NCBI GenBank assembly: GCA_019637105.1
Contig: JAHBWF010000048.1
Location: 1 to 45,625 of the forward strand
DNA: 45,625 nucleotides
Source: Labilithrix sp.
GTDB taxonomy: Bacteria > Myxococcota_A > Polyangia > Polyangiales > Polyangiaceae
Direction of reading: 5' to 3'
The notes beneath the pieces were generated by a model that was not told where the DNA came from, ran no database searches, and was given only the letters and a program-made list of their open reading frames with translations. Positions 1-45,625 of the stretch are shown one piece after another; the first letter of the stretch is position 1; each line of letters begins with the position of its first letter. The position numbers and the translations under genes were made by a program.

Positions 1-101
1 ATCGGAGGCTCAGATCAACCGATCACGGCTATAGCGGCGGGCCGAGATCGACGCGGCCGAGGTCGCGCCCCGGGCGGCACGCGGCTCGCAGCGCGCTCCG
101 C

Positions 102-527
102 ATGGCCACCCGCGCGTACGGAGGTTTCCTCGGCGACGAGCTCCTTCGTCTGCGGCTCGCGCGCGGCGCCCGCTCGGGTCCGATCCACCCCGTCGTGCGT
201 CGGCGGAGGCAGGTCGCGGCGGGGCTGACGCTGCTCCTCGTCGGGCTCGGCGTCGCCTTGCTCGTGTCGTTCGGGCCGGAGAGCCTCGCCGCGTACGCTC
301 CGGCATTGCCGGTCGCGCTCGTGCTCCTCTGGGCCAGCACGAGCGCGCTCCGCTTCGACGAGCGCGAGGTCCACGACGAGCGCGAGCGCGAGGTTCACGA
401 CGAGCGCGAGGTTCACGACGAGCGCGAGCGCGAGGTTCACGACGAGCGCGAGCGCGAGGTCCGCGACGAGCGCGAGCGCGAGGAGCCTCGGCGCGAGGCG
501 GAGGAGCGGCCGGCGACCGCCACGTGA
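102..527 (+). CDS. Small membrane protein with charged DERE-repeat tail
   Basis: I do not recognise a family for this 141-residue protein. It has a basic N-terminal stretch, two predicted membrane helices (about residues 41-58 and 63-82), and a C-terminal tail of about 50 residues built from repeated DERE and REVH units. The tail is almost entirely Asp, Glu, Arg and His and should form a long charged helix in the cytoplasm. The ATG start has no clear Shine-Dalgarno sequence, so the start is uncertain. The tail comes from tandem DNA repeats and is likely to vary in length between strains. The gene is separated from the next by about 110 bp. Function unknown; that it is a real gene is moderately supported by the coherent membrane segments. 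Confidence 0.5.
   Translation: MATRAYGGFLGDELLRLRLARGARSGPIHPVVRRRRQVAAGLTLLLVGLGVALLVSFGPESLAAYAPALPVALVLLWASTSALRFDEREVHDEREREVHDEREVHDEREREVHDEREREVRDEREREEPRREAEERPATAT
357..484 (+). repeat. In-frame tandem repeat encoding DERE/REVH units
   Basis: Units of 12 to 18 bases built from gacgagcgcgag with gcgaggttcac or gcgaggtccac are repeated in tandem. Unit lengths are multiples of three or six, so copy-number change keeps the reading frame of the surrounding membrane protein. Confidence 0.8.
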
Positions 528-582
528 TGCGGCGCGCTGCCGTCGACGCGCCGCCGCGCCCCGCCGCACACGCACTCGTTGC

Positions 583-610
583 TTGACCCGCGATGGGCGC
601 GTCGTACTGA
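583..610 (+). promoter_or_regulatory. Possible sigma-70 promoter of the cyclopropane synthase gene
   Basis: TTGACC at 583-588 is followed after 16 bases by TACTGA at 605-610. This puts a start site near 617, about 22 bases before the ATG at 639. It is inferred only from hexamer similarity and position. Confidence 0.35.
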
Positions 611-638
611 ATGGCGGCTCGACCAGGGAGGGGAAGCG

Positions 639-1898
639 ATGTTGTTCAGACGAACGCTCGAGAAGATCCAGCGCGCGCACACGGGGAAGCCGTTCGAGAT
701 CGTGTTGTGGAACGGAGAGCGCTGGCGGTTCGGCGCCGCCGCGGGCGTGCCGGAGGTCGAGCTGCGCTTCAAGACGCGCACGGCGCTCGCGCGATCCATC
801 CTGCAGAGCACGCTCGGGCTCGGCGAGTCGTACGTCGCCGGCGACGTCGTCGTCGAGGGCAACCTCGAGGACGCGCTCACCTCCCTGTTCGAGGTCGGCA
901 TGCGCGAGCCGCCGCGGTCGTCCTTCTTGCGAGACTGGATGGGCTCGACGCTGTCGCGCTCGCTCAGGCAGGAGAAGGCCGACATCGAGCATCACTACGG
1001 TCGCGGCGACCAGCTCTACGAGCTCTACCTCGACAAGAAGCTCCAGTACTCGTGCGGCTACTTCCGCACCCCCGAGGACACGCTCGATCAGGCGCAGGAG
1101 CAGAAGATCGCCCACACCGTTCGGAAGCTCGACCTGCGGAGGGGGCAGCGCCTCCTCGACATCGGCTGCGGCTGGGGCCACCTGATGTTCCACGCCGCCG
1201 AGAAGTACGGCGTCGAGTGTCTCGGCGTCACGCTGTGCGACAACCAGGCGAAGTACATCCGCGAGCAGGCGCGCGCGCGCAAGCTCCGGGTCGAAGTCCG
1301 GACGACGAGCTACCTCGAGCTCGACGACCGCTCCAAGTGGGAGCGCATCGTGTCCGTCGGGATGATGTGTCACGTCGGTGAGCAGCGCGCGGACATGTTC
1401 TACGACAAGCTGCAGGCGCTGAGCGCCCCGGGCGCGATCGTCCTCACGCACTGCATCTCCAAGATGCAAGAGGCGAGCGGGAGCGATCCGTTCGTCGCGA
1501 AGCACGTCTTCCCGGGGTACTGGTTCTTCTCGCTCGAGGGCGAGACGAGGCGCGCCGTCGAGCGCGGGTTCAACGTGCTCGACGTCGAGAACCTGCGCCG
1601 CCACTACGCCATGACCGCGCACCACTGGCGGAAGAACTTCAACGCGAACTGGGACAAGATCAAACGGAAGATGCGCTACGACGACCGGTTCATGCGCACG
1701 TGGGACTTCTACCTCGCGAGCGTCGTGGCCGGCTTCCGCTCGGGGCACCTCAACCTGATCCAGATGACGATGTCGCACGGCATCAACGACGAGTATCCGC
1801 TCACCCGCGAGTTCCTCTACGAGCGCGATCGCCCGCGGGCGGTGATCGGGCGGATCCCGACGTTCCCGCTGCGGTCGCGCGCCGAGCCGCCGTCCTGA
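639..1898 (+). CDS. cfa: Cyclopropane-fatty-acyl-phospholipid synthase
   Basis: This SAM-dependent methyltransferase adds a methylene bridge across double bonds of unsaturated acyl chains in membrane phospholipids. The 419-residue product has the family layout: an N-terminal lipid-binding part, then a Rossmann methyltransferase domain. Visible landmarks are YELYLDKKLQYSCGYF before the SAM site and the SAM loop LLDIGCGWGHL near residue 175. I chose the ATG at 639 because a GGGAGGGGAAG ribosome-binding sequence lies just upstream; a TTG at 579 in the same frame has none and would add 20 unlikely residues. It stands alone, and a hairpin separates it from the convergent CBS gene. In other bacteria cyclopropanation protects stationary-phase or stressed membranes. 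Confidence 0.93.
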   Translation: MLFRRTLEKIQRAHTGKPFEIVLWNGERWRFGAAAGVPEVELRFKTRTALARSILQSTLGLGESYVAGDVVVEGNLEDALTSLFEVGMREPPRSSFLRDWMGSTLSRSLRQEKADIEHHYGRGDQLYELYLDKKLQYSCGYFRTPEDTLDQAQEQKIAHTVRKLDLRRGQRLLDIGCGWGHLMFHAAEKYGVECLGVTLCDNQAKYIREQARARKLRVEVRTTSYLELDDRSKWERIVSVGMMCHVGEQRADMFYDKLQALSAPGAIVLTHCISKMQEASGSDPFVAKHVFPGYWFFSLEGETRRAVERGFNVLDVENLRRHYAMTAHHWRKNFNANWDKIKRKMRYDDRFMRTWDFYLASVVAGFRSGHLNLIQMTMSHGINDEYPLTREFLYERDRPRAVIGRIPTFPLRSRAEPPS

Positions 1899-1949
1899 GG
1901 CCCGATCGGCGCGCCGCTCGACGCGCGAACGCGAGGCGATGAGAGAGCC

Positions 1950-1975
1950 GACGCCGCGAGCGCGCCCGCGGCGTC
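1950..1975. terminator. GC-rich hairpin between convergent genes
   Basis: GACGCCGCG at 1950-1958 is perfectly complementary in inverted order to CGCGGCGTC at 1967-1975, with an 8-base loop. It sits between the ends of cfa and the convergent CBS gene and overlaps the CBS stop codon. There is no U-tract, so bidirectional termination is an inference. Confidence 0.5.
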
Positions 1976-2447
1976 AGCGCGCGGCGCGCCCTCGCGCGCC
2001 GCGGCGAGGCCGGGCGGCCGCGAGGGCGCGGTCGCTCGGGAGCGTGAGCTTGCCTTCGAGCGCGTCGACGAGGGCGCGCATCGCGTCGGCCGCCGTGAAG
2101 ACGCCCACGACGCGACCGCCTTCGAGCACGACGGCGGCGTCGACGGTCCGCTCCGCCATCTCGCGGACGACGTCCTCGAGCGGCGTCTCCGGCGTGACCG
2201 CGTAGGGCTCGGCCGTCATCGCGTCCTCGACCGTGAGCGTCTCCGGCGGCGGCTGAGCGAGCGACCAGACGAGCCTGAGGTCCCGCTCGGACAGCAGTCC
2301 GACGAGCTTGCCCTCCGCCCGGACGGGCAGGTCGCGGATGGCGTACTTCTCCATGAGCCGGCGCGCGTTGCCGAGCGGCTCGTGGGGGCCCACCGCGTAG
2401 GGGCCCCGCGCCGTGTAGGCCGCGACCGATGGCGAGCTCGGATTCAT
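1974..2447 (-). CDS. CBS-pair domain protein
   Basis: The 157-residue protein is almost entirely one Bateman module of two CBS domains (about residues 10-63 and 75-130). Such modules bind adenosine nucleotides or SAM and regulate a partner. Typical features are LPVRAEGKLVGLLSERDL in the first repeat and VEDAMTAEPYAVTPETPL followed by GGRVVGVFTAADAMRAL in the second. The C-terminus is a short Arg/Ala-rich basic tail. The ATG has a good GGAGA sequence upstream. It is divergent from the permease gene, with 145 bp between them. A second CBS-pair protein of the same type lies at 22899-23327. The regulatory target is unknown. Confidence 0.85.
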   Translation of the reverse strand: MNPSSPSVAAYTARGPYAVGPHEPLGNARRLMEKYAIRDLPVRAEGKLVGLLSERDLRLVWSLAQPPPETLTVEDAMTAEPYAVTPETPLEDVVREMAERTVDAAVVLEGGRVVGVFTAADAMRALVDALEGKLTLPSDRALAAARPRRGARGRAAR

Positions 2448-2592
2448 TCGTCTCCTGCGATCGACGCAGCAGACCGCGTGCCACGCGGAGGCCCAGCCGC
2501 CCGGCTCGCGTCGCGCGTGCGCCCGGCCGCGGCTTCACCGGCGCGCCGGTGGCATCGCGCTCGCTGGGCACGCTCGAGGACCTGCCCGGGCC

Positions 2593-3861
2593 ATGCATGA
2601 GCTGAGACTCGTCGGCACGATGGTGATCTTCGCCGGCACGTTGATCCTCGTGCTCGTGAAGCCGCGGCGGTGGAGCGAGGCATGTTGGCCCGTGCTCGGC
2701 GCGATCGCCATGATCGCCCTCCGGTTCGTCACGCCGGCGCAGGCGGTGGAGATGGTGTGGGCGTCGCGGAGCGCGCTGCTCTTTTTGCTGGCGCTCCTGC
2801 TCCTCTCGGCGCTGCTCGAGGTCAGCGGGTTCTTCGAATGGGCCGCGCTCCGCACGGGCCATCGCGCTCGCGGCGACGGGCGGCGGCTCTTCGGGAACGT
2901 CTTCGCGCTCGGCGCGATCGTCACCACCGTGCTCTCCCTCGACACGACGGCGGTCATGCTCACGCCGATCGTGCTCGCGTTCGTCAAGCGCCTGCGGTTG
3001 CCGGCCCGGCCGTTCGTCATCGCGTCGGCCTTCGTCGCCAACGTCGCCTCGCTCGCGCTCCCGATCAGCAACCTGACGAACCTGCTCTTCGCCGACGCCT
3101 TCCGCATCCCCTTCGGGCGCTTCGCGCTGAGCATGCTCGCGCCGCAGCTCGTCGCCGTGTCCGCCACCTACGGGCTGCTGCGCTGGCGCTTCCGCGCGGA
3201 GCTCCCGCGCGCGTTCGAAGCCGCGGAGCTCGCCGCGCCGTCCGCGGCCGTCCCCGATCGCAGCTACTTTCGCGTCGCCGTCGGGGTCCTCGGGCTCGTC
3301 CTCGTCGGCTACTTCGCGTCGCCGGCGCTCCACGTCGAGCCGTACGTCGTGGCCTTCGGCGGCGTCGCCGTCCTCGTCGCGTACGGCGCCCGTCGCCGCC
3401 GCGTCGGGCTCGGCACGCTGCGCGAGATCTCGTGGGGGCTCTTCCCGCTCGTGATCGGCCTCTTCGTCGTCGTGCGCGGGGTCGAGAACCTCGGCGTCGT
3501 CGCGATCGCGGCCGAGTGGGTCGCGAGCGCGCCGCGCCACTCGCTCGTCCGCGTCCTTCTCGCGGCGGCGATCGCGGGCGGCGCGGCCAACGCGATGAAC
3601 AACCTCCCGGCGGCGCTCGTGGCGCGGAGCGTGCTCCAGGCGGCGGGCGCGGAGAGCTCCGGCGTGTACGGCGCGCTCATCGGCCTCGGCGTCGGCCCGA
3701 CGATCCTGCCGACGGGCTCGCTCGCGACGCTGCTCGTCCTCGACGTCGCGCGGAAGAAGGGCGAGCCGATCTCGGGTATGGAGATGGTGAAGGTGGGCCT
3801 GTGGCTGACGCCGATCGTGCTCTTCGCGTCGGCGGTGACGTTCGCCCTCGTCGACCGCTGA
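2593..3861 (+). CDS. ArsB/NhaD-superfamily ion permease
   Basis: A 422-residue inner-membrane transporter with about ten to eleven hydrophobic helices. The conserved loop SLDTTAVMLTPIVLAF and the later SLALPISNLTNLLFAD are characteristic of the ArsB/NhaD/SLC13-like permeases, and an N-N-L-P-A-A-L motif in the second half matches the pseudo-repeat of this fold. Members export arsenite or exchange Na+ and H+. Nothing nearby (no arsR, arsC or arsA) identifies the substrate, so I give no gene symbol. It is monocistronic, divergent from the CBS gene. The ATG at 2593 follows a weak GAGGA element. Confidence 0.82.
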   Translation: MHELRLVGTMVIFAGTLILVLVKPRRWSEACWPVLGAIAMIALRFVTPAQAVEMVWASRSALLFLLALLLLSALLEVSGFFEWAALRTGHRARGDGRRLFGNVFALGAIVTTVLSLDTTAVMLTPIVLAFVKRLRLPARPFVIASAFVANVASLALPISNLTNLLFADAFRIPFGRFALSMLAPQLVAVSATYGLLRWRFRAELPRAFEAAELAAPSAAVPDRSYFRVAVGVLGLVLVGYFASPALHVEPYVVAFGGVAVLVAYGARRRRVGLGTLREISWGLFPLVIGLFVVVRGVENLGVVAIAAEWVASAPRHSLVRVLLAAAIAGGAANAMNNLPAALVARSVLQAAGAESSGVYGALIGLGVGPTILPTGSLATLLVLDVARKKGEPISGMEMVKVGLWLTPIVLFASAVTFALVDR

Positions 3862-4612
3862 CGCCGTTCGCCGCCTCGGTGTACGGTAGTCTCCGCGGCG
3901 TTCGGCGCGGCGATCGTTCGGAGCAGCGACATGAGGCTTGGCGGCGAGAGAGACATCACCGGGGGCGTCGCGCGGCGGCTCGGGAGGCGGAGCGCGGCGG
4001 TCGCCGTGCTCGCGTGCACGCTCGGCTGGATCTCCGCGTGCCGCGACGACGTCGTCCGCGCCGAGGCACCGCCGGCCGACGCCGGCCTCGACGAAGACAC
4101 GGGCAGCGCGCCCGTCCCCGACGCCGGTCGTCTGCTCGGCTGCCCCGGGGAGACGCCCGCGAGCTACCCGTGGCGGCCGCCGGTCGCCGCGCAGTCGTCG
4201 GCGTGCACCGGCGAAGACCTCGAGCGCCTTCGCTCGGCGATCGCCGCGAAGTCGCTCGTCGCGGCGGACGACATCGCGACGGCGCTGGGGCCGACGTGCG
4301 CCGCGTGCGCCATCGGCTCGGTCGAAGACCCGACCTGGCGGGCGGTCGTCTCCGGGCACGAGGGCTACATCGGGAACGTCGGCGGGTGCACGATGCTGGT
4401 CGGCGCGGACGAGCCGTGCGGCAGGGCGATCGACGAGCTCTCGACCTGCCTCATCGTCGGATGCGCCGGGTGCGAGGACAGGCGCGCGGAGGACTCGTGC
4501 GCCGACACGCTCACGACCGTCGACGGCGCCTGCGCGCGCGCTGACGGACGCACGCGAGCGCTGCCCGGCGCGCTCTCTCGCGTCGGCGTTCGACTCCCAG
4601 GGATCGTGTCAG

Positions 4613-5686
<1,074 letters not shown>

Positions 5687-5715
5687 GGGCCCAGAGTAAG
5701 GTAACTTCTCGATCG
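5687..5715. promoter_or_regulatory. 29-bp divergent promoter interval, possibly leaderless both ways
   Basis: Only 29 bases separate the start codons of the kinase and the sigma factor. A TACTCT (-10-like, minus strand, 5698-5693) lies six bases before the kinase ATG, and TAACTT (5702-5707) lies eight bases before the sigma ATG. Neither gene has a Shine-Dalgarno sequence here. No good -35 elements are visible, so this is inference. Confidence 0.35.
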
Positions 5716-6516
5716 ATGGGAGACGCGGCGCGAGCTCGGGAGGCGGTCGCCCTCGCGCGCGCAGCGCTGCCGTCGCTCGCCGTCTCCGACGCGATCCTCG
5801 AGGAGCACGTCCTCCGCTGGATGGCCGGAGGCGCGCCGCAGCTCGAGCTCGTCGACCTCGTGCTCGCCCGCGCGTGCGCCGCGGGCGATCCCGCGGCCCT
5901 CGCGCATTTCGACGCGACCTACCGATCCGAGATGATCGCCGCGCTGTCGACGCTGCGCGCGCCGCGCGATTTCGTCGACGAGGTGATGCAGTCGGTGCGC
6001 GAGAAGCTCTTCGTCGGTCCGTCGCCGAAGATCCTCGAGTACGGGGGGCGCGGCGCGCTCCGGGCGTGGCTCCGGGCCGTCGTGGTCCGCTCGGCGCTCA
6101 ACGCGCGAAGACGGAGGATCTCCGAGCCGAAGCCGTCGGCCGACGACGACCGCTTGCTCGACGTCGCGGCCGCGTCGAGCGGCGATCCGGAGATCGCCGA
6201 GATCGTCGCGAAGTACGGGGACACGTACAAGCGAGCGGTCCACGAGGCGCTGGCCGAGCTGACGACGGAGGATCGGAACATCCTCCGCCTCTCGCTCCTC
6301 GAGGGGCTCTCGATCGACGGGATCGCGCAGATCTACGGCGTGCACCGCGCGACGGTCGCGCGCCGGATCGCGCGCGCGAGGGAGAGCGTCGCCGAGGGGG
6401 CGCGGAGGCGGTTGGGGGAGCGCACGCGCCTCGACCTGTCCGAGCTCGCGAGCGTGACGCGGGCGTGTCGGACCGAGCTCGACCTCAGTCTGGTCAGGGC
6501 GCTCGAGCGGCCCTGA
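5716..6516 (+). CDS. Sigma-70 family RNA polymerase sigma factor (myxobacterial type)
   Basis: A 266-residue ECF-sized sigma factor with an N-terminal extension. The region-2-like helices lie about residues 50-125 and contain FVDEVMQSVREKLF and LRAWLRAVVVRSALN. Region 4 lies about 175-235 and has the helix-turn-helix LSIDGIAQIYGVHRATVARR followed by IARARESV. This arrangement resembles the large myxobacterial sigma family. It would direct RNA polymerase to unknown promoters. The adjacent divergent kinase carries a zinc-finger segment of the kind found in anti-sigma factors. The downstream lipoprotein, 129 bp away, may be a target. Confidence 0.87.
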   Translation: MGDAARAREAVALARAALPSLAVSDAILEEHVLRWMAGGAPQLELVDLVLARACAAGDPAALAHFDATYRSEMIAALSTLRAPRDFVDEVMQSVREKLFVGPSPKILEYGGRGALRAWLRAVVVRSALNARRRRISEPKPSADDDRLLDVAAASSGDPEIAEIVAKYGDTYKRAVHEALAELTTEDRNILRLSLLEGLSIDGIAQIYGVHRATVARRIARARESVAEGARRRLGERTRLDLSELASVTRACRTELDLSLVRALERP

Positions 6517-6645
6517 TTTCGGTCGCTCCCGCGGCGCTCCGGAGAAATCGACCTCCCGGCGCATTTTCCGGCGCGACTTTCGGCGAGGGGCCGTGTCTTG
6601 GCGCGCGAACGGCGACGTTCGCCGACGAGCAACGAAGAGGACCCC

Positions 6646-7014
6646 ATGAACACGGTACGTATCGCATCGCTTGCCATCATCGTCACCCTCGCCGCCGCGG
6701 CCGTCGCGTGCAGCTCCTCCGACGACGGGGGCTCGAGCTCCGGCGGCAGCTCGAGCGGCTCCAGCGGCTCGGGGAACGGCGGCGGAGGAGGAGGGGGCGG
6801 AGGCGGCGGAGGCGGCGGCAACGGCAACGGCGGCTCGAGCGGCGGCGGGAACGGATCCGGCTCGAGCGAGCAGCGGTGCTCCGCGGCGGCCATCAACGGT
6901 CGCTGCGCGAGCGGCCCGAACAAGGGGCAGTCGTGCTGCATGCCCGACGAGGACGAGGGCATCACGTGCGACGAGGGCACGGACTGCGACACGGTCTGCG
7001 AGCACTGCGAATAG
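6646..7014 (+). CDS. Gly/Ser-rich secreted lipoprotein
   Basis: The 122-residue product starts with a lipoprotein signal ending in AAAAVACSSS (Cys about residue 22 would be lipidated). A Ser/Gly linker of about 50 residues follows, including a run of 14 glycines, then a small Cys-rich end with eight cysteines spaced as in a disulfide-stabilised mini-domain (RCSAAAINGRC, SCCMPDED, DCDTVCEHC). The ATG at 6646 is preceded by GAAGAGGA; an upstream TTG lacks this. It lies downstream of the sigma factor on the same strand and converges on the FGE-lipoprotein operon. The fold and role of the Cys-rich end are unknown. Confidence 0.78.
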   Translation: MNTVRIASLAIIVTLAAAAVACSSSDDGGSSSGGSSSGSSGSGNGGGGGGGGGGGGGGNGNGGSSGGGNGSGSSEQRCSAAAINGRCASGPNKGQSCCMPDEDEGITCDEGTDCDTVCEHCE

Positions 7015-7015
7015 C

Positions 7016-7073
7016 GCTCGGAGTCCGTCCGAGCCTTCTCCGCGGCGCGCCGCCGTCTCTGAAGCTCGGACGG
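7016..7073. terminator. Nested hairpins between convergent transcripts
   Basis: A 7-bp-arm hairpin (GCTCGGA 7016-7022, TCCGAGC 7028-7034) overlaps a larger one in which CCGTCCGAGCCTTC (7025-7038) pairs with GAAGCTCGGACGG (7061-7073), with one bulge. The two are mutually exclusive folds. They lie between the ends of the plus-strand lipoprotein gene and the minus-strand operon and could terminate both. Confidence 0.55.
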
Positions 7074-7077
7074 CTCT

Positions 7078-8406
7078 TCAGCGCGCGTCTCGCGCGCAGC
7101 GAAAGCCGATCTGCTCGCTCACGGCGAAGCGCTCGTCCTCGATGAAGCCGCGGAGCGCCGCGCGCAGGAGCGTGCCCTCGTCGCGGTAGGAGCCGCCGCG
7201 GACGCTCCGGGCTACGGGCGTCTCGGGCGGATCCGGATCGCACACCGGATCGAAGAAGACGCCGTCTCCCCAACACGAGCGGAACCGCGAGGGCCGGTAG
7301 CGATCGGCGACGAGCTCGCGCACGTTGCCGGCGAGATCGAGGACGACCGCGTCGCCGAGCGCGAGGCGGTCGCGGGAGCCGCTCCCGGCGCGCGCGGGAC
7401 CGCTCGTTTCGGGGCACGCGCGTTCGTCGTGCCGAGCGTCGTCGCACGACGGGAGATCGGAGCCCCACGGGAACGCGCGGCCCACGAGCGCGCCCGCGAC
7501 GTACTCGTGCTCGGCCTCCGTCGGGAGGCGCTTGCCGACCTTGGCGCAGAAGGCGCGCGCGCGCTGCCACGACAGGCAGTTGACCGGGAGCGCGTCGGCC
7601 GCGCCGGGAGCGGCGGTGTAGACGCAGCCGGGGCGGTCGGGGGCGGCCTCGACCGGATCGTCGACGACGCGCGCCACGCGCGCGGCGCGCATCGCCGCCA
7701 CGGTGACCTCGGCGCGATCGATGTAGAAGGGCGAGAGGACGACCACGCGTTCGGAGGTGCCGTCGGCCTCGCGCGCGTCGAGCACGTCGAGCCTCGGGTT
7801 CCCCATCCAGAACGCGCCGCCGGGGACGCAGGCTTCGTCGTCGTCGGCGGCTCCGGCGCACGGCGTGGGAGCCGCGCCGGGGAAGCTTCCGACGAGCCCC
7901 GGCGCCGGCCGCCCGGGCTCGACCGAGTCGGGGGCCTCGAGCGTGCCTCGCGGGCGCGCGAGATCGGCGAGCCACAGCGTGACCGTCACGTCCACCACGC
8001 CCTCCTCGCGGATCGGCGGCAGCGCGACGACGCGCTCGAGCGTGGAGGCCTCGCGCGGCTCGCCGCTCGCGGTGCCGCCGCTCCGGAAGAGGCGCACGCG
8101 CGCGCGGTAACCGCCGACGTTCGGGCGAGGGAAGAACCCGAACGAGGCCTCGCCGCGCGCCATCCGCTCGTCGTCCAGCGCGAACTCGCGCGAACAGCCG
8201 CCGCAGGGCGCGAGCTCGCCCGGCGGGACGAGATCGACGCGGAGCCGGTCGAAGAGCCCCCGCGTGCCGCTCGGGCCGACGGGCGCGTCCGTGGTGACGA
8301 ACACGAGGAGCTGCCCCTCGGGCGGCGCCTCGCGCGCGCAGGAAGGCGCGACGGCCGCGGCGCAGGCGAGCGCGAAGGGAGCGCGGAGCCCCGGCCACGG
8401 TGTCAT
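7078..8406 (-). CDS. Lipoprotein with FGE-sulfatase-like domain (second copy)
   Basis: The 442-residue product begins with a hydrophobic signal ending in VAPSCAREA, a weak lipobox. About 200 residues of beta-rich linker domain follow, then an FGE-sulfatase (formylglycine-generating-enzyme family) domain at about 200-442. Family landmarks are GGAFWMGNP, FYIDRAEVTV, PVNCLSWQRARAFCA, KRLPTEAEHEYVA, LDLAGNVRELVAD and the final RSVRGGSY ... IGFRCARD. The paired active-site cysteines that true FGE has after the RGGS motif are absent, so sulfatase activation is unlikely; a binding or scaffolding role outside the cytoplasm is more likely. It is the last gene of the run. Its ATG overlaps the previous stop as ATGA, indicating translational coupling. 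Confidence 0.85.
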   Translation of the reverse strand: MTPWPGLRAPFALACAAAVAPSCAREAPPEGQLLVFVTTDAPVGPSGTRGLFDRLRVDLVPPGELAPCGGCSREFALDDERMARGEASFGFFPRPNVGGYRARVRLFRSGGTASGEPREASTLERVVALPPIREEGVVDVTVTLWLADLARPRGTLEAPDSVEPGRPAPGLVGSFPGAAPTPCAGAADDDEACVPGGAFWMGNPRLDVLDAREADGTSERVVVLSPFYIDRAEVTVAAMRAARVARVVDDPVEAAPDRPGCVYTAAPGAADALPVNCLSWQRARAFCAKVGKRLPTEAEHEYVAGALVGRAFPWGSDLPSCDDARHDERACPETSGPARAGSGSRDRLALGDAVVLDLAGNVRELVADRYRPSRFRSCWGDGVFFDPVCDPDPPETPVARSVRGGSYRDEGTLLRAALRGFIEDERFAVSEQIGFRCARDAR

Positions 8407-9812
8407 CGGCTGCCCTCCTGGACGCAGCGAAACCCGATGAACGAGCTCGGGCCGGTCGCCGCGAGGCGCGCCGTGCTCCGGACGTTGATCGCGGTCGACG
8501 CCCACGCGCCGCCCCGGACGACGTGCGCGCCACCGGACGAACGCGCGCATGATGCATCGACGCGCGCGTGGCAGGGATCGTCGTAGGTCGTCGGCGCGTC
8601 GCGGACCCACTCGGCGACGCCCCCGCCGAGCGCGTGGACGCCGGTCGGGGAACGATCGGCCGGCGCGGCGTGGCTCGGCAGCGGGCCGCTCCCCGCGGCC
8701 TCGCACGCGCCGGCGATCCCCGCGAGCTCGAGCCGGCCGTACACGGCTCGCCCGCAGTCGGGCGGCTCCTCGCCCCACGGGAACGTCGCCTTGGCCGTCC
8801 GTCCCGCCGAGGTCGCGGCGTACTCCCACTGCGCCTCGGTCGGGAGGTCTCCGCCGTCGAACGTGCAGAGCGCGCGCGCGGTCGCCCAGGTGACGCAGGT
8901 GAGCGCGAAGGCCTCGCGGCCGCGCGGAGCGGCGCTGAAGGTGCACGCCGTCTCGGGCGCGGCGCCGAGCTCGCCGTCGTTCGAGACCGGAGGCTCCGGA
9001 GGGACGAAGCCGCGCGCGAGCGCGTCGCGGAACCGGGCGACGGTGACCTCCTCGCGATCGAGGAGGAAGCCGCGGACGCGAGCGATCCGCTCGGGCGCGA
9101 GCGGGACGGTCGGATCGGGGACGACGGAGACGTCGTCGGCGCCGAGGACGAACGCGCCGCCCTCGAGGCACGCGCGATCCCGCTCGCCGATCGGCGCGGG
9201 GCACGGCGTGCGCGCCGCGCTCCCGGCGACGCTCGTGGGCGGGGTCGAGAGCTCCGGCTCGAGCGCGGCGGCGGCGACGGGCTCGAGCGCGCCTTCACCC
9301 TCCGCGCAGCTCGCGAGCGCGCCGGGGACGACGCGCGCCTCGACGCCGGCGCACGAGGCTCGGGCGACGACGCGCAGGCGCCCGCGCTCGCCGGGGCGAA
9401 GGCGGATGAGGACGAGGCGATCGACGGTGAGCGCGGGCTCGGGCTCGGACGACGGCGTCTCGTCGGCCCCGTCGACGACGAGCCGAGCGGGGCCGACGGC
9501 GTCGCGGAGCCGCGCGCCGTGGGCCCGCAGGCGGACGACGACGTCGCGCTCGGCCCGGTCGTCGGCGGCCTGGACGCTGAAGCTGACCGGCCAGTCGCGC
9601 GGGTCGGGGCGTCCGACGTCGCGCGAGTCGAGCCACGTGCCGTCGATCGCGTACAGGTCGACGCGCAGCGCCGAGACGACGCGCGGCACGGGGAGATCGG
9701 TGTCCACCACGACGAGCGCCTCGCCGAGCGGAGGCAGCTCGCGCGCCGCGCAGCCCGCCGCCGCCGCGCTCACGAGCGCGAGCGACGCGATCAAGGCGCG
9801 CGCAGCACCCAC
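8403..9812 (-). CDS. Lipoprotein with FGE-sulfatase-like domain (first copy)
   Basis: A 469-residue paralogue of the next gene. The start is a GTG at 9812 inside the end of the upstream gene (22-bp overlap); it gives a clean signal peptide with the lipobox-like SAAAAGC. Residues 20-225 form a beta-rich region containing LVVVDTDLPVPR and VVVRLRAHGARL. The FGE-sulfatase-like domain occupies about 225-469, with EGGAFVLGADD, FLLDREEVTVARF, GGDLPTEAQWEYAA, LGGGVAEWVRD and VVRGGAWAS ... FIGFRCVQEG. As in its paralogue, no cysteines occupy the FGE catalytic positions. The shared N-terminal design of the two proteins (a phrase like LVVVDTDLP/LVFVTTDAP, then an Arg-led beta domain) suggests tandem duplication. 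Confidence 0.85.
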   Translation of the reverse strand: MGAARALIASLALVSAAAAGCAARELPPLGEALVVVDTDLPVPRVVSALRVDLYAIDGTWLDSRDVGRPDPRDWPVSFSVQAADDRAERDVVVRLRAHGARLRDAVGPARLVVDGADETPSSEPEPALTVDRLVLIRLRPGERGRLRVVARASCAGVEARVVPGALASCAEGEGALEPVAAAALEPELSTPPTSVAGSAARTPCPAPIGERDRACLEGGAFVLGADDVSVVPDPTVPLAPERIARVRGFLLDREEVTVARFRDALARGFVPPEPPVSNDGELGAAPETACTFSAAPRGREAFALTCVTWATARALCTFDGGDLPTEAQWEYAATSAGRTAKATFPWGEEPPDCGRAVYGRLELAGIAGACEAAGSGPLPSHAAPADRSPTGVHALGGGVAEWVRDAPTTYDDPCHARVDASCARSSGGAHVVRGGAWASTAINVRSTARLAATGPSSFIGFRCVQEGSR

Positions 9813-10933
9813 CCGAGGCCTCCGCCGTTCGCCGCCGGCCGCTCGGGCTCCGGGCGCGTCACGAAGTACGTCGTCGCGGTCGCGAAGACGAGGACCGCGC
9901 CCGCGGCCGTCCAGAACCACCACTTCTTGGTGATCGGAGGCTGCTCCGGAGGGAGCGGCGCGGCGAGGGAGAGCCGGCCGCCGGGCTCGAGGACGGCGTC
10001 CGCGTCGAACGGCACGAACCCGACCTTGCGCACCGCGACGTGGTAACGCCCCGCGGGCCGGCGGACCGTCACGGGGGCCGCGCCCACGTCGACGCCGTCG
10101 ATGGCGACCGCGGCGCCGGCTCGCGCGGCGCGCACCTCGAGCTCGCCGTCGAGCCGCGCGAGGACGAGATCGAGCGACGCGGGGCTCCCGCGCGAGAACG
10201 TCTCGCGCCGGACGACGTCCTGGAAGCCCGGACGCGAGAGCACGAGGACGTGGAGCCCCGGATCGAGCTCGAGCCGGAACCGCGCCGCCGGCGGCGCGGA
10301 GCCCGGGCCCGGCGCGGCGAGCCCGGCTGTGAGGGTCGGGACGTCGCCGTCGGCGGTGACCTCGAGAGGCCGCCCGTCGACGGTGAGGGTCGCGGTCGGC
10401 GGATCGAGGTGCACGTCGACCGACACGAGCACCGCGGCGAACTCGGAGAGGAAGGCTTCGGTGTCGGCGCGCGCCGAGTCGGGGAGCGCGCCGAGCGAGC
10501 TCGATCGATCGAGCTCGCGAGCGCGGAGGAGCGTGCGGCGCGCGCGCGCGTATCGACCGAGCGCGCGCTCGCAGGCGGCGACGTTGAAGAGCGTGGCGGG
10601 GTGCTCGACGCGCTCGAAGCTCCGTTCGAACGCCGCGAGCGCCTCGGACCACTTCGCTTCCTTGACGAGCTCGGCGCCCGCGGCGAAATCCGCGCGAGCC
10701 CGCGCGCGGTCCTCCTCGTCCTCGCCGGCGTGAGCGCGCGAGCCGTGCGCGGCGAAGAGGAGGACCGAGAGCGCGACGACCACCCAACGGCGGAACGCCC
10801 AGGCGCGGCTCGATCGCGCCGCTCCCGGGAGACGAAGGGCGCGGAGCCGAGCCAGGCGCGAGGAGCCGGAGCTTCGGGCGCTCGCCCGAACGAGCGCTCG
10901 AGACGGAGGCTCACGGCGGACGATCACGGCCAT
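9791..10933 (-). CDS. TPR/PEGA-domain membrane protein
   Basis: A 380-residue envelope protein. Around residues 48-70 there is a signal anchor (WVVVALSVLLFAAH, then SRAHAG). TPR-like helices follow (about 75-140: ADFAAGAELVKEAKWSEALA, FNVAACERALGRYARARRTL). Then come two PEGA-type beta modules (DPPTATLTVDGRPL, and AIDGVDVGAAPVTVRRPAGR with HVAVRKVGF). A C-terminal membrane helix (KKWWFWTAAGAVLVFATATT) precedes a short tail. PEGA domains are small surface or periplasmic beta modules common in myxobacteria next to Ser/Thr kinases. The gene starts 41 bp after the kinase and overlaps the next gene, so they are very probably co-transcribed. The exact start is uncertain because about 45 residues precede the signal helix. 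Confidence 0.82.
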   Translation of the reverse strand: MAVIVRREPPSRALVRASARSSGSSRLARLRALRLPGAARSSRAWAFRRWVVVALSVLLFAAHGSRAHAGEDEEDRARARADFAAGAELVKEAKWSEALAAFERSFERVEHPATLFNVAACERALGRYARARRTLLRARELDRSSSLGALPDSARADTEAFLSEFAAVLVSVDVHLDPPTATLTVDGRPLEVTADGDVPTLTAGLAAPGPGSAPPAARFRLELDPGLHVLVLSRPGFQDVVRRETFSRGSPASLDLVLARLDGELEVRAARAGAAVAIDGVDVGAAPVTVRRPAGRYHVAVRKVGFVPFDADAVLEPGGRLSLAAPLPPEQPPITKKWWFWTAAGAVLVFATATTYFVTRPEPERPAANGGGLGWVLRAP

Positions 10934-10974
10934 AGCTCGGCGAGCCGGCTCATCGGGCCGTGAGCTTACTCGAA

Positions 10975-12333
10975 TCAGAACGGCGCGTTCACGATGATCC
11001 TCCCCGGCCCGGGGCCGTCGCCGGCGTCGGCGCGCGCCGGCGACGCGCTCGGCGCAGCGGCGACCGCCGTCGATCGTGGCGGAGGTCGCGGCGTCGACGA
11101 CGCGGCCGCGGCGTTCGGCGCGGAAGGCGCGGCGTCGGGCGTGGAGGTCGCGGCGTCGGGCGCGGAAGGCGCGTCGACGGGCGTGGAGGCCGCGGCGTTC
11201 GGGGCGGAGAGCACGGCGAGCGGCGCGGAGGTCGCCGGAGCCGTGGCGTCGCCGCGAGAGGACTCGGTACGCCGGAGGCCGACGCCCAGCGCGGCCGCGG
11301 CGACGACGCCGGCGACGACCATCGCCGCCGCTCTGCGCAGCGCGCGCGGGCGCGCGCCTCTCGACGCGGCGGGCGTCCGTCCGTTCGGCTCCGGAGCCTC
11401 CGTCGCGCTCGGATCCGACGGAGCCCTCGCGGCCGCAGCGTCCCGCGTGGCCTCGACCGCGCTCGACGCGGTCGCCGCCGCCGCGAGCGAGGCGGCGACG
11501 CTCGCCAGGTCGACCTCGCGCGCCGTCGGGGCACGTTCGAGCAACCGCGCGGAGAGCGCCGCGATCTCGTCCGGGACGCCGGGCGCGATCTCCTCGAGCG
11601 GCGCGATCCGCTCCTGGGTGATGCGCTTGATGACCTGGCCGAGGTTGTCGGCCTGCGTGGGCCGCGCTCCGCTCAGGCACTCGTGGAGCAGGATCCCGAG
11701 CGCCCACGCATCGACGGCGGGCCCGACGCGCTCGCCGAAGGCCTGCTCGGGCGCCATGTAGTACGGCGTCCCCAGCATCGCTCCGCTCTCCGTCAGGTTC
11801 GTCGTGGGCTCTTCGGTCGCGACGAGCTTCGCGACGCCGAAGTCGAGGATCTTCACCGCGGTCGGAGCCGGGATCTCGTCTCGAGCCGCGGCCCCGACGA
11901 GGAAGACGTTCTCGGGCTTGACGTCGCGATGGATGATGCCCGCGGCGTGGGCCGCCGCGAGCGCGCTCGCGACGGGCGCGAGGATGGCGCACGTCTCGAC
12001 GAGCGAGAGCGCGCCCTTGCGCTCGAGCCGCTCGCGGAGCGACTCCCCGCGGAGCAGATCCATGACCAGCGCGGGCGCGCCGTCGGCGTCGATGACGTCG
12101 ATGACGGGGACCACGCTCGGATGATCGATCGCGCACGACGCGCGCGCCTCGCGCAGGAGCCGAGCCCGCGACGCGTCGTCGGCGGCGCCGCCCCTGCGGA
12201 GCACCTTGATGGCGACCTCGCGCTTCGTCACGATGTGCGTCGCCGCCCAGACGACGCCCATGCCGCCGGCGGTGAGCCGCCGGTCGAGGCGGTAGCGGCG
12301 ACCGACGACCGCCCGAGGCGCGAGCGCCGTCAT
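10975..12333 (-). CDS. Transmembrane Ser/Thr protein kinase
   Basis: A 452-residue eukaryotic-type kinase. The catalytic domain (about 10-275) has TAGGMGVVWAA (the first Gly of the loop is Ala here), VAIKVLRR, the catalytic IIHRDVKPENV, ILDFGVAK and YYMAPEQAFGE. One membrane helix follows at about 333-350 (AAAMVVAGVVAAAALGVGL). The extracytoplasmic C-terminus of about 100 residues is a low-complexity Ala/Pro/Ser/Thr segment built from repeats such as APSAPDAATSTP. It lies 45 bp downstream of the ion-channel gene and 41 bp upstream of the TPR/PEGA gene, so it is the central gene of the minus-strand run. Its extracytoplasmic tail could contact the downstream envelope proteins. Confidence 0.92.
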   Translation of the reverse strand: MTALAPRAVVGRRYRLDRRLTAGGMGVVWAATHIVTKREVAIKVLRRGGAADDASRARLLREARASCAIDHPSVVPVIDVIDADGAPALVMDLLRGESLRERLERKGALSLVETCAILAPVASALAAAHAAGIIHRDVKPENVFLVGAAARDEIPAPTAVKILDFGVAKLVATEEPTTNLTESGAMLGTPYYMAPEQAFGERVGPAVDAWALGILLHECLSGARPTQADNLGQVIKRITQERIAPLEEIAPGVPDEIAALSARLLERAPTAREVDLASVAASLAAAATASSAVEATRDAAAARAPSDPSATEAPEPNGRTPAASRGARPRALRRAAAMVVAGVVAAAALGVGLRRTESSRGDATAPATSAPLAVLSAPNAAASTPVDAPSAPDAATSTPDAAPSAPNAAAASSTPRPPPRSTAVAAAPSASPARADAGDGPGPGRIIVNAPF

Positions 12334-12378
12334 GGCGGTGTCCGACCCTCGCGCCGTTGGGGCCCGCGGGTCATCGCG

Positions 12379-13668
12379 TCAAGCCGCGGCGACGAGCAAG
12401 AAGGCGATGCTGGTCGCCAGCGAAATCACGGGGAGCGCCCACGACATGAAGTAGAACGCCTCGCGCTGCACGTACGGCCCGAAGAGGCGGGCGATCACGT
12501 TGTAGCGGAAGCACACGACGACGATCGCGAGGGTGATCGCGAGCATCGCGTAGTTCACGCCGAAGAGGCGCGTGACGGTGTTGTCGCCGTTCGCGATGAC
12601 GCCGTAGGAGGAGTAGATCGCGAAGCTCAGCGCGATCACGGAGAAGAGGCCGCCGATGCTCATGTTGGCGAGCGAGAGGGTGTCCCCTTCGAACCCGTGC
12701 TCGGTGGCCTTGTTCATCCAGATCGAGAGGAGCGGGATGATGAGCGACGCGAGGAGGGGGATGAAGATCGGAGCGAGGCTCGTGACCCACACGCGATCGA
12801 CGATCAACGCGGCGGTCGTCTGCGAGTACCGGTCCCCGTTCCACCCGGGGATGGCCTCGGAGCGCAGATCGACGAGGCCGATGGTCCACCCGTCGAGCTT
12901 CGCGTCGCGCGCGGCGCGGCTGAAGCCGACGTCGTCCTTGTCGAAGCGGAGCAGGACCTCGTCGGTCGTGTCGTCGCGTACGATCAGCTCGAGCGCGAGG
13001 CGCTGCCGGTCGAACGGGAAGGTCTCGGCGGAGACGCGAGTCTTGTAGCGCGCCGTCACGCGCGTGAGGCTCTCGACCTGACCGTCGGGGAAGATGCGCA
13101 GCCGGCGCCCGACGTACGGCGCGGCCTCGAGTCGGTTCGTCACGTCGATGCTGGGCGACCACATCTTGGCGAGCTGGTCCTCGACCTCCTTGCCACGGAA
13201 CTCCCTGTACCCGCGGAGGTTCTTGGTCGTGAGCCGCAGGCGTGGATCGACCCACCGCAGGCGCACGTCGGTCGTGCACTCGAACTCGCTCTTGGTGTCG
13301 TCGAACGACTTGAGATCGAGGAAGAACACGGCGACGTTCACGTTGACCGGCAGCCCCTTCCCGAGCGGGAGCGTCGTGAGGCCGGCTTCGGCGCCGGCTG
13401 CGGGAGCGGGCTCCGCGGGCGCGACGGCCTCGGCCGGCGGCTCCGCGTCGGCGCCGGCGTCGTCGGCGCCGGCGTCCTGGACGCGCTTGGCCGCCTTCTC
13501 GCCTTTGCGCCCCGCGGCGGAGGCCTGCTTCGCCGCCGGCGCGCCCTCCGCCGCGCCGGACGTCTCGGCGCCGCGGAGGCGGAGGGGAAAGAGGACGAGC
13601 GCGAGGCCGCACAGCGTCGCGAGCAACGCGAGCAGGACGGCGCGGGCGTGCGGGCGACGTCGCGTCAT
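12379..13668 (-). CDS. Pentameric ligand-gated ion channel (pLGIC, Pro-loop family) homologue
   Basis: The 429-residue product has the full pLGIC plan. There is an N-terminal signal/anchor helix (11-31), an Ala/Lys/Pro linker (32-95), a beta-sandwich ligand domain (about 100-290) and four membrane helices (about 298-318, 332-354, 366-386, 405-427). Diagnostic motifs are FDDTKSEFECTTDVRLRW followed by DPRL (141-144), and FPFDRQ (217-222), the family's signature loop. As in other bacterial members the loop lacks the flanking cysteines. A positively charged SIWMNKATEHGF segment joins TM1 and TM2. The start overlaps the Cache-gene stop as ATGA, and a perfect GGAGG lies in front. It would form a homopentameric cation or anion channel in the inner membrane; the ligand is unknown. 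The membrane-anchored N-terminus and linker are unusual additions. Confidence 0.92.
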   Translation of the reverse strand: MTRRRPHARAVLLALLATLCGLALVLFPLRLRGAETSGAAEGAPAAKQASAAGRKGEKAAKRVQDAGADDAGADAEPPAEAVAPAEPAPAAGAEAGLTTLPLGKGLPVNVNVAVFFLDLKSFDDTKSEFECTTDVRLRWVDPRLRLTTKNLRGYREFRGKEVEDQLAKMWSPSIDVTNRLEAAPYVGRRLRIFPDGQVESLTRVTARYKTRVSAETFPFDRQRLALELIVRDDTTDEVLLRFDKDDVGFSRAARDAKLDGWTIGLVDLRSEAIPGWNGDRYSQTTAALIVDRVWVTSLAPIFIPLLASLIIPLLSIWMNKATEHGFEGDTLSLANMSIGGLFSVIALSFAIYSSYGVIANGDNTVTRLFGVNYAMLAITLAIVVVCFRYNVIARLFGPYVQREAFYFMSWALPVISLATSIAFLLVAAA

Positions 13669-14783
13669 GACCTCCTCTGCGCGCGGAGGTGCTCGTAGTT
13701 GCGGGCGAGCGTCTCGAGCTCCTCGCAGTAGCTGTCGAGCGCGTTGGCCGGTCGCGAGGCGTCCCCCGCGACGAGCGCGGACATCCGCTCGTTGATGGCC
13801 GCGAGGGGCGCGACGAGCACGCCGCGGACGACGATCAGGATCGTGCCGGCCAGCAGCACCACGCTGACGAGCGCCGCGAGCACCTGCCAGATGAGCGCCC
13901 GGCGCGCCAGCGTCTTATCCTCTTCGAAGCTCATCGCGATGGCCACGACGCCGATCTGCTTGTTGGCGTAGTTCAAGAGCGGCATCAGCTGGACGCCCCA
14001 CGGGACGCCGGCCACCGTTCGCTCGTAGGTCTTCGGACCGGTGATGTCGATGTCTCGGTCGAAGACCAGCGCGGCGGCGAGATCGGGGTGCGTGGCGTGG
14101 TAGCGGATGTACTTCCCCACGCGGTTCTTCTGGGTGATGACGTCGCCGGGGAGGTCGGTGGCGATGTCGTGGAGCTGCTTCTCCTGGAAGAAGACCGCGC
14201 CCTCCAGGCCGAAGGCGGTCTTCATGTCGTCGAGCACCGGGCCGAACTCGAGGCCCATCTCGAAGCTGCCGGACAGGTTCCCCGCGGCGTCGAAGATCGG
14301 GACGATGCCGAGGATCGCCGGGCCGGCCTTGGTGATCGCGACGCCCTTCCGGAGGGCCTTCTCCTCGTGGACCTCGGAGAGCATCGGGCGGTAGCTCGTC
14401 TGGTCGTCGCCGAACTTCGCCGGCGCGTCGAGCCTCAGGAACGAGACGCCGGGAGGCGTGTGGAACTGCGCCTGATCGATCGCGTACTTCTCCTCGAGGA
14501 GCTTGAAGGCGCCCTGGCACTCGCCGAGGAGCTTCGGACGATCGCGCTCGAGGAACGCGGTTCGGACCGACGGCATGTTCGCGAAGATCTCGGCGTCGGA
14601 GGAGGCCTCGTCTTCCATGCCCTTGAGCGTGCCGGTGAACGCGCGCTGCATCAGGTCGTAGTCGCCTGCGTGAGCGGTCTCGACGAGGCGCTTCGTCATG
14701 AGCTGAGCGATGAGGGTGATCGCGATGACGACGACGGTCGACGCCGTGATCAGCAAAAGAGGGCCGCTGAGTCGGAATTTCAC
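13665..14783 (-). CDS. Cache-HAMP membrane sensor without an output domain
   Basis: A 372-residue inner-membrane protein with TM1 (8-29), a large periplasmic region (30-296), TM2 (297-319) and a HAMP-like stretch plus short coiled coil (320-372). The periplasmic part has the double-Cache look (dCache_3-like): FHTPPGVSFLRLDAPAKFGD, then YRPMLSEVHEEKALRKGV, and GIVPIFDAAGNLSGSFEMGL. Chemoreceptors and sensor kinases carry this input module, but here the protein stops right after the HAMP region, with no kinase, cyclase or receptor tail. The start codon is GTG at 14783. It overlaps the ion-channel gene by four bases, so it may act as a ligand-sensing partner of that channel. Confidence 0.85.
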   Translation of the reverse strand: MKFRLSGPLLLITASTVVVIAITLIAQLMTKRLVETAHAGDYDLMQRAFTGTLKGMEDEASSDAEIFANMPSVRTAFLERDRPKLLGECQGAFKLLEEKYAIDQAQFHTPPGVSFLRLDAPAKFGDDQTSYRPMLSEVHEEKALRKGVAITKAGPAILGIVPIFDAAGNLSGSFEMGLEFGPVLDDMKTAFGLEGAVFFQEKQLHDIATDLPGDVITQKNRVGKYIRYHATHPDLAAALVFDRDIDITGPKTYERTVAGVPWGVQLMPLLNYANKQIGVVAIAMSFEEDKTLARRALIWQVLAALVSVVLLAGTILIVVRGVLVAPLAAINERMSALVAGDASRPANALDSYCEELETLARNYEHLRAQRRS

Positions 14784-15158
14784 GGCGTCGACGTTCGCTT
14801 TCCAGGGTCGCTCGAGTCAAGCGGTTCGGCGCGGCGGGGACTCCGGGGGGGGCGCGTCGCGCGCGGGCGTTCGCCGGCGCGCTCCGCCGGGCGGGCGCGA
14901 GGTGTCCGCGGCGGGAGAGCGGATCGGTCGCGACGAGCTGCCGGCCGCCGCCCGCGGTGCGCGCGGCGACCGCGAGCGCAGGGCGACGCGTCGCGCGTGA
15001 CGCGTTGGGGCGCTCTTGCAGGGTCGTCCTGCGATCCGCCGGCGTCGCCGGAGCGATCTCGCGGAGTTGGATCCGTGCCGCGGTGCGACGACGAGGGCAC
15101 GTCGCTTGCGACGCTCCCCTGCGCGTCAATCGTGGCGCTCCCGACAGGAGAGAACGAA
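14784..15158. other. Intergenic region between the Cache operon and csbD-like gene
   Basis: This 375-bp divergent interval shows no open frame with coding character. It must hold the promoter of the minus-strand sensor/channel run and that of the CsbD-like gene, but I could not identify convincing -35/-10 pairs. The only local structure is a small 5-bp hairpin, GCAGG-gtcgt-CCTGC, about 15016-15030. Confidence 0.5.
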
Positions 15159-15458
15159 ATGGGCAACGTTGCGGCTCGTGGCGAAGGAAAGGCGGAGCAG
15201 GTCGGCGGCAAGATCAAGCAGGGGATCGGCAAGGCGATCGGCAACGAGCAGATGGAAGCGGAGGGCAAGGCGCAGGAGCTGAAGGGCAAGGCCCGAGAGG
15301 AGGCCGCGAAGGCCGGCGAACGCACGAAGGGCAAGATCGAAGAGGTCACCGGCGCGGTCAAGAACCGGGTCGGCGCGGCCATCGGCAACGAGCAGATGCA
15401 GGCCGAGGGCAAGGCGCGGGAGCTGAAGGGCGAGGCGCGTCAGAAGTCGAACGAGTAG
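15159..15458 (+). CDS. CsbD-family stress protein with duplicated repeat
   Basis: A small, very charged 99-residue cytoplasmic protein. Two copies of the CsbD unit are visible: IGKAIGNEQMEAEGKAQELK and VGAAIGNEQMQAEGKARELK, about 47 residues apart and nearly identical at DNA level. Family members in other bacteria belong to general-stress regulons; their biochemical role is not established. The ATG follows ACAGGAG. It stands alone, divergent from the Cache/ion-channel run. The duplication inside the gene looks recent because the DNA copies still match closely. Confidence 0.9.
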   Translation: MGNVAARGEGKAEQVGGKIKQGIGKAIGNEQMEAEGKAQELKGKAREEAAKAGERTKGKIEEVTGAVKNRVGAAIGNEQMQAEGKARELKGEARQKSNE

Positions 15459-15460
15459 GG

Positions 15461-15563
15461 CCGATCCGCGCCGCGCCGTGACGCGCCGCCGCCGATCCGC
15501 GCGTCGCCGTGACGTACACGACCGCCGTGACGCGCTGCCGTGACGCGTCGCCGCCGATCCGCG
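15461..15563. repeat. Short interspersed direct repeats
   Basis: Four copies of GCCGTGACG (starting 15475, 15506, 15524, 15537) and three of CCGATCCGCG (15461, 15492, 15554) fill the 114-bp gap between the convergent csbD-like and TPR-like genes. Their function is unknown. Confidence 0.75.
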
Positions 15564-15572
15564 CGGCGGCGC

Positions 15573-16022
15573 TCAGGCCGCCGGCGGCTTGGCCTGGCGC
15601 GCGGCGTCGCCGGCGAGCTCGAGGAGCCAGCGCTTGTCCTCGGCGTCCTTCGTGAGCGAAGCGGCCTTCTTGAAGGCCGCCGCGGCCGCGCGGTAGAGCG
15701 CTCGGGCGCGGCGTTGCTTCGCCTCGGCTTGCGTGCGCGCCGCGACGAGCTCGCAGGTCTTCGCGAGGGTGGCCCAGGCGGCCTTCCGCTCCGGCGTGAG
15801 CTTCGTCGCCTTGGATGCATAGTACAGCGATCGCGCCGTCGACTTGCGGCGCGCCCAGCCTCGCGCGAGCTCTTCGGCGACGACGGCGCTCGCGTCGGCG
15901 TCGCCGGCCTCGCGCGCGCTGGCGTAAGCGAGCTCGAGCTTGGCGACGGCGCCCTTCACGTCGCTCTTCATCGACGCGGAGGCCTCCTTCACGAGGCGCG
16001 CGACGTCTTCTCCGGCGGCCAT
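15573..16022 (-). CDS. Small TPR-like helical protein
   Basis: A 149-residue, all-helical, Ala-rich protein without signal or membrane segment. Helix pairs such as [20 protein letters not shown] and [20 protein letters not shown] resemble degenerate TPR repeats, which suggests a protein-binding scaffold in the cytoplasm. The ATG overlaps the stop of a 59-codon upstream ORF as TGATG, indicating translational coupling. No enzymatic residues are recognisable. It faces the csbD-like gene convergently. Confidence 0.65.
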
Positions 16023-16201
16023 CAGCGGGACCTCGGCTGGAGGCGAGCGAGCGCCGCTCGTGGCGCCGCGGCGTCCCGCGCGCTCGGCGGCGACGCGGCC
16101 GCGGCGTTCGACGAGCCGCCGCCGTTCGCGGGGAGGGCCCCGCGGTTCGACGCGGGGAGCACGAGCGCCTCTTCGAGGACTTCGCGGGCGAGCACCTTCA
16201 C
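16022..16201 (-). CDS. Small ORF coupled to TPR-like gene; addiction-module-component-like N-terminus
   Basis: A 59-codon GTG-started frame whose stop overlaps the next ATG (TGATG). The first 20 residues ([19 protein letters not shown]) resemble the conserved start of the short 'putative addiction module component' family (a helix, then LP-x3-R-x-x-L). The remainder turns into an Ala/Ser/Pro tail, so if related it is degenerate. No partner toxin such as a RelE fold is adjacent. There is no clear ribosome-binding site. I regard it as a tentative gene. Confidence 0.35.
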
Positions 16202-16306
16202 GGCGGCCAGTCTAACACCGGAAGGGCGTCGCTCGTCGCGAAGGCGTCTCGCTCGCCCGTCGGAGCCCGGCGACCGCGCGCGGACCGCCTCGACGGCGCA
16301 CGACCC

Positions 16307-16960
16307 TCACGAGAGGAGCACGTCGAGCTCGTCCGGGAGCGCCGAGAAGTCGGCGATCGTGCTCGCCGCGCCGGCTCTCTCGAGCGCCTCGGCCGCCACG
16401 TTGGTCGTGACGCCGACGACCGTCATCCCCGCCGCGCGCGCGGCGACCACGCCGTTCTCGGCGTCCTCGAAGGCGAGGCACGCCTCGGGCGGCACCGCCA
16501 GGCGCTCCGCCGCCGCGAGGAAGATGTCGGGCGCCGGCTTGCCGCGCAGGCCCTCGTTCGCGACGACGACGTCGAAGGTGGCGCTCCAGCCGAGCCCGTC
16601 GATCACCATCTCTCGGTTCGCGCGGGGCGCCGAGCTCGCGACGGCCAGCTTCAGGCCACGCGCGCGCAGGCGAACGAAGAGCTCGGGCGCCCCGCGCACC
16701 GGCGCGAGGCGCGGGCGGTAGAGCGCGCGGTAGCGCTCCTCCTTCTCTCGTCCGAGCGCGTCGACGAGCGCCGGGGCGACCTCGCGCCCGAGCAGCCGCG
16801 GGACGATGTCCTCGTTCTTGAGGCCGTTGCACGCCTGGAAGATCGCCGGCGTCATGGCGAAGCCGTGGCGTTCGCCGAGCGCCTTCCAGGCCTCGAAGTG
16901 GAACTGGATGTCGTCGACGAGGGTGCCGTTCAGGTCGAAGACGACCGCCTGGAGCTTCAT
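16307..16960 (-). CDS. HAD-superfamily hydrolase (beta-phosphoglucomutase/phosphatase type)
   Basis: A 217-residue cytoplasmic HAD phosphatase with a helical cap after motif I. Motif I reads [10 protein letters not shown] with nucleophile Asp9, but the usual second Asp (general acid/base) is Asn11. Motif II is LAVASSAPR, motif III is the Lys in [10 protein letters not shown], and motif IV is LAFEDAENG. The spacing matches the beta-phosphoglucomutase/GPH-like group; the substrate is unknown. The Asn substitution may lower or alter activity. The ATG at 16960 gives the expected N-terminus. The gene stands alone. Confidence 0.85.
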
Positions 16961-17197
16961 GCAGGCGAGCGTAGCCAAGTCGCGGCCCGCGCCCCCGGCC
17001 GCGTCTCCTCGTGCGCCTCCCGCGGTGCGCCCCGTGGGGACGCGGCGCCCACACTTCCGCGCTTCTCCGGACACCGCGGGCGCCTGTCGCCGCGGGATCC
17101 CGTTGGCGCGCTCTCCCGATCGAGGCAGCATGTCGGACGCGGCTTCGAAGTGCGGGCCGTCGTGTTCGAGGCCGAGGTCTCGAAGGAGCGGGGCAGG

Positions 17198-18196
17198 ATG
17201 ATCATCGTTTATGGCACGCGTCTCTACGGTCACGCCGACGCGGTCGAGGGGATGGGGCACGTGAGCTGCCGGTTCGTCCACATCATGTTCGTCCCGCTCA
17301 TCCCCATCGAGACCGTGTTCATGATCGACGAGGAGCGCGGGATGAAGCTGCCGTTCAGCTTCAAGGCCGCGATGAGCGGCTGGCTCCGCGGCGGCGCGTT
17401 GCTCACGGGGATCGGCTCGCTCATCGGCGCCGTCGTGAACTTCGCGGAAGGGGAGCTGCTCATCGGCGCGTTTTTGCTCGGCGTCGCCATCCTCTCGTTC
17501 GCCGCGTTCCCGCTCTTCGGGGTGCTCTTCGGGCGCTGCTCCGATGCGCGTCGCGCCGAGCTCATGGCGATGCTCGGCGTGCACCCGAGCGAGATCGGCG
17601 GGAGCCAGGACGCGCCGACGTCGATGCCGTTCCACGCGTCGCCTCCCGCGCCCTTCCCGCACGGCGGCGTCGCGGCCCCCGCCGGCGGCTTCGGACAGCC
17701 GGGCCACGCGCCGCCACCGGGCGGCTACGGCGCGCCGCCGCAAGGGTATGGTGCGCCGCAGGGACCGAGCGCGCTCGGCTACGGCGCGCCGCCGCAAGGG
17801 GACGGTGCGCCGCAGGGATATGGTGCGCCGCAAGGTGGTTACGGTGCGCCTCCGCCGGCGCCGGGCCCGCAGGGATATGGTGCGCCGCAAGGTTACGGCG
17901 CGCCGCCTCCGCAGGGACATGGTGCGCCGCAAGGTTACGGTGCGCCGGCGCCCGCGCCGAGGCCGCAGGGATATAGTGCGCCGCAAGGTTACGGCGCGCC
18001 GCCTCCGCAGGGACATGGTGCGCCGCCGCCCGCGCCGGGGCCGCAGGGCTTCGGCGCTCCGCCGGGCTACGGCGCCCCGCACGCGCCCGGAGCTCCCCAT
18101 GGCTACGGGATGCCCCAGGGCCACGGCGCTCCGTCGCAAGGACCGGCGATGCCGGGCGGCTACGGTCCTTCGGGCTACGATCCGCTCCGCCGCTGA
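17198..18196 (+). CDS. Membrane protein with GYGAPPQG-repeat tail
   Basis: A 332-residue protein. The N-terminus [18 protein letters not shown] begins a conserved domain seen in myxobacteria and planctomycetes, then [18 protein letters not shown]. Two membrane helices follow (about 68-87 and 90-112). From about residue 170 the protein is low complexity: repeated [19 protein letters not shown] and APGPQGYG units ending in GYDPLRR. Such Gly/Tyr/Pro tails are flexible and could mediate weak self-association. The ATG at 17198 follows GGAGCGGGGCAGG. No enzymatic role can be assigned. Confidence 0.75.
17722..18078 (+). repeat. Tandem repeats encoding GYGAPPQG units
   Basis: Units built around gccgcaaggttacggcgcgcc and its variants recur about 15 times within the tail of the membrane protein gene. 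Unit lengths are multiples of three, so copy-number change would not disrupt the frame. Confidence 0.85.
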
Positions 18197-18592
18197 GCTC
18201 CGTGCGTGCCGCGCGGGCGGATCGTGTCGCGCGGGCGACCAGGGAGTGTCGCGCCGGGCGTCCAGGCGCCGCGCCTTCTTCTCTTCGCTGGAAGCTCGCC
18301 CGCCGGCGCGCTAGTGTCCCGAGCCATGATTCGTCGGGGAATCGCTTCGCCCGTGAGGATCTCGCGACTCACGGGGAGTGCGACTCGAAACCCGTCGCCC
18401 GTTCTTCGGTGTCCGCGGCCGAGCCCTCACGGGCTCGGGCTCCTGCGGTGGTGATCGTTGGCTGTGAGCCTACGTTTCGGGCGTCCGCTCGGGCGAGCGC
18501 TCGAAACGTAGGCCCTCGGCGACGCGAGCGGTTCCTCCCGATGACCACGCAGGGCCGGCGTAGCCGAGCTGCGCTCTAGCGAGGAGCATCGC
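18197..18592. other. Intergenic region with two strong hairpins
   Basis: No supported gene lies in this 396-bp gap. It contains a hairpin CCGAGCCC-tcac-GGGCTCGG at 18419-18438, and a longer nested one at 18469-18512. The first could terminate the upstream transcript. I saw no tRNA fold. Confidence 0.55.
18469..18512. repeat. Nested 44-bp palindrome
   Basis: Outer arms CCTACGTTTCG (18469-18479) and CGAAACGTAGG (18502-18512) are perfect complements. Inside, CGCTCG-gg-CGAGCG (18486-18499) forms a second perfect stem. The outer arms are AT-richer than the surroundings. It could be a terminator stem, a small RNA or a mobile palindromic repeat. Confidence 0.7.
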
Positions 18593-18829
18593 ATGTCCAG
18601 CGCACCGAGCCCCGACGACGCGCACCCCGAGGAGATCGTCTTCGAGCTCGCGACGCGCCTCCTGCGCGGCGGGACCGTCGACGTCACGGATCACGTGGGA
18701 CGGACCTGGCGGGCGACGGCCTCGACGCTCACCTGCCACGACGGCGTCACGCAGACGCTGGTCCTCGACGGCGCGAACGCCTTCGACGTCCTGAGCGAGC
18801 TCGCGAAGCGCTACTCGGCGCCGTCCTAG
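18593..18829 (+). CDS. Small conserved-looking hypothetical protein
   Basis: A 78-residue acidic protein. An N-terminal helix (EEIVFELATRLLRGG) is followed by beta segments (VDVTDHVGRTWRATASTLTC, TQTLVLDGANAF) and a final helix (VLSELAKRYS). The start has a GAGGAG sequence eight bases upstream. I do not recognise the family. It stands between two membrane-protein genes on the same strand. Confidence 0.6.
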   Translation: MSSAPSPDDAHPEEIVFELATRLLRGGTVDVTDHVGRTWRATASTLTCHDGVTQTLVLDGANAFDVLSELAKRYSAPS

Positions 18830-18949
18830 CGACGCGAAGCCCCACCTCGGCGAGGGCCGTCGCGAGAGCCGGCGAGAAACCTTGCGACGACGCGCCGGCA
18901 GGGGGCTCTCACCACTCGAGCTCCTCCGATCTCGTCTCCGTTCAAGCCG

Positions 18950-19705
18950 ATGCGCTCCCCCTTCTCGAATCCCCCCGATCGTCCCCGCCAACCTCCGATC
19001 GACGGAGGGCACCCGCCGCCGGCCTATCCGTCCGCGCCGCCCGCGCATCCCGGCGAGGCGCCGCGATACGCGGGCGCGGCGTCGTTCCATCCCGGCGCGC
19101 CGCCCGCGTATCCGGGGCTGCCGTCCCCGTCTTCGGGCGCGCCCTACGGTCATCCGGGCGTCCCGCCTGCGTATCCGGGGGGACCCGCCGCGTACCTGCC
19201 CGCTCCGTCACGGATCTCGCCTTGGGTCTGGGTCCTCCTCGGGGCGCTGCTGCTCGGGCTGGGGACCTGCGGCGGCGTCGTCGGGCTGGCTGTCCTCGGG
19301 TCGCAACTGGAGCCCGGCGGCGTCATGATCGGCGGCGACATCCCGGCGGCGAAGCGCGACGCGCTCGTCGAGCGCGGCTTGTGCAGGCAGGAGGATCGGC
19401 TGATCGCGTTCTACGATGGGAGCCTGTCGCTCGACATGAGCGAGGTCGCGCTCCTCACCACGGATCGCGTGGTCTTCGCGAAGGACGCGTACGTCGTCGC
19501 GATCCCGCTCGCGAGCGTCGCCTCGATCGATCACCGCGTCGAGGGCGTCATCGGCGACGTCATCGTGGTCCGCGCGACCAACGGCGCCCACCTCCGCATC
19601 GAGGTGGCTCACCTCAATGACGGGATCTCGTTCCTCGACGCGCTCGAGGACGAGGTCCGCAAGAGCCAGCCGGACGTGATCGTCCGTCGCCAAACGCCGC
19701 GCTGA
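18950..19705 (+). CDS. Pro-rich single-pass membrane protein with PH-like C-terminal domain
   Basis: A 251-residue protein. Residues 1-85 are a Pro/Ala/Tyr-rich tail with repeats of the type PPAYPG and APPAHPG. One membrane helix follows at about 89-112 (WVWVLLGALLLGLGTCGGVVG). The C-terminal part (about 125-245) contains LIAFYDGSLSLDMSEVALLT, TDRVVFAKDAYVVAIPLASV and VIGDVIVVRATNGAHLRIEV, a beta pattern like bacterial PH domains that read a scalar signal or bind lipid. The Shine-Dalgarno sequence is weak. It resembles the 17198-18196 protein in pairing a disordered Pro-rich tail with a membrane helix. Function unknown. Confidence 0.68.
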   Translation: MRSPFSNPPDRPRQPPIDGGHPPPAYPSAPPAHPGEAPRYAGAASFHPGAPPAYPGLPSPSSGAPYGHPGVPPAYPGGPAAYLPAPSRISPWVWVLLGALLLGLGTCGGVVGLAVLGSQLEPGGVMIGGDIPAAKRDALVERGLCRQEDRLIAFYDGSLSLDMSEVALLTTDRVVFAKDAYVVAIPLASVASIDHRVEGVIGDVIVVRATNGAHLRIEVAHLNDGISFLDALEDEVRKSQPDVIVRRQTPR

Positions 19706-19817
19706 CCGCGCGGGGCGCGCCGAGCGCCGCGAGCCCCCGCGGCGGCCTCGTCCAGCGCGCTCGACGACCTCGCGCAAGCCCAGCCGCGCGCGCGGCGTCT
19801 CGCCGGCCCGGATCCCA

Positions 19818-19845
19818 TTGACACGACGGGAGCCGAATTTATGTG
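19818..19845 (+). promoter_or_regulatory. Promoter of hsp20, shared motif CATTGACA-N13-ATTTA
   Basis: A perfect TTGACA (19818-19823) is followed by ATTTA at 19837-19841 and TATGTG at 19840-19845 (16-base spacer). An identically spaced copy precedes the gene at 20863. The predicted start is near 19852, giving a leader of about 60 bases. Confidence 0.6.
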
Positions 19846-19867
19846 AGTGGCAAACGCTCCAGACAGC

Positions 19868-19890
19868 GCGGCCGCCGTAGAGGCGGCCGC
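19868..19890 (+). promoter_or_regulatory. Perfect hairpin in the hsp20 leader
   Basis: GCGGCCGCC (19868-19876), loop gtaga, GGCGGCCGC (19882-19890). It ends eight bases before the AAAGGAGG ribosome-binding sequence (19899-19906). It could stabilise the message or act as a translational control element; it does not itself cover the Shine-Dalgarno sequence. Confidence 0.55.
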
Positions 19891-19912
19891 CGGCCAGGAA
19901 AGGAGGACCGAT

Positions 19913-20368
19913 ATGTTGACTGCATGGAATGCGCTTCCGATGCTCGATCGTCTCTTCGACGACGTCATGAACGGAGTTGCCGGCACCGCGCTCGGTCCGG
20001 CCAGGACACAGACCGCGTACAGCCCCGCCATCGACGTCCGCGCGAACGCCGACGCGATCGTGTTCGTCTGCGACGTCCCTGGTCTCAAGCACGAGGACCT
20101 CGAGATCACCGTCGAGTCGGGCACGCTGACGATCAAGGGGCAGCGACGCTACGACGGCGGCGAGAAGGATCAGGTCTGGCTCGGGCGCGCTTACGGCGCC
20201 TTCCAGCGGGCGTTCACGCTTCCGGATCACGTCGACGTCGAGCAGATGACGGCCGATCTGTCGGACGGCGTGCTCACGATCCGGGTGCCGAAGAAGCCGC
20301 AGGCCAAACCTCGTCGCATCGAGATCGGCGGCGCCGGTCACAAGCAGCTCGGCGAAAAAAGGGAATAG
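19913..20368 (+). CDS. hsp20: Small heat shock protein (Hsp20/alpha-crystallin family)
   Basis: A 151-residue ATP-independent chaperone that holds unfolding proteins in the cytoplasm. A short N-terminal arm (MLTAWNALPMLDRLFDDVMN) precedes the alpha-crystallin domain (about 40-135), with AIDVRANADAIVFVCDVPGL, LEITVESGTLTIKGQRR, YGAFQRAFTLPDHVDVEQM and GVLTIRVPKK. The ATG at 19913 follows a perfect AAAGGAGG; an in-frame GTG at 19847 would make the leader hairpin coding and has no ribosome-binding site. A strong promoter and a GC hairpin after the stop suggest a monocistronic, highly expressed transcript. A decayed Hsp20 copy follows. Confidence 0.95.
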   Translation: MLTAWNALPMLDRLFDDVMNGVAGTALGPARTQTAYSPAIDVRANADAIVFVCDVPGLKHEDLEITVESGTLTIKGQRRYDGGEKDQVWLGRAYGAFQRAFTLPDHVDVEQMTADLSDGVLTIRVPKKPQAKPRRIEIGGAGHKQLGEKRE

Positions 20369-20379
20369 GTCGGAGCTCG

Positions 20380-20412
20380 CGCTGGGGGCCCGCGCGCGCG
20401 GGCCGCCCAGCG
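20380..20412 (+). terminator. Strong hairpin after hsp20
   Basis: CGCTGGG (20380-20386) pairs with CCCAGCG (20406-20412) around an inner palindrome GGCCCGCGCGCGCGGGCC. It begins 11 bases after the hsp20 stop. There is no U-tract. Confidence 0.6.
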
Positions 20413-20537
20413 TCGGTCCCGTCGCCCCCTCGGGGAGGTGGCGACGACCGCGGGTCCGTCGACAGACCCTCGTGCGCGGCGGGCTCGCGGCCGGCGCCGC
20501 GAAGGACGGTCGGAGAAGGACAGGAGGTGGAGGCCAT

Positions 20538-20720
20538 GTGGACGCCGAGCGCGAGCGCGGCCCGCGGCAGAAGGAGCGTCGCTCGTCTCGTCGGCGCGTC
20601 ACGCTCCCTCGTGGCGCCGACGCCGCGCAGCTCGACGCCCGCTTCGACGGCGGCGAGCTGACGATACGCGTGCCGAAGCTCGCGCACGCGCGTCGCCGCG
20701 TCATCCCGGTGCGCGTGAAC
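20538..20720 (+). pseudogene. Remnant of a second Hsp20 gene
   Basis: One frame encodes SSRRRVTLPRGADAAQLDAR, then FDGGELTIRVPK and RRRVIPV. These match the last strands of an alpha-crystallin domain (compare TLPDHVDVEQM and GVLTIRVPKK in the intact neighbour). The N-terminal half of the domain is missing. A good ribosome-binding sequence (AGGAGGTGGAGG) and an ATG at 20536 lie just upstream but in another frame. An internal deletion of a tandem hsp20 copy best explains this. The frame stays open beyond the remnant but loses similarity. Confidence 0.6.
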
Positions 20721-20813
20721 GGCCAACGGCCGTCGAGCGCGGTCCTCCGGGCGCGACGCGATCCTCCAGGCGCGATGCGAAGGACGGCCGTCGACGAAGC
20801 TGCCGCTTCGGCA

Positions 20814-20841
20814 TTGACATCGCCCGGCGCGGATTTACACG
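20814..20841 (+). promoter_or_regulatory. Second copy of the CATTGACA-N13-ATTTA promoter motif
   Basis: TTGACA (20814-20819), then 13 bases, then ATTTA (20833-20837), the same geometry as the hsp20 promoter. It lies about 45 bases upstream of the ATG at 20863. Confidence 0.55.
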
Positions 20842-20862
20842 TGCGTACCGCAAGGGATAGCC

Positions 20863-21260
20863 ATGGCCTGCTCGTCGACCGATCCCCTGGAGGTCTGGAT
20901 CGATCACGCCGAACGGAGCTTGTTCGCCCTCGCGAGCGAGCTCCGGCGCGTACCGCTCGATGCGAGCACGAAGGGCTTGCATCTCCGCGCGCTCGAGCTC
21001 AAGCGAGAGATCGCGAGGTGGCGAGGCCGCCCGCCGGATCCGCGCGAGCCGAACGCCGTCCTCGAGGAGATCGAACGGCTCGCGGAGGAGACGCGGCGCC
21101 GCCCGACCAGGATGGACCGCAGCCGCTCGTTGGTCCCCGCGACGTGTTCTCCGACCTCCTCGGTCGGGATCGCTCCGAGCCGGCGGCAGGGAGAGATCGA
21201 CCACGCATCGAAGGCGCCGACGTCCTCGCGGAGCTCGAGAGCCACGGAGCCGGCGCGTGA
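20863..21260 (+). pseudogene. Small helical protein gene with a one-base frameshift at 21102-21104
   Basis: The first ~80 codons give a helical, acidic/basic protein (DPLEVWIDHAERSLFALASE, LEEIERLAEETR) with normal codon use. After the CCC run at 21102-21104 this frame degrades to Ser/Arg-rich text, while the next frame continues with well-biased codons: PDQDGPQPLVGPRDVF, SDLLGRDRSEPAAG and ADVLAELESHGAGA, ending at a TGA at 21258-21260. Restoring one C gives a single 132-residue protein. The family is not recognised. The start has AAGGGA upstream and the gene carries the hsp20-type promoter, so stress induction is likely. The lost base could be real or a sequencing error. Confidence 0.55.
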
Positions 21261-21340
21261 GGGCGCGCGCGAAGCCGCCTGTACATGAGCTCCCGAGGGA
21301 GGGTCGAAGCACGACGACGGCCGGCGACGCGCACCTCACC

Positions 21341-21575
21341 ATGAGCTTCGTCGCCGACCTCGCTCGCGGACACGGCGGTCCTCGCCTCTCCCTCGCCGCT
21401 CCCCCGGTGCGGAAGGTGCACGCACGAAGTGGCGGTCGCCACCTCCGCAGGGCCGTTGGAAGCCGGCGCGCCGCGCCGCGGTCGCCACCCGACGAAGTAC
21501 AACCAGCTCGTGCGGATCGAGGAGGAGCCGGACGTGCTCGGCGGCCACGGCGCGGGAGCAGGAGGTGCACCATGA
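21341..21575 (+). pseudogene. Remnant of an enolase C-terminus
   Basis: Two frames together match the end of enolase. One gives SFVADLA (compare FIADLA in the intact gene at 27366-28661). After a frame change and a ~65-base insert, VAVATSAGPLEAGAP, then RRGRHPTKYNQLVRIEEE, matches [18 protein letters not shown] and [12 protein letters not shown]. The catalytic barrel is absent. The remnant's stop overlaps the ATG of the next gene. Confidence 0.65.
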
Positions 21576-22222
21576 GTGTTCGAGCGCTTTCCCGAGAAGA
21601 CGACGATTCGACGCTCATCGTCCTCGCTCGTCATGGGCAGTCCACCTACAACGTGGAGCGCCGCTACCGCGGCCGCGCCGATCCGCCGCTCGACGCGACG
21701 GGCGTACGCCAGGTCGAACGGCTCGGCGAAGCGGTCGCGCTCTTCGAGCCGACGGCGATCTATACGAGCCCACGGCGCCGCACGCAGTCGACCGCCGCTG
21801 CGGTCGCTCACGCGACCGGGCTCGCCAGCGCTGTCCGCGAGGACATCGACGACCTCGACTACGGCTGGTGGACCGGGAAGACCCCCGACGACGTGGAGGC
21901 CGAGTGGCCGGCGGAGCATGGGCTCTGGCTGAACGCTCCGGAGAAGCTGACGCTGCCCGGTGGTGAAGCCGTGGCGGCCGCGCAGGCGCGCCTCTGGAAC
22001 GCCGTGCTGGCGCTTGGCGCAGCGCACCCGAGGCAGACGATCGTCGCCGTCACTCACGACGTCGCCGTACGGCTGATCGTGTGCAGCGTCCTGGCCGCTC
22101 CGCTGGCGTCGATACACGCGATCCGCATCGAGACGGCCTCGACGAGCGCGATCGAGCTCGGCCGATCGAGGACGAGGCTCGCGTGGCTCAACAACACGAG
22201 TCACCTCGTGGAGCCGTCGTGA
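21572..22222 (+). CDS. Histidine phosphatase family protein (phosphoglycerate-mutase-like)
   Basis: A 216-residue cytoplasmic phosphatase/mutase. The catalytic motif LARHGQSTYNVERRYRG carries Arg20 and His21; the later conserved ETA-type acid region is IDDLDYGWWTGKTPDD, and the second His is in VAVTHDVAVRLI. The family includes cofactor-dependent phosphoglycerate mutase and broad phosphatases; the 216-residue size and the acidic loop fit the phosphatase branch better than a dedicated mutase. Context (enolase and pyruvate kinase in the same island) favours a lower-glycolysis role, by inference. The ATG follows AGGAGG and overlaps the enolase remnant's stop. Confidence 0.85.
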   Translation: MSVRALSREDDDSTLIVLARHGQSTYNVERRYRGRADPPLDATGVRQVERLGEAVALFEPTAIYTSPRRRTQSTAAAVAHATGLASAVREDIDDLDYGWWTGKTPDDVEAEWPAEHGLWLNAPEKLTLPGGEAVAAAQARLWNAVLALGAAHPRQTIVAVTHDVAVRLIVCSVLAAPLASIHAIRIETASTSAIELGRSRTRLAWLNNTSHLVEPS

Positions 22223-22378
22223 CCCGAGAGCATCGCCGCCACGCTCGGCGGCGCGCGGATCCCGCGAAGGAGAAGACCGTCGACGCGCGGCGGCGAGGTC
22301 CTGCTCCCGCGCGCCCTCGCGCCCTCGCGGGCGCCCGGCCCGCGCGCCAGGCGCCGGCGAGGCGGGGCGAACTCACGC

Positions 22379-22801
22379 TCAACGAGCGGTGGATCTTGCG
22401 GAGGCTGGCTTCGATGAGCCGCGGCGGCGCGCTTTTTTGGCCTTTGCCCGCGACGCGCGCTCCTCCGGGGAGCTCGTCTTGCGCGTCGCGCGCCTGCGGA
22501 GCTGAGTGTCCGGCTTGGTGCTGTGGGCGCCCTTGCGCGTCGACTTGCGCGAAGGTCGGCCGGTCGCCGAGTCTTCGAGGTCGTGGGTGACGTGATCGCC
22601 CTGATCCTCCTTGATGTTCCTTTGTGCCGTCACGCCGCCCGCGTAGCGACCGCTCGTGTACTGCGCGGCGTCGGCCGCGCGCCGCTGGCGGCCCGCCTCG
22701 TTCACGAGGCTCTTTTCGCGGTGGACGTGAGGCTTGCGCTTCTTCTTCCGCCAGCTCGACCGCTGCGCTCGCGCCTTCTCCTGTTCGGCTCTCGTGGCCA
22801 T
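22379..22801 (-). CDS. Small Lys/Arg-rich basic protein
   Basis: A 140-residue very basic protein starting MATRAEQEKARAQRSSWRKK. The middle carries RRAADAAQYTSGRYAGGVTA and the acidic QRNIKEDQGDHVTHDLEDSA, and the end is a run of KKARRR-type segments. The composition suggests nucleic-acid binding. A TTG fifteen bases upstream is an alternative start; neither has a clear ribosome-binding site. It is convergent with the phosphatase gene. The family is not recognised with certainty, though the organised central part argues for a real gene. Confidence 0.6.
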   Translation of the reverse strand: MATRAEQEKARAQRSSWRKKKRKPHVHREKSLVNEAGRQRRAADAAQYTSGRYAGGVTAQRNIKEDQGDHVTHDLEDSATGRPSRKSTRKGAHSTKPDTQLRRRATRKTSSPEERASRAKAKKARRRGSSKPASARSTAR

Positions 22802-22898
22802 CGGTGGAATGTCCAAGCAACAGGCGCACCGCCCCGTCCGCGCGCTCGAGCGGCAGTCGCGCCACTTCGTTCCAGGACGGGACAGCCCGCGAGCGGAC

Positions 22899-23327
22899 TC
22901 ACCTCATCGAGGTGCGCACGAGCTCGGCGAGCGTGCGCATCGCGTCGACGCTGGTGAAGATGCCGACGACGGCCCCGCCGCTCCAGACGACCGCGGACCC
23001 ATACTTGTGGGATGCCATCGTCGCGACGACCTCGTCGAGAGGCGTACCGCGGTCGACGCCGAACACGTCCACTTGCATCGCAGATCGGACCGGGATTCGG
23101 GCCGGATCGAGATCCGTGATGGCCTCCAGCATGAGCAGATCCCGCTGCGTGAGCAGCCCGATGAGCCTTCCGCGCTTGCCGTCCTCGAGCACGGGGAGGT
23201 GGCGAACGCCGAGCTCGTCCATCCTGCGGCGCGCCTGGGCAAGGCTCACGTCCGGACCGATCACGTGAGGATCGGCGGTCATGAATCGATCGATGGCGAA
23301 GACCTGAGCGATGGACGACTTTTTCAC
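22899..23327 (-). CDS. CBS-pair domain protein
   Basis: A 142-residue Bateman module. CBS1 (about residues 10-70) contains DRFMTADPHVIGPDVSLAQA and GKRGRLIGLLTQRDLLML. CBS2 (about 80-138) has SAMQVDVFGVDRGTPLDEVV and GGAVVGIFTSVDAMRTLAEL. It resembles the CBS protein at 1974-2447, including the final VDAMR/ADAMR helix. The GTG at 23327 is preferred over the ATG at 23282 because the latter would cut the first strand of CBS1; no ribosome-binding site is visible for either. It is divergent from the universal stress protein gene (127 bp apart), a common pairing in stress islands; it may sense adenylate charge. Confidence 0.82.
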   Translation of the reverse strand: MKKSSIAQVFAIDRFMTADPHVIGPDVSLAQARRRMDELGVRHLPVLEDGKRGRLIGLLTQRDLLMLEAITDLDPARIPVRSAMQVDVFGVDRGTPLDEVVATMASHKYGSAVVWSGGAVVGIFTSVDAMRTLAELVRTSMR

Positions 23328-23454
23328 GCGCGGACAAGAAGCAAATCCGGTGCACTCGATCGGCTCTGCTCGTCGAGGCCGAACGCCACGCGGCGTCGAC
23401 GCATGGCGCGCCGGTTGCTCGGACGACCGACGTGACGAACACACGGGGTCTCCC

Positions 23455-23955
23455 ATGACGGGCTTCCAGCACATCCTGGTTCCGACGGACTTTGGCGAGG
23501 CGTCCGACCGAGCCCTCGATCTGGCGATCGAGATCGGGCGCCGGTTCGACGCGACGATCACGCTGCTCCACACGACCTGGATGCCGCCCTACTCGTTCGA
23601 GGCGTACGCCGAGGGCCTGCCGTGGCCGACGCGCGAGCTCCGGGGCGAAGCTCAGAAGGGCCTGGACGCGGCCGTCGAACGAGCCAGGTCCCGCTACCCG
23701 AAGGTGACGGGGAAGCTCGCGATGGGCGACGCGTGGGACCGGATCCTCGAGGCGGCGAAGGATCACAGCGCCGACCTCATCGTGATGGGGACGCGCGGCC
23801 GTCGCGGCGTGGCGCACGCCCTCCTCGGCAGCATCACCGAGAAGGTCGTTCGCCTCTCTCCGACGCCCGTCTTGACCGTCTCGGCCGAGGCCGAGCGACG
23901 CGAGAAGAAGAACGCGTTCGCCGAGATCCGCAGGCACGCCTCGAAGCACCGTTGA
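23455..23955 (+). CDS. Universal stress protein (UspA family)
   Basis: A 166-residue cytoplasmic protein with one Usp domain. The N-terminal strand HILVPTDFGEASDRALDLAI and the ATP-binding signature MGTRGRRGVAHALLGS, followed by TEKVVRLSPTPVLTV, are intact, so it is of the ATP-binding Usp class. The C-terminal 20 residues are basic. An ATG at 23455 gives the canonical start. The gene is divergent from the CBS-pair gene and is followed by a run of nine C at 23963-23971. The role is probably survival under energy or oxygen stress, by family analogy. Confidence 0.93.
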   Translation: MTGFQHILVPTDFGEASDRALDLAIEIGRRFDATITLLHTTWMPPYSFEAYAEGLPWPTRELRGEAQKGLDAAVERARSRYPKVTGKLAMGDAWDRILEAAKDHSADLIVMGTRGRRGVAHALLGSITEKVVRLSPTPVLTVSAEAERREKKNAFAEIRRHASKHR

Positions 23956-24159
23956 TCCCGGGCCCCCCCCCGCGAGCATCCATCCTCCCCACGAACGGAG
24001 CACGTCCATGACGGCGGACACCTCACACTCGGGCCGGACTGCGAACTGCCGACGGCGGCTCGCCGAGGAGGACGGCGTCGTCGGCGAGAGCGGAGCGGCG
24101 CTGGTCGTGCAGCGGGCGTCCAACCACCGCGAGTCATCACGCCGCTCGAGGAGGGCTTC

Positions 24160-25644
24160 ATGGGCCACTCGGACATCTCGGACCTGCTCGGCGAAATCGA
24201 GGCCTTGCGCGAAGCGGTCGAAAGGGACGCCCAGGAGATCGGCGGCCGCTGGCACGAGTGGATCGAACGCGACGGCTTCGCGCCGAGCGCCGAGAACTTC
24301 GCGCACTACCTGGCCTTCCGCCGCCACGACATCCGGCCGCTCCAGCGCAGGCTGATGGCGCGCGGGCTGTCTTCGCTCGGCCGAGCCGAGAGCCGCGTGA
24401 TGCCGACGCTCGACGCGGTGCTCTCCGTCCTGCGCGCTCTGGACGCGGGCGAGCCGCCGTCGCCGCGACCCGATCCGGCCTTCTTCGCCGGTGAGGAACG
24501 CATCGCCGCGCGCACGCGCGAGCTGCTCGGAGAGCGCTCGCATCACAGCCTCGTCCATCTCATGGTGACGCTGCCCTCCGCGGCGGCCGAGGACGCGGGC
24601 TTCCTGCTCCGCTTGGCCGAGCTCGGGGTCGAGGCGGTGCGGATCAACTGCGCTCATGACGACGAGGCCGCCTGGTCCGGCATGATCGGCAACGTGAAGC
24701 GGGCGGCCGAGAGAACCGGGCGGCGCATGAAGGTGCTGATGGACCTCGCCGGCCCCAAGATTCGTACCGGCGAGATCCGCAAGGCCGACGGCGTCGAGCG
24801 CGTGATGGTCGGCGACGAGCTCGCCGTCACCCTGCCGGGGCGGCTCGACGAGCCGGGCGAGGACTTGCCCGCGCTCGAATGCACGCGGCCCGAGGCGCTG
24901 AGCGCCGCCGACGTCGGGCACCGCGTCTTCATCGACGACGGCAAGCTCGACACCAAGGTGCTGCGCCGCGAGCCCTGGGGCGTGGTGGTCGGCGTCTTCG
25001 CCGGTCCCCCGAAGAACGGCTACAAGCTCAAGGCCGAGAAGGGCATCAACTTCCCCGATACCGAGCTCAGCGTACCGGCGCTGACCGACGACGATATCGA
25101 GGCTCTCGGCTTCATCGCGCGCCACGCCGACGGCGTCGAATACTCCTTCGTTCAGCACGTCGAAGACGTGGAGCGACTGCGCGAGGCGCTCGCCCGCGAG
25201 CGCCCGGACGACTGGCGCAGCCTCGGGTTGGTGCTCAAGATCGAAACGGCGCGCGCGGTCAGGAACCTGCCGGACATGCTGGTGCGCGCGGCCGGCAGCC
25301 AGCCCACCGCCATCATGATCGCGCGCGGCGATCTGGCGGTGGAGATCGGCTTCACGCGGCTGGCCGAGATGCAGGAGGAGATCCTCTGGCTCGGCGAAGC
25401 GGCGCAGATCCCCGTGATCTGGGCGACCCAGGTGCTGGAGAGCTATCTCAAGAACGGCGTCCCCTCGCGCGGCGAGATGACCGACGCGGCCATGGCGGCG
25501 CGCGCCGAATGCGTCATGCTCAACAAGGGGCCGTTTCTCTTCGAAGCGATCTCCGAGCTCGATCGGCTCCTGGATCGCATGGGCGAGCATATGAACAAGA
25601 AGACGCCCCAGCTTCGGCCGCTGCGGAGCTGGTCATCCGAATGA
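24160..25644 (+). CDS. Atypical pyruvate kinase with N-terminal extension
   Basis: A 494-residue protein. Residues 1-125 are a helical extension (SDISDLLGEIEALREAVERD and FAHYLAFRRHDIRPLQRRLM). The pyruvate kinase barrel follows, with AVRINCAHDDEAAW, MDLAGPKIRTGEI, GINFPDTELSVPALT, SLGLVLKIETARAVRN, IMIARGDLAVEIGF and IWATQVLES. PEP/ADP-site residues (AGPKIRTG, IARGD) are present. The usual C-terminal allosteric domain is absent; the protein ends soon after the barrel. It would convert PEP and ADP to pyruvate and ATP. The ATG follows GAGGAGGG. Leucine codons show visibly more CTG than its CTC-dominated neighbours, suggesting a different origin. Confidence 0.85.
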   Translation: MGHSDISDLLGEIEALREAVERDAQEIGGRWHEWIERDGFAPSAENFAHYLAFRRHDIRPLQRRLMARGLSSLGRAESRVMPTLDAVLSVLRALDAGEPPSPRPDPAFFAGEERIAARTRELLGERSHHSLVHLMVTLPSAAAEDAGFLLRLAELGVEAVRINCAHDDEAAWSGMIGNVKRAAERTGRRMKVLMDLAGPKIRTGEIRKADGVERVMVGDELAVTLPGRLDEPGEDLPALECTRPEALSAADVGHRVFIDDGKLDTKVLRREPWGVVVGVFAGPPKNGYKLKAEKGINFPDTELSVPALTDDDIEALGFIARHADGVEYSFVQHVEDVERLREALARERPDDWRSLGLVLKIETARAVRNLPDMLVRAAGSQPTAIMIARGDLAVEIGFTRLAEMQEEILWLGEAAQIPVIWATQVLESYLKNGVPSRGEMTDAAMAARAECVMLNKGPFLFEAISELDRLLDRMGEHMNKKTPQLRPLRSWSSE

Positions 25645-25695
25645 GGCGCTCGCGGCGTCGGCGTGGCGCATCGGGACCTCCCCCGACGAGCCCCC

Positions 25696-26619
25696 TCACG
25701 TCTCGCGCTCGACCCAGGTGCACTCGGTCGGCTTCTTGTCGTGGCGGAGCCCCATGAAGGCAGGCTGGCGCAACTTGCCGTCGGCCGTCCATTCGGCGTA
25801 GGCGATCTCGCCGACGAGCCTCGGCCGGACCCAGGTCGCGTCCTCGCGCGGGGCCGGCTGGAAGGGAGAGGAGTCCGCGCGAAGCCTCCGCAGCGTCGTG
25901 CTCAGGCTCGCGAGCATCGACGCGGAGAACCCCGTGCCCACCTTCCCGACGTAGCGGAGCCGCTTCCCCTCGTACAAGCCGAGGAGCAGCGCGCCGAGGC
26001 AGCGCCGAAGGCCGCGCGGCGCCGTGAAGCCGCCGATGACGAACTCCGACTGCTTGCGGCACTTGACCTTCAGCCAGCTCCGCGAGCGCCGGCCGGCCTC
26101 GTACGGCGAGGCTTCGTCCTTGGCGAGGATCCCTTCCCAACCTTTGCGCTGCGCCGTTCGAAACGCCGCGAAGCCGTCGACGGGCAGCCGCCTCGCCCGC
26201 ATGAGCGACGGGCCGCGCGCGGGCACGATCTCCTCGAGCGCGACGCGGCGCTCGCGCAGCGGGCGGCGGAGCAGGCTCGCGCCGTCACGCTCGAGGCAGT
26301 CGAAGACCGCGAACGCGGGCCGGATGGGTTCTCCCAGGGCGCGGCGTTGCAGGAGCTGAAAGCGCGAGACGTCGTGCGCGTCGAACGCGACGATCTCGCC
26401 GTCGAGCACCAGGTCTCCGCCCTGTAGAGGCTCGATGGCGCGGGCGACCTCCGCGAACTCGACCGTGATGTCCTTGAGGTTGCGCGAGACGAGCCGCACG
26501 CGCTCGCCGTCGCGATACGCCATCGCGCGGATGCCGTCGTACTTCTCTTCGTACACCCAGCCCGGGCGATCGAACGGCTGGTGCGCCAGCGTCGCCAGCA
26601 TCGGCTCGACGAGCTTCAT
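25696..26619 (-). CDS. ligD: ATP-dependent DNA ligase (LigD ligase domain)
   Basis: A 307-residue stand-alone LigD-type ligase for double-strand-break end joining. The adenylation Lys is K26 in EEKYDGIRAM; other motifs are LVSRNLKDIT, LDGEIVAFD, WEGILAKDEASPYEAGRRSR and SWLKVKC. The C-terminal OB fold begins at about residue 200 with IGGFTAPRG, and YVGKVGTGFS follows. The gene starts in a 4-base ATGA overlap with the upstream phosphoesterase gene, so the two are translated together. The polymerase part of LigD is encoded 18 kb away (44419). Ku is not in this window. Confidence 0.92.
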   Translation of the reverse strand: MKLVEPMLATLAHQPFDRPGWVYEEKYDGIRAMAYRDGERVRLVSRNLKDITVEFAEVARAIEPLQGGDLVLDGEIVAFDAHDVSRFQLLQRRALGEPIRPAFAVFDCLERDGASLLRRPLRERRVALEEIVPARGPSLMRARRLPVDGFAAFRTAQRKGWEGILAKDEASPYEAGRRSRSWLKVKCRKQSEFVIGGFTAPRGLRRCLGALLLGLYEGKRLRYVGKVGTGFSASMLASLSTTLRRLRADSSPFQPAPREDATWVRPRLVGEIAYAEWTADGKLRQPAFMGLRHDKKPTECTWVERET

Positions 26620-27128
26620 GGCCCGCGCACACGTTCGCGCTCGGACGACGCGTAGCGATCCCGACGCTTGATGAGGAGCCAGTCCTTCCCGCGCATCCGG
26701 ACGAGGACCCATGACCCCTTGAGCCTGCGGCCTTCGAGCTCGAACTTAAGCTCGCCCTCCCGGAGCGCGGCGGCGACGTCGGCGTCGTCCTCCGGCGCAT
26801 AGGTCCCGTGGTCCCAGATGACCACCGTGCCGGCGCCGTACTGACCCTCCGGGATGACTCCCTCGAAGCCCGCGTAGTCGAGAGGATGGTCCTCCACGGC
26901 GACCGCCAAGCGCTTCTCGGCAGGATCGGACGACGGTCCCTTCGGGACCGCCCAAGACTTCAGCACCCCATCGACCTCGAGGCGAAAGTCGTAGTGCAGT
27001 CGCCGCGCGTCGTGCTCCTGGACCACGAAGAGCCGGCGCGTCTCCGACGACCTGCGCTTCGGGACCGGCTCGGGCGTGATCCGGAAGCACCGCCTTCTTC
27101 GGTACGGTTCGAGCGTGCGCGAGCTCAC
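26616..27128 (-). CDS. LigD 3'-phosphoesterase domain protein
   Basis: A 170-residue protein matching the phosphoesterase (PE) domain of LigD, which cleans 3' ends before ligation. The signature is FVVQEHDARRLHYDFRLE, then GVLKSWAVPKGPS, EDHPLDYAGFEGVIPEGQYG and GTVVIWDHGTY. The catalytic His and Asp positions of the domain are retained. The start is a GTG at 27128 with AAGGG directly in front; the first 25 residues are a basic extension. It overlaps the ligase gene by four bases. The separation from the polymerase part is unusual (see findings). Confidence 0.88.
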   Translation of the reverse strand: MSSRTLEPYRRRRCFRITPEPVPKRRSSETRRLFVVQEHDARRLHYDFRLEVDGVLKSWAVPKGPSSDPAEKRLAVAVEDHPLDYAGFEGVIPEGQYGAGTVVIWDHGTYAPEDDADVAAALREGELKFELEGRRLKGSWVLVRMRGKDWLLIKRRDRYASSERERVRGP

Positions 27129-27365
27129 CCCTTCACGGCGTGCAGCGCGCGGGCCATCGATGAAGCTCCAGCTCCCGCAGCCCTACCGCAGCGATCTCGC
27201 GATCGCCGGGCTGGCGCGACCCTCGGGAGCAGCGGCGACGCCGGGACCCCGGCGTTCGGCGGCTTCGCCGACACGTAGGACGGAAATCCATCGGGTTCGG
27301 TCGTCGTCGGCCTGACTCGGCACGTCATGGAACCTGCAGAGGGAGGGCGGTCGAAGGAGTCCGCC

Positions 27366-28661
27366 ATGAGAAAGATCGCATCCGTTCACGCTCGCCAGAT
27401 CCTCGACTCCCGGGGTAGCCCGACGGTCGAGGTCGACCTCGTGCTCGACGACCGCCGTAACGGTCGAGCCGCCGTCCCCTCCGGCGCGTCCACGGGATCG
27501 CGCGAGGCGGTCGAGCTCCGCGACGGTGACGAGGAGCGGTACGGCGGCAAGGGCGTCACGAAGGCCGTCGCGAACGTGAACGGGCCCATCGCCAGCCGAC
27601 TCGTCGCCGAACCGGTCGAAGATCAGGCGGCGCTCGACGTCCTCTTGCGCGAGCTCGACGGCACCGAGGACAAGAGCCGCCTCGGTGCCAACGCGATCCT
27701 CGGCGTGTCGCTCGCCTTTGCGCGCGCGGTCGCCGCGAGCGAGCGCGAGCCTCTCTACCGCTCCCTCGGCGGCCCGGGCGCGACGCTGCTGCCGGTCCCG
27801 ATGTTCAACGTGCTGAACGGCGGCGTCCACGCGGACAACAGCGTCGATCCGCAGGAGTTCATGATCGCCCCCTGCGGCGCGCCCTCGTTCTCGGAGGCGC
27901 TCCGGATGGGAGCCGAGACCTACGGCGCGCTCAAGTCCGTGCTGAAGCGGCGCGGCTACGCGACGTCGGTGGGCGACGAGGGCGGGTTCGCCCCGAACGT
28001 TCGATCGAACGAGGAGGCGATCGAGGTCGTCGTCGAGGCCATCTCGAAGGCCGGCTTTCGTGCGGGCGACGACGTCGTCATCGCCCTCGACCCCGCGGCG
28101 AGCGAGTTCTTCGAGGACGGCGCGTACGTCTTCAAGAAGTCCGACGAGAGCCGCCGAACGCCGGCCGAGATGGTCGCGTTCTGGGAGCGCTGGGTCGACA
28201 GATATCCGATCGCGTGCATCGAGGACGGCGTCGCGGAGAACGACGACGCGGGGTGGAAGCTCATCACGCAGCGCCTCGGCGCGCGCGTCCAGCTCGTCGG
28301 CGACGACAACTTCGTCACCGATCCCGCGTTGATTCGCGCCGCCGCTGCCGACGGGATCGCGAACGCGGCGCTGGTCAAGCCGAACCAGATCGGGACTCTG
28401 ACCGAGACCCTGGCCGCGATCGCCGAGGCCAAGAAGGCGGGCTACGGGACCGTCATCAGCCATCGGTCCGGCGAGACGGCCGACGACTTCATCGCCGATC
28501 TCGCCGTCGCCACCTCCGCCGGGCAGATCAAGACGGGAGCCCCGTGTCGCGGCGAGCGCCTCGCCAAGTACAACCGGCTCCTCCGGATCGAAGAGGAGCT
28601 CGGGAGCCGCTCTCGCTACGCTGGGCGCGCGCCCTTCTCCCGCGGGCCAACGCGGCGATGA
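27366..28661 (+). CDS. eno: Enolase
   Basis: A 431-residue cytoplasmic enzyme interconverting 2-phosphoglycerate and PEP. It is full length with the expected motifs: [93 protein letters not shown] and [11 protein letters not shown]. Mg2+ ligands and the catalytic Lys of the KPNQ loop are present. The ATG has AGGAG upstream; the in-frame TTG at 27327 is not needed. A remnant of a second enolase lies at 21341-21575. It is not adjacent to pyrG or ftsB, the usual housekeeping context, so it may be an additional copy belonging to the island. Confidence 0.96.
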
Positions 28662-28774
28662 CGCGATCGACCGTCCTCGCTCGCGCGGTCGCGATCGGCC
28701 TCGCGCTGGAGCTCGCGGCGCGTCGGGGAGACCGCGTCGGTTCACGCGAGCGAGCGCTCTCCGCGACGTCGTGG

Positions 28775-28803
28775 TTGCGAAGATAGTATAGCCCCCTATA
28801 CTA
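28775..28803 (+). promoter_or_regulatory. Promoter of the csoR-like/CDF operon
   Basis: TTGCGA (28775-28780) and TATACT (28798-28803) are 17 bases apart. The expected start site is about 28809-28811, at the GTG start codon itself, so the message would be leaderless. The -10 lies inside the right arm of the operator. Confidence 0.5.
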
Positions 28804-28804
28804 T
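28783..28804. promoter_or_regulatory. Operator: perfect inverted repeat ATAGTATAG-CCCC-CTATACTAT
   Basis: Nine-base perfect arms (28783-28791 and 28796-28804) around four C. AT-rich arms around a C/G run are the recognised operator style of RcnR/DmeR-type CsoR-family repressors. It covers the -10 region of the promoter, so metal-free repressor would block initiation. Confidence 0.82.
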
Positions 28805-28808
28805 CGGC

Positions 28809-29081
28809 GTGCACACCGTCGAGAACAAGAAGAAGCTCATCGCTCGCGTGCGGCGGATCCGCGGGCAACTCGAGGCCGTCGAGCGAGCCCTCGAGGACGA
28901 GCTCGGCTGCGCGGAGGTCCTTCGGACCGTGACGTCCGCGCGCGGCGCCCTCAACGGGCTCGTCGGCGAGCTCATCGAGGACCACATCCGCTCCCACGTC
29001 GTCGATCGAGACCGCGCGACGGCTCCGCAGCGCGAGGCCGCCGAGGAGCTGGTCCAGATCGTACGTGCGTACGTGAAGTGA
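28809..29081 (+). CDS. CsoR/RcnR/FrmR-family metal-responsive repressor
   Basis: A 90-residue all-helical repressor. HTVENKKKLIARVRRIRGQL is the conserved first helix; the family's Cys/His positions are represented by C38 in ELGCAEVLRTVTSARGALNG and by H59 and H63 in EDHIRSHVVD. A single Cys plus His residues fits nickel/cobalt sensors (RcnR/DmeR) better than copper sensors. The start is a GTG five bases after the operator. It is followed by the CDF exporter after only 7 bp, so they form an autoregulated operon de-repressed by metal. Confidence 0.9.
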   Translation: MHTVENKKKLIARVRRIRGQLEAVERALEDELGCAEVLRTVTSARGALNGLVGELIEDHIRSHVVDRDRATAPQREAAEELVQIVRAYVK

Positions 29082-29088
29082 GGTCGCC

Positions 29089-30120
29089 ATGAGGAACGAA
29101 GCATCCGAGCCGCACGACCACCTCCGGCACTCGCACGACCACGGCGTCGCCGCGGCGTCGAACGAAACGAAGACGCGCTCGGTCGTCGCGCTCACGTTCG
29201 CCATGATGGTCGCCGAGCTCGTGGTCGGATACGCGACGAACTCGATCGCCCTCACCGCGGATGGGTGGCACATGGCTACTCACGCCGGCGCGCTCGGGAT
29301 GTCCGCGTTCGCGTACGGGTTCGCGCGCCGGCGATCCTCTTCGAGCGCGTTCTCCTTCGGGACGGGGAAGGTCCACGCGCTGGCCGGCTACACCAGCGCC
29401 ATCGTCCTCGCGCTCATCGCGCTCTTGATGATCGTGACGTCCCTGCGCCGCTTCCTTCAGCCGGAACCCATCGCCTTCTCCGAAGCGCTTCCGATCGCCG
29501 TGCTCGGCCTCGCCGTCAACCTCGTCAGCGTGAAGCTGCTCCACACCGACGAGCCTCGCGCGCCCGACGGCGAAGGTCACGACCACCCCGCGCGAGGCGA
29601 CGACGCCGACCGTCGGGCCCACGGCGGCGAAGGTCACGACCACCCCGCGCGAGGCGACGACCACGGGCACGACCACAACTTGCGCGCCGCGTACGTTCAC
29701 GTGCTCGCCGACGCGCTGACGAGCGTGCTCGCCATCGTCGCTCTGCTCGGCGGCCGTTACCTCGGTTGGACCTTCCTCGACGCGGCGATGGGCGTCGTCG
29801 GCGGCGCGATCATCGCGCGGTGGAGCTACGGCCTGTGCCGTCGAGCGGCGAGGCAGCTCCTCGACGTGGTCCCGTCCGAGAGCCTGGCCCTGCGAATCCG
29901 CGAGCGGATCGAGTCGCAGTTCGAAGGCGCCTCGGTCGTCGACCTCCACCTGTGGGACATCGGGCCCAAGGCGCGGGCGTGCATCGTCTCCATCGCCGCG
30001 CCGTCGCCGGAGGCCCCGAGGGTCTACCGCGAGGCCCTGGCGGCCATCGCCAGCCTCCAGCACGTCACGGTGGAGGTCCACGCCGTTCCGAGCACCACGG
30101 AGACGGCCGTCGCGTCGTGA
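29089..30120 (+). CDS. Cation diffusion facilitator (DmeF-like Co/Ni exporter)
   Basis: A 343-residue inner-membrane antiporter with six helices. It has a His-rich N-terminus (HDHLRHSHDH) and metal sites ADGWHMATHAG in TM2 and HVLADALTS in TM5. The His-rich cytoplasmic loop between TM4 and TM5 contains repeated GEGHDHPARGDD units. The C-terminal domain (VDLHLWDIGPKARACIVSI) is the usual cytoplasmic metal-binding dimerisation domain. The GWHMATH site and the CsoR-family repressor partner match the DmeF group, which exports cobalt and nickel by H+ exchange. The ATG follows GAGGTC. The substrate is inferred, not proven. Confidence 0.9.
   Translation: MRNEASEPHDHLRHSHDHGVAAASNETKTRSVVALTFAMMVAELVVGYATNSIALTADGWHMATHAGALGMSAFAYGFARRRSSSSAFSFGTGKVHALAGYTSAIVLALIALLMIVTSLRRFLQPEPIAFSEALPIAVLGLAVNLVSVKLLHTDEPRAPDGEGHDHPARGDDADRRAHGGEGHDHPARGDDHGHDHNLRAAYVHVLADALTSVLAIVALLGGRYLGWTFLDAAMGVVGGAIIARWSYGLCRRAARQLLDVVPSESLALRIRERIESQFEGASVVDLHLWDIGPKARACIVSIAAPSPEAPRVYREALAAIASLQHVTVEVHAVPSTTETAVAS
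29569..29661 (+). repeat. 36-bp direct repeat inside the CDF gene
   Basis: The segment 29569-29604 recurs at 29626-29661 (offset 57 bp, 19 codons). It encodes GEGHDHPARGDD in the metal-binding loop, so duplication increased the number of His residues. Confidence 0.85.
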
Positions 30121-30333
30121 CGGCTTCCCGGAGCTTGAGCCGGACGGCTCCACGAGTCCGCGAGCGTCGGCCGAACGCTCCGTCGTCGCGGACGTCCGCC
30201 GCGCGACGCTCGGCGGTCGGCCGACCCGCCGCCGGAGCCCGGCCTCGCGGTCGCCCGCACCGACGACCTCGGCCACGACGCTCCGCGGTGTCGGGCTCGG
30301 GAGCGAGCGCCAGCCACGCCGCGACGTCTTCGC

Positions 30334-31440
30334 TCACTTGGGTAGCCGGATCCAGAAGTGGCACCCCGAGGGGCCCGGCGACTCCGCTCCGATGGCCCCG
30401 CCCTGCGCTTCGACCGCGCGGCGCGCGATCGCGAGCCCGAGGCCCGTCCCGGGCTTGGGCGTCGACCCTCGCTCGAAGGGCTCGAAGATCGTTCGGAGCT
30501 CCTCCGGCGAGATCCCGTGACACGTATCGCGGACGTGGATGACGACGTGGTCCTCTCGGTCGTCGACGGAGATCTCGACGGCGCCGGTGTCCGTGTAGCG
30601 AGCGGCGTTGTCCGCGACGTTCTGGACCGCCGCGCGCGTGAGATCCGGATCGACGCGCACCCGAACTTCGGGATCGTAGCTCGCTCGGAACGCGAGCCCC
30701 TTCTCGGACGCCATCGTCCGCGCTCCTTCGAGCGCCGCGTCCATGACGCCGCCGAGCGCGAGCTCGGACGGACGGCAGGTGACCTTGCCGGCCTCGAGCC
30801 TCTGCGTGAGCAGGACGCCGTCGATCAGCTCGCCGAGCCTTCGAAGATTGCGCTCGAGGACGTCGAGCAGGCGCCCCTGTCCGGGCGTCGCCTGCCGTCG
30901 GAGGTGGGAGACCGCGAGGGCCGCGGTGGACAGCGGGTTCCGCAGCTCGTGCGCGAGAAAGCCGACGTGCTCCGCCTGTCTTCGACGGGCATCGTAGTCT
31001 CGCGCCTCGACGTACGACTTCACCGCCACGCGGATCCCGGCGTCGAGTAGATCGTACAGGACCGCCTCGGCGCAGGCGTCGCCCACGCCGTGCTCCTCGG
31101 CTACGTCGCGGATCACCTGCCGGAGGACGACGAACTCGTGGATCAGCTGCGTGATGTCGAAGCCGATGCGCACGCGCGTGATGCCGTGCTCGCGCGCGAT
31201 ATCGGCCCACGCCGCCTCCGCGCCTGATCCGTCCGAAAGCTGCCGAGCCGTCCGATTCGAGAGGAGGAGCTGAGCGAGCGCTTCGAGGTAGGCGGGCAGA
31301 CCGTCGCGGAGGTGCGTGAGCGCGACCTCGGGGGCCCGCGCGATCTCGCGCTCCAGTCGTTCGAGCCAGCGCCGTTCGATGTCGACACGCTGCCGCTCGA
31401 TCACGCGCCCGAGCGCGAGCGTGGATTGTTCCGCGTTCAT
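30334..31440 (-). CDS. Soluble sensor histidine kinase
   Basis: A 368-residue cytoplasmic kinase. The N-terminal ~150 residues are helical and resemble the RsbR-type non-haem globin sensor domain (RVIERQRVDIERRWLERLER, RIGFDITQLIHEFVVLRQVI). HisKA follows with the phospho-acceptor His in FLAHELRNPLST. The HATPase_c domain has NVADNAARYTDTG, VRDTCHGISPEELRTIFEPF and GTGLGLAIARRAVEAQGG. There is no transmembrane segment and no response regulator adjacent, so it is an orphan kinase. It is divergent from ligA. The signal is unknown. Confidence 0.9.
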   Translation of the reverse strand: MNAEQSTLALGRVIERQRVDIERRWLERLEREIARAPEVALTHLRDGLPAYLEALAQLLLSNRTARQLSDGSGAEAAWADIAREHGITRVRIGFDITQLIHEFVVLRQVIRDVAEEHGVGDACAEAVLYDLLDAGIRVAVKSYVEARDYDARRRQAEHVGFLAHELRNPLSTAALAVSHLRRQATPGQGRLLDVLERNLRRLGELIDGVLLTQRLEAGKVTCRPSELALGGVMDAALEGARTMASEKGLAFRASYDPEVRVRVDPDLTRAAVQNVADNAARYTDTGAVEISVDDREDHVVIHVRDTCHGISPEELRTIFEPFERGSTPKPGTGLGLAIARRAVEAQGGAIGAESPGPSGCHFWIRLPK

Positions 31441-31646
31441 GGCGAACCGCCGGCGTCCATCGTCCGGGTCGGAAGCAATCGTCGAACCGGCGCTGCCCGA
31501 AGGACGCGCGACGGCGGCCGTCTCGCGCTCGCCGTTCGGCGTCCCTCGTCTCGTCGCGTTCGGCTCTTCAGCCCCAGAGCCGCACGGGCCCCCGCCGCCA
31601 CGGCGCGACGCGACGCCCGAGTCGATCCTGCAAAACCGAGGAGGTC

Positions 31647-33822
<2,176 letters not shown>

Positions 33823-33918
33823 GGCCCGCCGAGGCCGAGGTGGACCTTCGAGTCGAACCGGCTGAAGCGCGAACCCCGGCCGTGCGGGCATCATCGTTGC
33901 AGACTCACCGCGCGGCCC

Positions 33919-36372
33919 ATGGCTACGGAATCCAAAGTCGAGCTGGTCTCGATACCGGACGTGCTGCCCGTCCTCCCGCTGCAGGACACGGTCCTCTTCC
34001 CGGACATGGCGGCCCCGATCCTCGTGGGGCAGCCTCGATCGTTCGAGCTGGTCAACGCGACCCTCCGAGCGGATCGGCTCGCCGCGATCGTGACTCAGAA
34101 GAACGCGGAGAGCGTGCCCGCGCGACCGGAGGAGCTGTACCGCGTGGGGACGATGGCCCTGCTCCACGAGCTCGGTCGCGACGCCGCGTCCATCCGGCTC
34201 ATGGCCCAAGGCCTCGCGCGCGTTCGAACGGTCGACTACGCCCACACGGAGCCCTACCTCGTCGCGAGGGTCGAGCACGCGCCGGAGCCGCGGGAGCAAG
34301 GCGTGGAGCTCGACGCCCTCGTCCGCAAAGGGAGCGAGCTCTTCGTCCGCCTGGTCCGAACGGCGGCCGAGCTGTCGGACGACCTGGCCGCCGCCGTCGA
34401 GAAGATGACGGACGCGAAGCAGCTCGCGTACCTCATCGCCGCCGCCGTACCGCTGCCGACGGCGACTCGCCAGGAGATCCTCGAGCTCGACGCGGTGTCC
34501 GCGAGGTTGCGAAGGCTCGTCGCGATCCTCCAGCACGAGATCTCCGTCCGCGAGCTCATCCAGCGGATCACGTCCGAGACGGCTCAGGAGATGAACAAGA
34601 CGCAGCGCGAGTTCATCTTGCGCAAGCACATGGAGTCGATTCAAAAGGAGCTCGGCGACGTCGAGTCGGGACGCGCGGAGGTCCGTGCGCTGCGCGAACG
34701 ACTCGAGGAGCTGCCCCTCTCCGAGGACGCCAGGAAAGAAGCGTCGCGCGAGCTCGATCGGCTCGAGCGCACGCCGGAGGCCTCTCCCGAGCACGGCGTC
34801 ATTCGAACGTACGTCGATTGGATGTTCAAGCTGCCGTGGGGGAAGCTCACGGGCGCGCGCATCGACGTCGAACGCGCGCGTGAGGTGCTCGATCAGGACC
34901 ACTACGATCTCGAGCGGATAAAAGACCGGATCCTCGACTACCTCGCGGTGAAGCACCTGCGCGAGGAGCGAGAGGCCGAGATCCCGCAGGCGCACGCCGC
35001 GCCGTCCGGACGCGCGCGCACGAGGGCGTTGCGGACCGAGCCCATCCTCTGCTTTTTGGGGCCGCCCGGCGTGGGCAAGACCTCGCTCGGTCAATCGATC
35101 GCGCGCGCGCTCGGACGCGCCTTCGTCCGTCAGAGCCTCGGGGGCGTGCACGACGAAGCCGAGATCCGCGGCCACCGCCGCACGTACGTCGGCGCGATGC
35201 CGGGCCGGATCGTCCAGGCGCTCGCGCGCGCAGGCGCGGCCGACCCCGTCTTCATGCTCGACGAGATCGACAAGCTCGGCGCGAGCTTCCACGGAGACCC
35301 CTCGGCGGCTCTCCTCGAGCTGCTCGACCCCGCGCAGAACCACGCGTTCGTCGACACCTACCTCGGCGTCCCGTTCGATTTGTCGCGCGTGCTCTTCATC
35401 TGCACCGCGAACACGACGGAGACGATCCCGTCGCCCCTGCTCGATCGGATGGAGGTGCTGACGCTCGCCGGCTACACCGAGCAGGACAAGCTCCAGATCG
35501 CGACGCGCTATTTGCTGCCCGATCAGCACGCCGCGAACGGGCTTCGGGAAGGCGAAGTACGGATACCGGACGAAGCCGTCCTCGCCGTGATCCGTCGTTA
35601 CACGCGGGAGGCAGGGGTTCGCAACCTGGAGCGCGCCCTCGCCACGATCCTCCGAAAGGCGGCGCGCCGCATCACCCAGAAGGCGCCGACGCCGATTCAC
35701 GTCGGACCCGACGACCTACGGGAGTACCTCGGGCCGACGCGATTCTTCGACGAAGTCGCCGAGCGGATCGACCGACCCGGCGTCGCGGCGGGGCTGTCGT
35801 GGACCCCGGCGGGGGGCGACGTCCTCTTCGTCGAGGCGTCGATGGTCCGGGGCGCCGAGGAGAAGCTCATCCTCACGGGCATGCTCGGCAGCGTCATGCG
35901 CGAATCCGCGGAGGCGGCCCTCACGTACCTTCGGGCGAACGCGGACCGCCTCGGCGTGGATCCCCACGAGATGGACGAGCGGCGCGTCGTCCACGTGCAC
36001 GTGCCCGCGGGGGCGATCCCGAAGGACGGGCCCTCCGCCGGGATCACCATGCTCGTCGCGCTCGCGTCGCACGCGCTGGGGCGCGCCGTCCACGGAGACG
36101 TCGCCATGACCGGCGAGATCACGTTGCGCGGCAAGGTGCTGCCCGTCGGAGGCGTCAAGGAGAAGGTGCTCGCCGCGCACCGCGCGGACCTCCGGACCGT
36201 CATCCTGCCGCGCCGAAACGAGGGGGATCTGGAGGAGGTCCCCGAAGAGGTGCGCCGTGCCTGTCGGTTCGTCCTCGCCGAGTCCGTCGACGAGGTGCTG
36301 CGGGAGGCTCTCGGCGTGCTCCAGCAGGAGGAGGCCGAAGCCCGCGGCGCTCCTCCTCCGCCCATCCATTGA
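33919..36372 (+). CDS. lon: ATP-dependent Lon protease
   Basis: An 817-residue cytoplasmic AAA+ protease degrading misfolded and regulatory proteins. The N-terminal LON domain ([20 protein letters not shown]) extends to about residue 200. The AAA+ module has Walker A at about residue 380 ([15 protein letters not shown]), Walker [11 protein letters not shown] and a sensor at [20 protein letters not shown]. The protease domain has the Ser-Lys dyad Ser706 ([11 protein letters not shown]) and Lys749 (GGVKEKVL), spaced 43 residues as usual. A short Ala/Arg-rich insert precedes Walker A. It is monocistronic, with the convergent nth gene ending 51 bp away. Being in this island suggests an accessory second Lon. 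Confidence 0.97.
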
Positions 36373-36423
36373 CGACGTCGTCGGACGACGATCGGCGCGG
36401 GCTCGAGCCGATCGAGCGCGCGC

Positions 36424-37224
36424 TCACGGATGGCTCACGGTCGTCGCTGGGCGCGCGTCGCGCAGGGCCTCCTCCCCGGTAGGGCACCATCGAAGGAGCG
36501 GGCAGTGCTCGTGATCCGGCGAACGGGCCGTGCACGCCGAGCGGCCGAGCAAGACGAGCTGGTGGGGGAAAACGGCCCACTTCTTCTCCGGGACGAGCTT
36601 CAGCAGGTCGTCTTCGATCGCCTCGGGGGCCTCGCTCGTGGTCAGCGCCAGGCGCTGACTCACGCGTTTGACGTGGGTGTCGACGAAGATGCCATGGTCG
36701 GACGCGGGGCGGGGGAAGCAGCTCGCGAGCACCACGTTCGCCGTCTTGCGCGCGACGCCGGGCAAGCTCACGAGGTCGGCCATGCGCCTCGGCACCTCCC
36801 CGCCGTACCGCGCGACGAGCTCGGCGCTGCACCGCCGGATGGCCCGGGCCTTCTGGCGAAAGAACCCCGTCGGCTTGACGACGCGCTCCAGTGACTGCGG
36901 TCGCGCCGCCGCGAGCGCGCGCGCGTCGGGGTACGCCGAGAACAGCGCCGGAGTGACGCGGTTCACCATCTCGTCGGTGCACCGAGCGGAAAGGATCGTG
37001 GCGATGAGAAGCTCGAACGGCGTCCGGTATCGAAGAGCTGTCCGGGCGTCGGGAAAGGCGCGCTCGAGCGCACGCAAGATGGCGCCGATGCGCGCGCGCG
37101 CGTCGCCCGTCGCAGGAGGCGAGGTGGAGCGCCTCCGCGAACGTTCGTTTCCTCGTCGAGCCTCGGCCAATCTCCACCTCGCGACGGCGCACCGTGGACG
37201 GCGCCCCGAGGTTGGATCTCGCAA
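36424..37224 (-). CDS. nth: Endonuclease III (DNA glycosylase/AP lyase)
   Basis: A base-excision repair enzyme removing oxidised pyrimidines. The HhH catalytic region is [15 protein letters not shown] (Lys nucleophile in RKTANV) and the catalytic Asp is in [13 protein letters not shown]. The FeS loop reads [11 protein letters not shown] ... C: the second of four expected cysteines is His (C-x6-H-x2-C-x5-C). The frame starts at a TTG (37224), giving about 266 residues; the homologous part begins around [16 protein letters not shown], so 40 or so N-terminal residues may be non-coding. A TTG at 37170 is an alternative start. Confidence 0.88.
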
Positions 37225-37394
37225 GGGCCACGCCCGCCTCCACCCCGGGGGCTGAGCCCTCGCCGTCCGCGCGACGGCCCACGCAAGGAGGTCTGGAGCT
37301 CCCTTCGGCGCGCGACGATCCCGCCACGGCAGGGGAAGCCGGCCTCACCGACCACGCGACGCACGGCGGGACCGCGACGGTAGCGCCGCGCGGT

Positions 37395-38537
37395 CTACGT
37401 GACGGCGCGAGGGACCTGGGCGCGCACCGGCTCGGGCGCGAGCTCGAGCACGCCGCCCTCTCCCGCGACGACGACGTCGGCGCCGAAGGGGCGGCTGACG
37501 CGGCCGAGTCGATCGGCGAGCCACATCACGTCCTCCGGACGCGCTCGCTCGAGGCGCATCCGCGAGAGGTGCAGCGGCACCGCGCGCAGCCGGACGAGCC
37601 GGCCCGTCGTCGGATCGATCTCCGGGAGGTACATCAAGGCGAGATCGCCGCGGAACTCTTCGTGTCCGGCGATCCCTTCGTAGTCCGTGAGGAGGTCTCC
37701 GCAGCCGTAGAGGATCAACCTGCCGTCGTAGCGCTCGAGCGAACGGGGGTGATGCGACGAGTGCCCGTGCACGACGTCGATGCCGCTATCGACGAGCGCG
37801 TGCGCGAAGCGAACCTGCGAGGTCGCGATCGCGTAGCCCCAGTTCGAGCCCCAGTGGACGGAGGCGACGACGACGTCGCCGGGCCGCTTCGCGCGACGCG
37901 CGAGCTCGCCCACGGCCGCCGCCGTATCCTCCGACAGATCGTCGAGGAGCCAAACGCCGGGAGCGGTCGGGCTCGCCGCCCACGCCGGAGGCACGCCGCT
38001 CGAGGCGTGCGCCATGCCGAGCACGAGGACCCGTCCGCCGTCCGGGACCGAGACGACCGCCGGGCGCGTCGCCTCTTCCGCCGTCCTGCCGGCGCCGGCG
38101 ACGCGGAGGCGGGCCGCGTCGAGGACGTCGAGCGTCTCGAGCAAGCCTCGCTCGCCCCAGTCGAGCACGTGGTTGTTCGCGAGCGCGCACACGTCGAGCT
38201 CGAGGGCCGTGAGACACGCGACGTTGTCCGGATGCATGCGGTAGTGGATGCCCTTCCAGGGCGCGGCGGCGTCGCTGCGCGTGATGCTCGTCTCGAGGTT
38301 GACCACGCGGACATGCGGCTCCGCCCGGCGAAGCTCCGAGAGCGCGTCACCCCAGACGTAGCCGGGGCTCACCCCGCGCGGGATCGGACCGCTCAGCTCT
38401 TCGGCGAGGAGGACGTACTCGCGCGCGTCGCGAACATGGGATTCGAAGAGCTCGGGCGCAGACGGATAGGGCAGGATCTGGTCGATCCCGCGCCCCGTCA
38501 TCACGTCGCCGGCGAGAAAGAGCGTGACCGTCCTCAT
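37395..38537 (-). CDS. CapA/PGA_cap-family metallophosphatase-like protein
   Basis: A 380-residue protein of the CapA family (poly-gamma-glutamate capsule type), a calcineurin-like fold. Key segments are LFLAGDVMTGRGID, RVVNLETSITRSD, CALANNHVLDWGERGLLET, VVVASVHWGSNWGY and DVVHGHSSHHPRSLERYDGR, all matching metal-site motifs of the fold. No signal peptide is evident, so it is probably cytoplasmic here. The ATG at 38537 matches the family start. No capsule-synthesis genes (capB, capC) are nearby, so a general phosphatase or peptidoglycan-related role is as likely. It is divergent from the methyltransferase-esterase fusion (83 bp). Confidence 0.85.
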   Translation of the reverse strand: MRTVTLFLAGDVMTGRGIDQILPYPSAPELFESHVRDAREYVLLAEELSGPIPRGVSPGYVWGDALSELRRAEPHVRVVNLETSITRSDAAAPWKGIHYRMHPDNVACLTALELDVCALANNHVLDWGERGLLETLDVLDAARLRVAGAGRTAEEATRPAVVSVPDGGRVLVLGMAHASSGVPPAWAASPTAPGVWLLDDLSEDTAAAVGELARRAKRPGDVVVASVHWGSNWGYAIATSQVRFAHALVDSGIDVVHGHSSHHPRSLERYDGRLILYGCGDLLTDYEGIAGHEEFRGDLALMYLPEIDPTTGRLVRLRAVPLHLSRMRLERARPEDVMWLADRLGRVSRPFGADVVVAGEGGVLELAPEPVRAQVPRAVT

Positions 38538-38620
38538 CGGGCCTCGTGGGCGATCGTGGCGATGCAACGCCCGCGCCTCGGCGCCGGGCCTCGGCGCGAA
38601 ACTCGCATCGTGATCGGGAG

Positions 38621-40612
38621 ATGAACGAGCTCGAACGCACCCGCCAGCGCATGGTGGAAGCTCACCTGGCGCAGCGAGGGATCACGGACCCGAAGACGCT
38701 CGAAGCCTTCCGAAGCGTCCCGCGCGAAGCCTTCGTGCCGGACGAGCTCGCGGAGTTCGCGTACGAGGATACGCCGCTCCCGATCGGCGAAGGTCAAACG
38801 ATCTCCCAGCCCTACATCGTCGCGCTCACGGCCTCCGCGCTCGGGCTCCGGGGCGGCGAGCGCGTGCTCGACGTCGGCACCGGATCGGGCTACTCGGCCG
38901 CCGTCCTCGGCCGTATCGCGAAGGACGTGTACACCGTCGAGCGAATCGGGGCGCTCGCGACGTCGGCGCGCGAACGGCTCGAGCGTCTCGGGTACACGAA
39001 CGTCCACGTCCGCTGCGGCGACGGCTCGCTGGGGTGGCCGGAGCACGCCCCGTACGACGCCATCGCCGTCGCGGCGAGCGGCCCGAAGATCCCCGAGCCG
39101 CTCCTCCAGCAGCTCGCGGTCGGCGGCCGGCTCGTCATGCCGGTGGGGCCCGATCCGTCGTGCCAGACCCTCGTCCGCGTGACGCGCGAGAGCGAGACGT
39201 CGTTTTGCCAAGAGGCCCTCGAGCACGTCCAGTTCGTCCCCCTGATCGGGGAGGAGGGTTGGAGCGAGGAGCCGCGCCTCCTCCGGCCTCCCCGCAAGGC
39301 GCCCGACGCGTCGGTCGTGGCGAAGCTCGTGCGCGAAGTCGCCGAGCCCGTCGAGGCGATCGAGTCGGCGCCCGTCGACGCGCTGCTCGAACGGATCGGC
39401 GACGCCAAGGTCGTCCTGCTCGGCGAATCGACGCACGGGACGAGCGAGTTTTACCGAATGCGAGCGCGGATCACGCGCGAGCTGATCGCGCGGCGCGGCT
39501 TCTCGTTCGTCGCCGTCGAGGCCGACTGGCCGGACGCGGCGCGGATCGACGACTACGTCCTCGGTGGGAGGCGGCGCTCGACCCTCGAGTTCACCCCCTT
39601 CGAGCGGTTCCCGACGTGGATGTGGCGGAACGAGGAGGTCCACGACTTCGTCGATTGGCTCCGGGCGTACAACGCCGATCACCCCGAGCGAAAGGTCGGC
39701 TTCCACGGGCTCGACCTCTACAGCCTCTTCACCTCGATCGCCGCCGTCCTCCACTACCTCGACGACGTCGACCCCGACGCGGCGAAGGTGGCGCGCCACC
39801 GCTACGGCGCGCTCACGCCGTGGCAGAAGGACCCTGCCGCGTACGGAGAGGCCGTGCTCGTCGGCCGCTACGAGAGCTCCGAGCACGCGGTCGTCGCGAT
39901 GCTGCGTGAGATGCTCGAGCGCCGCGTCGAGTACGCGCAGCGCGACGGCGATCGCTTCTTCGACGCCGCGCAGAACGCCCGCCTCGTGGCCGACGCCGAG
40001 CGCTACTACCGCACGATGTATTACGGATCGCGGACCTCCTGGAACCTGCGCGACGAGCACATGTACGGCACGCTCGAGGCGTTGCTCTCGTTTTACGGCC
40101 CGGACGCGAAGGGCGTCGTCTGGGAGCACAACTCGCACGTGGGGAACGCGGCGGCGACCGAGATGAGCGTCCGGGGGGAGCACAACGTGGGGCAGCTCTG
40201 CCGAACGACGTTCGGGCACGGCGCGTACGTCATCGGCTTCGGAACGGATCACGGCACCGTCGCCGCGGCGTCCAACTGGGACGAGCCGATGCAGACGATG
40301 GACGTCCGGCCGGCGCACCGGGAGAGCTACGAGCGCGCCTTTCACGAGTCGGGCGTCCCCGCGCTCATGATCCACCTGCGCGAGCCCGCTCGCTCCGCCG
40401 TCGTCGAGGAGCTCGAGCCGCCGCGCCTCGAGCGGGCCATCGGCGTCATCTATCGGCCCGATACGGAGCTCGCCAGTCACTATTTCTACGCGACGTTGCC
40501 TCACCAGTTCGACGAATACGTCTGGTTCGACGAGACCCGCGCCGTGTCTCCGCTCGCCGTGGAGCCGCGCTCCCGCGCCGATCTCCCGGAGACCTACCCG
40601 TTCGGGTTGTGA
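38621..40612 (+). CDS. Protein-L-isoaspartate O-methyltransferase fused to erythromycin-esterase-like domain
   Basis: A 663-residue fusion. Residues 1-210 are a complete PCMT, repairing isoaspartyl damage in aged proteins: REAFVPDELAEFAYEDTPLP, QTISQPYIVALTASAL and the SAM loop VLDVGTGSGYSAAVLG. Residues about 250-650 are an EreA-like hydrolase domain: VVLLGESTHGTSEFYRMRAR, VEADWPDAARIDDYV, VGFHGLDLYSLF and VWEHNSHVGNAAATEM. The conserved Glu/His residues of the esterase fold are present, but its substrate need not be a macrolide. The ATG at 38621 follows CGGGAG. It is followed after 8 bp by the gene at 40621, so they form an operon. Confidence 0.9.
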   Translation: MNELERTRQRMVEAHLAQRGITDPKTLEAFRSVPREAFVPDELAEFAYEDTPLPIGEGQTISQPYIVALTASALGLRGGERVLDVGTGSGYSAAVLGRIAKDVYTVERIGALATSARERLERLGYTNVHVRCGDGSLGWPEHAPYDAIAVAASGPKIPEPLLQQLAVGGRLVMPVGPDPSCQTLVRVTRESETSFCQEALEHVQFVPLIGEEGWSEEPRLLRPPRKAPDASVVAKLVREVAEPVEAIESAPVDALLERIGDAKVVLLGESTHGTSEFYRMRARITRELIARRGFSFVAVEADWPDAARIDDYVLGGRRRSTLEFTPFERFPTWMWRNEEVHDFVDWLRAYNADHPERKVGFHGLDLYSLFTSIAAVLHYLDDVDPDAAKVARHRYGALTPWQKDPAAYGEAVLVGRYESSEHAVVAMLREMLERRVEYAQRDGDRFFDAAQNARLVADAERYYRTMYYGSRTSWNLRDEHMYGTLEALLSFYGPDAKGVVWEHNSHVGNAAATEMSVRGEHNVGQLCRTTFGHGAYVIGFGTDHGTVAAASNWDEPMQTMDVRPAHRESYERAFHESGVPALMIHLREPARSAVVEELEPPRLERAIGVIYRPDTELASHYFYATLPHQFDEYVWFDETRAVSPLAVEPRSRADLPETYPFGL

Positions 40613-40620
40613 GGAGCACG

Positions 40621-41808
40621 ATGGACGCGCGCGTCGCCGAGGCCGCGGAGCTGATGACGCGCTTCGCGGAGCGCACCGGGCTCACCTCGGACGCGCCGGG
40701 TCGTCGCTACCTCTGGACGGATGCCTTCGCGGTCTGCAATTTCCTGAGCCTGGCCCACGCCACGCGCGACGGCGCGTACCACGAGCTGGGCTTACGCCTC
40801 GTCGACCGCGTCCACGACGAGCTCGGACGTCATCGCGCGGACGACCGCCGCCGCGGCTGGCTCAGCGGGCTCCCGGACGCCGAGGCTCGGGCGCATCCGA
40901 CGCGAGGGGGCCTGCGGATCGGTAAGCCGCTGCCGGAGCGCTCGGAGGGGGAGCGCCTCGATCCCGATCTCGAATGGGACCGCGACGGCCAGTACTTCCA
41001 CTACTTGACCAAGTGGATGCACGCGCTCGATCAAGCGGCGCGCTGGACGGGCGACGTCCGGCTCAACGTCTGGGCGTGCGAGCTGGCGGTCACCGCCCAT
41101 CGCGCCTTCGTCCATGGAGGCGCAGGTCGAAAGAGGATGGTCTGGAAGCTCAGCGTCGATCTGTCGAGGCCGCTCGTTCCTTCCATGGGGCATCACGATC
41201 CGCTCGACGGCTTCGTGACGTGCAAGCGGCTCGAGGCCACGGCGCGGGCGCTCGGATCCGCGGCGAGCCCCGACCTCACGTCGGCGATCGCCGACTTCGG
41301 CGGGATGATCGACGAGGCCGCGCTCGCGACCGACGATCCCCTCGGCCTGGGCGGCCTCCTCCTCGACGCCTATCGGCTCTCCGAGGTCGACGCCGAGAGC
41401 GAGCTCATCCGACACCTCCTCGACGCGTCGGTCGTCGGTCTGCACGCCTACGTCTCCGCGTCCACGCTCCGCGCGCCGGCCTACCGTCGGCTGGGGTTCC
41501 GGGAGCTCGGCCTCGCCCTCGGCCTCGCGGCCGCCTCCAGGATCGACGGGAGCGTCCTGGTCGAGAGCCTCGGCGCCGGCGTCCGGGACCGCGTCCGCGA
41601 GCTCCAGCGATGGGCGGCGCTCGGCGCGGCCATCGCGTCGTACTGGCTCGGTCGCGATCCTCGCCGCGCTCCCACGTGGGTGGAGCATCAGGACATCAGC
41701 GACGTGATGCTGGCGACGTGCCTCGTCCCGGACGGCTTCCTCGCGCTCGGCGAGCCGAGGGGCGCGGGGCCGGCGGACGCACCGGCCGCGCCGCCGCCGG
41801 CTCCGTGA
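40621..41808 (+). CDS. Conserved protein of unknown function, partner of the PCMT-esterase
   Basis: A 395-residue cytoplasmic, helix-rich protein. It looks like an alpha/alpha-barrel: repeated helices with YLWTDAFAVCNFLSLAHATR, GLRIGKPLPERSEGER, EWDRDGQYFHYLTKWMHALD, KRMVWKLSVDLSRP and ISDVMLATCLVPDG. The acidic and Trp/Tyr-rich WDRDGQYFHY segment could be a sugar- or ligand-binding groove as in glycoside-hydrolase-like barrels. From memory, similar proteins accompany PCMT-esterase fusions in other bacteria, but no function is established that I know. The ATG follows GAGGAGC. It is translated right after the fusion gene. Confidence 0.75.
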   Translation: MDARVAEAAELMTRFAERTGLTSDAPGRRYLWTDAFAVCNFLSLAHATRDGAYHELGLRLVDRVHDELGRHRADDRRRGWLSGLPDAEARAHPTRGGLRIGKPLPERSEGERLDPDLEWDRDGQYFHYLTKWMHALDQAARWTGDVRLNVWACELAVTAHRAFVHGGAGRKRMVWKLSVDLSRPLVPSMGHHDPLDGFVTCKRLEATARALGSAASPDLTSAIADFGGMIDEAALATDDPLGLGGLLLDAYRLSEVDAESELIRHLLDASVVGLHAYVSASTLRAPAYRRLGFRELGLALGLAAASRIDGSVLVESLGAGVRDRVRELQRWAALGAAIASYWLGRDPRRAPTWVEHQDISDVMLATCLVPDGFLALGEPRGAGPADAPAAPPPAP

Positions 41809-41930
41809 GGCGCTGGAGCAGTTCCTTCGCGCGTCGAGCTCAACGCGTCCCGACGAGGACGGGGCTCCCGCGACGGCGTCGGGATCGGACGCTGCCGAGC
41901 GCGCCCTCGCGTCGCGCCCTCGCGTCGCGT

Positions 41931-42743
41931 TCATGCATCTTCGTCGGAGGCCCCGTCGGGCGGCGTCGGCGTCAGCTCGGGGGAGGGCGCCGCGCCCTTC
42001 TCGGTGCCGTAGTCGAATCCCACGCGACGTGCGAGCTCCTGCTCGATGAGCTCGTGTATCGCTCCTTCGACTTCTCGACGGATGCTTCGGAGCGCCAGCG
42101 GGTCCTCCTCGCTTCCCCGGCCCGCCACCTCGATCGGCTCGCCGATGACGAAGGTCAGGCGTCTCTGGCGCGGAACCGGCAGCAGCCGGTCGACGCGCGG
42201 GATCGGGAGGCCCAGACGCCATCGGGCCCCGCGCTCGAAGGGATCGCCGATGAGGTCGAAGAGCTCGTCGCCTCCGATGCATGCCAGCGGGACGATGGGC
42301 GCGCGGTTGCGGAGCGCCGCCTTGACGAAGCCGTAGCGCCGGCCCCAGAGGAGCCGATAGCGAAGCTCGCGCGGCTTCATGGCTTCCCGTAGACCGCCCG
42401 GGAGCACGAGCACGAGCTCGCCTCGTCCGAGGAGATCGTCGGCGTTCTGCGGCGTGCCGTCGACGATCCCGAAGCGCCGCGCCAGCGCCGCGACGAGCGG
42501 GATCCTCCACCAGATGTGGTCGCCGAGGATGAAGACCGGCCTCTCGCTCGCGCACGAGATCCGCGCCACGGCGAAGGCGAGGTCCCAGAATCCGAACGCG
42601 TGATTGGCGACGAAGAGACCTCGCCCGGCGGGGACGCGCTCGAGCCCGAGCATCTCGACGCGCAGGCGTCGTCCGAGCGCATCGACGATCCGGTGATGAA
42701 GGATGCGCCCTCGACGCGTGGAGTGTGCTGGACCACGAGGCAT
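41931..42743 (-). CDS. Lysophospholipid acyltransferase-like protein (DGAT2/LPLAT type)
   Basis: A 270-residue acyltransferase. Motif I is FVANHAFGFWDLAFAV; the LVLVLPGGLREAMKPRELRY segment matches the PGG-x-REA motif of the DGAT2/phytyl-ester-synthase-like branch; PIVPLACIGGDELFDLIGDP follows. It would transfer acyl groups to glycerolipids or sterol-type acceptors at the inner membrane face. The start ATG at 42743 (MPRGPAHSTRRGRILHHRIV) gives an N-terminus that fits; upstream reading frame is not coding-like. It is convergent with the gene at 40621-41808. Confidence 0.82.
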   Translation of the reverse strand: MPRGPAHSTRRGRILHHRIVDALGRRLRVEMLGLERVPAGRGLFVANHAFGFWDLAFAVARISCASERPVFILGDHIWWRIPLVAALARRFGIVDGTPQNADDLLGRGELVLVLPGGLREAMKPRELRYRLLWGRRYGFVKAALRNRAPIVPLACIGGDELFDLIGDPFERGARWRLGLPIPRVDRLLPVPRQRRLTFVIGEPIEVAGRGSEEDPLALRSIRREVEGAIHELIEQELARRVGFDYGTEKGAAPSPELTPTPPDGASDEDA

Positions 42744-42858
42744 GACGCTCTCGCTCGAGGTCGCCGTTCGAGCAGGAGCTCGAACGGCGCGGCCTCGCCT
42801 CGGCGATCGGGCAGCGCCGCTCTCGGCGGCGGCGGGCTTCGAACGAGGCCGCACCTCG

Positions 42859-43041
42859 TCACCATGAAGCCGTCTTCCGCGCCGTCTTGACCTCGAACGA
42901 CGCGATCTCCGGCGTGACGGCCCTCCCGTGGCACTTTGGACACTCGACACCGCCTCGCATCTTCTTCTCGTACTCGTCCAGGTGAAGCGTGAGCTCGATC
43001 CGCTCGTCGCAGCTCCGGCAGCGGAGCACATAGGTGGGCAT
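42859..43041 (-). CDS. Small zinc-ribbon protein (FmdB-like)
   Basis: A 60-residue protein with a zinc ribbon: MPTYVLRCRSCDERIE, then VECPKCHGRAVTPEIASFEV (two CxxC pairs, 27 residues apart). It matches the short FmdB-type regulatory/zinc-ribbon family; the biochemical role is unknown. A perfect GGAGGAT lies eight bases before the ATG. It stands between the acyltransferase and the SDR gene on the same strand. Confidence 0.85.
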   Translation of the reverse strand: MPTYVLRCRSCDERIELTLHLDEYEKKMRGGVECPKCHGRAVTPEIASFEVKTARKTASW

Positions 43042-43304
43042 TTCCGATCCTCCTCGTCGTCGCGATCGCATGCATTCGGCAAGCCACGCCACCGTAGAGG
43101 CGCGACGTGGGCGGTCGTACTCACCCGGCGACTTCGGCGTCACGGCCGTCCGAGCGCTTCCGGGGCGGGATGGGCGCAACCGAGCCGCGCCTGGGCGTCG
43201 GGGCGGGGGAGCTCATGAGCTCCGGCGTCGGCAGCGCGACGCATGCCCGAGAGGCGATGAGCGAGAGGTCCGAGCGGAGCTCCGCGAACCGAGCGAGGCA
43301 TCGG

Positions 43305-44137
43305 CTACGCGGCGCGCGCCAGCCGGAGCGCTCGCTCGGTCCGCTCCCAGAGGCGCGCTCTCACCTCGTCGTTGTACGTCCGCGGGTCGGGGTCCGTCTC
43401 CTTGAAACGCTCGAAGTAGCGGTTCGAGAGGGTGCCCGTGCGTACGGCGGTGGCGAGGTGAACGACGGGCCGAGCACCTTCGGCGACGGGCACACCGCGT
43501 CCACCGTACCCTGCGCGAAGGAGCTTCGTGTCGACACCGCCGGGATGCACGGCGTTCACGGCGACCTCGGTGCCTCGTAGTCGTTCGGCGAGCTCCCGCG
43601 TGAACAGCATGAGGAGGAGCTTCGACGAAGCGTAGGCCTTGTGACCGTCGTAGGGGGATGGACCGCGGAGGAGGAGATCGAGGTCCCCGTCGCGGTGGAG
43701 GCGCGACGTGACGTTGATGACGCGCGCGGGCTCGTGCTCGCGGAGCCGCGGGAGGAGCTCCGTCGTCAGGAGGAACGGGGCCAGGTATTGCACCTGGAGC
43801 GTCTGCTCGAACCCGTCCTCCGTGAGCCGCTGCTCGGGCGAGTAGATTCCGGCGTTGTTCACGACGATCCGGAGCCGTGCGTGGCGTTCGCGGACCTCGG
43901 AGGCGAGCCGACGAACCGCGGCGAGTGACGTGAAGTCGGCGATCAGCACCGCGGTCGCGCCTCTCTTCGTGTCGCGTCGAAGCTCGTCCGCCACACGAGC
44001 CGCCTTCTCTGCGGTCCGCCCATGAGGAGGACTCGTGCCCCGGATCGGAGCAGCGCGCGCGCGGTCTCCTTGCCGATGCCGTCGGTGGCGCCGGTGACGA
44101 GGACGAGCTTGTCGTCGGCGAACGACCTCTCTTCCAT
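43305..44137 (-). pseudogene. Short-chain dehydrogenase/reductase with a one-base frameshift at 44019-44021
   Basis: The N-terminal frame encodes the NAD(P)-binding start (FADDKLVLVTGATDGIGKET, then ARALLRSGARVLLMG). The next frame continues with RTAEKAARVADELRRDTKRG, VVNNAGIYSPEQRLTEDGF, YASSKLLLMLF (the Tyr-x3-Lys catalytic motif) and AVHPGGVDTKLLR. The joint is a CCC run (44019-44021, GGG on the coding strand); one more base gives a continuous 277-residue retinol-dehydrogenase-like SDR with all catalytic residues. So the gene is either recently inactivated or mis-sequenced. Its natural substrate is unknown. Confidence 0.75.
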
Positions 44138-44218
44138 GCGACCCGACGTTGCACGCCTCGCGCCACGAGCGGCACGCTCCTCGCTAGCGAAGCGATCCGG
44201 CGCGCGCGGAGGTCGGCG

Positions 44219-44422
44219 ATGGCCGAGGAGGAGCTGGGACAGCCCGAGAAGACGAGCTCGAAGCGCCGCGACGTGGCGCGCCGCGGACGTCCGCGCATCG
44301 TCGGCAAGGTGGGCGCCGGCCTCTCGGAGGCCACGGCCGAAGCTCGTCGCTCCGCTCGCCTTCACCGCCTGGGCGCGCGACGGCGGGCTGCGTCAGCCGG
44401 CCTTTGGGGGACTTCGCCATGA
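44219..44422 (+). CDS. Small basic protein coupled to LigD polymerase gene
   Basis: A 67-residue Arg/Ala-rich protein, MAEEELGQPEKTSSKRRDVA then RRGRPRIVGKVGAGLSEATA. Its ATG has GCGGAGG in front and its TGA overlaps the next ATG (ATGA at 44419-44422), so it is translationally coupled to the polymerase gene. It could bind DNA ends, but this is inference from charge and position. No family is recognised. Confidence 0.5.
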   Translation: MAEEELGQPEKTSSKRRDVARRGRPRIVGKVGAGLSEATAEARRSARLHRLGARRRAASAGLWGTSP

Positions 44423-45432
44423 CGAGGAAGCCAGGGAGCGCACACGGGCAGAGCGGGAGCGCTGCGCGAGGCGGGGTCGATACGGCCGTCGTCGCCGGCG
44501 TGACGATCAAACGCGCGAGCAAGGTCTGGTGGCCCGACGAGGGCATCACGAAAGGGGACGTCGCCGAGTTCTACGCCGGCATCGCCGCGCGCATCGTGCC
44601 GTGGATGGCCCATCGTCCGCTCGCGGCCGAGCGCTGCCCGGACGGGATGCTCGGGCACTGCTTCTTCCACAAGAACTTCGCGAGCGGCTTGCCCGAGGAC
44701 GTCCCGCGGACGACCATCCGAGCCAAGAGCACCGGACGGCCCGTACGCTACGTCGTCGGCGGCTCGAAGAAGACGCTCCTCGCCATGGTCAATCTCGGGT
44801 CCATCGCGATCCACGTCATGAACTGCCGGACGGAGTCGCTCCACCGACCCGACTGGCTCGCGTTCGATCTGGATCCGAGCACCGGCCGCTTCGCCGACGC
44901 CGCGCGGGCGGGGCAGCTCCTGCGCGAGATCCTCGAGGAGGTGGGGATCCGATCGTACCCGAAGACCTCCGGGGGACGCGGTCTTCACGTCTTCGTTCCG
45001 CTTCGAGCGGGGCCCGATCAAGGGACCGTTCGCGCGTTCGCCCGCGAGATCGGGGACCGGATGGCCGCGCGTTCCCCGGAGCTCGTCACGATGGCCGCGG
45101 TGAAGCGGCGGCGCGGAGATCGCGTGTACGTCGATACGATGCGGAACGCCTTCGGTCAGACGATCGTGGCGCCTTACTCCGTCCGGCGTCGTCCCAGGGC
45201 GCCGGTCTCGACCCCACTCGACTGGGACGAGGTCACGCCCGACCTCGATCCTGCGCGGTTCAACGTGCGAACGATCGGCCGCCGGCTGGCAGGCATCGAT
45301 CCGTGGGCGGACATCTGGCGCCACCGGCAAGCGCTGCCCGATCTACCTCCAGGTCGGGACGAGGCCGCGGAGACCGCGCTCGCTCGCACGCGACGCACGA
45401 GCCGGCCCTCTCGCCGCTCCCGCGCGGCCTAG
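44419..45432 (+). CDS. LigD polymerase (primase-polymerase) domain protein
   Basis: A 337-residue AEP-type polymerase domain of LigD, filling or extending DNA ends during non-homologous end joining. Landmarks: IKRASKVWWPDEGITKGDVA, WMAHRPLAAERCPDGMLG, FFHKNFASGLPED, the metal-binding LAFDLDPS (Asp-x-Asp) and SGGRGLHVFVPL, then VYVDTMRNAFGQTIVAPYSV. It stands alone, not fused to the phosphoesterase or ligase parts, which are at 25696-27128. The ATG at 44419 is preferred over a TTG at 44404 because it makes the ATGA overlap. The C-terminus is a basic tail. Confidence 0.92.
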   Translation: MTRKPGSAHGQSGSAARGGVDTAVVAGVTIKRASKVWWPDEGITKGDVAEFYAGIAARIVPWMAHRPLAAERCPDGMLGHCFFHKNFASGLPEDVPRTTIRAKSTGRPVRYVVGGSKKTLLAMVNLGSIAIHVMNCRTESLHRPDWLAFDLDPSTGRFADAARAGQLLREILEEVGIRSYPKTSGGRGLHVFVPLRAGPDQGTVRAFAREIGDRMAARSPELVTMAAVKRRRGDRVYVDTMRNAFGQTIVAPYSVRRRPRAPVSTPLDWDEVTPDLDPARFNVRTIGRRLAGIDPWADIWRHRQALPDLPPGRDEAAETALARTRRTSRPSRRSRAA

Positions 45433-45625
45433 CAACGCGCAGTTCGTCTGGGCGGCCTCCCGTCTCGCGACGACCACATCGAGGCACGTCGTGCCGGCGC
45501 CAGACGAGTTCGTTGCCGCAGGCCTTGCTCGATCTCCTCGAGCGGCGCGCCTGTCGGATCCCCGAAGGTCACGTGAAGATGAGAGCGACATCTTGTGTGC
45601 CGGCGCGAGCTCCGCCCCACCGATA
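45433..45625. other. End of window, no supported gene
   Basis: The last 193 bp hold no gene I can support. A minus-strand frame that runs off the window end includes HLHVTFGDPTGAPLEEIEQG but breaks down afterwards; it could be a fragment of a gene beginning outside the window. Confidence 0.3.

What the first reader, a model, noticed from the sequence alone, without database searches (positions are those of the whole stretch)
7078..14783. Six-gene envelope signalling run joining a Cache sensor, a pLGIC ion channel and a Ser/Thr kinase
All six genes are on the minus strand with gaps of -4, 45, 41, -22 and -4 bp (negative means overlap). The order is Cache-HAMP sensor, pentameric channel, membrane Ser/Thr kinase, TPR/PEGA envelope protein, and two FGE-fold lipoproteins without FGE catalytic cysteines. 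Kinase, PEGA and FGE-like genes are familiar myxobacterial neighbours (established knowledge). Placing them directly behind a neurotransmitter-receptor-type channel and its sensor is something I do not know as a described system. The inferred model: a ligand or envelope signal gates an ion channel, and a kinase with an extracytoplasmic tail plus surface lipoproteins report or relay it.
Basis: partly seen in the sequence, partly recalled or inferred. Interest (0 to 1): 0.82.

Follow-up and report, generated by a model that had tools for sequence, protein, structure and literature searches.

The report
Sensor gene paired with ion-channel gene
Of the six genes only two clearly belong together, a membrane sensor and, overlapping it, a relative of animal neurotransmitter-receptor channels that stay side by side in related bacteria, while the kinase and three envelope genes behind them look like a separate cassette that landed there.

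Summary
They are most likely two units. The Cache sensor and the pentameric channel (pLGIC) form a conserved pair: of 184 genomes of the order, the same 19 have strong matches to both; with one more from another order, 20 of 20 pairs lie sensor first on one strand, overlapping by 4 bases in 19 and 1 base in 1; their trees agree better with each other than with enolase. The sensor is a dCache_3 protein with two membrane helices and a HAMP-like tail but no output domain, so the channel is its likeliest output (inferred). Kinase, PEGA and FGE-like genes lie in 8.5 kb missing from the two closest relatives; a related PEGA-FGE-FGE cassette behind a kinase sits elsewhere in the genome. Against a clean split, FGE-like genes lie near 4 of the 19 other pairs, 6 found where about 1.1 are expected. 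Cache-pLGIC fusions and one predicted operon are in print (PMC549065, passages), so this is a new variant of a known kind.

The parts
13665..14783 (-). dCache_3 sensor with two transmembrane helices and a HAMP-like tail, no output domain (372 aa)
   Evidence: Pfam dCache_3 8.1e-22; AlphaFold2 mean pLDDT 88.9, first helix 3-69, two Cache lobes, helices 287-338 and 354-370; HAMP in 13 of 21 family members, not in this one
12379..13668 (-). pentameric ligand-gated ion channel subunit (429 aa): N-terminal hydrophobic helix, disordered linker (about residues 28-93), ligand-binding-domain fold, four TM helices
   Evidence: Neur_chan_LBD 4e-13; phmmer to GLIC 1.8e-13; AlphaFold2 mean pLDDT 71.5, Foldseek to GLIC TMt 0.79
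13665..13668 (-). ATGA overlap of Cache stop and channel start
   Evidence: same -4 overlap in 19 of 20 pairs, -1 in 1
3862..12378 (.). 8,517 bp present between channel and ArsB-like gene here, absent in L022 and L023; G+C 75.4% against 71.0% for the rest of the window
10975..12333 (-). membrane Ser/Thr kinase; most likely part of the separate cassette, not of the pair
   Evidence: Pkinase 4.4e-42; next gene behind the channel only here among 20 loci
9791..10933 (-). TPR/PEGA protein of the separate cassette (start uncertain)
   Evidence: PEGA 6.2e-15; 41% identical paralogue in L109
8403..9812 (-). FGE-fold lipoprotein 1 of the separate cassette (start uncertain; lipobox by eye)
   Evidence: PF03781 2.5e-27; 39% identical paralogue in L109
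7078..8406 (-). FGE-fold lipoprotein 2 of the separate cassette (lipobox by eye)
   Evidence: PF03781 1.4e-25; 40% identical paralogue in L109

Best explanation
The finding is two things side by side. The first is a conserved two-gene unit: a membrane sensor (dCache_3 periplasmic domain, two TM helices, HAMP-like cytoplasmic end, no enzymatic or chemoreceptor output) whose stop codon overlaps the start of a pLGIC gene. Shown: gene order, overlap, matching presence in the order sample, congruent trees, purifying selection, folds. Inferred: translation of the two is coupled; the sensor binds a small molecule in the periplasm and acts as a separate regulatory chain of the channel, shifting its gating, as proposed for Cache domains fused to other bacterial pLGICs; the ion flux is the signal. 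The second is a kinase-PEGA-FGE-FGE cassette that sits between the channel and its convergent ArsB-like neighbour in this lineage only and shows no conserved tie to the pair. I put about 0.88 on the two-unit reading (lowered from 0.93 after the FGE count), about 0.7 on functional coupling of sensor and channel, and about 0.5 on a physical complex in which the sensor gates or tunes the channel.
For: Presence: of 184 genomes in the order, 19 have a channel match at E<=1e-40 and the same 19 have a Cache match at E<=1e-120. In 377 genomes drawn across the phylum, which overlap the order sample, 6 of 6 strong channels have the Cache gene, one of them in another order of the class (G444). Order and overlap: 20 of 20 pairs same strand, sensor first, -4 in 19 and -1 in 1. 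Channel starts there were set by me; my gene caller picks the same start in 15 of 20 and a later one in L029, L030, L062, L064, L067. Trees: Cache and channel share 10 of 14 splits on 17 taxa, with no conflict where both supports are 90 or more; distance correlation 0.96, partial 0.93 after removing enolase distances, 0 of 5000 permutations as high. Both gene trees group G034 with G109 at 100, against enolase, which pairs G109 with G177 at 100, as joint transfer would give. Selection over the four closest sequences: dN/dS 0.10-0.26 for Cache, 0.27-0.41 for the whole channel, 0.18-0.34 for its core. Neighbours: apart from a kinase/FGE cluster (8 locus files, mixed places and strands) and a PEGA/TPR cluster (3), the only family in more than 2 locus files is that of 15573-16022, in the window, L022 and L023. 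Cassette: absent in L022 and L023, where the ArsB-like gene follows the channel after 2 and 9 bp; paralogous cassette on contig C1 without a channel. In print: Cache fused to bacterial pLGICs and one stand-alone Cache-pLGIC predicted operon (PMC549065, passages).
Against: No experiment and no complex prediction: only monomers could be modelled. The sensor class is normally dimeric (recalled), the channel pentameric, so a direct complex needs a symmetry mismatch or a monomeric sensor. Genome G003 carries a second Cache copy with no channel beside it. Output-less dCache_3-HAMP proteins also occur in tandem in G247 with no channel found on that stretch, so lack of an output domain does not by itself point to a channel. 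Cache relatives with STAS (G030) and GGDEF (G392) outputs exist. Against the clean split: FGE-like genes within 8 kb of 4 of the 19 other pairs (G163, G101, G179, G067), 6 genes by Pfam or tblastn, where 767 in about 173 Mb would give about 1.1 (sums mine); in G163 one is the next gene behind the channel on the same strand (gap 97), in G067 the next but convergent (gap 31). In G043 a kinase and a PEGA gene follow on the pair's strand beyond two other genes. Co-occurrence counts ignore phylogeny, and the genome searches score only a capped number of candidates.
Confidence: 0.6

Rival explanations
1. One reading: one six-gene system in which sensor and channel report to the kinase, PEGA protein and surface lipoproteins.
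For: Same strand and short gaps; no terminator-like site in the 45-bp gap (2 sites in 12200-15300, both inside genes, 1.1 expected). FGE-like genes near 4 of 19 other pairs, more than expected. Kinase and PEGA genes on the pair's strand further behind the channel in G043.
Against: Kinase is the next gene behind the channel in 1 of 20 loci. Block absent in the two closest relatives. At least 151 kinases in the genome; 8 kinase hits in flanks of the other loci against 4.3 expected at that density (chance about 0.07, computed), in mixed orientations. Stand-alone paralogous cassette.
Confidence: 0.08
2. Sensor and channel share regulation and sense the same or related compounds, but work in parallel: the HAMP tail talks to a separate cytoplasmic partner encoded elsewhere.
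For: The HAMP-like tail is conserved (R320, P326, E355, E364 invariant in 21 sequences) although it faces the cytoplasm, where a pLGIC offers little (recalled); orphan Cache copy in G003; tandem output-less dCache_3-HAMP proteins in G247.
Against: No unlinked strong pair among 20; congruent trees; no regularly placed third gene nearby.
Confidence: 0.25
3. The Cache protein is an assembly or trafficking helper for the channel rather than a ligand sensor.
For: Overlap with sensor first suits co-assembly; Cache-bearing alpha2-delta subunits of animal calcium channels act in part so (recalled; the Cache parallel is drawn in PMC549065).
Against: Both lobes keep invariant polar residues (R117, R132, N220, R221, Y225), as expected for ligand pockets; not tested.
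Confidence: 0.12

Closest known systems
Predicted operon of a stand-alone Cache gene and an ART-LGIC gene in Rhodopseudomonas, and Cache/MCP-N fusions in Methanosarcina, Cytophaga, Microbulbifer (Tasneem et al., PMC549065; passages read)
   Same: Cache sensor next to or fused to a bacterial pLGIC; same idea that the two cooperate
   Different: There one genome or a fusion; here a two-TM dCache_3 protein with HAMP-like tail, separate gene, 20 pairs, near-fixed overlap, congruent trees. Whether the Rhodopseudomonas Cache is of the same subfamily was not tested.
GLIC, proton-gated pLGIC (PDB 3eam and others)
   Same: Same fold and sequence family; FPFD-type motif
   Different: About 20% identical; no such N-terminal linker in GLIC (recalled); ligand of the window channel unknown
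DeCLIC, calcium-sensitive pLGIC with extra N-terminal domain (PMC9897478, passages; PMC12664993, listing and start of abstract)
   Same: Bacterial pLGIC with an additional periplasmic regulatory module
   Different: Module is two jelly-roll lobes in the same chain, not a Cache receptor from a second gene
DctB-type dCache sensors (PDB 3e4o, 2zbb)
   Same: Third and fourth Foldseek matches of the sensor, 3e4o being succinate-bound (E 2.6e-7, TMt 0.55); the first two are integrative models of WalK and McpB complexes
   Different: DctB ends in a histidine kinase (recalled); here no output. The fold match is moderate and does not give the ligand
pLGIC followed by a solute-binding-protein gene (same phylum: L102, L104, L106)
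   Same: A second small-molecule-binding protein beside the channel
   Different: SBP_bac_3 by Pfam in L104 and L106, by matching N-terminus in L102, not seen on the short contig L101 of the same family; downstream, not Cache upstream. The PBP-II kind is already described (PMC549065)

Membership tests
Pentameric ligand-gated ion channel | Cys-loop-type ligand-binding domain in sequence | tested here: met
   Neur_chan_LBD 4e-13, over cut-off; GLIC 1.8e-13
Pentameric ligand-gated ion channel | Four transmembrane helices after the LBD | tested here: met
   Helices 294-318, 330-354, 364-388, 398-428 in the model, block pLDDT about 50-83; Foldseek GLIC TMt 0.79
Pentameric ligand-gated ion channel | Pro-loop / FPFD motif | tested here: met
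   F217 P218 F219 D220 invariant in 19 sequences; the motif is recalled, the name Pro-loop is in the title of PMC4795631
Pentameric ligand-gated ion channel | Pentamer that conducts ions on ligand binding | not testable with these tools
   monomer model only
dCache_3 receptor | dCache_3 profile match | tested here: met
   8.1e-22 in the window; 21 of 21 members
dCache_3 receptor | HAMP after TM2 | tested here: inconclusive
   13 of 21 members match Pfam HAMP, best 8.9e-4, not the window's own; weak match to Af1503 HAMP
Sensor kinase / chemoreceptor / GGDEF protein | C-terminal output domain | tested here: not met
   chain ends after the HAMP-like tail and overlaps the channel start
Six-gene conserved operon | Same neighbourhood in relatives | tested here: not met
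   pair kept in 20 of 20, kinase next behind the channel in 1 of 20
Formylglycine-generating enzyme | Catalytic cysteine pair | tested here: inconclusive
   Absent by eye against a recalled motif; no alignment to a solved enzyme was made

The most novel reading that the evidence does not exclude
A class of bacterial pLGICs is gated or tuned by a separate transmembrane dCache_3-HAMP receptor that has lost its enzymatic output and taken the ion channel as its effector: a two-protein ligand-gated channel, analogous to Cache-bearing auxiliary subunits of animal calcium channels.
Probability: 0.45. Interest if true: 0.75.

Novelty: new variant of a known kind. Interest (0 to 1): 0.45.

Why it matters
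The ligands and cellular roles of most bacterial relatives of neurotransmitter receptors are not known (recalled). A sensor gene that has stayed with the channel gene, with overlapping stop and start, names a concrete partner to test. If the receptor gates the channel, receptor and pore would sit on separate chains in a family known for having both in one, and Cache receptors, common bacterial sensors, would be linked to ion flux.

Tried and rejected
Six-gene system: not borne out by synteny, with the counter-signs named under evidence against. LigA as species marker: rejected, because the window's ligase is a diverged second copy. The window's enolase is likewise a second copy; the other copy of G000 (C310) was used in the tree. 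G067 and G444 have no enolase match and were dropped; G036 dropped out of the three-way comparison because its channel is split, and G003's orphan Cache copy was left out, leaving 17 taxa. VIA-align was not available. Plasmid collection: no match to the channel. The kinases of the two cassettes do not align by BLASTP, although both are Pkinase, so the paralogy claim rests on PEGA, FGE1 and FGE2. Direct repeats at the insert: one 18-nt G+C-rich match (3893, 11106), no convincing insertion mark. Kinase density in the 19 relatives could not be measured: each count was stopped at about 79 scored of 103-314 candidates. Paper searches for this pair: one search held 0 papers; I saw only the listings (20 of 521; 15 of 630; 1 of 1; 12 of 47; 12 of 729), and none of the listed titles and abstract starts describes it. 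PMC549065 was recalled and opened directly. In PMC4795631 the terms cache, periplasmic, operon, neighbo, fusion and myxo do not occur in the main text.

Full report
What is there. The window is one whole contig (C278, 45,625 bp) of an 8.45 Mb genome in 334 contigs. Its close relatives L033 and L034 are records of Labilithrix sp. MAGs; Labilithrix belongs to Polyangiales, Myxococcota. Domain searches confirm dCache_3, Neur_chan_LBD, Pkinase, PEGA and two FGE-sulfatase domains. The channel is the only one found in its genome.

The sensor. AlphaFold2 with 21 family members gives mean pLDDT 88.9: a long first helix (3-69), two Cache lobes, a long second helix (287-338) and a short last helix (354-370). 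Foldseek finds dCache sensors; the third match is succinate-bound DctB (E 2.6e-7, TMt 0.55), behind two integrative models, and CitA matches one lobe (TMt 0.80 over 127 columns). The ligand is not known. The end of the protein is HAMP-like: 13 of 21 members match Pfam HAMP (best 8.9e-4; not the window's copy) and the family profile touches Af1503 HAMP weakly. No output domain follows, and the next gene starts within its stop.

The channel. A family profile matches GLIC at E about 1e-25 and the model matches GLIC with TMt 0.79. It has a hydrophobic helix (7-26), a stretch of pLDDT mostly below 50 (28-93), then the ligand-binding domain and four helices; the transmembrane part is modelled with only moderate confidence, block means about 50-83. 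FPFD and W139, W170, W261, W276 are invariant in 19 sequences.

The pair is real. In 184 genomes of the order, 19 have a strong channel match (E<=1e-40) and the same 19 a strong Cache match (E<=1e-120); 11 more have only a distant channel (1e-10 to 1e-23) and no Cache match at 1e-10; 2 have only a distant Cache (G028, G030). In 377 genomes drawn across the phylum (overlapping the first sample) 6 have both strongly, including G444 of another order; 10 have only a distant channel and 2 (G247, G392) only a Cache relative, at 1e-20. These searches score a capped number of candidates per genome. I read all 20 pairs: same strand, sensor first, overlap -4 in 19 and -1 in 1. The starts were set by me, ATG in 12 and GTG in 8; my gene caller agrees in 15 of 20 and takes later starts in the other 5. 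G163 is split between contigs, but its Cache contig ends in the start of the channel gene; the channel of G036 is also split, its start lying behind the Cache gene. Exception: G003 has a second, intact Cache copy without a channel.

Inheritance. On 17 shared taxa the Cache and channel trees share 10 of 14 splits; with enolase they share 6 and 5 of 14. The distance correlation is 0.96, and 0.93 after removing the enolase component (0 of 5000 permutations as high). Both trees group G034 with G109 and G177 with the f3 genomes at 100, against the enolase pair G109-G177 at 100. One marker gene is a thin species tree, so joint transfer is suggested rather than proven. Among the four closest sequences dN/dS is 0.10-0.26 (Cache), 0.27-0.41 (whole channel) and 0.18-0.34 (channel core).

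The other four genes look like a separate cassette. In L022 and L023 (channel 88 and 79% identical) a convergent gene, homologous to the window's ArsB-like 2593-3861, follows the channel 2 and 9 bp on; in the window that gene lies 8,517 bp away, with the kinase, PEGA, FGE-like genes, a second kinase and a sigma-factor-like gene between. Genes on both sides of the gap have homologues in the same surroundings in L022, so a chimeric contig is unlikely. The extra stretch is richer in G+C (75.4 against 71.0%). On contig C1 of the same genome a sigma-like gene, a kinase, and PEGA, FGE1 and FGE2 paralogues (41, 39, 40% identical) stand in a row with no channel. In this genome FGE-like hits lie near kinases more often than random (12 of 39 within 5 kb, 16% expected, two of the 12 being the window's own).

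Background and counter-signs. Kinases: at least 151 in this genome; in the flanks (8 kb each side where held) of the other loci 8 were found where 4.3 are expected at that density, in mixed orientations (chance about 0.07). Only the window has a kinase as the next gene behind the channel (20 loci); in G043 a kinase and a PEGA gene follow on the same strand beyond two other genes. FGE-like genes: 4 of the 19 other loci have them within 8 kb (G163, G101, G179, G067), 6 genes in all, five of them tested by Pfam and one by tblastn only; at 767 hits in about 173 Mb of the 19 genomes (sums mine) about 1.1 would be expected in these flanks. In G163 the FGE-like gene is next behind the channel on the same strand (gap 97), in G067 next but convergent (gap 31). 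So a loose tie between FGE-like lipoproteins and this channel is not excluded. I lowered the two-unit reading from 0.93 to 0.88, my overall confidence from 0.62 to 0.60, and raised the six-gene rival from 0.06 to 0.08 for this.

How it most likely works. Shown: linkage, overlap, matching presence, co-inheritance, folds, absence of another output. Inferred: a periplasmic small molecule binds the dCache domain; the sensor, acting as a separate regulatory chain, changes the gating of the channel, perhaps together with a ligand at the channel's own site; ion flux is the output. The weak points are stoichiometry and the cytoplasmic HAMP-like tail, which has no obvious partner on a pLGIC. The rival that sensor and channel work in parallel stays at about 0.25.

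Known or new. Tasneem et al. (PMC549065; passages only) describe Cache and MCP-N fusions to bacterial pLGICs, neighbourhoods with PBP-II genes, and one Rhodopseudomonas predicted operon with a stand-alone Cache gene. The listings I saw from searches of the open-access library name no paper on a dCache_3-HAMP/pLGIC pair; the one paper holding both pentameric ligand-gated and myxobacter is a general review (listing). Those listings are partial, and most subscription papers are not in the library. So the pairing is a known kind, and the conserved two-TM, output-less receptor form is a variant I did not find described. Elsewhere in the phylum, channels with a solute-binding-protein gene behind them (L102, L104, L106) show a second, already described kind of arrangement.

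Noticed in passing
window 31774-33822 and 27366-28661: NAD-dependent DNA ligase and enolase genes (Pfam) are diverged second copies; another copy of each sits elsewhere in the genome (C307, with one in-frame stop in the matched frame, and C310), and enolases of relatives are only 54-57% identical to the window's.
   Followed up: partly
L058 2228-3361 (G163) and L066 10398-11405 (G067): FGE-like genes as the next gene behind the channel in two other genera, same strand and convergent respectively; more FGE-like genes near the pair than expected.
   Followed up: partly
window 4613-5686 (-) and 5716-6516 (+): Zinc-finger Ser/Thr kinase and a sigma-70 region-4 protein back to back inside the 8.5 kb insertion; a sigma-like gene and a kinase also precede the paralogous cassette in L109.
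   Followed up: partly
L060 9103-10221 (genome G003): Orphan paralogue of the Cache sensor without a channel gene; nearest to the G010 Cache in the tree (support 100).
   Followed up: partly
L098 2841-5381 (genome G247): Two tandem dCache_3-HAMP proteins with no output domain and no channel found on that stretch.
   Followed up: no
L102, L104, L106: pLGIC genes followed by a solute-binding-protein gene in three of four genomes of family f42 elsewhere in the phylum.
   Followed up: partly
window 15156-15458 (+): CsbD-like stress gene divergent from the Cache-channel pair; a homologue also divergent in L022.
   Followed up: no
window 11104-11235: 21-bp tandem repeats in the low-complexity tail of the kinase gene.
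   Followed up: no
L063 1540-3297: A kinase fused to an FGE-like domain, upstream of the Cache-channel pair of G101.
   Followed up: no
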